The notes under the pieces: model-generated
What the model was told of the DNA's origin: nothing
The model's input: the letters and a program-made list of their open reading frames with translations, nothing else
Databases searched by the model: none
From: a bacterium
GTDB taxonomy: Bacteria > Desulfobacterota > S145-22
Assembly: GCA_027004185.1 (NCBI GenBank)
Contig: JALTIG010000286.1
Coordinates: 1 to 45,398 of the forward strand
DNA length: 45,398 nt
Direction: 5' to 3'
In this document: piece by piece, positions 1 through 45,398 of the stretch
How the letters are laid out: each line of letters starts with the position of its first letter
Numbering within the stretch: position 1 is the first letter of the stretch
Translations under genes and position numbers: made by a program

Positions 1-2727
1 TCATTTCTTTTTAGCCATCCGCTGTAAGATCTCTTTGAGCTTATTCAACTGCTGACCATATTTGGCCCAGTCCCCCTCTTTCAGGTATTCCAAGGCCTTA
101 TTATAATGGGCCAAGGCCTCCCGGGCCGATTGTGACAAGGGTTTTGTTGTTGGTGCTCCGGCAAGAGCTTTCTGCACCTGTGAGGAAGGAATAGCTTCCA
201 ACGAAAAGATGGCTCGTAATGTATTATCCAGACTGTTACGCATCTGCAACTGATCACCAAGGGCTACGATCACGCGTTTAAGCTCCGGCATCTGGCTTTG
301 CTCAGATTGAAGATAGACTGGTTCCACGTATAAAAAGGCGTGTTCAATCGGGATAACTAACAAGTTACCCCGAATAACATTCGATCCCATTTGACCCCAA
401 AGGGTCAACTTAGAAGAGATATCTGGTTTTTGATTTATCCGTGCATCAATTTGCAATGGCCCGTAAATCAGTTTTTCCTTGGAGAGCCTGTATTCTAGCA
501 ATTGACCATAATTTTTTCCATCACAACGGGCACATAACCAAGCCACCATATTGTTTTTGTTCGATGGTGTAAAGGGAAGCATCAAGATAAACTCTTCCGA
601 TTTAGCACCTGGCAACCTCATAATGATATAATACGGAAGCATCCCTTGCTCACTCTTGTTATAGATCTCCGTAGGCAGGCTCCACAGATCTTCCTGATTA
701 TAGAAAACCTGAGGGTTTGTCATGTGAAAGGTTTTATACACCTCCGCTTGGATCAGGAATAGATCCATGGGATAACGGATGTGCTTTCTCAGAAACTCAG
801 GCATCTTGCTGATAGGCTTAAAAAGGGTAGGAAAAATCTTTTCATAGGTTCGAATCACAGGATCCGAAGGGTCGATAACGTAATAAGCGACATCTCCATT
901 GTAGGCATCGATTACAACCTTCACGGAATTACGGATATAGTTGATTTCAGCGTTTCCCGACAACAACGACAGGGGTTGCGAATAAGGAAACATATTTGAC
1001 GTGGTATAAGCATCCTGGATCCAGTATAGCTTACCATCCGTGCCTACAACCAGGTAGGGATCGGAATCATATTTTAAAAATGGTGCGATGGTCTTATCGC
1101 GATCCGTGATAATCCGGTGAAACATAATGCGACTGTCTTTTGTAAGGTAACGCGTCAACAGAATCTTTATGTCGGATAGATCCCACGTGTAAACCAGTCT
1201 ACGGAAAAGATTCGAAAGCCGGACTCCTCCCCTTCCCTTGTAGGAGGTATAAACATTCCGATTACCCTTAGGGTAATCAAATTCCTTGGTTTTTGTATTC
1301 ACGAGGACATACTGGCTCGTCTGCTCTCCATAATAGATTTCAGGGCGGGCAACGGAAAGGAAACGCGAATAAGGTGGGATATCTTTCACGATCAAATGCG
1401 GCAAACCATCGACCGTTACCTCATTAACTGGGCTCATAACCAATCCGTACCCATGGGTGTACTTCATATGAATGTTAAGCCAGGTATCTGCGCGGGTCGG
1501 AAGCTGCGAAATTGATAACTCCCTTGCTGCAAGGGCCACTTCCATGTAGTTCTTTTTGAAGTGATACCGATCAATATCGACATTCAAAAAGTTGTAATAG
1601 AGCCGGATTTCCTGTAATTGCCTGTAGGTCTCAATCAACGGGCGTGTATCCCAAAGTCTGATGTTGTGAATTGTGGCCCGGTTTTCTTTGATGTCTTTGT
1701 AGGTTATGCCTTCCCGTACAGAAAAAGGCTTTACATTGATTTTATTTAATCCAAACGCCAGACGCGTCAAGTTTATGTTATGGAGGATATACGGGGTTTC
1801 TTTTTTCAATTCGGTGGGTTTTACCACATATTGTTCTATCAAGGCAGGATAAATCCATGAAAAACCGATCAGGACTACAAAAAAGCCCACAATGGAAATG
1901 GCAAGAAATTTCCATTTTTTAAGCAGTGGCATGATAAAAAAGAGAACCGCCACAATAAAAGACAAAATCAGAAGCGTCCAGAAGGCTGGGATCTTGGCGT
2001 GGACATCAACGTAAGATGCCCCATAGGCGGCCCCAGAAGTTGAATACATCAATCCATAAAGTTTTAACCGGTATGTCCATGACACCCCTAAAAGAAACAA
2101 TCCCACTAATACAGATAAATGAGATTTAGCCTTTTGGTTGATGTAAAAGCGGTTTTCAACAACACCCATGGCATGATCTGTTAAATAGGAAACAGCCACC
2201 CCAATAAAAACCATGACAACACATAATAAATACCATCCCTGCAAAAGCTCATAGAATGGCAGTCTAAAAACATAGAAACCTACATCTTTTGAAAAGATCG
2301 GATCGGTAATCCCAAATCTGGAAGCATGCAAAAACTTCAAAAATGTTTCCCACGAATCCGAAGCTTGTACCCCAATAATAATCGAAAACATCAGGATAAT
2401 CCCTGTCCATGAATACCTCGCATATTTTTCGCTAAAAAGGATATCTACTAACGATATACGCTGTTCGGGTGTAAACACCTTTAACAATCGTGTCGAGGCC
2501 CCCCGTTTCCTTGCAACAAAGATGTTTACCCAAGCAAAAATAAAGACTATAAGAAAAACTACAAAAAAAGACAGGAGCTTTGCCCACAGGACTGTAATGA
2601 ATACAGCGCCGAAATTCAGGTTTCGAAACCACATCCAGTTGCCATAGTACTGAATAAATAACGCAAATCCGATCAAGAGCAGTGCTAATAGAAGCCCGAC
2701 TTTGAAAAAAAGTGTTTTAGATCTCAT
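1..2727 (-). CDS. UPF0182 family large membrane protein
   Basis: 908-aa ORF with about seven hydrophobic N-terminal segments followed by a long soluble domain (e.g. 'RLAFGLNKINVKPFSVREG', 'WDTRPLIETYRQLQEIRLYYNF', 'YGLVMSPVNEVTVDGLPHLIVKDIP'), typical of UPF0182/COG1615. Confidence 0.9.
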   Translation of the reverse strand: MRSKTLFFKVGLLLALLLIGFALFIQYYGNWMWFRNLNFGAVFITVLWAKLLSFFVVFLIVFIFAWVNIFVARKRGASTRLLKVFTPEQRISLVDILFSEKYARYSWTGIILMFSIIIGVQASDSWETFLKFLHASRFGITDPIFSKDVGFYVFRLPFYELLQGWYLLCVVMVFIGVAVSYLTDHAMGVVENRFYINQKAKSHLSVLVGLFLLGVSWTYRLKLYGLMYSTSGAAYGASYVDVHAKIPAFWTLLILSFIVAVLFFIMPLLKKWKFLAISIVGFFVVLIGFSWIYPALIEQYVVKPTELKKETPYILHNINLTRLAFGLNKINVKPFSVREGITYKDIKENRATIHNIRLWDTRPLIETYRQLQEIRLYYNFLNVDIDRYHFKKNYMEVALAARELSISQLPTRADTWLNIHMKYTHGYGLVMSPVNEVTVDGLPHLIVKDIPPYSRFLSVARPEIYYGEQTSQYVLVNTKTKEFDYPKGNRNVYTSYKGRGGVRLSNLFRRLVYTWDLSDIKILLTRYLTKDSRIMFHRIITDRDKTIAPFLKYDSDPYLVVGTDGKLYWIQDAYTTSNMFPYSQPLSLLSGNAEINYIRNSVKVVIDAYNGDVAYYVIDPSDPVIRTYEKIFPTLFKPISKMPEFLRKHIRYPMDLFLIQAEVYKTFHMTNPQVFYNQEDLWSLPTEIYNKSEQGMLPYYIIMRLPGAKSEEFILMLPFTPSNKNNMVAWLCARCDGKNYGQLLEYRLSKEKLIYGPLQIDARINQKPDISSKLTLWGQMGSNVIRGNLLVIPIEHAFLYVEPVYLQSEQSQMPELKRVIVALGDQLQMRNSLDNTLRAIFSLEAIPSSQVQKALAGAPTTKPLSQSAREALAHYNKALEYLKEGDWAKYGQQLNKLKEILQRMAKKK

Positions 2728-2863
2728 CCCAAATCTCCTTATGTTGCGTGAAATAAAAAGGAATTTCCATCATTTCTACAATATATAACCACGCCAGAAA
2801 AAAGCAACCCATTGTAGCGATTTCACCTGATGTTGCGAAACTCGTTCTTGAATAGCCCACAAA

Positions 2864-3670
2864 TCATTGGTTTCCACTAAAAATATTCCCTCTTATCACG
2901 CTACGCACTTTCTGAAGGTCCTGTGGTGAATCCACACCAATCCCTTCGTAATCAACCACTACAGTAAGAATAGGAATTCCATTCTCAAGTGCGCGAAGCT
3001 GCTCCAGTTTTTCAAGCTTCTCAAGGGAGGAAGGAGGGATACTGCAAAAGCGTAACAAGGCTTCACGCCGGTAACCGTAAAGCCCGATATGGCGAAATAA
3101 CGGCAAGTTTGTGATGGGCCTCTCATCTTGCTTGACCGCTTTGTTCGTAACTGGAAAACCGGTAAAAAACTCATGTCCACGAATAAAAGGGACAGGAGCA
3201 CGGGAAAAGTAGAGGGCTAACCCTTTTTTATCTCTTACCACCTTGACCACGGATGGGTCAAACAACTCTTTTGCTGATTTAATCGGTGTGATGGGAGTGA
3301 CTATCCCAATATCTCCATTATCTATAAGTGCGTCAACCACTGCATCAATCACCTTTGGATCCATCAAAGGTTCATCTCCCTGTACATTGATGATAATTTC
3401 AGCTTCGACCTTAGAGGCAACTTCTGCTATACGGTCTGTTCCGGACGGATGATCCCTTTTGGTCTTCATCACCTTTCCACCCCATCCCCTTACATCTTTT
3501 TCAATCCTTTCATCGTCCGTAGCTACCCATACAGCATCGATAAGTCTGGCCTTCATCGATCGGTGATAGACATGCCAGATCATGGACTTCCCATTAATGA
3601 GGGCCAACGGTTTGCCTGGAAAGCGGCTAGAGTCGTAACGCGCTGGGATAATGACAATTTTCATTATCAA
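2864..3670 (-). CDS. kdsB: 3-deoxy-manno-octulosonate cytidylyltransferase (CMP-KDO synthetase)
   Basis: 'IVIIPARYDSSRFPGKPLALINGKSMIWHVY', 'VWVATDDERI', 'IINVQGDEPLMDP', 'RHIGLYGYRREALLRF' are KdsB signatures. The start may be the internal Met at 3664. Confidence 0.95.
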   Translation of the reverse strand: MIMKIVIIPARYDSSRFPGKPLALINGKSMIWHVYHRSMKARLIDAVWVATDDERIEKDVRGWGGKVMKTKRDHPSGTDRIAEVASKVEAEIIINVQGDEPLMDPKVIDAVVDALIDNGDIGIVTPITPIKSAKELFDPSVVKVVRDKKGLALYFSRAPVPFIRGHEFFTGFPVTNKAVKQDERPITNLPLFRHIGLYGYRREALLRFCSIPPSSLEKLEKLEQLRALENGIPILTVVVDYEGIGVDSPQDLQKVRSVIRGNIFSGNQ

Positions 3671-3696
3671 TTAACCCCTTTCTGCACCTTCACTTC

Positions 3697-3725
3697 TTGA
3701 CAATGTTCGCTTGAATTGTTAACCT
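3697..3725 (+). promoter_or_regulatory. candidate sigma70-type promoter upstream of cooC-like gene
   Basis: TTGACA (3697-3702), 17-nt spacer, TAACCT (3720-3725), about 80 nt before the TTG start. Confidence 0.35.
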
Positions 3726-3802
3726 CCAAGCAATTACAATATCACTATATTTTGGCAAAATAGCACTAAATATGGGTGTAATCAACAAGAGGAGAGTTAA
3801 AT

Positions 3803-4582
3803 TTGAAAATCGCTATATCAGGAAAGGGTGGAGTGGGTAAAACGACCTTAGCTGGGGTACTGGCCCGAATGCTTTCGGCACAAAACGAAACAGTTCTTGC
3901 CATCGACGCGGATCCTGATTCCAACCTCGCTTCCGCTTTAGGCATTCCCACAGCGCGATTGGTAAATGTCACCCCTTTAGCAGAAATGACACATTTCATT
4001 GAGGAAAGAACAGAGACAAAAAAGGGTGGATACGGCTCTATATTCAAACTTAATCCGAAAGTCGATGATATCCCTGAAAAATTCAGTATCGATTTTGAAG
4101 GGGTTAAACTCTTAATTCTTGGAAGTGTTCCGGAAGGAGGAGGGGGATGCTTTTGCCCTGAAAATGTCTTGCTAAAAAATCTGCTCAGCCATCTTTTTAT
4201 CCAACGCAACGAAACCGTTATTGTTGACATGGAGGCTGGACTTGAACACTTGGGACGGGGTTCCACAAGTTACGTGGATGCCTTTATCGTTGTGGTCGAA
4301 CCTGGGATGCGGAGCATTCAAACTGCGTTACAGATCAGAAAATTGGCCTCTGATTTGGGAATAAAACGGGTATTTGTGGTGGGGAATAAGGTCCAGTCTG
4401 ATGAGGATTATCAGGTGATATCTGAGAACCTCGCCGATTTTCCCATCCTTGGGCTCATGAAATACAACCCCAAGATCCTCGAAGCGGACCGAAAGGGGAT
4501 TTCACCTTACGATATTGACGATCAAATAAAAAAAGAGGTGAGAGAGATCCTTGAAAATCTGAGGAATCAGTTTGTCTCTTGA
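3803..4582 (+). CDS. CooC/AcsF-type Ni-insertion ATPase (CO dehydrogenase maturation factor family)
   Basis: Deviant Walker A 'GKGGVGKTTLAG', 'AIDADPDSNLASALG', CxC motif 'GGGGCFCPENVLL', 'VIVDMEAGLEHLGRG' as in CooC proteins. TTG start with GGAGAG RBS. Confidence 0.88.
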   Translation: MKIAISGKGGVGKTTLAGVLARMLSAQNETVLAIDADPDSNLASALGIPTARLVNVTPLAEMTHFIEERTETKKGGYGSIFKLNPKVDDIPEKFSIDFEGVKLLILGSVPEGGGGCFCPENVLLKNLLSHLFIQRNETVIVDMEAGLEHLGRGSTSYVDAFIVVVEPGMRSIQTALQIRKLASDLGIKRVFVVGNKVQSDEDYQVISENLADFPILGLMKYNPKILEADRKGISPYDIDDQIKKEVREILENLRNQFVS

Positions 4583-4594
4583 TGGTAGATTGTG

Positions 4595-5365
4595 ATGTGG
4601 ATTGTATCGACCATTGGTTATTGGGTTGCGCTAGTCATCTTCACTATACTTTTTTCCGTTATCGCCCTATTTGCCTCTTACCTAGATTCAAACGGTGATT
4701 CCGCTCATCAGGTAGCACGACTCTGGGGGAAGACAATCCTTTTCTTTTCTGGTGTTAAAGTTAAATTGAGTAGCGAAGTTAAGTCGTTATCTTTCGGCAG
4801 ATCTTACATCTTTATGGCCAATCACCAGAGTGCTTTCGACATATTTACGTTGCTTGCTGGCCTCTCCATACCCTTTCGCTGGCTGGCAAAGGAAGAGCTG
4901 TTTAGGATCCCCATATTTGGCCCTTCCATGCGTCGGGCTGGGTATATCCCTATCAATCGCGATAGCCCAAGGGACGCGATCGGGAGCCTCAACAAGGCTG
5001 CGCAAATAATCCGTAAAGGTGTCTCTGTAGTTGTATTTCCGGAAGGAACCCGCTCAGAAGATGGCAAACTTCTACCGTTTAAAAACGGCGGTTTTGTCTT
5101 GGCCATCAAATCTAAGTCGCCCATCGTGCCCACAGCGATCATAGGAACCTTTCAAGTAAAACCGAGGGGACGATTCTCTGTACATCCGAGAACAGTCTAT
5201 ATCCATCTTGGTATCCCTATTGAAACCGAAGGGTATACTACAAGGGATAAGGATGAACTAAAGGAAAAGGTTTCTCATGCCTTGTCTACATTGCTTTCTG
5301 GAAATTATTCGGATTCAATCACTCGAAATAATGACTATACAGGAAAGGAACAAATGATCTTATGA
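4595..5365 (+). CDS. plsC: 1-acyl-sn-glycerol-3-phosphate acyltransferase
   Basis: 'MANHQSAFDIFTL' (HX4D-like NHQSxxD) and 'FPEGTRSEDGKLLPFKNGGF' motifs. ORF track opens at GTG 4592; ATG at 4595. Confidence 0.88.
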   Translation: MWIVSTIGYWVALVIFTILFSVIALFASYLDSNGDSAHQVARLWGKTILFFSGVKVKLSSEVKSLSFGRSYIFMANHQSAFDIFTLLAGLSIPFRWLAKEELFRIPIFGPSMRRAGYIPINRDSPRDAIGSLNKAAQIIRKGVSVVVFPEGTRSEDGKLLPFKNGGFVLAIKSKSPIVPTAIIGTFQVKPRGRFSVHPRTVYIHLGIPIETEGYTTRDKDELKEKVSHALSTLLSGNYSDSITRNNDYTGKEQMIL

Positions 5366-7032
5366 AAAAAAAGGCCTCCCCCCCCGTTCGCCTTGTCCCT
5401 CTGGGTGGATTGGGTGAAATAGGATGTAATATGATGGTACTGGAGATTGGAGATGATATCTTCATCATCGATGCTGGACTTATGTTCCCGGAAGAATACA
5501 TGCTGGGTATCGATTTTGTCATCCCAGACTTCAGCTATTTGAAGGAGAGAAAGGAAAAGGTACGAGCCATTCTTCTGACCCACGGGCATGAAGATCATAT
5601 TGGTGCTCTCCCTTTCCTCCTGAAAGATATCAATGCACCGATTTATGGAACCCCTTTTACATTAGCACTGGTGGAAAGAAAACTCCAGGAATATGAACTC
5701 AGCTCACCTGCACGATTAAGAAAAATCAACCCTCGCGATATATTAACCTTCGGGGATGTAAAATTCGAGTTTATCAGCGTAAACCACAGCATTGCGCAGG
5801 GGATAGGAATTGCCATTCAAACCCCCGTTGGAACAATCCTACACACAGGAGATTTCAAGATTGATCAGACCCCTCTTGGAGACAGCATGATCGACCTTAA
5901 CCGTTTTGCCTACTATGGTGATAAAGGCGTCCTATTGTTGCTGTCTGATAGCACCAATGCTGACTATGAAGGATTTAGTCTCTCTGAGCAAACAGTTAAA
6001 AAACAGCTTAAAAAGATCCTTGCCGATAGTACAGGTAGGGTCATTATCACGGTTTTTGCCTCCAACATCCGAAGAATGCAGGGTGTTCTGGAAGCGTGTG
6101 AGAAGCTGGGAAGAAAGGTTGTCCTTATCGGCCGAAGTATCATAGACAATATCGATAGTGCCAGTAGCTTAGGAATCCTCCATGTCCCCGAAGGTCTCCT
6201 GGTCGATATCAAGGATATCAAAAACCTCGATCCATCAAAAGTAACACTCCTTACGACAGGAAGCCAGGGAGAACCCTATTCCGCTCTTTCCCTCATGGCA
6301 ACCAATTCACATAAACATGTTCAGATACAACCAGGAGACACAGTTATCTTTTCCTCCCGGTTTATCCCTGGGAATGAGCGAGCCATCACCAGAATAATCA
6401 ATCAACTCTACCGGAAAGGGGCTGAAGTGATCTATGAACAGGTAAAAAACGTCCACACCTCCGGTCACGCCTACCAAGAAGAGTTGAAAATGATGCTAAG
6501 TCTTGTTAAGCCAGCATACTTTATGCCGGTTCATGGCGAAATACGCCTCCTGGCTAAACATATCAACCTGGCCAAATCGATGGGGCTATCTAACGATCGC
6601 CTCCTTCTCGCCGAAGATGGCGATATTATCCGGGTCACTCCTTCCGGAATCACCAAAGAAGGTCGGGCGCCCGCGGGTAAGATCTTTATTGACGGGAAAG
6701 GTGTCGGAGATGTCGGAACCTTGGTACTGAGGGACCGAAAGCATCTTTCTGAAGATGGGTTGGTAGTTATTTTGAGCGTCCTGAATGGGGAAAACGGCGA
6801 GATGGTTGGCGAGCCCAATATCATTAGCCGGGGATTTATTTTTGAAGAATTTCACAAGGAAATGCTTCAGGAGGCCAGAACACTGGTTAAAGATACCATC
6901 CTTAACGCCGATTCTGAGCAAAAGAAAGATCCAGGAGAACTCCAAGGAGAAATCAGCAAGGCCTTGAAACGATTCTTTAACTCGCGGCTCAAAAGGCGCC
7001 CTATGATTCTCCCGATTGTTCTCGAAACGTAG
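5362..7032 (+). CDS. rnj: Ribonuclease J (metallo-beta-lactamase/beta-CASP exoribonuclease)
   Basis: 'LTHGHEDHIGALPFLL', 'HTGDFKID', 'LLLSDSTNADYEGFSLSE', 'PVHGEIRLLAKHINLAKSMG', C-terminal domain 'GKIFIDGKGVGDVGTLVLRDRKHLSEDG'. Overlaps the plsC stop by 4 nt. Confidence 0.93.
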   Translation: MKKKASPPVRLVPLGGLGEIGCNMMVLEIGDDIFIIDAGLMFPEEYMLGIDFVIPDFSYLKERKEKVRAILLTHGHEDHIGALPFLLKDINAPIYGTPFTLALVERKLQEYELSSPARLRKINPRDILTFGDVKFEFISVNHSIAQGIGIAIQTPVGTILHTGDFKIDQTPLGDSMIDLNRFAYYGDKGVLLLLSDSTNADYEGFSLSEQTVKKQLKKILADSTGRVIITVFASNIRRMQGVLEACEKLGRKVVLIGRSIIDNIDSASSLGILHVPEGLLVDIKDIKNLDPSKVTLLTTGSQGEPYSALSLMATNSHKHVQIQPGDTVIFSSRFIPGNERAITRIINQLYRKGAEVIYEQVKNVHTSGHAYQEELKMMLSLVKPAYFMPVHGEIRLLAKHINLAKSMGLSNDRLLLAEDGDIIRVTPSGITKEGRAPAGKIFIDGKGVGDVGTLVLRDRKHLSEDGLVVILSVLNGENGEMVGEPNIISRGFIFEEFHKEMLQEARTLVKDTILNADSEQKKDPGELQGEISKALKRFFNSRLKRRPMILPIVLET

Positions 7033-7048
7033 ACGCAGGTAAATTACT

Positions 7049-9241
7049 ATGGGCAAGAAAACTGTAATTAGGGAAATCCTTGGGATTTTTTTTCTCGCAA
7101 TGGCGGTTTTTGTTGGGATCAGTTTGATTTCCTATTCACCTACGGATCCCTCTTTAAACGTAGTCTCTCCAGTTGGGCACCCTATCCACAATCTTATGGG
7201 ATACAGTGGAGCTGTCATAGCCGATCTCGTACTCCAGTTTATGGGCATATCTGGATTCGTTCTTCCTCTTCTTTTTCTGCTTGATGCCGTCTCCTGTTTT
7301 TCCTTCTTTTCTCTCTCGAAAATCATTGTAAAAAACATTTCACTTCTACTCGTAGGCTCTTGCATCGGCCTTCTTTTCAACGTGTTCAGTCCACAGGTTT
7401 CTTTTATAGGCCATCCTATTCCCTCCGCAGGTGTCATAGGAACTTTAATTAATCGTTTCAGTACTCGATACTTAGGTAAATTCGGTGCGTTTCTCATTTA
7501 TATTTCCACAGCATGGGCTGCCCTGACACTTCTCATAAACCGTTCTATCGTAGGGATTTTAAAACCCTTTTTCACACTTCCAATAAAGATACTTATAAAA
7601 TTCAAAAACAGAGCAGCTATCCAAAAGGAAAGATCCAAACGTCAACGAATTGTGGAAGAAAAAGAAAAAAAACTAAAATGGGAAGAAACCATTCCGGAAA
7701 TATCACTTGCTCCCCAGGCAGAGAAAAAACATCCCCCAAAGCAGGAACAGTTCGTCTTCATGGAACAACCCGTTGGTGCTAAGACCTTTGTTTGTCCTCC
7801 CCTCTCCCTGCTCAAACCCCAGCCCCGAACTGGCGTGAAAATTGATGAAGATATACTCAAATTTAACTCAAAAATCCTCATCAACAAACTTAATGACTAT
7901 GGAATCCAAGGAAAGGTCGTTCGGGTAAATCCGGGGCCGATCATCACGGTGTACGAGTTTGAACCCGCCCCTGGCATAAAACTCAGTCGCATCGTTAACC
8001 TCACGGATGATTTAGCCATGGCCCTAAGTGCCATAAGCATTCGGATTGTAGCCCCCATCCCAGGTAAATCCGTTGTAGGTGTTGAAATTCCAAACCGGGA
8101 AAGAGAAACAGTGCTTCTGCGCCCCATCTTAGAAGACGAAAGTTTCACGGCGTTAAAACTCAAACTTCCTTTGGCGCTGGGAAAGGATATCTCCGGCGCT
8201 CCTTACATTACTGATTTATCACAAATGCCCCATCTTTTGGTGGCTGGATCCACAGGTTCTGGAAAAAGCGTCGCCCTTAACTGCATGATCCTGAGTCTCC
8301 TTTTCCGCCTTACGCCACAGGAGGTGAGGTTTCTCATGATAGACCCAAAGATGCTTGAGCTCTCCCTCTATGACGATATCCCTCATCTCGTTATGCCAGT
8401 GATAACTGATCCCAAAACCGCCTCAAAATCACTGCAATGGCTCGTTGGAGAGATGGAAAGACGTTACACACATCTGGCAGAGTTTGGAGTTCGGAATATT
8501 CTACAGTATCATGATTTGGTAAAGAAGAAAAAAACGCGTAAGCTCCCCCAGGTTTCAGAAGAAAGTGATAAAGAGGAGTTAGATCCCCTTCCTTACATTG
8601 TCGTGGTTATCGATGAGCTAGCTGATCTGATGATGACGGCTTCAAAGGATGTGGAAGGTGCAATCACCCGGCTGGCGCAAATGGCACGAGCGGTTGGAAT
8701 TCACCTGATTTTGGCTACTCAACGACCCTCCGTGGACGTTCTGACGGGTATTATCAAAGCTAACTTCCCTGCACGGATATCCTTTCGTGTTGCTTCAAAA
8801 ACGGATTCAAGAACCATTCTCGATTCTATGGGAGCAGAAAGCCTCTTGGGCCAAGGTGATATGCTCTTCCTGCCACCAGGTACCTCACAGATGTTACGGC
8901 TTCATGGTGCCTATGTGTCCGGAGATGAGATTGGCAAAGTTGTACAGTTTCTCAAAAAGCAACAGGGCCCCGAATACGTTGGTTTTTCAAGGATTGAAGA
9001 AGTCACCAACATCTCTGATCTACCCCCTTTAGCCGATGGTGAATACGATGAAAAATATGATGAGGCTGTAGCTTTTGTAACAGAGGTAGGGCACGCTTCC
9101 ATTTCCATGGTTCAGCGACGATTCCATATCGGATATAATCGCGCTGCAAGAATTGTGGAAAAGATGGAGGAAGAAGGGATTGTTGCTCCATCCGACGGCG
9201 TAAAACCTCGGAAGGTTCTGGTCCCAAAAATCTATAAGTAG
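7049..9241 (+). CDS. ftsK: DNA translocase FtsK/SpoIIIE
   Basis: N-terminal TM segments; 'PHLLVAGSTGSGKSVALNCMILSLL', 'LMIDPKMLELSLYDDIPHL', 'IVVVIDELADLMM', C-terminal gamma winged helix 'HASISMVQRRFHIGYNRAARIVEKMEEEGIV'. Confidence 0.95.
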   Translation: MGKKTVIREILGIFFLAMAVFVGISLISYSPTDPSLNVVSPVGHPIHNLMGYSGAVIADLVLQFMGISGFVLPLLFLLDAVSCFSFFSLSKIIVKNISLLLVGSCIGLLFNVFSPQVSFIGHPIPSAGVIGTLINRFSTRYLGKFGAFLIYISTAWAALTLLINRSIVGILKPFFTLPIKILIKFKNRAAIQKERSKRQRIVEEKEKKLKWEETIPEISLAPQAEKKHPPKQEQFVFMEQPVGAKTFVCPPLSLLKPQPRTGVKIDEDILKFNSKILINKLNDYGIQGKVVRVNPGPIITVYEFEPAPGIKLSRIVNLTDDLAMALSAISIRIVAPIPGKSVVGVEIPNRERETVLLRPILEDESFTALKLKLPLALGKDISGAPYITDLSQMPHLLVAGSTGSGKSVALNCMILSLLFRLTPQEVRFLMIDPKMLELSLYDDIPHLVMPVITDPKTASKSLQWLVGEMERRYTHLAEFGVRNILQYHDLVKKKKTRKLPQVSEESDKEELDPLPYIVVVIDELADLMMTASKDVEGAITRLAQMARAVGIHLILATQRPSVDVLTGIIKANFPARISFRVASKTDSRTILDSMGAESLLGQGDMLFLPPGTSQMLRLHGAYVSGDEIGKVVQFLKKQQGPEYVGFSRIEEVTNISDLPPLADGEYDEKYDEAVAFVTEVGHASISMVQRRFHIGYNRAARIVEKMEEEGIVAPSDGVKPRKVLVPKIYK

Positions 9242-9251
9242 AAGGAATAAG

Positions 9252-9935
9252 GTGAAACCACAAATGACCTTTTTTCGAACCAGAGAATATATGTTTCTAT
9301 TTTTTATTGGCTGCCTCCTTTTACCGCCCCCCTTGTCTGCCCAATCCAATCAAAAAGGTATGGCTTACCTGAAAAAGATAGAAACAAGGTATAAAAACGT
9401 CCAATGTTTCAGAGCCAGGTTTCATCAACTCTCCAAGGCACCGGGTGTTGTCACGAATGAGAAGGCAGGTGGTGTCGTCTATCTAAAGCGGGGGGGCAAG
9501 TTCAGGTGGGATTATGATCAACCGGATATTGTACTGATCATCTGCGATGGAGAAACCCTTTGGATCTACCAGCCTGAAGACAGGCAGGTGATGGTAGACA
9601 AAAGCTTCAGGAAAAGATTGAAGCGGTTTCCCTACACCTTTTTGAGTGGCATTGGTCATTTTGACAGGAACTTTGTCTCCAGGGTGTCAAGCCAAAGGGA
9701 TAGAACTATTACCCTTGAACTTACCCCTAAAAAACCTTTGAAAGAAATCAAAAAAATGCAGATAATCTTTTCTCCACACACCCTCATCATTCGGGGAATT
9801 TCATGGACATCCCACCAAGGCGTTCAGACTATCATCACCTTCGATGATATCGATGTATCCTCAATGATCCCGGACAGTGTTTTCCGTTTTGTTCCGCCAC
9901 CAGGGGTAGATATCGTAAATGCGAACGCCCCTTAG
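9252..9935 (+). CDS. lolA: Outer-membrane lipoprotein carrier protein LolA
   Basis: Signal peptide; 'IETRYKNVQCFRARFHQLS', 'GGVVYLKRGGKFRWDYDQPD', 'DGETLWIYQPEDRQVMV', 'FRFVPPPGVDIV'. Confidence 0.9.
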   Translation: MKPQMTFFRTREYMFLFFIGCLLLPPPLSAQSNQKGMAYLKKIETRYKNVQCFRARFHQLSKAPGVVTNEKAGGVVYLKRGGKFRWDYDQPDIVLIICDGETLWIYQPEDRQVMVDKSFRKRLKRFPYTFLSGIGHFDRNFVSRVSSQRDRTITLELTPKKPLKEIKKMQIIFSPHTLIIRGISWTSHQGVQTIITFDDIDVSSMIPDSVFRFVPPPGVDIVNANAP

Positions 9936-10168
9936 AACAAAAATGACTCAATCAAAAACCCCATGTAAGGTGCCATATAATGTTGAGCATTATGAGTTTC
10001 TCACCCTCCTCTGCGTTGGTGTGGATGACTGTTTCCAGTCCTACACCCATGCCTCAGGTCTTCTTGTAGGAATCGCCTCGATGAACACCATAACTATTAC
10101 CACCTCCATAGGAAGGTTGGCGCTCACTTTCTCCCTCAAAACCCTTCGCTTGTTTCCCAATTGGCTTC

Positions 10169-10915
10169 ATGATGGAAGGACTGGTTCTCCAACTTATTGA
10201 TTACGGCGAATCCGATCAGATCGTCCGTCTCTTTCTTAGAGAAGCGGGGACCCTTTCGGCTATCGCGAAAGGGATCAAAAAAAGTAAGCACCGGTTCCCC
10301 CATCATCTCGAGCCATTCAGAATCTATACATTCAAACTCGATAAAAAACCCACACACGACCTCTACTGGATTATGTCAGCAGATCAGGTTAAGGCATTCG
10401 ATGGAATCATGCGCGATATTCGGAAGATTGCATTAGGCAATGTCATCATGGAGTTTATCCTTAAAGGAATCCGAGAGGAACAACCTCACGTTGAACTTTA
10501 TGGGCTCGTAACTTCCGTTTTCAAGGAACTCGAAGGCTCAGACAATATCTCTACCCTTTGGTTCTATTCGGAGATACATATTATGAAAATGCTGGGTTTT
10601 TTGCCCAACTTTGTCACATGTCTGCAGTGCAAACGTCCCCTCCCAAGGAACGGCCTTAACCGCTTCGATCCGATAAGAGGGGGATTCATTTGTCCAGCTT
10701 GCCAGGTCAGCCCTCTTGGAAAAGGGATTGATATTGGCCCGGAAGCGTTTGCTGCCCTACAATTTATGAAAAAATCTCCCCCTCAAGCGGCATCCCGGTT
10801 GCACCTAACTGGACCTACTCGTGAGGTAATTGCATCATTTCTCGAAAGATTTACCGAATACTACTTAGAACGTTCTATCAAGTCACGCGCTTTCTTGAAA
10901 GAGGTCATAAAATAG
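10169..10915 (+). CDS. recO: DNA repair protein RecO
   Basis: 'MEGLVLQLIDYGESDQIVRLFLREAGTLSAIAKGIKKSKHRFPHHLEPF', Zn-binding 'CLQCKRPLPRNGLNRFDPIRGGFICPAC'. Confidence 0.92.
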   Translation: MMEGLVLQLIDYGESDQIVRLFLREAGTLSAIAKGIKKSKHRFPHHLEPFRIYTFKLDKKPTHDLYWIMSADQVKAFDGIMRDIRKIALGNVIMEFILKGIREEQPHVELYGLVTSVFKELEGSDNISTLWFYSEIHIMKMLGFLPNFVTCLQCKRPLPRNGLNRFDPIRGGFICPACQVSPLGKGIDIGPEAFAALQFMKKSPPQAASRLHLTGPTREVIASFLERFTEYYLERSIKSRAFLKEVIK

Positions 10916-12275
10916 GAGGCAAAGATTCCAGCGCCTGGCACATTATTTCGTATAGTTGATCAACCCACGTCAAATGTTCCGGTTTCATTAGGCATGACCT
11001 CAAACAGGTTATTGTTTCGGCATCCCTCTCTATCCCCTCGAGAGAGGGTTCAAAAAAGGAAACAGGAAGTTTTGCTAATGCCAGGTGAAGGTTGAATACA
11101 GCGGATTTTTCGAAAAATGCCCTAGAAAATGTGGACATCTCGGAAACGAGGCTGGCCTTTGGGGCGAATATAACGATGTCAAGTTCAGGGCGAAATGCAT
11201 GAATAAATCGTGAATCTAAGTTTAATCTGTCGTAGAGGGAAAGAGCGGCTGCCCGGCACTTCTCTAAAATTTTTGCGAACTCTCCGCCCCTTTCCATAGG
11301 TAATAGGCGTTGCGTCGCCCACAGGGCTGCGGCTGAAGCGCCAGCCCTAGAACACTCTAAGCTGATTTCCCCTAGATGCATTTCATTGGAGCTGAAATAG
11401 GTGTAGGGGGAATCATGTTTGTACAATTTTCCTACCGAGGGATCCTTAAAAATAATGCAGCCGCACCCATAAGGCTGAAGCCCATGTTTATGTGGATCGA
11501 TTGCGATAGAATCAACCTCATGCAGAGAGTTGAATGCCTGGGTAGTTTTTTCATCCAGGTTGCCCACAAGCGTGAAGTATCCCCCGTATGCTGCATCGGC
11601 ATGGATCCTGAAGCCGTACCTCTCTCGGAGCTGTAGGATTTCTCCGAGGGGATCTACGGATCCCGTTGCTGTGGTGCCCATCGTTGCGACCACGGTTCCC
11701 ACTGGCTTCTTCTTCAAAACATCCTCAAGAACGTTCATATCCATATGGCCCTTAGAATCCACAGCAATAGCCTGATAAGGGATCTTAAGAACATGAGTCA
11801 GGCGCTCATGTGTGTAATGTGCCTGCTGGGATGCCACGATAAGCTTTCCTGGTCTCAGAGAGCCTGACACCCACAAAGCCTCCATGTTTGCTATGGTCCC
11901 ACCACCAGTCAGGTGTCCCAGATGGGTTTCCCACCCAAACATCCTGGCGATTTCAGCCACGGCCTCCTTTTCCATATGGGAGCTGGCCCGCCCCCCATCC
12001 AAGGCATGGTTATTGGGATTGATATAGAGCGCAAGCATGTAGGCAAGGCGGGCAACAGGATGTGGTGGTTTAAGCATTTGTCCGGCATAGAGTGGGTGAA
12101 AATAAGGGTAATTATCCCGCATTTTTTCAGCAACTTCCCGGAGTATAGATCTGATGCGCCCTTGATCTGTTTTTGACTCAAATGGAGGAAGGTTTGAGAA
12201 CCCATCCTCTAAGATGGAAAGGGCTTCTTCCAAGAGATAAAGATCCTTATCATTCAAAATCATATCTTTCTCCAT
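10905..12275 (-). CDS. PLP-dependent group II amino-acid decarboxylase (aspartate/glutamate/tyrosine decarboxylase-like)
   Basis: 'GHLTGGGTIANMEALW', 'IHADAAYGGYF', PLP lysine motif 'SIAIDPHKHGLQPYGCGC'. Tail-to-tail 11-nt overlap with recO. Substrate not assignable from sequence. Confidence 0.85.
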   Translation of the reverse strand: MEKDMILNDKDLYLLEEALSILEDGFSNLPPFESKTDQGRIRSILREVAEKMRDNYPYFHPLYAGQMLKPPHPVARLAYMLALYINPNNHALDGGRASSHMEKEAVAEIARMFGWETHLGHLTGGGTIANMEALWVSGSLRPGKLIVASQQAHYTHERLTHVLKIPYQAIAVDSKGHMDMNVLEDVLKKKPVGTVVATMGTTATGSVDPLGEILQLRERYGFRIHADAAYGGYFTLVGNLDEKTTQAFNSLHEVDSIAIDPHKHGLQPYGCGCIIFKDPSVGKLYKHDSPYTYFSSNEMHLGEISLECSRAGASAAALWATQRLLPMERGGEFAKILEKCRAAALSLYDRLNLDSRFIHAFRPELDIVIFAPKASLVSEMSTFSRAFFEKSAVFNLHLALAKLPVSFFEPSLEGIERDAETITCLRSCLMKPEHLTWVDQLYEIMCQALESLPPIL

Positions 12276-12299
12276 TCAATGTATTAGGTCTCAATGGTC

Positions 12300-12490
12300 A
12301 GTTGCCCTGACATCCGCTCTGTGCTTTATCCCTCTCCATAAACTCATGCGCTCTTTTCACCTACGAGCCTGCCAATATAAACCTCTGCCTCTCCTAATTG
12401 TATACTCCTTATCATGGGGAACCTGTATATCTTTCTCTTGCGCCGATGTGTCCACCTTGATCTGCTGATAGACCTTGACACGTTCACTAT
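12300..12490 (-). pseudogene. possible decayed FlgM-like (anti-sigma factor) remnant
   Basis: Minus-strand read-through 'NSERVKVYQQIKVDTSAQEKDIQVPHDKEY...' resembles FlgM 'DKVDLSSxAKDIQ'; a FlgM-like C-terminus can only be assembled by changing frame. Weak. Confidence 0.2.
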
Positions 12491-12508
12491 TTTATAGTTT
12501 TTGAATAA

Positions 12509-12715
12509 TTAAAGGATACTCTCCACCCTGATATTGATCCCAGGCTTGCCTCTGTCGAGAACATACATGACCTTAAAGACTCCGACAATCGTTCCAGACT
12601 GCCCCTTGGAATAGCTTAACAGAGAAATGTCTCTTGACCCTGACCTCCTTGATAACCTCTTAAAATGGCACCCTTTTATATTCCATTTTATCTCTTTTTT
12701 TGCAAGGCCATACAC
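12509..12715 (-). pseudogene. possible FeoA-like domain remnant
   Basis: 'DISLLSYSKGQSGTIVGVFKVMYVLDRGKPGINIRVESIL' resembles the FeoA pattern (LS.L..G..G.IV......L...G..PG..I.V). Short, no clear RBS. Confidence 0.22.
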
Positions 12716-13036
12716 CTTTTTATCTCCTTCCCTTTTTTAACCATCTATTTGTTAAACTTGTTTGCTATTTGTGCTTCGAATGGAACCAATCAAAATGTAA
12801 TATTTCAAAAAAGGAAGACAATCTTTCGTTTATTACCAACTTTTGGGCCTAATATGTTAACAACAAATGCTCACACATTTTCCCAAAGCCAGTAGATTAT
12901 AATGAATAGAAAGGCAATTTCTTTTTTGTAAACAGGGTGTTCTTAACGTTTTATGTTGACAAACAACCTATCGTGAGATAAGAAAGACTTTATATGCAAT
13001 AAAATTATTCAATTAGTCTACGTGGAGGTAGCTTTA

Positions 13037-13213
13037 ATGGGTTTTCTTTCGAAAATTATGGGCATAACGCAAGCACCAAAAGAAATCCCCAAATTAGGCA
13101 GAAATGATCCCTGCTGGTGCGGAAGTGGCAAAAAATATAAAAAATGCCACATGGAATCCGATATGCGAAGGCTCTCAAAGATTCGAGCTTCCCGTTGCAC
13201 AATCAGCTCGTGA
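13037..13213 (+). CDS. SEC-C motif mini-protein (58 aa)
   Basis: ATG at 13037 preceded by GGAGGT; '[20 protein letters not shown]' is a textbook SEC-C zinc motif. Confidence 0.8.
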
Positions 13214-13456
13214 AGCAGATAGGACGGGAACCGTGAGTTACCCAAGGATGTCTACCAATACATCTGTCCATAAATAACGCCTTCTGGTATAAAAGCTTGA
13301 AGTCGAAACTTGGAACCAATACATATCAAGCTATCCTACCTTCATCAATTAAATCCTATCCCTATGCAAAGTGAAACTTAAAAGGTATATCTGATTTGCT
13401 TTCTATAAAGAAATTCGGTATAAAGTTAAAACTTAACCGAAACAGCGAGGGAGCTT

Positions 13457-14653
13457 ATGTTTGATTTAATAGAAGCCAAGAGTATTCTGAAAGAAGAGGT
13501 AGCAAAATTTGTACAAGAAATTGTCGTGGATAAGGTCAAGGAAATAGAGGAAACAGATGAATTCCCATGGTATATGGCGGAACATTTCTTTAAACGGGGG
13601 TACCTTACACTCCTTATCCCAAAAAAATATGGTGGATTTGGCGGATCCATCATGGATTTCTGCACAGTGGTGGAGGAGATATCTAAGTATTCCGCTTCCC
13701 TTGGTCTTCTCATAATCGTCCATACGACCGGGATCCTTCCCATCATCCTATTTGGAAACGAAAAGCAGAAAAGGCTTTTCTTGGGAGACATCTGTAACAA
13801 CCACCACTTGATAGGGTTTGCCATCACGGAGCCGAAAGCAGGTTCAGACGTTGGTTCTATCCAAATGATAGCAAAAAGTAAGGGGAAGAACTACATTCTA
13901 AATGGAAAAAAATCTTTTGTAACAAACGGGGGAGTTTCTCACCTTTACAGCACATTTGCCAAAACAAATCCTAGGAGAGGCAAACGCGGGTTAACAACAT
14001 TTGTTGTCCCCGCTGACGCTGATGGCATTGTAGTTGGCAAGAAGGACGACAAAATTGGCATGCGCGGGATCCCTTCCACTTCCCTCTCTTTTAAGGATGT
14101 GGAAGTACCAAATACCAATATTATCGGCAGGAAAGGACAGGGGTTTCTTGTTGCCATGGAAACCCTTAATCGTTCTCGACCTGCTATTGGTGCACAGTCA
14201 GTAGGAATTGCAGAGGCAGCCCTTGAACTTGCTGTTCTTTTTGCCATGAAGCGACGGCAGTTTGGAAAACCAATCGCAAAATTAGAAGGTATGCAGTTCA
14301 TTCTCGCTGATATGGCTGCATCTGTTGATGCAGCTCGCAGCCTGGTGTATAAGGCAGCATATTATCTTGATCATAATCACCCCAATGCAACAAAGTTATC
14401 GGCTATGAGCAAATTTTTCTGCTCTGACATGGCTATGAAGGTTACTGTTGATGCGGTCCAGGTTTTTGGAGGGTACGGATGCCTGAAAAGCCGTCCCCTG
14501 GAGCGTTTGATGCGGGATGCCAAGATTACACAGATCTACGAGGGAACCAACCAGATTCAAAGATTTGTGACGGCTGAGCAAATCATCAAGGAACACTTAA
14601 AAACCTATGACCGTTATTTTCGCAAAGAGTTAGAAGAAATGGAATGGGAATAA
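13457..14653 (+). CDS. Acyl-CoA dehydrogenase family protein
   Basis: 'GFAITEPKAGSDVGSIQMIAK', 'YILNGKKSFVTNGG', 'IAEAALELAVLFAMKRRQFGKPIAKLEGMQFILADMA', 'QVFGGYGCLKSRPLERLMRDAKITQIYEGTNQIQ'. Confidence 0.95.
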   Translation: MFDLIEAKSILKEEVAKFVQEIVVDKVKEIEETDEFPWYMAEHFFKRGYLTLLIPKKYGGFGGSIMDFCTVVEEISKYSASLGLLIIVHTTGILPIILFGNEKQKRLFLGDICNNHHLIGFAITEPKAGSDVGSIQMIAKSKGKNYILNGKKSFVTNGGVSHLYSTFAKTNPRRGKRGLTTFVVPADADGIVVGKKDDKIGMRGIPSTSLSFKDVEVPNTNIIGRKGQGFLVAMETLNRSRPAIGAQSVGIAEAALELAVLFAMKRRQFGKPIAKLEGMQFILADMAASVDAARSLVYKAAYYLDHNHPNATKLSAMSKFFCSDMAMKVTVDAVQVFGGYGCLKSRPLERLMRDAKITQIYEGTNQIQRFVTAEQIIKEHLKTYDRYFRKELEEMEWE

Positions 14654-14657
14654 CCTT

Positions 14658-16193
14658 CTAGATCGTCAACGGTCTGTCTAGAGAACGGTACTGAATGGCT
14701 TCTGCGATATGAAATGATTGAATATCTTTTGCGCCGTCCAGATCAGCAATGGTACGAGCAACCTTCAAAATTCGGTGATACGCCCGTGCGCTGAACCCAA
14801 GCTGAGAAATTGCGGTCTTTAATAATTCTTCCCCTGCCCCATCCAATCTACAAAAATTTCTGATATCGCGTGTGCGCATCTGAGCATTGGTAAATACTCT
14901 TCGATGGCGGTAAAAGCGTTTTGCCTGGACTTCCCGAGCCCTTTCCACCCTTTCCCGGATGTCAGAGGAAGACTCTGCACCTCCCTTTCCCCGTAACGCC
15001 TCGTAAGGGACGGTCGGAACCTCAATCTGAATATCTATACGATCGAGAAGAGGACCTGAAACCTTCCCTCGGTACCTCCTGATCTGAAGAGGTGTACAGG
15101 TACATACATGATTTGGACTCGCAAAATACCCACAGGGACAGGGATTCATTGCGGCTACTAACATGAATCTCGCTGGGTAGGTCAGAGAAATTGCCGCCCG
15201 CGAGATGGTTACCTTTCCATCCTCGAGAGGCTGGCGCAAAACCTCCAGGACGTTTTTCCTGAATTCAGGCAGTTCATCCAAAAAAAGGACACCATTATGT
15301 GCCAGGCTTACCTCGCCGGGTCGTGGGATCGTACCACCTCCAATGAGCCCCGCGTCAGATATGGTATGATGAGGGGCCCGGAAGGGACGGGTGCGTATCA
15401 AGGGGACCTTCTCATCTGTCAATCCTGCAACACTGTGAATCTTGGTGGTTTCTATCCCCTCTTCAAAGGTCATGGGAGGAAGAATCGTAGGGATTCGGCG
15501 GGCAAGCATGGTTTTCCCTGATCCTGGAGGTCCCACCATCAGTAGATTGTGACCCCCGGCCGTCGCCACTTCGATGGCCCTCTTGGCATGTTCCTGCCCC
15601 CTGACATCCGAAAAATCAACCGTGTCCTCAATCTCTGACAAGTCTTCGGAAGTTAAAGGAGGTTCTATAGGAAGAAGGGGAATCGCATGATTTAAAAACT
15701 CAACAACCTCATGCAAGGCTCTGACACCGTAGACCGGTAAATCTTCCACAACCGCGGCTTCTTTTGCGCTTTCCATGGGTATGATTAATCCAGCCATTCT
15801 CTCCTCACGCGCCCTAATTGCCAAGGGAAGGGCTCCGCGTATTCGCTTGATTCCTCCATCCAGTGAAAGCTCTCCTGCCATCATAAACCGTTTCTCCTGC
15901 TCTGCCTTGATGATCCCCGATGCAGATAAGATCCCGATGGCAATGGGGAGATCAAATAATGTTCCCTCCTTTTTAACATCTGCTGGTGAAAGGTTAATCG
16001 TAATCCTCCTGGATGGAACCTGATACCCAGAGTTTTTCATGGCGCTTCGCACACGATCCTTACTTTCTTTAACGGCTCCGTCTGGCAACCCAACAATAGA
16101 AACATTGGGTAACCCCAGCGCCATATCTACCTCTACATCAACAGATATCGCATCAATCCCAATCACAACTCCACTTTGTACCTTTGCTAACAT
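14658..16193 (-). CDS. comM: YifB/ComM family Mg-chelatase-like AAA ATPase
   Basis: '[56 protein letters not shown]', '[45 protein letters not shown]', 'MNPCPCGY'. Confidence 0.93.
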
Positions 16194-16271
16194 AGCCCCT
16201 TCCTTGAAAATATACCTTTATTGTGAGAATATACCTCAAAGAACGTAAAATCAAGAAAATGAAAGGGCTAT

Positions 16272-17189
16272 ATGTTGGATTTTCGACAACTCGAAACCTT
16301 CATAAAAGTCGCTGAACTCAAAAGCTTCAGCAAGGCTGCACAAGAAAGTTTCATTACCCAGCCAACGGTCAGCGAACACATTCGTCAACTCGAGAGCGAG
16401 CTGAACACCAAGCTTTTCCTTCGAACAAAACGGGAAGCTTTACTAACTCCTGCTGGCAGAGCTTTTCTTAAACATGCCAAGAAAATCCTCGCTTTACGGC
16501 GCCAAGTTTTACTTGAAATGGGACAGTTTTCAACGACCGTCGAGGGAGAGATTACCCTCGGAGCAAGTTCTATTCCCGGAGAATATATCCTACCCCAAAT
16601 GATAGGAAGCTTCCACAAGAACTATCCTAAGGTCAAGGCAGAACTTCTGATCTCTGATTCCAAAGAGGCGATAGAGTGGGTACTGGAACGAAAGTGCGAA
16701 ATAGGTTTCGTAGGATTTCACCCCAACCATAAACTCCTCGAGGTGTCCCCCTTTTCATCAGACACCATCGCGCCTGTTATCCGTCGATCCCATCCGTTAG
16801 CCACACAATCCGTTTTAACAGTCAGAGACCTTCAAACCATTCCTCTCGTGCTTCGCGAACCTGGATCTGGGACAAGAAGAGCCGTAGAACGCGTCCTAAG
16901 CGAGAGAGGGCTTTCCTGGAAATCATTTAATGTCGCACTCGTTGCAGGAAGCGCTACGGCTGCCATCAATGCCGTCTCGACGGGATCTTTTTTCTCTTTC
17001 CTATCATTAAAATCCATAGAAAATGGCTCCCTTGAAAGAGATCTAAAAGTCTTGGAGGTCTCTGACTTCCCGGCTCTTCACAGAGACTTCTTCATGATCA
17101 GGGGGAAAAAAGACCTTTTGTCCCCCGTTGCCCAGCATTTCATAGACCATCTCATCCAAAACACTGGTGCCTCATCCTCTCCGTTGTGA
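16272..17189 (+). CDS. LysR-family transcriptional regulator (CysB-like; resembles the selenium-metabolism-associated group)
   Basis: N-terminal HTH 'FRQLETFIKVAELKSFSKAAQESFITQPTVSEHIRQLESELNTKLFLRT', C-terminal substrate-binding fold. Confidence 0.88.
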   Translation: MLDFRQLETFIKVAELKSFSKAAQESFITQPTVSEHIRQLESELNTKLFLRTKREALLTPAGRAFLKHAKKILALRRQVLLEMGQFSTTVEGEITLGASSIPGEYILPQMIGSFHKNYPKVKAELLISDSKEAIEWVLERKCEIGFVGFHPNHKLLEVSPFSSDTIAPVIRRSHPLATQSVLTVRDLQTIPLVLREPGSGTRRAVERVLSERGLSWKSFNVALVAGSATAAINAVSTGSFFSFLSLKSIENGSLERDLKVLEVSDFPALHRDFFMIRGKKDLLSPVAQHFIDHLIQNTGASSSPL

Positions 17190-17941
17190 TCGGCGAAGGC
17201 ATAGAAAGGTTCCATTCTCTTATGCGAAAGGAAATGACACCTTGGCTAATCCTTTCCCTTATAATTCACATCGCGACGCTGACAGCCATCGATGTTGTAG
17301 GTCGAAAATATTTCATTAAGGTTTCTGCCCCTGGACCTTTTCGGGTCACTCTGATCGAACCAAGGCATCGACAAACTATTACTAAGAGGCAAACAAAGCC
17401 CAAGAAACATCCCACGAAGGTTTACAAGATCCAGAAACAGCGTATCATAAGATCCATCCCATATACCAAGGTAGTGGTTCGGAAACAACGAATTGTCCGA
17501 CGGATCAAAAATGGCGTCATCCCTACACGGAATCCAAGAGAAGAACGCCTTCAAAAAACCATTGAACGTCTCAGAAAAGAGATTCGGCAACGTAAACCAC
17601 CTCCGGAAAAACCTTTGCTATCTCCAGGTGGCGGTGGAGCACTGGGGGAAAAGAACATCTATTTTTCCGTCATCCGGAACAAGATTATGGAGGAATGGAT
17701 CATTCCTGAAAACCTGATAGAAAACATCTACCACTTAAAGGCCATCGTCAATTTTACCATCCACGCCGATGGTCATATTTCTAACATTTACTTAGAGGAA
17801 AGTTCTGGAAACAAGACTTTTGATGAATCCGCTCTTCGGGCCGTTAAACAGGCCGCCCCTTTCCCCCCTCTTCCTACAAGCATCGGGAAGAAATCGATGG
17901 AAATCGGTATTCGCTTTCTTCCCGAAGAAAAGGAGGGATAG
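17186..17941 (+). CDS. TonB-family energy transducer protein
   Basis: N-terminal TM anchor, basic/Pro-rich linker, C-terminal 'VNFTIHADGHISNIYLEESSGNKTFDESALRAVKQAAPFPPLP' TonB domain. Overlaps the LysR stop by 4 nt (GTGA). Confidence 0.85.
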   Translation: MIGEGIERFHSLMRKEMTPWLILSLIIHIATLTAIDVVGRKYFIKVSAPGPFRVTLIEPRHRQTITKRQTKPKKHPTKVYKIQKQRIIRSIPYTKVVVRKQRIVRRIKNGVIPTRNPREERLQKTIERLRKEIRQRKPPPEKPLLSPGGGGALGEKNIYFSVIRNKIMEEWIIPENLIENIYHLKAIVNFTIHADGHISNIYLEESSGNKTFDESALRAVKQAAPFPPLPTSIGKKSMEIGIRFLPEEKEG

Positions 17942-17960
17942 CGGGTCCTCAGGTGCAGGT

Positions 17961-19268
17961 CTACCTCACCAGGGGAAGCTCCTCCCATCGGGTGGTATAC
18001 CGGGGAGAACGAAAAGAGGGAAAACTCCCCCATTTCCGCGTGAGGCCCGAGGAAGCAAAACGAAGCATCTCACCGCCATAACGTGCATTCACGACATCCA
18101 CCGCCCTCATCAATCGGTCTTGCCGGGCCAATTCTTCCCGGCCTTTCGACCAAAAAAGCGACCCCTGCCGCACACTTGACCGGCTCATCTCCATCAGTGC
18201 AACTCCCGCCTTTTTATACTGGTATCCCGACTTGTATATCTTGTCGATACCTTGGCAGGCAGACGCGACAAACAGAGGGGTATAATCCGTCGGGTATGGC
18301 AGGTGCATCGTATAGGCGTTGGCATACTGGGGCCCCTCCCGATAAGGACTGGTACTCAAAAAAACCTGCAGGCAGGCAGCATATAAATGAGCCTTCCGAA
18401 GCTTATTGGCCGCGCGGGTGGCATAGAGTGACACAGCCTCTTTCAGATCTTCCTTACGTTCCACCCATTTTTCAAAACTCCTCGAGCTGACAATCCCCTT
18501 TTTGGATGATGCCACTTCCTCCATGGGTATACAGGAAATCCCTCGCAGTTCCCACACCGTCCGAAGCCCTGTCACGGATAGGTGCCGCCGAGCCCATTCA
18601 TCAGGCACCCATTTTAATTGGTACGCTGTACACACACCGTGACGTTTCAAGGTCTTTTCACGCTGCCGCCCAATCCCCCACACATCCCCCACCTTGATCT
18701 CCTTCAAATAGGCATCTGGGTTCGCCTCCCCCCCAAGGCTGAAAACCCCACCATATACCTCGTCCGATTTGGCTATCTTGTTAGCCACTTTTGCTAGTGT
18801 TTTGGTAGGCCCTATCCCGATAGAAACAGGAATTCCCGTCCACCTTCGCACCGTTTCCCCGATCTCCCGGGCTTTAGACATCATCTCCCTCGGGTCGCCT
18901 GCAGGCAAGGAGAGAAAGGCCTCATCGATGGAATAGATCTCCAGGTCGGGCGCAAAGAGAGACAAAACCTCCATAACACGGTGGGACATGTCACCATACA
19001 GAATGTAATTGGAGGAAAAAACCCGGATGCCATGACGTGCAATCAGCGAACGATACTTAAAAATAGGTCCCCCCATGGGTATCCCCAATGCCTTGGCCTC
19101 ATTGGATCGAGCCACCACGCAACCGTCGTTATTTGACAGAACTACCACAGGACTCCCCTCCAGGGAAGGATCAAAAACCCGTTCGCAGGAAACATAAAAA
19201 TTGTTACAATCTACCAGAAAAAAAATAGAAGCTATGCGAGGGATCTCAGATAAAGGAATGAATGACAT
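17961..19268 (-). CDS. umuC: DNA polymerase V catalytic subunit UmuC (Y-family)
   Basis: '[51 protein letters not shown]', '[10 protein letters not shown]', '[18 protein letters not shown]'. Likely start is the internal Met at 19268 (ORF opens at 19364). Confidence 0.93.
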
Positions 19269-19668
19269 GAATAACAACTCCCCATATATGAAGGGTCGCA
19301 TCGGGAGGTACCTCGATGGGGGGATACTCTGGGTTTTCTGCCTCAAGAAGTACCTTTGTGCCACGTCGGCGCATCCGCTTGACCGTTAACTCTCCATCAA
19401 CCGCCGCTACAACCACGGCCTTATCCCACGGTTCTAAAGCGCGATCCACCACCAAGATGTCCCTGGGATAAATCCCAGCCCCCACCATGGACTCTCCCTC
19501 TACTCGGACAAAAAACGTGGCAGCAGGATGCCGGATGAGAAGGGTATTAAGATCGAGCGTGTCCTCGATAAAGTCATCCGCAGGGGATGGAAACCCTGCA
19601 GAGACACGCGCCCCATACAAGGGGAAATCCTTTAACAGGCCGGCAAACTCCTCACATTTCCAGATCAT
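19246..19668 (-). CDS. umuD: Translesion polymerase V subunit UmuD (S24 self-cleaving)
   Basis: Near full-length similarity to E. coli UmuD: '[37 protein letters not shown]', '[12 protein letters not shown]', C-terminal '[11 protein letters not shown]'. Ser60 and Lys97 fall at the E. coli positions. Overlaps umuC by 23 nt. Confidence 0.94.
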
Positions 19669-19677
19669 ACTTATCCC

Positions 19678-20280
19678 TCAAAGACCAAACTTAATGACAC
19701 TTTGAACCTTCCCCACAATTACGAGATCTTCCCCCTTTTCATAAATCTCTGGTGGGTACGCGAGATTCAGAGAAACCAGGATTATCCGATCTTCCACAAA
19801 AATCACCTTTTTGATCCTTGGCTCTTCCTCGCATATCACCAAAGCCATCGCATTAGTTTCCACGCGAGGCTGCTGATCTACTAAAACAAGATCTCCCTCT
19901 TGAATGGCGGGTTTCATAGAATCCCCCCGTGCCTGAACGAGGAAAGAGCGATCTGTAACCCCAAAGAGACGGGTGGACAGGGGAACCCGGTCTAGAATAT
20001 TACTGTCCGATAGAAACCCTTCCTTTCCACAGCTCGCCCAGCCATACAGGTTTACATATACAACATCCTTCACGGGATCTCGCAGCAGGGTATAATCAGA
20101 GGGATAAAGGGGATTACGCCTCAGATATCCCTTTTTCTCAAGCTGGCGAATGTGATGGGACACCGTTGCGGGGGATCGCACCCCAATCTCCTGGGCAATG
20201 TCCCGCAGAGAAAGACCCTCCACTCCGCGCTTGAGGATTCTCAAAATGGCTACCTGCCTTGGATGAAGCCCCTCTTTCAT
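19678..20280 (-). CDS. lexA: LexA-like SOS repressor (HTH + S24 peptidase)
   Basis: 'LHPRQVAILRILKRGVEGLSLRDIAQEIGVRSPATVSHHIRQLEKKGYLRR' (LexA HTH), 'GDSMKPAIQEGDLVLVDQQP' (Ser), 'PRIKKVIF' (Lys). ATG at 20280 preferred over the ORF-track TTG at 20316. Confidence 0.82.
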   Translation of the reverse strand: MKEGLHPRQVAILRILKRGVEGLSLRDIAQEIGVRSPATVSHHIRQLEKKGYLRRNPLYPSDYTLLRDPVKDVVYVNLYGWASCGKEGFLSDSNILDRVPLSTRLFGVTDRSFLVQARGDSMKPAIQEGDLVLVDQQPRVETNAMALVICEEEPRIKKVIFVEDRIILVSLNLAYPPEIYEKGEDLVIVGKVQSVIKFGL

Positions 20281-20287
20281 TTGGACA

Positions 20288-20316
20288 AAAATATCAAATA
20301 TAAGTGTATATGTCAA
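20288..20316 (-). promoter_or_regulatory. candidate lexA-umuDC promoter with palindromic operator in spacer
   Basis: Minus strand TTGACA (20316-20311), 17-nt spacer containing ATATACACTTATAT (perfect 5+5 inverted repeat, 20298-20311), TATTTT (20293-20288), with ATG at 20280. Confidence 0.4.
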
Positions 20317-20412
20317 GTAAATTGTTCACAAAATCCCCATAACCACCATCTATACATAAGGCAGCGTGGATGAGAGAATTAACGATACTTGAAAAAGAAG
20401 TAAACATGGCGA

Positions 20413-20489
20413 TGGTGGCGGTGCAGGGACTTGAACCCCGGACACTACGGATATGAGCCGTATGCTCTAACCCGCTGAGCTACACCGCC
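20413..20489 (-). tRNA. tRNA-Met (CAT)
   Basis: GGCGGTGTAGCTCAGCGGGTTAGAGCATACGGCTCATATCCGTAGTGTCCGGGGTTCAAGTCCCTGCACCGCCACCA; complete cloverleaf, anticodon CAT, encoded CCA. Confidence 0.95.
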
Positions 20490-20747
20490 ACGATGTATTA
20501 TCCTTTACTTAAAACGGACATACTTGTCAAGACGTGATAGCCTTGTAAGATCCGAAATAAATAACAACCGATAAACAAGACACCGCCACATAAAAAGGAA
20601 ACTGTCGGAGTTGGTGAATCGAGCAAAGATAAACACATGTTAAATCTATAGCTGCTTGACAAGGAAGGAATCGCAATCTATTATTTAAACAAGTCAAATA
20701 GAATAAGAATAACTGAAAACCAATAACCCCAAAAAAGGAGAAAAGAT

Positions 20748-21395
20748 ATGTCAATGTTGGTTCAAGACTGGATGATAAGGGATGTTATCACTATTGACGC
20801 TCACGCCTCCGTCATCGATGCCGTTCATTTGTTAAAGGAAAAAAATATCGGTCGGCTTCCCGTTTTAAGGAACGGCAAGCTTGTTGGAATCGTAACCGAT
20901 AGGGACTTAAAGGATTTTACCCCCTCTAAGGCAACCACGCTTGATATCTATGAACTTCGTTATCTCCTCTCCAAGGCATCCGTAGAGGAAGCCATGACGC
21001 CTAATCCCGTAACAGTCCCTCCTGATCTTCCCATTGAAAACGTGGCTGCCATCATGCGTGATAAAAAAATAAGGGCGCTCCCTGTTGTGAACAAAGATGG
21101 AGAACTTGTTGGGATTATTACAGAAGCTGAAGTCTTTGAACTCCTGGTTTCTCTTTCAGGCGTGAGACAGGGAGGGATCAGGCTCTGCATGCCTATAGAA
21201 GATAAATCAGGAAGCGCTAAAGAAGTGGCAGACATAATGAGAAGATATGGGGCTAAGATTGAAGCCATTCTCATTAATTATAAAAACGTGGCTCCCGGTT
21301 ATCGAGATCTCATTATTCGTTTCAAGGGAGGGGATACCCAAGCCATCTTGAAGGAAGTTAAGGAAAAATACCCCAACGTACTGATTATCGAATAA
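20748..21395 (+). CDS. CBS-pair domain protein with C-terminal ACT-like domain
   Basis: Two CBS repeats ('DWMIRDVITIDAHASVIDAVHLLKEKNIGRLPVLRNGKLVGIVTDRDL', 'AMTPNPVTVPPDLPIENVAAIMRDKKIRALPVVNKDGELVGIITEAEV'). Confidence 0.88.
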   Translation: MSMLVQDWMIRDVITIDAHASVIDAVHLLKEKNIGRLPVLRNGKLVGIVTDRDLKDFTPSKATTLDIYELRYLLSKASVEEAMTPNPVTVPPDLPIENVAAIMRDKKIRALPVVNKDGELVGIITEAEVFELLVSLSGVRQGGIRLCMPIEDKSGSAKEVADIMRRYGAKIEAILINYKNVAPGYRDLIIRFKGGDTQAILKEVKEKYPNVLIIE

Positions 21396-21398
21396 TTT

Positions 21399-22775
21399 AT
21401 GCCCATCCCTGACTCTTTCCTTCAGCGTTTACAAGGGGTGGTGGGTCCAAAACGATTTTCAACCGGGATCTCCAACCTCACGCTTCATTCGAAAGATGAA
21501 TCCTTTCATGCCCCTCACCTCCCTGACGCTGTGGCCTGGCCCAAAAGCACGGGAGAGGTAAGTCAGCTTGTTCGCATCTGCAATGAGGGGAAAATTCCTG
21601 TCACACCTTGGGGAGCAGGTACAAGTCTTGAGGGAAACCCTATCCCAGTCAAGGGTGGTCTAGTGATTGATCTTCAGCAGATGAACAAAATCCTGGAAAT
21701 CCGGGAAGACGATCTCCAGGTCGATGTCCAAGCGGGTGTAGTTTTTAAAGACCTTAACAAAAAGCTCAAACAGTATGGACTCTTTTTTCCACCGGACCCT
21801 GGCGCTTCTGCCACCATCGGGGGGATGGTTGCCAACAATGCCAGTGGTATCCGGGCCATCAAGTACGGTGCCACGAAAGACTTAATACAGCAATTGACTG
21901 TGGTCCTTGCAGATGGGGAAATCATCCGCCCAGGGACCCTCTCCTTCAAAACCTCGTCAGGTCTAGACCTTTGCAGGCTGTTTGCCGGATCTGAGGGGAT
22001 CCTGGGAATTATTACGGAAATCACCCTCCGACTCACAGGGATCCCCCCCGAATTCTTATCCGCGGTAGTTTCATTTGCTACAGCTAAGGAGGCTTCTTCA
22101 ACCATCTCTCAAATTATACGAAGCGGGCTTTCCCCTGCTGCACTTGAGTTTATTGGGAAAGATGCTGTGCGCCTTATCAACAAATACACAGAGGAATTTA
22201 ACTTCCCGGAAGCTCCTCTCGTTTTTGTCGAATTTCATGGCACCAACAGAGAAGGAATGGCTGCTGACCTTGAATTGGTCCGAGAGATATGTGAAGAGAA
22301 TGGGGCTTCGCGTTTCGAAGCCGGCATTGGCCGACAAGCAAGGGCCAAACTTTGGGATGCCAGATATAATCTCCATGATTTCATCTTAAGAGAATACCCG
22401 GGGTTGGAACCTATGGCTATTGACACCGCGGTCCCTATCTCCAAACTTCCAAAGATCGTAGCCTTTGCGGAAGAGTTATGTAAAGAACGAGGGATTATCG
22501 GATATATATTCGGACACGCTGGAAGCGGTAACATCCATATGCCCATGATGGGCAATCCCAACGACAAAGCTACTTGGGCCGTCCTGGAGGAAATTAATCA
22601 TAAGCTGGTTGCGTTTGCCATTTCCCTCGGAGGAACAGCAACGGGGGAGCATGGTGTAGGGATAGGCAAGATGCAATACATGGAATTAGAACATGGGAAC
22701 AGTCTGAAAGTTATGAAAAAGATTAAAAAACTTCTCGATCCCCGGGGAATCCTGAACCCAGGTAAGATGTTTTGA
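21399..22775 (+). CDS. glcD: FAD-linked oxidase, glycolate/D-lactate dehydrogenase GlcD family
   Basis: 'PVTPWGAGTSLEGNPIPVKGGLVIDLQQMNKILEI', 'DPGASATIGGMVANNASG', 'GHAGSGNIHMPMM', 'GTATGEHGVGIGKMQYM', 'KLLDPRGILNPGKMF'. Confidence 0.9.
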   Translation: MPIPDSFLQRLQGVVGPKRFSTGISNLTLHSKDESFHAPHLPDAVAWPKSTGEVSQLVRICNEGKIPVTPWGAGTSLEGNPIPVKGGLVIDLQQMNKILEIREDDLQVDVQAGVVFKDLNKKLKQYGLFFPPDPGASATIGGMVANNASGIRAIKYGATKDLIQQLTVVLADGEIIRPGTLSFKTSSGLDLCRLFAGSEGILGIITEITLRLTGIPPEFLSAVVSFATAKEASSTISQIIRSGLSPAALEFIGKDAVRLINKYTEEFNFPEAPLVFVEFHGTNREGMAADLELVREICEENGASRFEAGIGRQARAKLWDARYNLHDFILREYPGLEPMAIDTAVPISKLPKIVAFAEELCKERGIIGYIFGHAGSGNIHMPMMGNPNDKATWAVLEEINHKLVAFAISLGGTATGEHGVGIGKMQYMELEHGNSLKVMKKIKKLLDPRGILNPGKMF

Positions 22776-22821
22776 TTAACGTATCCCATCCCTTTTAAAC
22801 ATTTCCCAAATCCTTTATTTC

Positions 22822-22850
22822 TTGACAATTCACACCCGATTCGTTAGGGA
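22822..22850 (+). promoter_or_regulatory. candidate sigma70-type promoter for the fwdB-like/FeS/fwdA-like set
   Basis: TTGACA (22822-22827), 17-nt spacer, TAGGGA (22845-22850); AGGAGAG RBS before ATG 22881. Confidence 0.4.
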
Positions 22851-22880
22851 TGAAACACAACGATCAGGAGAGAGATAAGC

Positions 22881-24203
22881 ATGCCCGATGAATCTATTAT
22901 TAAGGAAAAGGACCGCTTTCACGAAGCGGAAGGAATTCCTTATGATTCCGCTGTATGTCCAGGATGCGGTTGCCTCTGCGAAGATATCGATTTAACCTTG
23001 AATAATGATCAAATCATCCAGACCTTCCACGTGTGTTCATGGGGCCTTTCAAAATTTCATCTCGGACATCGTTTTTTAAGGGAACCCAAACATGCCAAAC
23101 TTGTCTTTCCCACAAGAAAAGAGGCTTCGGGAAGGCCTCTTCCTATTTCCTACGAAGAAGCCTACGAAACCACCGCTTCCATTCTTCATGATGCCATGCG
23201 GGTAGTTTTCTTCGGTTTATGCCAAACCACTTTCGACGCCCAAATGGAGGCCATCACTCTAGTGAATCATTTGAACGCGGACCTTTATCCTTCTGAAGGG
23301 ATGCTACTAACCCCATATTTCAAGGCATTGAAAACTCAGACCACTGGAATGGCAACCCTTGAAGAAATCCGACAGCTTGCCACAACCCTTATATTCTGGG
23401 GGGTTAATCCTCTCCATAGCTGTCCCCGCCTGGTGGCCCGATACGCCGTATTTGTCGGGGGTATTAACGCGCCTGAACGACATATGGGCCGTAAGGTTTT
23501 CTATATTGATCCTTACGAAAACGACACAGGATCCTTTTCACAACACATTCCTGTAACTCCCGAGAATGAACTAAACATGGCCAACAAACTCACTGAGATC
23601 ATCGAAGAAGGTAGCTTTTCTATCCCAACAGAGCTGAATCTGCTCGTCCAAAGCATCGAGACAAGCCCATTCGTGGGGCTTTTTGTTGGCAGAGGGATCG
23701 CATATTCTCACACTCCGCAGGAACTTATGGAAACCCTTTTTAAGCTGAGAAACGCTATCAACAAAAAAACCCCATGCGTGCTCCTTCCCGTCATTTCTGA
23801 CTTTAACGCCTTGGGTCTCTATTTTTCAATGATCCAAAATGGAATCGATCCCTCAACCTCCCCATACATTAAGGGAGACCTTTTGTCCTACCATCCGAAA
23901 AGAGGAGATGCTATTATTTGTATAGGATCAGACCCCTTCTGGTTCCTTAAGGAAGAACAGATCACAGCCATTAAATCCCTTGATATCCCTATAGTAGCCA
24001 TTTCCTCCCTTCAGAACCAGACAACCCATGCTGCCACCATCGTTATCCCCGTAGCCCTTACAGGAGTCGAAACCGAAGGGTTAGCGTTCCGTATGGATGG
24101 AATCCCTATCTACATGAGAAAGGTTCTACCTACCGCACAACCAACTGATCTAAATGCCTTGAAAGCCATTAAGGAAAGGATTGGGGGAAAAGCAAATGGC
24201 TGA
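22881..24203 (+). CDS. FwdB/FmdB-like (formylmethanofuran dehydrogenase subunit B) homologue lacking the W/Mo-ligand Cys
   Basis: N-terminal 4Fe-4S 'VCPGCGCLCEDIDLTLNNDQIIQTFHVCSWG'; 'FWGVNPLHSCPRLVARYAVFVGGI...GRKVFYIDP' matches FwdB 'YWGCNPLHAHPRHMSRYSVF'. The region aligned to FwdB 'VCHGPS' reads 'LYPSEGMLLTP'. Confidence 0.8.
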   Translation: MPDESIIKEKDRFHEAEGIPYDSAVCPGCGCLCEDIDLTLNNDQIIQTFHVCSWGLSKFHLGHRFLREPKHAKLVFPTRKEASGRPLPISYEEAYETTASILHDAMRVVFFGLCQTTFDAQMEAITLVNHLNADLYPSEGMLLTPYFKALKTQTTGMATLEEIRQLATTLIFWGVNPLHSCPRLVARYAVFVGGINAPERHMGRKVFYIDPYENDTGSFSQHIPVTPENELNMANKLTEIIEEGSFSIPTELNLLVQSIETSPFVGLFVGRGIAYSHTPQELMETLFKLRNAINKKTPCVLLPVISDFNALGLYFSMIQNGIDPSTSPYIKGDLLSYHPKRGDAIICIGSDPFWFLKEEQITAIKSLDIPIVAISSLQNQTTHAATIVIPVALTGVETEGLAFRMDGIPIYMRKVLPTAQPTDLNALKAIKERIGGKANG

Positions 24204-24660
24204 GATGAAGGTTCTTGATATCTATCGCCTGCTCCCTCGCACCAATTGCAGAAAATGCGGCATGGTTTGTATGGCCTTCGCCTCGGCACTCCTGACGGGC
24301 AAGGCCAAACCTGAAGATTGCCCCCCCCTGGTTGAGGATGAAAAATATGCCGAAGCCTACCAAAAGCTTCAGGAGGCCTTCGGTAAAACAGGTGAACGAG
24401 AGGCAACTGGCCTGAGTATCGACCGGAATAAATGCGACGGGTGTGGCATTTGTGCCGCAGTCTGCGAAATCAGCCTTGAAAAGAGCCAGGAACTCACCAA
24501 TGGGAAAGGTTCCCGCCGCTTTGAATCACCCGTCATTATTATTGTGAATGGAGTTATCACTATTAAAAATCCGGACGCGTGTAGAAGAGTTGTCCCTGAT
24601 GCTCCTACCTGTAATGCTTGCGTAGACCTCTGTCCTTCAAAAGCCCTGACATTTCTCTAA
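24196..24660 (+). CDS. Fe-S protein: AcsC/RnfB-type 4Fe-4S domain plus ferredoxin domain
   Basis: 'LLPRTNCRKCGMVCMAFASALLTGKAKPEDCPPL' (CxxCGxxCxxFA...C) then 'DRNKCDGCGICAAVC...ACRRVVPDAPTCNACVDLCPSKAL'. Overlaps the fwdB-like stop by 8 nt. Confidence 0.85.
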   Translation: MAEMKVLDIYRLLPRTNCRKCGMVCMAFASALLTGKAKPEDCPPLVEDEKYAEAYQKLQEAFGKTGEREATGLSIDRNKCDGCGICAAVCEISLEKSQELTNGKGSRRFESPVIIIVNGVITIKNPDACRRVVPDAPTCNACVDLCPSKALTFL

Positions 24661-24672
24661 GGATCGATACCC

Positions 24673-26043
24673 ATGAGACTTCTCATCAAGAATGCTACGA
24701 TCTTTGACCCATTAAACGGGATACAGGGTCAACCTGGTAACCTTTATATCCGTAACGGGCGCATGTCAAAACCCTTTAAAAATCCGGATCAGGTAATCGA
24801 TGCCACCGGTCTTTGGGCACTTCCTGGAGGGATCGATGCTGGAAGCGCTTTCACCTCCTATGGCATATCTCTTTACGGTTTCCAGCAAGGGTTATCCATC
24901 TACCCGGCATCCCTTAGTGCCTCCTATGCCCTCATGGGATACACGCACCTTCATGAATCCATGATGTTTCCAACAACAGCTCTGGAGACTCACCGCTTTC
25001 TCACCGCTCTCCCCTACCAGGACGGCTCAGCATCCCTATGCCTGTCATTACGAGAATTTGGATCCCTGATAGGGTCTGATACCCCTCCTGAATGGACTGT
25101 TCTTTTCCTCGATCTATGCGCCCAGCGTTTTCACGCCCTAAACATTCACCTTTTAGAAACAAGCGTTCACTTCAGGGAAAGCGCTCTTTCCCGTTTTAAT
25201 ATCCAGGCAAGTAAGGTCCTCCGTTATATCGAGAGGTTACCCCTAAACCTTCCCTTTCTTATCGAGACAACATCGCGACTCTTGGATGAGGAACTTCCGG
25301 GAACACCAAACCTCTATTATAGCCATATCGGCCAGGCCATCGACGGTAAATACGCCTATAAGCAAATAATCACCCATATGACTTCAAAAGGGATGTCCGG
25401 TGACCTTGGCCTTATCCCACCCTTCCCACATCACCAGCTCCAGATAACGTCTGAGTTAACCGAAGGGGAGCACCTGGTAGCCCATATAGGGCTCCACGCA
25501 CCCCTGAAATACCTGAAGGTCTCACCACCCGCGTCACAAATTCCCCTTATACTAAATTTCGCCACTCACCCAGAGTTCAAAAAAAACCTGGCCTTCTCCA
25601 CACTTTGCCTTGGGTCTCAGGCAATCGACTGCTATCCAGTACTGTTTCAACAACTCTTTGAAAACGATCACTCATTTACGGTAGAAGATTTTGTTTACCA
25701 GACTCGTCTCGTGCCCGCTTCTTTATTGGGCCTAAAAGATAAGGGACATCTGGGAATTGGTGCCATCGGGGACGTGGCCCTTTACGACCCGAATAAAGGC
25801 CAATCTCCAGGAGAAGTTCTCAGTCACTGCCACACTCTGATCAAAGGAGGTACTCCTGTAATAGAAGAGGGGGTTTTCGCCCATGCCCCAGAACACCCTG
25901 AGACACAAACCTATTTCCGAAGCCATTCTCCCACTGAAAAAGGTTTCGCAATATTTACCACCTATTTCAGGGCATACCCCAGACTTGAGCATCTTCATGT
26001 GCCAGAAACGATGGGGGTTTGGAAATCCATTCCTATTGAATAG
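24673..26043 (+). CDS. FwdA/FmdA/FhcA-like amidohydrolase-fold homologue, predicted catalytically inactive
   Basis: 'LLIKNATIFDPLNGIQGQPGNLYIRNGRM', 'VIDATGLWALPGGID', 'ALMGYTHLHESMMFP', 'TRLVPASLLGLKDKGHLGIGAIGDVALYDP' match FwdA/FhcA. Metal-ligand motifs are substituted (see findings). Confidence 0.8.
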   Translation: MRLLIKNATIFDPLNGIQGQPGNLYIRNGRMSKPFKNPDQVIDATGLWALPGGIDAGSAFTSYGISLYGFQQGLSIYPASLSASYALMGYTHLHESMMFPTTALETHRFLTALPYQDGSASLCLSLREFGSLIGSDTPPEWTVLFLDLCAQRFHALNIHLLETSVHFRESALSRFNIQASKVLRYIERLPLNLPFLIETTSRLLDEELPGTPNLYYSHIGQAIDGKYAYKQIITHMTSKGMSGDLGLIPPFPHHQLQITSELTEGEHLVAHIGLHAPLKYLKVSPPASQIPLILNFATHPEFKKNLAFSTLCLGSQAIDCYPVLFQQLFENDHSFTVEDFVYQTRLVPASLLGLKDKGHLGIGAIGDVALYDPNKGQSPGEVLSHCHTLIKGGTPVIEEGVFAHAPEHPETQTYFRSHSPTEKGFAIFTTYFRAYPRLEHLHVPETMGVWKSIPIE

Positions 26044-26104
26044 CCTACGTGCTCACCTCCCAAAAACAGGGAAACAATGAATATCTCTGTTCACAGGAGT
26101 AAAC

Positions 26105-26779
26105 TTACATTGACAAGGGCAACTCTTCATCAGCAATGACCACTTGTGCATTCCCCCTTTTTGCCCACCAGACCCCAAGATAAACAAATGGGGTATCCAA
26201 AATTGCAAAGACAAACTTGAAAAGATACTGCCCTCCAATCAAACGGAGACAGTCCGAAAAACCATATACACCGTAAAAGGCAATCATGATAAAAAGAACT
26301 GTATCTATGAGTTGCGAAGTCATGGTAGCAAGGTTGTTGCGAATCCAGAGGTAACGTGCATTTGTTACGTTTCTCCAGAAATGAAACAACGCAACATCAC
26401 ATGTCTGGCTTGCAAGATACGCGGTTAAGGAGGCAAGGATAATTCGTGTAGAGGCACTAAAAACCGTCTTAAAGGCCTGCTGGTGTCTATAAAACCGTGC
26501 GGGTGGAAGCCAAATGGCCACTTTCGTGATAAAAAGCAACAACAGCATCATGACAAGGCCAAGCCAAACCACATGCTTGGAAAACCTCTTTCCAAAGACC
26601 TCCGAAACCACGTCGGTAACCATGAAGGTAACTGGATAGACAATGATTCCGGCAGGGGCAGAAAAACCAAATAGGGTAATAATCTTTGAGGAAATTACAT
26701 TGGCTGCCGCGAGAGCAAGGACAAACATTGCCGCCAGAACAGCATATTTATCTTCCCTTGACAGATGCATCGCCATCAC
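26105..26779 (-). CDS. yhhQ: YhhQ/VUT-family queuosine precursor transporter
   Basis: 'LALAAANVISSKIITLFGFSAPAGIIVYPVTFMVTDVVSEVFGKRFS', 'SQTCDVALFHFWR...LWIRNNLATMTSQLIDTVLFI'. Confidence 0.9.
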   Translation of the reverse strand: MMAMHLSREDKYAVLAAMFVLALAAANVISSKIITLFGFSAPAGIIVYPVTFMVTDVVSEVFGKRFSKHVVWLGLVMMLLLLFITKVAIWLPPARFYRHQQAFKTVFSASTRIILASLTAYLASQTCDVALFHFWRNVTNARYLWIRNNLATMTSQLIDTVLFIMIAFYGVYGFSDCLRLIGGQYLFKFVFAILDTPFVYLGVWWAKRGNAQVVIADEELPLSM

Positions 26780-26783
26780 CCGT

Positions 26784-27212
26784 TTATGATTTCAAAGGGG
26801 AATATAAAAGCTCATCAAGCACTAATTCAGAGGCGCTTGCCTTTTCACAATAGGATTTAATGCCACCCCGCAGATGGTACTCCAGGGTAACCTTAAGGTA
26901 TCGGGGTTCAAGAAGTTCCATCAGGTCTCGGTAAATACGAATCAGGGCATTCTCCTGGTAAATCCCGACCTGGCGGAAAGAAACGATATAATATTTCAGA
27001 GACTTCAATTCCAACAGTTTTTGATTGGGAACATAGTGAATGGAAAGACGCCCATAATCTGGAAGACCGGAGAAGGGACAGACGGCAGAAAACTCATCCG
27101 TTGTATAGGTAACGAGTTGGCGCTCTCCATTGTATGGAAGCGACTCCAGCCACTCCTCCTTAATCGAACTTTCAGATTCCCAAGCAATGACACGCCCTTC
27201 TGCTTTAGGCAT
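26784..27212 (-). CDS. queF: NADPH-dependent 7-cyano-7-deazaguanine reductase QueF
   Basis: 'YTTDEFSAVCPFSGLPDYGRLSIHYVPNQKLLELKSLKYYIVSFR' with catalytic Cys and the QueF signature. Confidence 0.93.
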   Translation of the reverse strand: MPKAEGRVIAWESESSIKEEWLESLPYNGERQLVTYTTDEFSAVCPFSGLPDYGRLSIHYVPNQKLLELKSLKYYIVSFRQVGIYQENALIRIYRDLMELLEPRYLKVTLEYHLRGGIKSYCEKASASELVLDELLYSPLKS

Positions 27213-27343
27213 CTCTTTTTCCTCCTGATCGGCTCTTGATTCAGCGTTACGTTACCTGACATTACCCTCTCTGTCAATGTTCAAGAATCCATAATTCTAT
27301 ATGATTTGTTGACATAATCCGACATTTCAAGTAGAGAGGAAAT

Positions 27344-28909
27344 GTGACCACATCCGAGCACCGAAAGATTTTACGCGCCACGTTCGTTGTGGGAAGTGGA
27401 ACCTTCATCAGCCGCGTCTTTGGATACATCCGAGACATGGTTATGGCCTCTTTTTTCGGCACCGGTATGGCAGCGGACGCGTTTTTTGTGGCCTTTCGCC
27501 TTCCGAACCTCTTACGGCGACTGATTGGCGAAGGATCCATGACTGTCTCTTTTATCCCCGTCTTCACAGATTATGTCAAGAAGGGCAACAAAAGGGACGT
27601 AGAAGGATTCCTCACAAGCTGTTTCTCCCTTCTTATCTGCCTTCTTGCCATGCTTGCGGCGTTAGGCGTTCTCTTGGCACCTTGGCTTGTTAGGATGATT
27701 GCACCTGGGTTCATAAAATTTCCGGTAAAATTCTCCCTTACAGTTTCCTTAACTCGGATGGTTTTCCCCTATATCTTTTTCATCAGCCTGGTTGCCTTTA
27801 GCATGGGGGTCCTCAATACGTACCGTATATTCTTCCCTCCAGCCTTCTCCCCTGTGCTTCTGAACGTTTCCATGATTGGAAGCGTTCTTCTATTATATCA
27901 TTTCTTTCACCCCCCGATTAACGCCCTGGCTATTGGGGTCCTCATCGGTGGAATCCTTCAGCTTCTCTTTCAAATCCCTTTCTTGGTCAGACAGGGATTC
28001 CCCTTTCGATTTACTTGGAACCCACACCACCCGGGACTCAGAAAGGTGGTAGCCTTGATGGGACCTTCCATCCTCGGAATTGCTGTCTATCAGATTACCG
28101 TTTTCATTAACACCCTCTTGGCATCGTTCCTTCCTTCCGGAAGCGTTTCCTACCTCTATTACGCAGACAGGCTCATGCAGTTTCCTTTGGGAATCTTTGC
28201 CATCGCCATGGGAACGGCTGCGCTTCCGAGTTTCTCTTCACTTTCCGCAGAAGATACAGGACCGCTTGGTGAGGCCATCGGATTTACCCTACGAATGATC
28301 CTGATGATCTCCATCCCAGCATCTGTAGGGCTTATATCGCTCCGAGAACCAATCGTCGGCGTGCTCTTTCAACGTGGGGCATTTACCGCCCTTTCCCGCC
28401 ATGCAACGGCGCAGGCCCTTTTAGGGTATGCCGTGGGACTGTTTGCTGTTTCAGGAGTACGGATCATCGTACCAGGCTTCTACGCCTTAAAGGATGCCAA
28501 AACACCTGTGCGCGTGGCCATCATCGCCCTGGCTGCCAATGTCTTCTTCGGCATTATCCTAATGTTCCCCCTGAAACACCTGGGGTTAGCCCTGGCCACA
28601 TCACTCTCTTCGGTCCTTAACCTTTTCCTTCTGACGGCAATCCTGAGCAAGCGGCTCCATACTTTTCAATGGCGAACCTTGGCAAAAAGTCTGGCGGAAA
28701 TCCTGGTGGCATCCGGGGGCATGGGCCTCTTTCTCTTTATGTTCCAGTACTACCTGCCTGTTATGGGCACACGCGCTTTTCTCACGCGCATCACACGACT
28801 TCTCATGGCCCTCTTCTCAGGAGGCGCGCTTTATCTCTTCTTTATGCGAGCCCTAAGAAACCCTGAACTGACATATATGGTGCAGGCCGTAAAGAAAAGG
28901 AGGAAATAA
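27344..28909 (+). CDS. murJ: Lipid II flippase MurJ/MviN
   Basis: 'SRVFGYIRDMVMASFFGTGMAADAFFVAFRLPNLLRRLIGEGSMTVSFIPVFTDY'. GTG start with RBS AGAGGA. Confidence 0.95.
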   Translation: MTTSEHRKILRATFVVGSGTFISRVFGYIRDMVMASFFGTGMAADAFFVAFRLPNLLRRLIGEGSMTVSFIPVFTDYVKKGNKRDVEGFLTSCFSLLICLLAMLAALGVLLAPWLVRMIAPGFIKFPVKFSLTVSLTRMVFPYIFFISLVAFSMGVLNTYRIFFPPAFSPVLLNVSMIGSVLLLYHFFHPPINALAIGVLIGGILQLLFQIPFLVRQGFPFRFTWNPHHPGLRKVVALMGPSILGIAVYQITVFINTLLASFLPSGSVSYLYYADRLMQFPLGIFAIAMGTAALPSFSSLSAEDTGPLGEAIGFTLRMILMISIPASVGLISLREPIVGVLFQRGAFTALSRHATAQALLGYAVGLFAVSGVRIIVPGFYALKDAKTPVRVAIIALAANVFFGIILMFPLKHLGLALATSLSSVLNLFLLTAILSKRLHTFQWRTLAKSLAEILVASGGMGLFLFMFQYYLPVMGTRAFLTRITRLLMALFSGGALYLFFMRALRNPELTYMVQAVKKRRK

Positions 28910-28913
28910 ACAA

Positions 28914-29798
28914 ATGAAAATGATCACCCGACATGTCGGATTCATTCCGGGCCCTGTTAATGTAGGGGTAATCCGTACGGATAAACAGGCAATCTTGGTC
29001 GATACAGGGTTGGATGATCAATCCGCAAAAAAAATCATTGCTGCCATGAACGAGGCCAAACTTGAAATCATCGGCATCCTGAATACCCATGCCCACGCCG
29101 ATCACTATGGGGGAAATGCCAGGATAAGAAACTCCTTCAAATCTATGCAATTCATTTATGCCCCAGCCATTGAAGAGGCCGTGATACGCCATCCAATTCT
29201 GGAACCGGTTTATCTCTTCGGCGCCAACCCCATCGCTCAACTAAGGGGAAAGTTCCTAATGGGGAAATCATCCCCTGCCGAACCCCTTCCATCCCCATCC
29301 CTTCCCTTTGATGATCTGTCCATTCAAGCGATTTCTCTTCCAGGGCATTCCATCAATCAGGTTGGATATGTGTGCGAAAATGTCTTTTTCTGCGCGGATG
29401 CCATCTTCCCTGAGGGGATCATTGAAAAATACGGGCTGCTATACTGTTTCGATGTGGCATCTCAGCTAAACACCCTGCGATCCCTTAAAAACCCCCTCCC
29501 TTACAAAATGATAGTCCCCAGCCATGCCCACCCGAGACAGAACATCTCTTCCCTTGTAGAAAAAAACATCTCTCACATGGAGGAGATCACATCAGCCATA
29601 CTGGATCTCATAAGTGTCCCAAAGACATCGGAAGCAATAACGAAACTCCTCTGTATCCATCAAAAGATCCCCATGAAATCGATCTGGCAATACTACTTGC
29701 ACCTCAACACGGTCAAGGCATACCTTGCAGCCCTTTTGAAAGAAGAAAAAGTCTCCGCCTTTGTAGAAAACGCATCCCTCGTTTGGGTCCGGAAATAG
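28914..29798 (+). CDS. MBL-fold metallo-hydrolase
   Basis: 'ILNTHAHADHYGGNARI', 'ISLPGHSINQVGYV', 'VFFCADAIFPE', 'VPSHAHP'. Confidence 0.9.
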   Translation: MKMITRHVGFIPGPVNVGVIRTDKQAILVDTGLDDQSAKKIIAAMNEAKLEIIGILNTHAHADHYGGNARIRNSFKSMQFIYAPAIEEAVIRHPILEPVYLFGANPIAQLRGKFLMGKSSPAEPLPSPSLPFDDLSIQAISLPGHSINQVGYVCENVFFCADAIFPEGIIEKYGLLYCFDVASQLNTLRSLKNPLPYKMIVPSHAHPRQNISSLVEKNISHMEEITSAILDLISVPKTSEAITKLLCIHQKIPMKSIWQYYLHLNTVKAYLAALLKEEKVSAFVENASLVWVRK

Positions 29799-29871
29799 GT
29801 GATTAAAAAGCGGTAAATTTGTAAAATCACCAGTCAAAAAGGTTCCCGCGGCATGCAAGAACCCATATTTT

Positions 29872-29947
29872 TGGTGGAGCTGAGGAGATTTGAACTCCCG
29901 ACCCCTTGTCTGCCAGACAAGTGCTCTCCCAACTGAGCTACAGCCCC
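29872..29947 (-). tRNA. tRNA-Ala (GGC)
   Basis: GGGGCTGTAGCTCAGTTGGGAGAGCACTTGTCTGGCAGACAAGGGGTCGGGAGTTCAAATCTCCTCAGCTCCACCA; anticodon GGC, encoded CCA. Confidence 0.95.
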
Positions 29948-29996
29948 TTTCTGTATAACCCTCGCTTCAAGATCTAAAGATTGAGGGCTTTACACT

Positions 29997-30072
29997 TGGC
30001 AGTCCCAAGGGGAATCGAACCCCTGTCTTCGCCGTGAGAGGGCGATATCCTGAACCGCTAGACGATGGGACC
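29997..30072 (-). tRNA. tRNA-Glu (CTC)
   Basis: GGTCCCATCGTCTAGCGGTTCAGGATATCGCCCTCTCACGGCGAAGACAGGGGTTCGATTCCCCTTGGGACTGCCA; anticodon CTC, encoded CCA. Confidence 0.94.
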
Positions 30073-30075
30073 TTC

Positions 30076-30149
30076 TGGCTGGGGGACGAGGATTCGAACC
30101 TCGGTTAACGGGGCCAGAACCCGTCGTCCTGCCACTAGACGATCCCCCA
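30076..30149 (-). tRNA. tRNA-Gln (CTG)
   Basis: TGGGGGATCGTCTAGTGGCAGGACGACGGGTTCTGGCCCCGTTAACCGAGGTTCGAATCCTCGTCCCCCAGCCA; anticodon CTG, encoded CCA. Confidence 0.94.
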
Positions 30150-30209
30150 GCAACATTAATTATGTCATATAACTGATTTTACCACGTCCGTCAACCCCTT
30201 TCGGGCATA

Positions 30210-30908
30210 TCAAGGAGGATCATTCCCCCCCTTACGCGCAGCCACAAAGATATCCACACCACTAAAGAAAATTCCCCGTGTCACATGGATATCCACCTTC
30301 CGGAGAAATCTACCTATTATCCCCTGCATCGTCGTATCAAGGTCATCCCCTAGTTCCATTATTTCAAAACCCCTTTCAAGCACCAGTTGTTCCAAAAGCC
30401 TGAGGGGATAAAGTCTTTCATGTGTCAAATCCAACCAGAAAATGTTTGTCACAACCCTGATGTTTCGTGGGTTCAGAGTAATCAAGACAAGCACCCCCTC
30501 CGGCGTTAAGGCCTGATGGCACAAATCAAGCAGATCCATGGCTTCGCGAGAACGCATATGCTCAATTACCTGGCTGCAAAATATCCCATGATAAACCTCC
30601 GTTCTACCCTTTAAAAATTCAAAGATATCGTCATGTATAACATCCAAAGCCTTCCCCCTGCAAATTTCCACCATGTTCTCGTCAGAATCCACCCCCATGG
30701 CGGATATCTTATTCTCCCTCAATAGTTCTAAAAATTCTCCTCTCCCACAACCGATATCCAAGACACGCCGACAGGAGGTAAAGTACCTAATATACTTCTT
30801 CAATCGTGCCTTTATGTCCGCTTCGGGCCCCCTAAATTCACCATAAACGTGTGGCAGATTTTCCCTCATGGATTCGTCCTTTCCCATATCATACTCACCT
30901 CCCATCAT
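30210..30908 (-). CDS. Class I SAM-dependent methyltransferase
   Basis: 'RVLDIGCGRGEFLELLRENKISAMGVDSDENMV', 'GIFCSQVIEHM'. Overlaps the upstream flippase by 4 nt. Confidence 0.88.
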   Translation of the reverse strand: MMGGEYDMGKDESMRENLPHVYGEFRGPEADIKARLKKYIRYFTSCRRVLDIGCGRGEFLELLRENKISAMGVDSDENMVEICRGKALDVIHDDIFEFLKGRTEVYHGIFCSQVIEHMRSREAMDLLDLCHQALTPEGVLVLITLNPRNIRVVTNIFWLDLTHERLYPLRLLEQLVLERGFEIMELGDDLDTTMQGIIGRFLRKVDIHVTRGIFFSGVDIFVAARKGGNDPP

Positions 30909-32374
30909 GAAGCCGCATCATTATTCCGACCAAATAACGCCCGCTTTAAAACCCTGATATCATCTTTCGAGATGACTCGAAATGCCAACAACAGAAATAG
31001 ATAGATAAAAATCCCTGCAATCCCTACCACAATCCAATCAAACCAGTGCATTAGAATAAGGAGAAAAAAAGCTGTAACCGTGCCGCAGCAAATAGGTTTG
31101 AGAATATTCCTTGAAACAGAAATCCTTGCAATGTGCCTTGAGATGTACCTTCCCATCAGGGCAAACCCTAGGACCTCCGTTAAAACCGTCGCTACTGAAG
31201 CACCTATAAAACTGAACCGAGGGATAAGGGCCAGGTTCAAGATAATGTTTAATCCCGCGTTTGCACCTGCAACCAGGGTAACTATCCGTTGCTTATCAAC
31301 AGCCGCAAGCAAGTTACCAAAAAGATAGGTCATGAAAATGACAGGAATGACCCAGATTAGTATCCGTAACGCATTGATGGATGGTAAATAGCTATTTCCA
31401 TAAAGGGTGACAATAATTCTATTCGCGAATAGAAACCCAAAAACAAAGATGTAGATCGCTGCCGCAAACAGGTACCTCAATGTAAATTCGTACTCCATAC
31501 TTAAAGCATCTTTCGCGGATCTAAAATGTCTTGACATAACAGGAAAGATTGACGCGGTAAACACCAGGGGAATCAACATCAAGCCAAAAATCAACCGATA
31601 AGCCGCATTATACCAACCTACGACCTCGTTTCCCTTCATAACCGATAACATCACAGAATCAATCCAAAAATAAATGGTTACAAATATAGTTGATAATCCG
31701 AAAGGTAAGGCCTCCCGTAGTATCTGTTTCCACCGCTGCCAGTTTACAGTCCGCTTCCAACGAACTACAACCTGATTTAGCCCTAAAAAATTAGATTTTA
31801 AAATAAGAATGCTTATCCCCAAAACGATCATACTGGAAAAAAGAAAAAGCGACGCGAAACCAATGAGATGAAACCTTTCGTGGATTGCCAAAACAACCCC
31901 AGAGAATATTAACATGCCTTTCAGCGTCTCAAGAAACGATACATATTCCATTCTCTCAAACGCCTGAAAAATAGCTCCAGACACACTGGTAAAGGTATCA
32001 AAAATCACTGAAATAGCTATCAGGTATACCACCCAGGCGGTTTCCATGGGATAGTTCTGAAGATGGACAATCAAGATAATCGCCCCAAAAGTTAAGGTAA
32101 CAAGTATCCCCTTTATTACAAATACATTCGAGACATAAATCCCAGACAAGGATCTGTTCCTTGCCACCTCACGGATCGTCAACTGTACAAGGCCCAAATC
32201 TGTCAAGATGCCAAGAATCCCCGTCAATGCTAGGGCAAAAGATAAAATACCAAACCCCAGCGCTCCGAGATAACGCGCGGTATACATGATGTAAAAAAAG
32301 GCCAGCAGTCTGCTTGCTAATTTAGAAAGCAGCAACACCCCGGCATTCTTTGCTATTCTTTGGACGCTATTCAT
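30905..32374 (-). CDS. Oligosaccharide flippase / polysaccharide biosynthesis protein (Wzx-like)
   Basis: Multi-TM protein: 'NAGVLLLSKLASRLLAFFYIMYTARYLGALGFGILSFALALTGILGILTDLGLVQLTIREVAR'. Confidence 0.9.
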   Translation of the reverse strand: MNSVQRIAKNAGVLLLSKLASRLLAFFYIMYTARYLGALGFGILSFALALTGILGILTDLGLVQLTIREVARNRSLSGIYVSNVFVIKGILVTLTFGAIILIVHLQNYPMETAWVVYLIAISVIFDTFTSVSGAIFQAFERMEYVSFLETLKGMLIFSGVVLAIHERFHLIGFASLFLFSSMIVLGISILILKSNFLGLNQVVVRWKRTVNWQRWKQILREALPFGLSTIFVTIYFWIDSVMLSVMKGNEVVGWYNAAYRLIFGLMLIPLVFTASIFPVMSRHFRSAKDALSMEYEFTLRYLFAAAIYIFVFGFLFANRIIVTLYGNSYLPSINALRILIWVIPVIFMTYLFGNLLAAVDKQRIVTLVAGANAGLNIILNLALIPRFSFIGASVATVLTEVLGFALMGRYISRHIARISVSRNILKPICCGTVTAFFLLILMHWFDWIVVGIAGIFIYLFLLLAFRVISKDDIRVLKRALFGRNNDAAS

Positions 32375-32640
32375 CCCTTTTAACGGGCAGGAATTAGATT
32401 CCTATGTTAAGTTTTAAATTTCGCCATTGGGTGAAAGAAATCCCCACAAGCTGTTCCAACGCGTAGTATGAAGCCAGCCACTATCCTTCTCTTACACCTA
32501 TTCCTTTAATGCATTTAACCTAAATATGTCCAATCACACGGCAAGTGGAACCTTAAAAAGGCATAAATGAATAATACATATCATTTCCGCAAACCATACA
32601 GACCTGGATAGTGGAAAAAATTAGCAGAGGAAAATGTATC

Positions 32641-33156
32641 TCAAAGGGCTGTGGTCACCATCAATCTGTTAACCTCAATTCGAAAACCCGTCAGCCCGTT
32701 GATAAGTAGGGCGACACGTTCACCATCGTTCAAGGATTCGAGAAACACCCCCTCAAATCCGGCAAAGGGCCCCTCAGATATCATTACCTTTTCCCCCTCC
32801 AGAAGTGGCCTGGAAAACATTCTAACCGTACCATCCTCACGCATTCTCTCATACAACTCCTCAATAATCGGTTCGGGAACAGGAGCGGGCCGGTTTCCAG
32901 ACTTGACAAAACTGGCTACCCCCCGGGTATACCGGAGCGTATGATAGTCCTTCTTCAACACCGCCTGAACGAAGATATAACCAGGGAAAAGGGGCCTTTT
33001 TTCTCTTTTGCGACCGAGTCGAGTTACCTTCCAGTATGTCGGAAAAAGACACGAGTAACAGGCGGTCTTCAATTGGTCAAAGACCCTTCCCTCATCTCTC
33101 GGCTTTGTCTTAAGCAGATACCAACTAAGTTGCTCATAGCGACTGAATGATTCCAT
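32641..33156 (-). CDS. NusG paralogue (RfaH/UpxY/LoaP-like specialised antiterminator)
   Basis: 'WYLLKTKPRDEGRVFDQL', 'KREKRPLFPGYIFVQAVLKKDYHTLRYTRGVASFV', KOW 'EGEKVMISEGPFAGFEGVFL'. Confidence 0.87.
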   Translation of the reverse strand: MESFSRYEQLSWYLLKTKPRDEGRVFDQLKTACYSCLFPTYWKVTRLGRKREKRPLFPGYIFVQAVLKKDYHTLRYTRGVASFVKSGNRPAPVPEPIIEELYERMREDGTVRMFSRPLLEGEKVMISEGPFAGFEGVFLESLNDGERVALLINGLTGFRIEVNRLMVTTAL

Positions 33157-33405
33157 CTTACACCCTCAAGCGAATTCAGGATTCACAAAAAGAGATGTAT
33201 CCCTCAAAAATGCATATCCCTCGCCGGCAAACACCTTCATTTTCCCTTCGTGGAGAATCCACACTAATCTCCCTCTAAAACCTCTCCCCCCCTTATCATG
33301 GTCCGTGTTACAAACCCTCGAAATCCCGATCTAAAACCTTTTATAGAACACCTGTAGCAGCTCAAAGATTCCTGTACGAAATCAGTCACACCCTATCTCT
33401 TCCTG

Positions 33406-33618
33406 TCAAATCTTTGCAAGGTAATATGTAAAAGAACGGTGTTTTGGCATGCACTTAATCTTATTACATCTTCTCCTGAGCAGCTGTTTTGTAAATGAAA
33501 TAACAAGATTCAAAGCCACCCCAAGCCGATGCACTATCTCTTGGGGAATGGTTAATCTGTTCTTTTTTACCAACTTAAGACTCTTCGTATACCTTTGCAT
33601 GTCTTCTTTTACAAACAA
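33406..33618 (-). CDS. possible AbrB/SpoVT-type small DNA-binding protein (or remnant)
   Basis: 'SLKLVKKNRLTIPQEIVHRLGV' resembles the AbrB swapped-hairpin motif; the C-terminal half is not recognisable. Confidence 0.3.
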   Translation of the reverse strand: MFVKEDMQRYTKSLKLVKKNRLTIPQEIVHRLGVALNLVISFTKQLLRRRCNKIKCMPKHRSFTYYLAKI

Positions 33619-33904
33619 CTTTATCTTCTTCTCATACTATGTATACAAAAAAGATGCATGCATGTCAAGATAATTTTCATATTTATACGTTTGTTAATCA
33701 ATTTGCAAAATTAAAAAACTCCATTGATAACAAGATCGTACACATATCTTAATAGGCTGTACCCCTGATCCAGATTTATCAGTTACTACAAAATGATTTA
33801 TAAAAAAATTCTATAAAAGATGTAATTTTGTACACCAGTACCCATATTTCATTATATTTATAAACACATTTTTAAAATGGGAGAAACCTTCCTTTTGATC
33901 CTGT

Positions 33905-34768
33905 CTAAACCCTGCCAAGAACCGGAAAGGGATCCACAATAACCTTCTCCAAGCCGACATCCTGCATTGTAGCGCCAAAGGCAAGTCCCATTAGCTGGCT
34001 AAAATAAAGGATTGGCATGTCGTAAAAGGTCCCAAACTTGTTTCCTATATCTTTCTGACGAAGGTCAAGGTTCGATTGGCAGAGGGGACATGCCACTGCC
34101 ACACAGTCAGCCCCGGCATCTTTTGCCCCCTCTAAAATCTTATTTGTAAGGTAAAGTGCAGCATCAGTCTCCACCAGGCTCATACTCACACCGCAACAGT
34201 CGGTCTTGAAGGACCAATCGACTGTTTCCGCTCCTACAGCACGCATCAAGTCATCCATACTGTGAGGATTTTCCACATCGTCAAATTGGGCTATATGGGG
34301 AGGGCGTGTCAAGAGACACCCGTAATAACAGGCAACTCTCAACCCCTTAAGGGGTTCAACTACTGCTTCCTTTATCTTGTCTATTCCCACGTCATTCAGA
34401 AAAACATCCAGAATATTTCTGACGCGCACACTTCCATGGTATGGCGCTTCCAAAACCTTCTCAACATCTCTCTTCAGCTCCTCATCTTTGTCCATTTCCA
34501 TACTGGCTACCTTTAAACGGGTCAAACAAGAGACACAGGGGGCGATGACCTGGTGAAGCCCCATCGCCTCTGTTTGAATCAGTGCCTTGGCAGGAAGCGC
34601 AATGGACAATAGGTGAGACGTGGCGTGTGCGGAAGACGCTCCACAACATATCCAGTCTGGAATTTCCATAAGCTCCACCCCTGTAAACTGGCAGCAGGCA
34701 CGAATAGATAGATCATATTCCTTTGCAGAAGACTCTAATGAACAACCAGGATAATAGGCGTATCTCAT
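33905..34768 (-). CDS. hdrB: Heterodisulfide reductase subunit B homologue (copy 2)
   Basis: 'YYPGCSLESSAKEYDLSIRACCQFTGVELMEIPDWICCGASSAH' and 'SFKTDCCGVSMSLVETDAALYLTNKIL...ACPLCQSNLD' twin CCG motifs. Confidence 0.92.
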   Translation of the reverse strand: MRYAYYPGCSLESSAKEYDLSIRACCQFTGVELMEIPDWICCGASSAHATSHLLSIALPAKALIQTEAMGLHQVIAPCVSCLTRLKVASMEMDKDEELKRDVEKVLEAPYHGSVRVRNILDVFLNDVGIDKIKEAVVEPLKGLRVACYYGCLLTRPPHIAQFDDVENPHSMDDLMRAVGAETVDWSFKTDCCGVSMSLVETDAALYLTNKILEGAKDAGADCVAVACPLCQSNLDLRQKDIGNKFGTFYDMPILYFSQLMGLAFGATMQDVGLEKVIVDPFPVLGRV

Positions 34769-35328
34769 GTGCGTGACTCCTCAAGTTTCTTTACATTCTC
34801 AAAAAGTTTCTTCACGGAATTTAGATCCTTCACCCTATCAGGTAACAACTTCAATTTCCCCTTAGAAAGCATGACAGGTCCCAAGTCCGCATCTTTCAAG
34901 GGATTACTCAAGGCAAAATTCAGATCCATGGCAAAGCCAATTTCATAAAGACGCCCATAGGTTTCTACGGAACGGAGAAAAACCTCGTGAAATGCCTTAA
35001 TGGATTCAAGCGGGATATGATATCCTTCTTTGAAAGCCATTTCACGCAACGCATCCATCACCTCAACAATCTCAATCCCCTGAGGGCAACGCGTTGCACA
35101 CGTCTCACAAGAGACACACCACCACATGGTGTCCGCCGATAAAACCTCATCACGTAGCCCCAGTTGGACGGTCCGCATCATCTCACTGACTTTCATCTCC
35201 ATCCTGAAAGCCATGGGACACCCCATGGTACACTTTCTGCATTGATAACAGGTCAAGAGATCCTGCCCACACAACTCCTTGAGCTCTTTTGAAAAAGACG
35301 TCGTATCACTCTTTATCACAACTTTCAT
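34765..35328 (-). CDS. hdrC: Heterodisulfide reductase subunit C homologue (copy 2)
   Basis: 'LTCYQCRKCTMGCPMAF' and 'WWCVSCETCATRCPQGIEIVEVMDALREMA' ferredoxin motifs. Overlaps hdrB by 4 nt. Confidence 0.92.
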   Translation of the reverse strand: MKVVIKSDTTSFSKELKELCGQDLLTCYQCRKCTMGCPMAFRMEMKVSEMMRTVQLGLRDEVLSADTMWWCVSCETCATRCPQGIEIVEVMDALREMAFKEGYHIPLESIKAFHEVFLRSVETYGRLYEIGFAMDLNFALSNPLKDADLGPVMLSKGKLKLLPDRVKDLNSVKKLFENVKKLEESRT

Positions 35329-35361
35329 AACGTTCCATTTCCTCCCCGCTGATTCAGTAAT

Positions 35362-36855
35362 CTAATTCTCCAAGATAAAGGGAAGTTTCACAGTAAAATG
35401 CGTCCCCTGATTTTCAACACTCTTAACATCAATCGTCCCTAAATGGGCATCCACCACTTGCTTCACAATCGAAAGACCAAGCCCAGTTCCCACGATCTGG
35501 CGTGTTTTTTCTGTCTTAACCCTGTAAAACCGCTCAAAAATTCTTGGAAGATCCTTTTCTGAAATCCCGATCCCTGTATCTTCCACATCAATCCGTATAT
35601 AATCTCCTTCCTTCATTCCAGTGACCTTCACCATCCCCCCCTCTGGAGTATACTTAATAGCATTACTAATCAAATTGGTAAAGACACCTTCCATATTTGC
35701 TGCATCCGCATTAACGGACGGAAGCCCATTCTCTATTTCAAATTCCAGCGTCAGGCCCTTTTGCTCCGCCTGGGGGCGCATCAAATCCACCACTTTCGTG
35801 AGCAAACCCCCTATGTCCACAGGCTCCATATATTGCACTTGCATGCCTGCCTCTATCTTGGAAAGATCAAGCAGATCCTTCACCAAATCCAATAAGCCCT
35901 TGGCCCGTTCCTTGGCCCGCCTCAGCATGCGCGCCTGCCGCTCGTTGATCTCCCCTGCAAGTCCCTTGAGAATCACTGTTAGCTGCTGCTCGATCGCCGC
36001 TACTGGCGCCCTCAGCTCATGCGTAACCATAGCAACAAAATCCGCCTTCATTCTCTCAAGTTCCTTCAATTGGGTAATATCCTGAAGGACCATAACGCCT
36101 CCTAGCAGATCTCCCTTTTCATCTCGGACGGGAACAGCATGGCAACGAAGAAAGACCCCCTTCTCACCAGACCTTACCTGGATCTCACGGCTCACTCCAG
36201 AAAGGCTTTCTACTTCCCTTTCAAGAACATCCATGATGATTTCAGAAAGGGCTTCCACCTCAATCTCGTCCACAGGTTTCCCGATCACGTCCTCCGCGGC
36301 CACAGAAAGGAAACGTGTGGCCGCAGGGTTTAACAGGGCAACAGATCTGTCTTTATCCACCACAAGTACCCCATCCGTCATGCTGTTAATAATCGTATGG
36401 GTCTTGCTTTTCTCCTTCGCCACATCCTTCAAGCTCTTTTCGGCCTCTTCCCTTAACCGCTTGGTTTCCTCTTCAAGGGCCTTCTTCTCAAGAGCCCGAT
36501 GGACAACAATCCTAAGTTGGTCTGGGGTAAACGGCTTTGGAATAAAATCATAAGCCCCTTTTTTCATTGCCTCCACCGCTGTATCTACTGTAGCATACCC
36601 CGTCACCACGATGACGAGCAACGAAGGCGCTATCTCCCTGACATGTTCCAACACCTCCATACCGCTCATCCCCGGCATCATCAAATCAAGGAGCATCACG
36701 TCAAACGTGTTCGGTGATTCCCTGACCAGGTCAAGCCCAGTCTCCCCATTTTCCGCAGTGACAACCTCTATATCTTCCTTGGTCAGTATCCGGCTACTGC
36801 CATCACGCATAATGGCTTCATCGTCTATGACGATGATTTTTGGTTTACGATTCAC
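35362..36855 (-). CDS. Hybrid sensor: N-terminal receiver + PAS + histidine kinase
   Basis: Receiver 'KIIVIDDEAIMRDGSSRILTKEDIEV...DVMLLDLMMPGMSGMEVL'; PAS 'IINSMTDGVLVVDKDRSVALLNPAATRFL'; H-box 'DFVAMVTHELRAPVAAIEQQL'; ATPase 'NLISNAIKYTPEGG...VEDTGIGISEKDLPRIFERFYR...GTGLGLSIVK'. Confidence 0.93.
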   Translation of the reverse strand: MNRKPKIIVIDDEAIMRDGSSRILTKEDIEVVTAENGETGLDLVRESPNTFDVMLLDLMMPGMSGMEVLEHVREIAPSLLVIVVTGYATVDTAVEAMKKGAYDFIPKPFTPDQLRIVVHRALEKKALEEETKRLREEAEKSLKDVAKEKSKTHTIINSMTDGVLVVDKDRSVALLNPAATRFLSVAAEDVIGKPVDEIEVEALSEIIMDVLEREVESLSGVSREIQVRSGEKGVFLRCHAVPVRDEKGDLLGGVMVLQDITQLKELERMKADFVAMVTHELRAPVAAIEQQLTVILKGLAGEINERQARMLRRAKERAKGLLDLVKDLLDLSKIEAGMQVQYMEPVDIGGLLTKVVDLMRPQAEQKGLTLEFEIENGLPSVNADAANMEGVFTNLISNAIKYTPEGGMVKVTGMKEGDYIRIDVEDTGIGISEKDLPRIFERFYRVKTEKTRQIVGTGLGLSIVKQVVDAHLGTIDVKSVENQGTHFTVKLPFILEN

Positions 36856-36885
36856 ACTTTCTCCCAGTGTATAGAAACCATCTCC

Positions 36886-37266
36886 CTACTTTGCAAGAAG
36901 CATTTCTATCCTATTGACCAGTTCTTCAGGTTCCACAGGTTTGTCCATATAATCTTCTGCTTCGGTTTCAAGTCCCATCTGTGGGGTATATTTCGTTGAT
37001 GTAATGTGAGAAACCACAGCGGTAAGAAGTAGGATCGGGATGTTTTTGAGCTCTGAATCCGCTTTGAGTTCCTTAGCAACCGCATAGCCATCTTTATCCG
37101 GCATCATAACATCCAAAACGATTAGATCTGGATTCTCGGTTCTAGCCTTCTCCAACCCTTCAATCCCTCCATAAGCAGCCGCGACGTCATACCCCTTGCT
37201 TTCCAGGATCATCGTCACCGCTTCAACGAGATCAGGATCATCATCAACAATCAATATCTTTGCCAT
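36886..37266 (-). CDS. Single-domain response regulator
   Basis: 'KILIVDDDPDLVEAVTMILESKGYDV...PDLIVLDVMMPDKDGYAVAKEL...ILLLTAVV'. Confidence 0.93.
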   Translation of the reverse strand: MAKILIVDDDPDLVEAVTMILESKGYDVAAAYGGIEGLEKARTENPDLIVLDVMMPDKDGYAVAKELKADSELKNIPILLLTAVVSHITSTKYTPQMGLETEAEDYMDKPVEPEELVNRIEMLLAK

Positions 37267-37292
37267 TGGTATCCTCCTTTTAATTTCCTATT

Positions 37293-38216
37293 TTATACTT
37301 GTGGACGGGGATATAAACCAGCTCCTTTGATAATCTCAGGCACCTTTTCCTCCCATTCTATGGCCATGATGTGTACCCCCCTGACCCCTTCTATTTCTTT
37401 CAGCCTTTGTATTGTCTCAATACAAATCTTAATCCCCTCTTCAGCCCGCTTCTCTTTGGGAACTCCCTTCAGCCGGTCAATAATCTCGTCGGGGACATCC
37501 ATCCCAGGAACCATATTTTTCATATACTTGGCCATTCCCACCGATTTCATGGGGGTCACGCCCCCAAGGATATAAACCTTCTCATGAAGCCCCCGATCCC
37601 GAACCCCCTTCATCCATTCTTCAAACTTGTCCACGTTGTAGATACATTGGGTTTGAATAAAATCCACCCCCGCGTTGACTTTCTTCGCCAAACGAGGAAC
37701 CCGTATTTCAAACGGATCCGCGAAGGGATTACAGGCCGCCCCGATAAAAAGCTTCGGTACCCCTTTAATCTCTTCCCCTTCAATGAATTTTCCTTCATCC
37801 CGCATAGCCTTTACTGAATGTATCAATTGGATGGAATCCATGTCATAGACATTTTTTGCTTTTGGGTGGTCACCAAATACCTGATGATCCCCGGATAAGC
37901 AAAGGATATTGTTGATACCGAGAGCAGCTGCCCCTAAGATGTCACTTTGTATGGCAATCCGGTTCCGATCCCGCGTCACCATCTGCAAAACAGGATCGAG
38001 ACCCATCCCCTTTAGGATGAAGCAGGAAGCGGCACTCGACATCCTAACCACGGAGGTTTGATTATCCGTGACATTAACCGCATCCACTACATCCCTCAAA
38101 AGCTCACCTTTCTTTCGGATTACCTCCGCATCCGCACCTCTTGGAGGTCCACATTCCGAAGTAACCGCAAATTCACCTTTTTCAAGAACTTTCTCAAGGC
38201 GGCTGGACGATTTCAT
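37293..38216 (-). CDS. metF: Methylenetetrahydrofolate reductase MetF
   Basis: 'EFAVTSECGPPRGADAEVIRKKGELLRDVVDAVNVTDNQTSVVRMSS', 'ILCLSGDHQVFGDHPKAKNVYDMDSIQLI', 'DFIQTQCIYNVDKFEEWM'. Confidence 0.93.
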   Translation of the reverse strand: MKSSSRLEKVLEKGEFAVTSECGPPRGADAEVIRKKGELLRDVVDAVNVTDNQTSVVRMSSAASCFILKGMGLDPVLQMVTRDRNRIAIQSDILGAAALGINNILCLSGDHQVFGDHPKAKNVYDMDSIQLIHSVKAMRDEGKFIEGEEIKGVPKLFIGAACNPFADPFEIRVPRLAKKVNAGVDFIQTQCIYNVDKFEEWMKGVRDRGLHEKVYILGGVTPMKSVGMAKYMKNMVPGMDVPDEIIDRLKGVPKEKRAEEGIKICIETIQRLKEIEGVRGVHIMAIEWEEKVPEIIKGAGLYPRPQV

Positions 38217-38881
38217 AATCTTAAATCCTCCCTCACGACCTTTCTCGGTCCCCCATCACGGCTGGTGGACCAATCCTTGATGGGAATGTATTCCTCAAAC
38301 CTCTCAAGTTGCCCCAATGACTTTAGTCTATCTATGATGAGCTGCCATCCACAATCAATCTCCTTATTGACCTCACACTTTCCGTTGGACGATCCCCCGC
38401 AGGGTCCATTCAAAAGGCTCTTGGAACATCGAGTAACGGGACATATCCCACCCGTCAAATGGAGGATACAATCCCCACAGGCCTGGCAGCGCTCCGTCCA
38501 AAGTCCCTGTTCCTCTGTAACCCCGATAAACGTGGTATTAATAGCGGGAAAAACGGGAGTTTCCGGGTAAGCTTCGGCCACAAATTGAACTCCTGCTCCG
38601 CAAGCCATGGACAGAATAGCCTCATAATTGGGAACCATGGACCGAATCTGCTCAATATACTCATGATCACACTGGCGCTCCAGGGTAAACTCCAAAATAT
38701 CAATGGCACGGCCCTTTTGTTTGCGTAAGAGCCGTAGCTCCGAGGCCAAAATGCCTACCTCCTTTTCACCCCCGACAGAGCACACAGTCACACATTCCCT
38801 GCATCCCAAGACGATGATCTTTTCGAAAGGATCGATCATGGCCTCGATCTCCTCCATTGGTTTCCTCTCACCTACAATCAT
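38213..38881 (-). CDS. metV: MetV-type zinc/Fe-S partner of MetF (methylene-THF reductase C-terminal domain protein)
   Basis: 'IIVLGCRECVTVCSVGGEKEVGILASELRLLRK', 'CQACGDCILHLTGGICPVTRCSKSLLNGPCGGSSNGKCEV'. Overlaps metF by 4 nt. Confidence 0.92.
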   Translation of the reverse strand: MIVGERKPMEEIEAMIDPFEKIIVLGCRECVTVCSVGGEKEVGILASELRLLRKQKGRAIDILEFTLERQCDHEYIEQIRSMVPNYEAILSMACGAGVQFVAEAYPETPVFPAINTTFIGVTEEQGLWTERCQACGDCILHLTGGICPVTRCSKSLLNGPCGGSSNGKCEVNKEIDCGWQLIIDRLKSLGQLERFEEYIPIKDWSTSRDGGPRKVVREDLRL

Positions 38882-39324
38882 GACACATCCCCATCCTTCT
38901 TTTGTTTTGGTTGCTTGAGAGGGCTTGGCCCAAGTTTCTTAATCTTTTCCACCATTTCCCTTGCCACAGCTGCAAAACGAGGTCCCATGGCCGCCGACAT
39001 ATTGTACATCTCCAACCTGTCCCCACCAAAACCGATTTCATCTAGGAGCTTTTTTGCATGCTGGACCCGTTTTTTCGCTCTGAAATTCCCGTTAATAAAA
39101 TGACAATCCCCTTCCATACACCCGGCCACATAAACCCCATCCGCACCATCCTCAAAGGCCTTAAGTAGATGCAAAACGTCCACTTTTCCCGTGCATGGAA
39201 GCCGGATAATTCGCACATTCGGTGGATACTGGAGGCGCATGGAACCCGCCAGGTCAGCAGCGGTATACGCACAGTAATGGCAACAAAATGCAACGATTTT
39301 TGGTTCAAACATCTCTTCACTCAT
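38878..39324 (-). CDS. mvhD: MvhD/HdrD-type hydrogenase iron-sulfur subunit (electron-transfer subunit)
   Basis: 'EPKIVAFCCHYCAYTAADLAGSMRLQYPPNVRIIRLPCTGKVDVLHLLKAFEDGADGVYVAGCMEGDCHFINGN'. Confidence 0.94.
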   Translation of the reverse strand: MSEEMFEPKIVAFCCHYCAYTAADLAGSMRLQYPPNVRIIRLPCTGKVDVLHLLKAFEDGADGVYVAGCMEGDCHFINGNFRAKKRVQHAKKLLDEIGFGGDRLEMYNMSAAMGPRFAAVAREMVEKIKKLGPSPLKQPKQKKDGDVS

Positions 39325-42300
39325 CAGGCTGCCACCTCACTCTTGTCATACAGGGCATCACATTTTGCAATCACCTGAACATCCCTGAAGTATTGAAGTT
39401 GAATGGCTTTACCCGGACATTCTGCTGCACAGACTCCACACCCGTGACATTTTATCGGGTCAATCTCCGCTTTCCCTCTCTCGTTTATAACCGGAACTGA
39501 ATAGGGACACGCCCGCACACAAGTGAGACAGGCCGCGCACTTATCCTCATCCACAACCGCTACCACTCCCCCAACAGAGATAAAATCCTTGGCCAGGATC
39601 GTCCCTGCCCGTGCAGCGGCCGCAGCCGCCTGAGCGATCGATTCCGAAATATTCTTTGGAGAATGTGCCGTCCCGCAAACATAAATCCCGTCCGTAGCAA
39701 AATCCACAGGACGCAATTTCATATGCGCCTCCAGGAAAAAGCCATCTGTCATCCGAGGCACCTTCAACATCAAGGCAAGTTCCTCATTCTCTCTCGGAAT
39801 TGTCGCGGAGGAAAGAACCAGTGAATCTGGATAGATGGTGATTTTACGCTTTATAATGGGCTCAAAAAACTGAACGGAGAGCCGCCCATCCTCCTCGCTG
39901 ACCTCTGGCTTGCTCTCTGGACTGTAACGGACAAAGAGAATGCCCCTTCTACGTGCTTCTCGGTAGTAGGGTTCCATCAACCCATAGGTTCGTATATCTC
40001 TGTACAGAATCACCACCTGGGCGTCCGGATTCTTATCCTTGAGTCTCAAGGCATTTTTAATGGCCGTCGAGCAACAGACCCGACTACAGTATGGGCGTTC
40101 CTCATTACGCGATCCTACGCACTGAATCATGACCACGGTATTCTGACCCAGGGCAAACTGAGGCTCCCTAACCAGGGATCTCTCAAATTCAAGTTGAGTC
40201 ATAACATGTTCATTTCTCCCATAGAGATACTCATCAGGTTTGAGTTCCTCACCACCCGTCGCGACAATAACAACCCCATGTTCCAGTTTTCGATAATACA
40301 TCCCAGGTGCCACCATGATGCCCGTACTGAAATTGCCCTGTGTCCCGGAAAAATCAACGATCAAGGCATTGGTGATCACATGAATATTCTTATCCGCCTT
40401 AACCTCTTCAATCGTTTTATAAAGGAGTGACTGAACATCTTCACCCTCAATGGTAAAATAAATATTTCTTATGTTTCCACCTAATTGCGGCTCTTTCTCA
40501 ACAAGGTATACCTCATAGCCCTGCTCAGAAAGCCTCAAGGCAGCCGTCATTCCAGCAATTCCTCCCCCAATGACCAGCCCCTTCTTAATAATGGGCAGAT
40601 TCTTCTCATGAAGGGGGATTAGCTCACGTGCACTGGCCACAGCCATTCGAACAAGATCTTTCGCCTTTTCCGTTGATTCGGAATGCATATGCATATGAAC
40701 CCAGGAGCATTGATCCCGAATGTTTGCCATCTCAAAAAGGTACTTATTCAAACCCGCCTGACGTATGGTCGCTTGGAAAAGAGGTTCATGAGTTCTGGGG
40801 GAACAGGAAGCTACTACAACTCTGTTCAAACGATGCTCCTTGATCCTTTCCTTGATGCGATCCTGCGTATCCTGAGAACAGGTAAAAAGGTTATCTTCCG
40901 CATAGGCGACATTCGGGAGGGTCTTAGCATAATCCCGAACAGCGGGCACATCTACCACCGACCCAATATTAACGCCACAGTGACAGACAAAGACCCCGAT
41001 CCTGGGCTCCTGTCCCTCAACATCGAGCTCCTCTGGAAGTTCTTCTCTTACCAGTTCTGTCCCCCTTGCATCCGCCAAAAGCCCAGCCGCATATGCCACG
41101 GCACTACTTGCTTGAGACACCGTCTCAGGGATATCTTTGGGTCCTTGAAAGGCACCACAAACAAACACCCCGGGGCGCGACGTAGAAACCGGAGTAAATG
41201 GATGGGTGCGACAAAACCCATAACTATTCATCTCGACAGATATTCTCTGAGAGAGCTTCACCGCTTCACGGGATGGCTCCAAGCCCACGGAAAGAACAAC
41301 CATATGGAAGGTTTCATTCTTTAAAGACCCATCTTCCCCCTGATAGGTCAGAACGAGATCGTGGGTAACAGGATCCTCTGTCACCCGAGAGATCATAGAA
41401 CGGATATATTTCACACCGAACTGGCTCTGAGCCCGCTCATAGTAGGCATCAAACCCCTTTCCAAAGGCTCGAATATCCATATAGAAAATGGTAGTCTCGA
41501 TACCTTGGAGGTGTTCCTTTGCAATAATTGCCTCTTTTGTGGCATACATGCAGCAAACCGAGGAACAGTACGGATGGTCTGTATCCCGGCTCCCTACACA
41601 CTGGATAAAGGCGATTTTCTGCGGGATGTCCCCATCCGAAGGCCGCATAACGGTGCTGCTATACGGCCCCGTGGCGCTAAGCATACGTTCAAACTCGATC
41701 GAGGAAACCACGTTGGGGAAACGTCCATAGCCATACTCCCCTTTCTTCATCGGATCGTATTCATCAAAACCCGGGGACAGGATCACAGCTCCCACGCGGA
41801 CATTTTCTACCTTCGGGGGGATCGTATAATCGATCGCCTCCGCTTCGCAAACATCGGCACAGATCCCGCATCCCAAGCACCGGCGACAACTTAGGCAACG
41901 CTTCGCTTCCCTGACAGCCATCTCCTCGGTGAAACCAAGTTGAACCTCATCAAAAGTTTTGATCCGTTCTTTTACCTCAATCTCCGGCATGGAAACCCTC
42001 GGTTCCTGTTCTATCCCTTCACGCACATCCTCAACAGGGAAGAAAACCTCCTCTAATTCTCGCCCCGCCTTGAGATCTTCCCCCTTCAGATAGCGTTCGA
42101 TGGAAACTGCAGCCCGTTTCCCCGCTGCCATGGCATCGATTGCCATGGCCGGTCCTGTCACCAGGTCTCCACCAGCGAATACGCCAGGAAGGTTCGTTTC
42201 GAGGGTTAAAGCGTCAACCTGTGGCAACCCCCGACGTGTGAGCTTAAACCCAAGGGATTCAAGCAACGACATATCGGTCCGCTGACCGATGGCCGGGATT

Positions 42301-43760
42301 ACCCGATCCGCCTTGAGTAAAAACTCACTCCCTTTAACGGGGATTGGGCGGCGGCGACCAGAATCATCCGGGTCGCTGAGGCGCATCTTGATCATTTTTA
42401 CCCCGACAACCTTGCCCCCTTCTCCCACGATTTCAATAGGGGAGACAAGGTATCGTATTGCGATCCCCTCCTGGAGTGCTTCTTCAATCTCCTCCTCATT
42501 CGCGGGCATCTCCTTACGTGAACGCCGATAACAGATCTCCACAGACGCAGCTCCCGCACGCAGGGCTGATCGCGCTGCATCAATAGCCACGTTCCCTCCC
42601 CCAACAACAATCACATGACCCGAGAGACTCTTTAAAGTTCCAAGATTTAGGTCTCTGAGAAAATCTACCCCTGGGATGACACCGCCAAGGTCCTCTCCCG
42701 GGATATTGAGTGTCTGATTTTTGTGCGCCCCGATCGCAAAGAAAACCGCCTTGAACCCTTCTCTTTCAAGGTCTTCAAAGGTCTTATCCTTTCCAAATGT
42801 TACCCCGGTAGCAACCTCAACTCCCAAAGCTTTGATAGCGTCAATTTCCTTGTTTAATACATTTAGGGGCAATCGATAATCAGGGATTCCAACAGCCAAC
42901 ATCCCCCCCGCCACGGGAAGCTTCTCAAAAACCTTCACCCGAAATCCCTTGAGAGCCAAGTCATTGGCGCAAGTCAACCCTGCCGGTCCCGCTCCGATAA
43001 TCGCTATCCTTTCTTCCCGCCTCTCATGCACGACCGGAACAGGAATCGGCTTTCCAGATGCCTCTTCATAATCCGCCACAAACCTTTTTAGGGAGGCGAT
43101 GGCAATAGGCTCATCCACTTTCCGTCCCCGCAGGCACATTGTTTCGCAAGGATGGCTGCAGATTCGACCACAGACGGAAGGGAAAGGAAGTTTCTTCCGG
43201 ATGATAGCCAGTGACTCCTCGTACCGTCCTTCAGCAATAAGTCCAACATATTCCCGTACATCCAGGTGGATAGGACAGGCCACCGCGCAAGGCGGATCCT
43301 CTTTGTCAATCACGTAGGTAGAAGGGACTGCTTGGGGATAATTGATATAAACAGCAGAACGTCCCGTTTCACCCTCATTGTACTCACTTAAAACCTCGAG
43401 AGGACAATTCTGGGTGCAAAGCCCGCACCCTGTACACTTTTGCGGGTCAACACGTTTTGAATGCCGAGCAATAGTTGCTGTAAAATTCCCCGGTTCCCCC
43501 TCAAGCCCCAACAGATCCGCATGTGTAATCAGCTCAATGTTCGGATTTCTGGCTACCTCGACCAGCTTGGGTGACATAATACACATACTGCAGTCATTGG
43601 TGGGAAAGGTTTTGTCCAACTGAGCCATCGTCCCACCTATGTTGGCACTTTTTTCCAGAAGATAAACCTTAAATCCTGATTCTGTCAGGTCAAGGGCTGC
43701 CTGCATTCCGCCTATTCCGCCCCCAACAACAAGTACCGCACCTGATTTCTCCTGGGTCAT
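39324..43760 (-). CDS. hdrA: HdrA-HdrA fusion with nested GltD/NfnB-like NAD(P)H oxidoreductase module (1478 aa)
   Basis: First HdrA N-terminus (aa 1-150: 'VLVVGGGIGGMQAALDLTESGFKVYLLEKSANIGGTMAQLDKTFPTNDCSMCI'); GltD-like block at about aa 155-625 ('PCAVACPIHLDVREYVGLIAEGRYEESLAIIRKKLPFPSVCGRICSHPCETMC', 'RIAIIGAGPAGLTCANDLA', 'HVIVVGGGNVAIDAARSAL'); remainder of the first HdrA; second complete HdrA from about aa 919 ('RIGVFVCHCGVNIG') ending in 2x4Fe-4S. Confidence 0.92.
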   Translation of the reverse strand: MTQEKSGAVLVVGGGIGGMQAALDLTESGFKVYLLEKSANIGGTMAQLDKTFPTNDCSMCIMSPKLVEVARNPNIELITHADLLGLEGEPGNFTATIARHSKRVDPQKCTGCGLCTQNCPLEVLSEYNEGETGRSAVYINYPQAVPSTYVIDKEDPPCAVACPIHLDVREYVGLIAEGRYEESLAIIRKKLPFPSVCGRICSHPCETMCLRGRKVDEPIAIASLKRFVADYEEASGKPIPVPVVHERREERIAIIGAGPAGLTCANDLALKGFRVKVFEKLPVAGGMLAVGIPDYRLPLNVLNKEIDAIKALGVEVATGVTFGKDKTFEDLEREGFKAVFFAIGAHKNQTLNIPGEDLGGVIPGVDFLRDLNLGTLKSLSGHVIVVGGGNVAIDAARSALRAGAASVEICYRRSRKEMPANEEEIEEALQEGIAIRYLVSPIEIVGEGGKVVGVKMIKMRLSDPDDSGRRRPIPVKGSEFLLKADRVIPAIGQRTDMSLLESLGFKLTRRGLPQVDALTLETNLPGVFAGGDLVTGPAMAIDAMAAGKRAAVSIERYLKGEDLKAGRELEEVFFPVEDVREGIEQEPRVSMPEIEVKERIKTFDEVQLGFTEEMAVREAKRCLSCRRCLGCGICADVCEAEAIDYTIPPKVENVRVGAVILSPGFDEYDPMKKGEYGYGRFPNVVSSIEFERMLSATGPYSSTVMRPSDGDIPQKIAFIQCVGSRDTDHPYCSSVCCMYATKEAIIAKEHLQGIETTIFYMDIRAFGKGFDAYYERAQSQFGVKYIRSMISRVTEDPVTHDLVLTYQGEDGSLKNETFHMVVLSVGLEPSREAVKLSQRISVEMNSYGFCRTHPFTPVSTSRPGVFVCGAFQGPKDIPETVSQASSAVAYAAGLLADARGTELVREELPEELDVEGQEPRIGVFVCHCGVNIGSVVDVPAVRDYAKTLPNVAYAEDNLFTCSQDTQDRIKERIKEHRLNRVVVASCSPRTHEPLFQATIRQAGLNKYLFEMANIRDQCSWVHMHMHSESTEKAKDLVRMAVASARELIPLHEKNLPIIKKGLVIGGGIAGMTAALRLSEQGYEVYLVEKEPQLGGNIRNIYFTIEGEDVQSLLYKTIEEVKADKNIHVITNALIVDFSGTQGNFSTGIMVAPGMYYRKLEHGVVIVATGGEELKPDEYLYGRNEHVMTQLEFERSLVREPQFALGQNTVVMIQCVGSRNEERPYCSRVCCSTAIKNALRLKDKNPDAQVVILYRDIRTYGLMEPYYREARRRGILFVRYSPESKPEVSEEDGRLSVQFFEPIIKRKITIYPDSLVLSSATIPRENEELALMLKVPRMTDGFFLEAHMKLRPVDFATDGIYVCGTAHSPKNISESIAQAAAAAARAGTILAKDFISVGGVVAVVDEDKCAACLTCVRACPYSVPVINERGKAEIDPIKCHGCGVCAAECPGKAIQLQYFRDVQVIAKCDALYDKSEVAA

Positions 43761-44137
43761 GATGAACCTCCCGGTGCCGTGTAACGATAGTAAGGGATTT
43801 TCCCCTCCTCTATACGCCCCACTACCACAAGACCTCGACGTCTAAGTTCGACAATGTGCCGTAAAACAGAATCTGGCGGCATCTTTAATTCCCTCGCCAT
43901 CTCCTTCACAGACATTTCTTTGTTAGACAAAATTTCACAGATCCGACTCCTCAGTAATTCTCGGTTCATAATCTGATCCAAGGATATCTGAAACTGCCGA
44001 TTCGTGTATCTTTCACCATAAAAATTCCCTTTTTCTACCAACGCCGGCTTCTTTTCCAGCAGCGCCCGAATCTTTTTGGCGCTAAAAGGATCCCACTTTT
44101 CAACGAAAGCGATCTTCTCTTCCATGACACTCCTCAC
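43757..44137 (-). CDS. winged-helix/HTH transcriptional regulator
   Basis: 'RSRICEILSNKEMSVKEMARELKMPPDSVLRHIVELRRRGLVVVGRIEEGKIPYYRY'. ATGA overlap with the hdrA start. Confidence 0.75.
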   Translation of the reverse strand: MRSVMEEKIAFVEKWDPFSAKKIRALLEKKPALVEKGNFYGERYTNRQFQISLDQIMNRELLRSRICEILSNKEMSVKEMARELKMPPDSVLRHIVELRRRGLVVVGRIEEGKIPYYRYTAPGGSS

Positions 44138-44140
44138 GCA

Positions 44141-45019
44141 TTATATGAGACCTACCCTTTTCAAAAACACCTTCGGATCCACAAAATGCTTTTTCCATTG
44201 CCCTGCCGGCAGTTCTCGCCCCAGGGCCAGTGCCAACAACTCAGAGACATAGAAAACGGGTAATCCTGCCGAATGACTGTACTCAGGCTTCGTGCCGGAT
44301 TGCATCAGATCCAGATTCATCTGGCATAAAGTGCAAGAAGTTACAATAGCGTCCGCCTGTACAGCCTGGGCATTATCCAGAATATGGCCGCTTAAACGAC
44401 AGACAATCGCCTCTTCCGTAACGTTCAGACTTGCACCGCAACAGTCCATCTTAGACGGCCAAGGAACCGCTTCCGCTCCGATGGCCTCCATGACCCGATC
44501 CATATACACAGGGTTTTCCCGGTCATCAGAGGCTTTTGAATGGGGAACACGTGTCAAAAGGCATCCGTAATACGAAACGACCCGAATCCCCTTTAAAGGC
44601 CTTTTTACCGCCCTTTTTATCCTTTTCAGGCCCACATCTTCGACGAGAATTTCAAGAATATTCCTGACCTCTGTACTCCCCTTGTAATTTAATGGTTCAA
44701 TCAGTTCATTAACCTCCAGAAGCTTTTCCTCATCCTTCTGGAGAACGCGGTTTGCAAGGATAAATCGGTGATAACATGCAGAACAGGGTGCAAAAAGGGA
44801 CAGGCCTTCCCGCTCGGCAAGCGCAAGGTTTCTTGCCGGCAGGGCAAGGGCGAGAGATTCGTTCAGGCTGTGCGCTGCCGTAGCTCCACAGCAGTTCCAG
44901 TCAGGAACCTCCCTTAAATCCACACCGAGGGAACCAAGGGAAACCTTGATGGAATCATTATATTCCTTTGCCGAGGAATGAAGCGAACATCCGGGGAAAT
45001 ATGCGATTTGAATTCCCAT
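44141..45019 (-). CDS. hdrB: Heterodisulfide reductase subunit B homologue (copy 1)
   Basis: 'AYFPGCSLHSSAKEYNDSIKVSLGSLGVDLREVPDWNCCGATAAHS' and 'SKMDCCGASLNVTEE...TSCTLCQMNLD' twin CCG motifs. Confidence 0.92.
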   Translation of the reverse strand: MGIQIAYFPGCSLHSSAKEYNDSIKVSLGSLGVDLREVPDWNCCGATAAHSLNESLALALPARNLALAEREGLSLFAPCSACYHRFILANRVLQKDEEKLLEVNELIEPLNYKGSTEVRNILEILVEDVGLKRIKRAVKRPLKGIRVVSYYGCLLTRVPHSKASDDRENPVYMDRVMEAIGAEAVPWPSKMDCCGASLNVTEEAIVCRLSGHILDNAQAVQADAIVTSCTLCQMNLDLMQSGTKPEYSHSAGLPVFYVSELLALALGRELPAGQWKKHFVDPKVFLKRVGLI

Positions 45020-45398
45020 TAGCCTTTCCTCTTCGATGCACGATCAAAAATCTTCTCGATCTGTTCTTTATTTTGAACCTTCTGGGGAAAGATACTCATC
45101 TTTCCCATAAAAAACATCTTCATACCCAGCTTGGCATCTTTCAAAAATCGTCCTTCCTTAAACTCATACCGTGCAAGGAGCTTCGTTTCATTGACACGGC
45201 CATACTCCTGCACAGAATCAAGAAATAATTCATGGAAATGGACGATATGTGACTTTGGCGTGGCATCTCCGCGGGACTGGTAAGACAATCTTCGCAATGT
45301 ATCCATAACATGGGCAATATCGATATCGTTGGGGCATCGCACGCTACAGGTATAGCAGGTTGCACAAATCCATATGGAATCAGCATTTAAGGCGGCAT
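45019..45398 (-). CDS. hdrC: Heterodisulfide reductase subunit C homologue (copy 1), 5' end truncated by window edge
   Basis: The frame stays open to the window edge: 'AALNADSIWICATCYTCSVRCPNDIDIAHVMDTLRRLSYQ'. The GTG start at 45342 in the ORF track is internal. Confidence 0.88.
   Translation of the reverse strand, partial: AALNADSIWICATCYTCSVRCPNDIDIAHVMDTLRRLSYQSRGDATPKSHIVHFHELFLDSVQEYGRVNETKLLARYEFKEGRFLKDAKLGMKMFFMGKMSIFPQKVQNKEQIEKIFDRASKRKG

Follow-up and report, generated by a model that had tools for sequence, protein, structure and literature searches.

A formylmethanofuran dehydrogenase-like gene module of Desulfobacterota as a probable Hdr-linked electron-transfer unit

Three adjacent genes, here called B, F and A, in a 45,398-nucleotide stretch of bacterial DNA (the whole stretch analysed, hereafter the window) resemble parts of the archaeal CO2-fixing enzyme formylmethanofuran dehydrogenase (Fwd), and sulfate-reducer-type bacteria carry them as a conserved unit. 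On balance of the sequence evidence, they probably encode subunits of a soluble electron-transfer complex that would derive from an archaeal-type Hdr-Fwd assembly and would no longer make formylmethanofuran. Catalytic sites have been lost, the Fe-S wiring has been kept and HdrA genes travel with the module, which together indicate that the product is probably an electron-transfer complex and not a CO2-fixing enzyme. We found no description of the B-F-A unit in the open literature that we searched. The features of the window are as follows.

22881..24203, + strand: B, FwdB-like subunit, 440 aa, with TIGR03129 and PDB matches
24196..24660, + strand: F, small Fe-S protein, 154 aa from ATG, with a CFeSP/RnfB-type domain and an FwdG-like 2x[4Fe-4S] ferredoxin
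24673..26043, + strand: A, FwdA-like (amidohydrolase family) subunit, 456 aa, with TIGR03121 and profile matches
33905..45019, − strand: HdrB/HdrC-MetV/MetF-HdrA cluster, roles read from sequence, with only the HdrA assignment of the large ORF backed by a domain match

The initial annotation described tightly packed FwdB-like, Fe-S and FwdA-like genes, and this layout is confirmed: all three ORFs are intact across 22881-26043, B and F overlap by 8 nt when F starts at ATG 24196, the start used by its relatives (an alternative upstream TTG at 24181 gives a longer ORF), and 12 nt separate F from A. B is preceded by a Shine-Dalgarno-like AGGAGAG. The candidate promoter that had also been assigned to the module did not survive, given that such signals occur at chance level (3 found versus 4.5 expected). 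The HdrB/HdrC-MetV/MetF-HdrA cluster, near the module but separate and on the opposite strand, is a possible partner locus. Its 1478-aa HdrA (39324-43760, − strand), as read from sequence, has an apparent GltD-like insert and resembles the archaeal 'type III' HdrA of PMC12054007.

A profile search with A over 395 genomes of one phylum, the Desulfobacterota, returned 32 carriers, whose families are coded f. Two of these (f33) hold ordinary Fwd/Fhc-type operons and were used as an outgroup, leaving 30 module genomes in six families (f1, which is that of the window, f2, f7, f39, f51 and f71), with Desulfobacca acetoxidans as a cultured carrier. Conserved synteny, proposed earlier as a check, is found throughout: B, F and A lie together in 29 of 29 module loci on sufficiently long contigs, G002 being left out because its locus is cut at a contig end.

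B resembles FwdB over nearly its full length (TIGR03129, E 4e-68; PDB 5t5i_B, E 1e-40); NCBIfam and PDB were used because a Pfam scan of B gave no FwdB family. The window protein falls under the curated TIGR03129 cut-off (229.8 against 327.8 bits), and the FwdB of one f39 genome, G043, passes it. B is not a NuoG/Nqo3 protein either, scoring 28.9 bits with the NuoG model against a cut-off of 470. At the positions of Cys118, His119 and Arg288 the window protein has Leu, Leu and Ile. His119 and Arg288 are active-site residues of M. wolfei FwdB. Cys118 is the metal ligand of FwdB (PMC12054007). All three residues are replaced in 27 of 27 full-length module FwdB proteins and retained in the f33 outgroup. 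In that outgroup (G251 and G207; L096 2377-6161 and L097), a single contig encodes FwdB, FwdA, FwdC and Ftr, and in G251 all four exceed the curated cut-offs. The f33 FwdB differs from methylotroph FhcB in retaining Cys, His and Arg, so that it may be an active bacterial Fwd.

For A, a single sequence matches TIGR03121 at E 7e-28, below the curated cut-off (97.2 against 392.75 bits), and single-sequence searches match its ends only. A 26-sequence profile reaches FwdA (5t5i_A) at E 7e-51, and hhalign of the A profile against true FwdA gives E 4e-36 with profile positions 7-455 aligned; the protein is approximately 90-115 aa shorter than true FwdA. AlphaFold models are of low confidence, with a pLDDT of 34 for A (3 sequences) and 38 for B (alone). 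In the binuclear metal site of FwdA the ligands are four His, an Asp and a carboxylysine (PMC11656701), and window A keeps one of these six: the HxH, Lys, His3 and Asp positions are gone and His4 is present. Most or all of these ligands are gone in f1, f7, f51, f2 and f71. In f39, all six are found in 5 of 6 proteins and five in the sixth. The earlier claim that both large subunits have dismantled active sites is thus right for the window copy but not for f39, so that loss of both halves is not universal and was probably stepwise. In unrooted trees f39 adjoins the f33 outgroup, a position that would fit the FwdB site having been lost before the FwdA site, an order that the long branches make uncertain.

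The module genomes show no evident use for formylmethanofuran. The initial annotation saw no fwdC or ftr nearby, and this extends to the whole genome of the window (G000), in which neither has a match. Across nine module genomes tested, G000 included, Ftr and above-cut-off FwdC are both found in 0 of 9, and both are present in the outgroup genome G251; beside the module, no gene for FwdD, the bisPGD-binding domain, was apparent. A folate formyl-ligase (formate-tetrahydrofolate ligase) is present in 8 of the 9, and acetyl-CoA synthase in 27 of 30 module genomes versus 224 of 365 others (p = 8e-4). Taken together, these genomes appear to use the folate pathway. Contig C62 of G000 bears, next to an HdrA, a separate ORF that resembles formate dehydrogenase and contains an in-frame TGA.

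Some enzymes of the MopB family, for example arsenite oxidase, have no protein ligand to their metal. The module could accordingly catalyze a new reaction, either with A as a modified amidohydrolase, for which f39 with its retained ligands is the clearest case, or at a metal site of this ligand-free kind in B, and the G043 FwdB above the curated cut-off also counts in favor. We consider this unlikely, because nearly all FwdA ligands are gone from the window protein and from four further families, Cys, His and Arg are jointly missing from every full-length module FwdB, and the tested module genomes have neither Ftr nor a cut-off-passing FwdC.

The Fe-S wiring has a different fate from the catalytic sites. 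The N terminus of F is a CFeSP/RnfB-type 4Fe-4S domain (PF04060; PRK04165, E 2e-15), and the best single-sequence solved relative of its ferredoxin half is FwdG (5t5i_G, E 1e-9), so F itself is largely an Fwd part. F is the best conserved of the three proteins. Its 12 cysteines are invariant in 29 of 29 proteins, and the N-terminal 4Fe-4S cysteines of B (CPGCGCLC...C) are complete (4/4) in 27 of 27. That the Fe-S motifs are kept, as first proposed, is borne out. The genes are also under purifying selection: dN/dS (pairwise Nei-Gojobori where dS is estimable, pairs with dS >1 being rough) spans 0.03-0.19 in F, 0.11-0.28 in B and 0.10-0.34 in A. These values bear on whether the genes are decaying paralogues of an Fwd/Fhc system, as the two degraded active sites of the window copy might suggest. 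The genes are intact across carriers with low dN/dS (0.03-0.34 overall) and all cluster cysteines retained, and a search for a complete second fwd set found no intact copy elsewhere in G000, so that decay is extremely improbable.

The neighborhood of the module links it to Hdr genes. Same-strand HdrA and/or HdrC genes adjoin the module in 22 of 23 loci of f7, f51, f71 and f39 (two f7 neighbors that were first masked by antisense ORFs are counted). The order in f7 and f51 is B, in some loci a peptidyl-prolyl isomerase, A, F, in most HdrC, and a tandem HdrA of approximately 1030 aa; in f71 it is FwdF-like, HdrA-FlpD, short HdrA, B, A, F and tandem HdrA; and in f39, where the contig shows it, FwdF-like, HdrA-FlpD, short HdrA, F, B and A. 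HdrA2 models recognize the module-linked HdrA proteins with E 1e-136 to 1e-275. Among solved structures, the FwdF-like protein (25-31 cysteines) is closest to the FwdF subunits of 7bkb, an Hdr-Fmd complex, and of 5t5i. Several loci hold further genes: the peptidyl-prolyl isomerase-like gene separates B from A in five loci of f7/f51 (L062 9648-10181, L104, L106, L107 and L111), a DUF3795 gene directly follows the tandem HdrA in four (L062 15674-16096, L105 10034-10531, L106 and L109), and in G043 (f39, contig C91, L060 5020-6501) a reverse-transcriptase-like ORF and toxin-antitoxin-like small genes, as read from sequence, stand between the HdrA pair and F-B-A.

The FwdF-like, HdrA-FlpD and short HdrA genes form a set that lies in cis in f39 and f71, near the module in f7, and in trans in f51 and f1; in Desulfobacca and G001 they make up a separate three-gene row away from the module, and in G000 pieces of the set are on two short contigs, C89 and C105. 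The FwdF-like and short-HdrA profiles each match 28 of 395 genomes, and each gene is carried by 25 of the 30 module genomes (Fisher p = 2e-31, relatedness ignored). HdrA is abundant in module genomes generally; the short HdrA is separable from its paralogues, scoring 668-944 bits versus at most 475 for the other single-domain copies examined. Three genomes have the FwdF/short-HdrA set without the module. Profile matches to the set are missing from the two f2 genomes, from G083 (f51) and from G003 (f1). G083 (99% complete; contig C32, L114) has B-A-F-HdrC-HdrA and no match for FwdF-like, short HdrA or acetyl-CoA synthase.

In f1 (5 genomes) and f2 the module has no adjoining Hdr genes. The isolated three-gene loci of f1, with the FwdF/HdrA set on other contigs, could represent an independent ferredoxin-like unit, redox or regulatory in role, confined to f1 and recruited away from Hdr. 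This is very unlikely, given that a FwdF-like gene is kept in 3 of 5 f1 genomes and a short HdrA in 3 of 5, and draft assemblies may explain the gaps. Judging from the co-occurrence, the window copy would use its HdrA set in trans. A Flx-type tandem HdrA of G000 (contig C208) was rejected as the module partner because its identity to the module-linked tandem HdrAs of f7/f51 is 42-44%, compared with approximately 56-68% among those proteins between genera.

The Fe-S partner had also been taken to hint at a C1/corrinoid context. An AcsC/CdhE/RnfB-type domain is indeed present, but as a hint it is weaker than the operon link to HdrA/HdrC and the co-occurring FwdF-like/HdrA-FlpD/HdrA set. Carried further, the hint would have the unit dock on CO dehydrogenase/acetyl-CoA synthase or its corrinoid protein, giving electrons for activation or taking them from CO oxidation, with the HdrA link secondary. 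Beyond the N-terminal domain of F and the enrichment of acetyl-CoA synthase, archaeal-type CdhA and CdhB lie directly after F-B-A in two f39 genomes (L060 10850-13851 and L100 10468-13481; TIGR00314 and TIGR00315, below cut-off), and CdhA is upstream of the module in the f2 genome G080. However, CdhA adjoins the module in these three loci only and Hdr linkage is far more general, the nearly complete G083 has the module and no acetyl-CoA synthase match, and RnfB has the same FeS domain type. Docking of this kind therefore has little probability as the main role.

For the electron-transfer complex that we favor, the proposed mechanism starts from an FwdB whose CO2-reducing site is lost and, in the lineage of the window, an FwdA whose formate-condensing site is lost as well. 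The scaffold and an Fe-S path, with one cluster in B and three in F, would be retained. This path would most likely link an HdrA-type flavin, via the FwdF-like polyferredoxin, to a low-potential partner, for which ferredoxin or CO dehydrogenase are candidates, and could operate as flavin-based bifurcation or confurcation in connection with the folate Wood-Ljungdahl pathway. Methanogen Fmd can attach to Hdr by way of subunit F, which lets the uphill electrons from bifurcation pass directly to FwdB (PMC11656701). Homologues of HdrA, FwdF, FwdG, FwdB and FwdA persist here and the sink is gone, from which we infer that the Fe-S path ends at another partner; physical assembly, direction of electron flow, reaction and terminal partner are likewise proposals. 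A non-catalytic, structural MopB subunit has been proposed in archaeal HdrA clusters (PMC12054007), which supports this type of explanation and concerns a different protein clade. Of the roles first suggested (scaffold, electron conduit, C1-carrier binding or a new reaction), scaffold and electron conduit is the best supported, and the FwdA metal site kept in f39, which a scaffold does not need, counts against a pure scaffold.

More tentatively, the module may be part of an undescribed bacterial bifurcating or confurcating complex of approximately six subunits (FwdF-like, HdrA-FlpD, short HdrA, and pseudo-FwdB, -A and -G), which would re-use a dead Hdr-Fwd supercomplex as an Fe-S relay for energy conservation in folate Wood-Ljungdahl organisms such as Desulfobacca, with f39 as an intermediate that has a metal-competent FwdA. 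If so, a conserved Hdr-linked complex would add a partner for HdrA genes, many of which have no assigned partner in Desulfobacterota, and would bear on how acetate-oxidizing and autotrophic members balance energetically hard Wood-Ljungdahl steps. It would also be another molybdoenzyme fold turned wire, as in complex I, with an intermediate stage preserved. The cultured carrier Desulfobacca acetoxidans makes this reading testable.

By composition the module fits neither Fwd nor Fhc, as originally judged. With Fwd/Fmd (PDB 5t5i, 8rja) it shares homologous B, A and G-type ferredoxin, the FwdB 4Fe-4S cysteines and, elsewhere in the genome, an F-type polyferredoxin. It differs in having no Cys118, His119 or Arg288 in B, no FwdC or Ftr, a shorter A whose metal site is gone from the window protein and from four further families, an F fused to a CFeSP-type FeS domain, and window scores under NCBIfam cut-offs. 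The Hdr-Fwd/Hdr-Fmd supercomplex of methanogens (PDB 7bkb, 9sw6, 9sfi) likewise brings HdrA, FwdF, FwdG, FwdB and FwdA homologues together and has FlpD/MvhD fused to HdrA; HdrA and FwdF-like genes stand beside fwd-like genes in f39, f71 and f7, and in the genome of the window only in trans. The module is bacterial, however, lacks a CO2-reducing site, is accompanied by several HdrA copies and has no HdrB seen next to it, with HdrC only in f7/f51. The Fhc complex (PDB 6s6y) also uses an FwdB-type subunit without a metal-binding site as a scaffold, but has an active FhcA together with FhcC and FhcD, whereas the module is without FhcC and FhcD and has lost the FwdA site outside f39. Archaeal clusters of type II HdrA, FdhB and non-catalytic Molybdop (PMC12054007) share a MopB-fold protein without the ligand Cys, proposed to be structural, in an HdrA cluster; the archaeal protein, partnered by FdhB, comes from a clade close to FdhG/FhcB, whereas the bacterial one is FwdB-type and has partners of FwdA, FwdG and FwdF type. 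NuoG/Nqo3 of complex I offers a functional analogy, as a molybdopterin-fold subunit without cofactor that keeps its Fe-S wiring, and B differs from it in belonging to the FwdB lineage.
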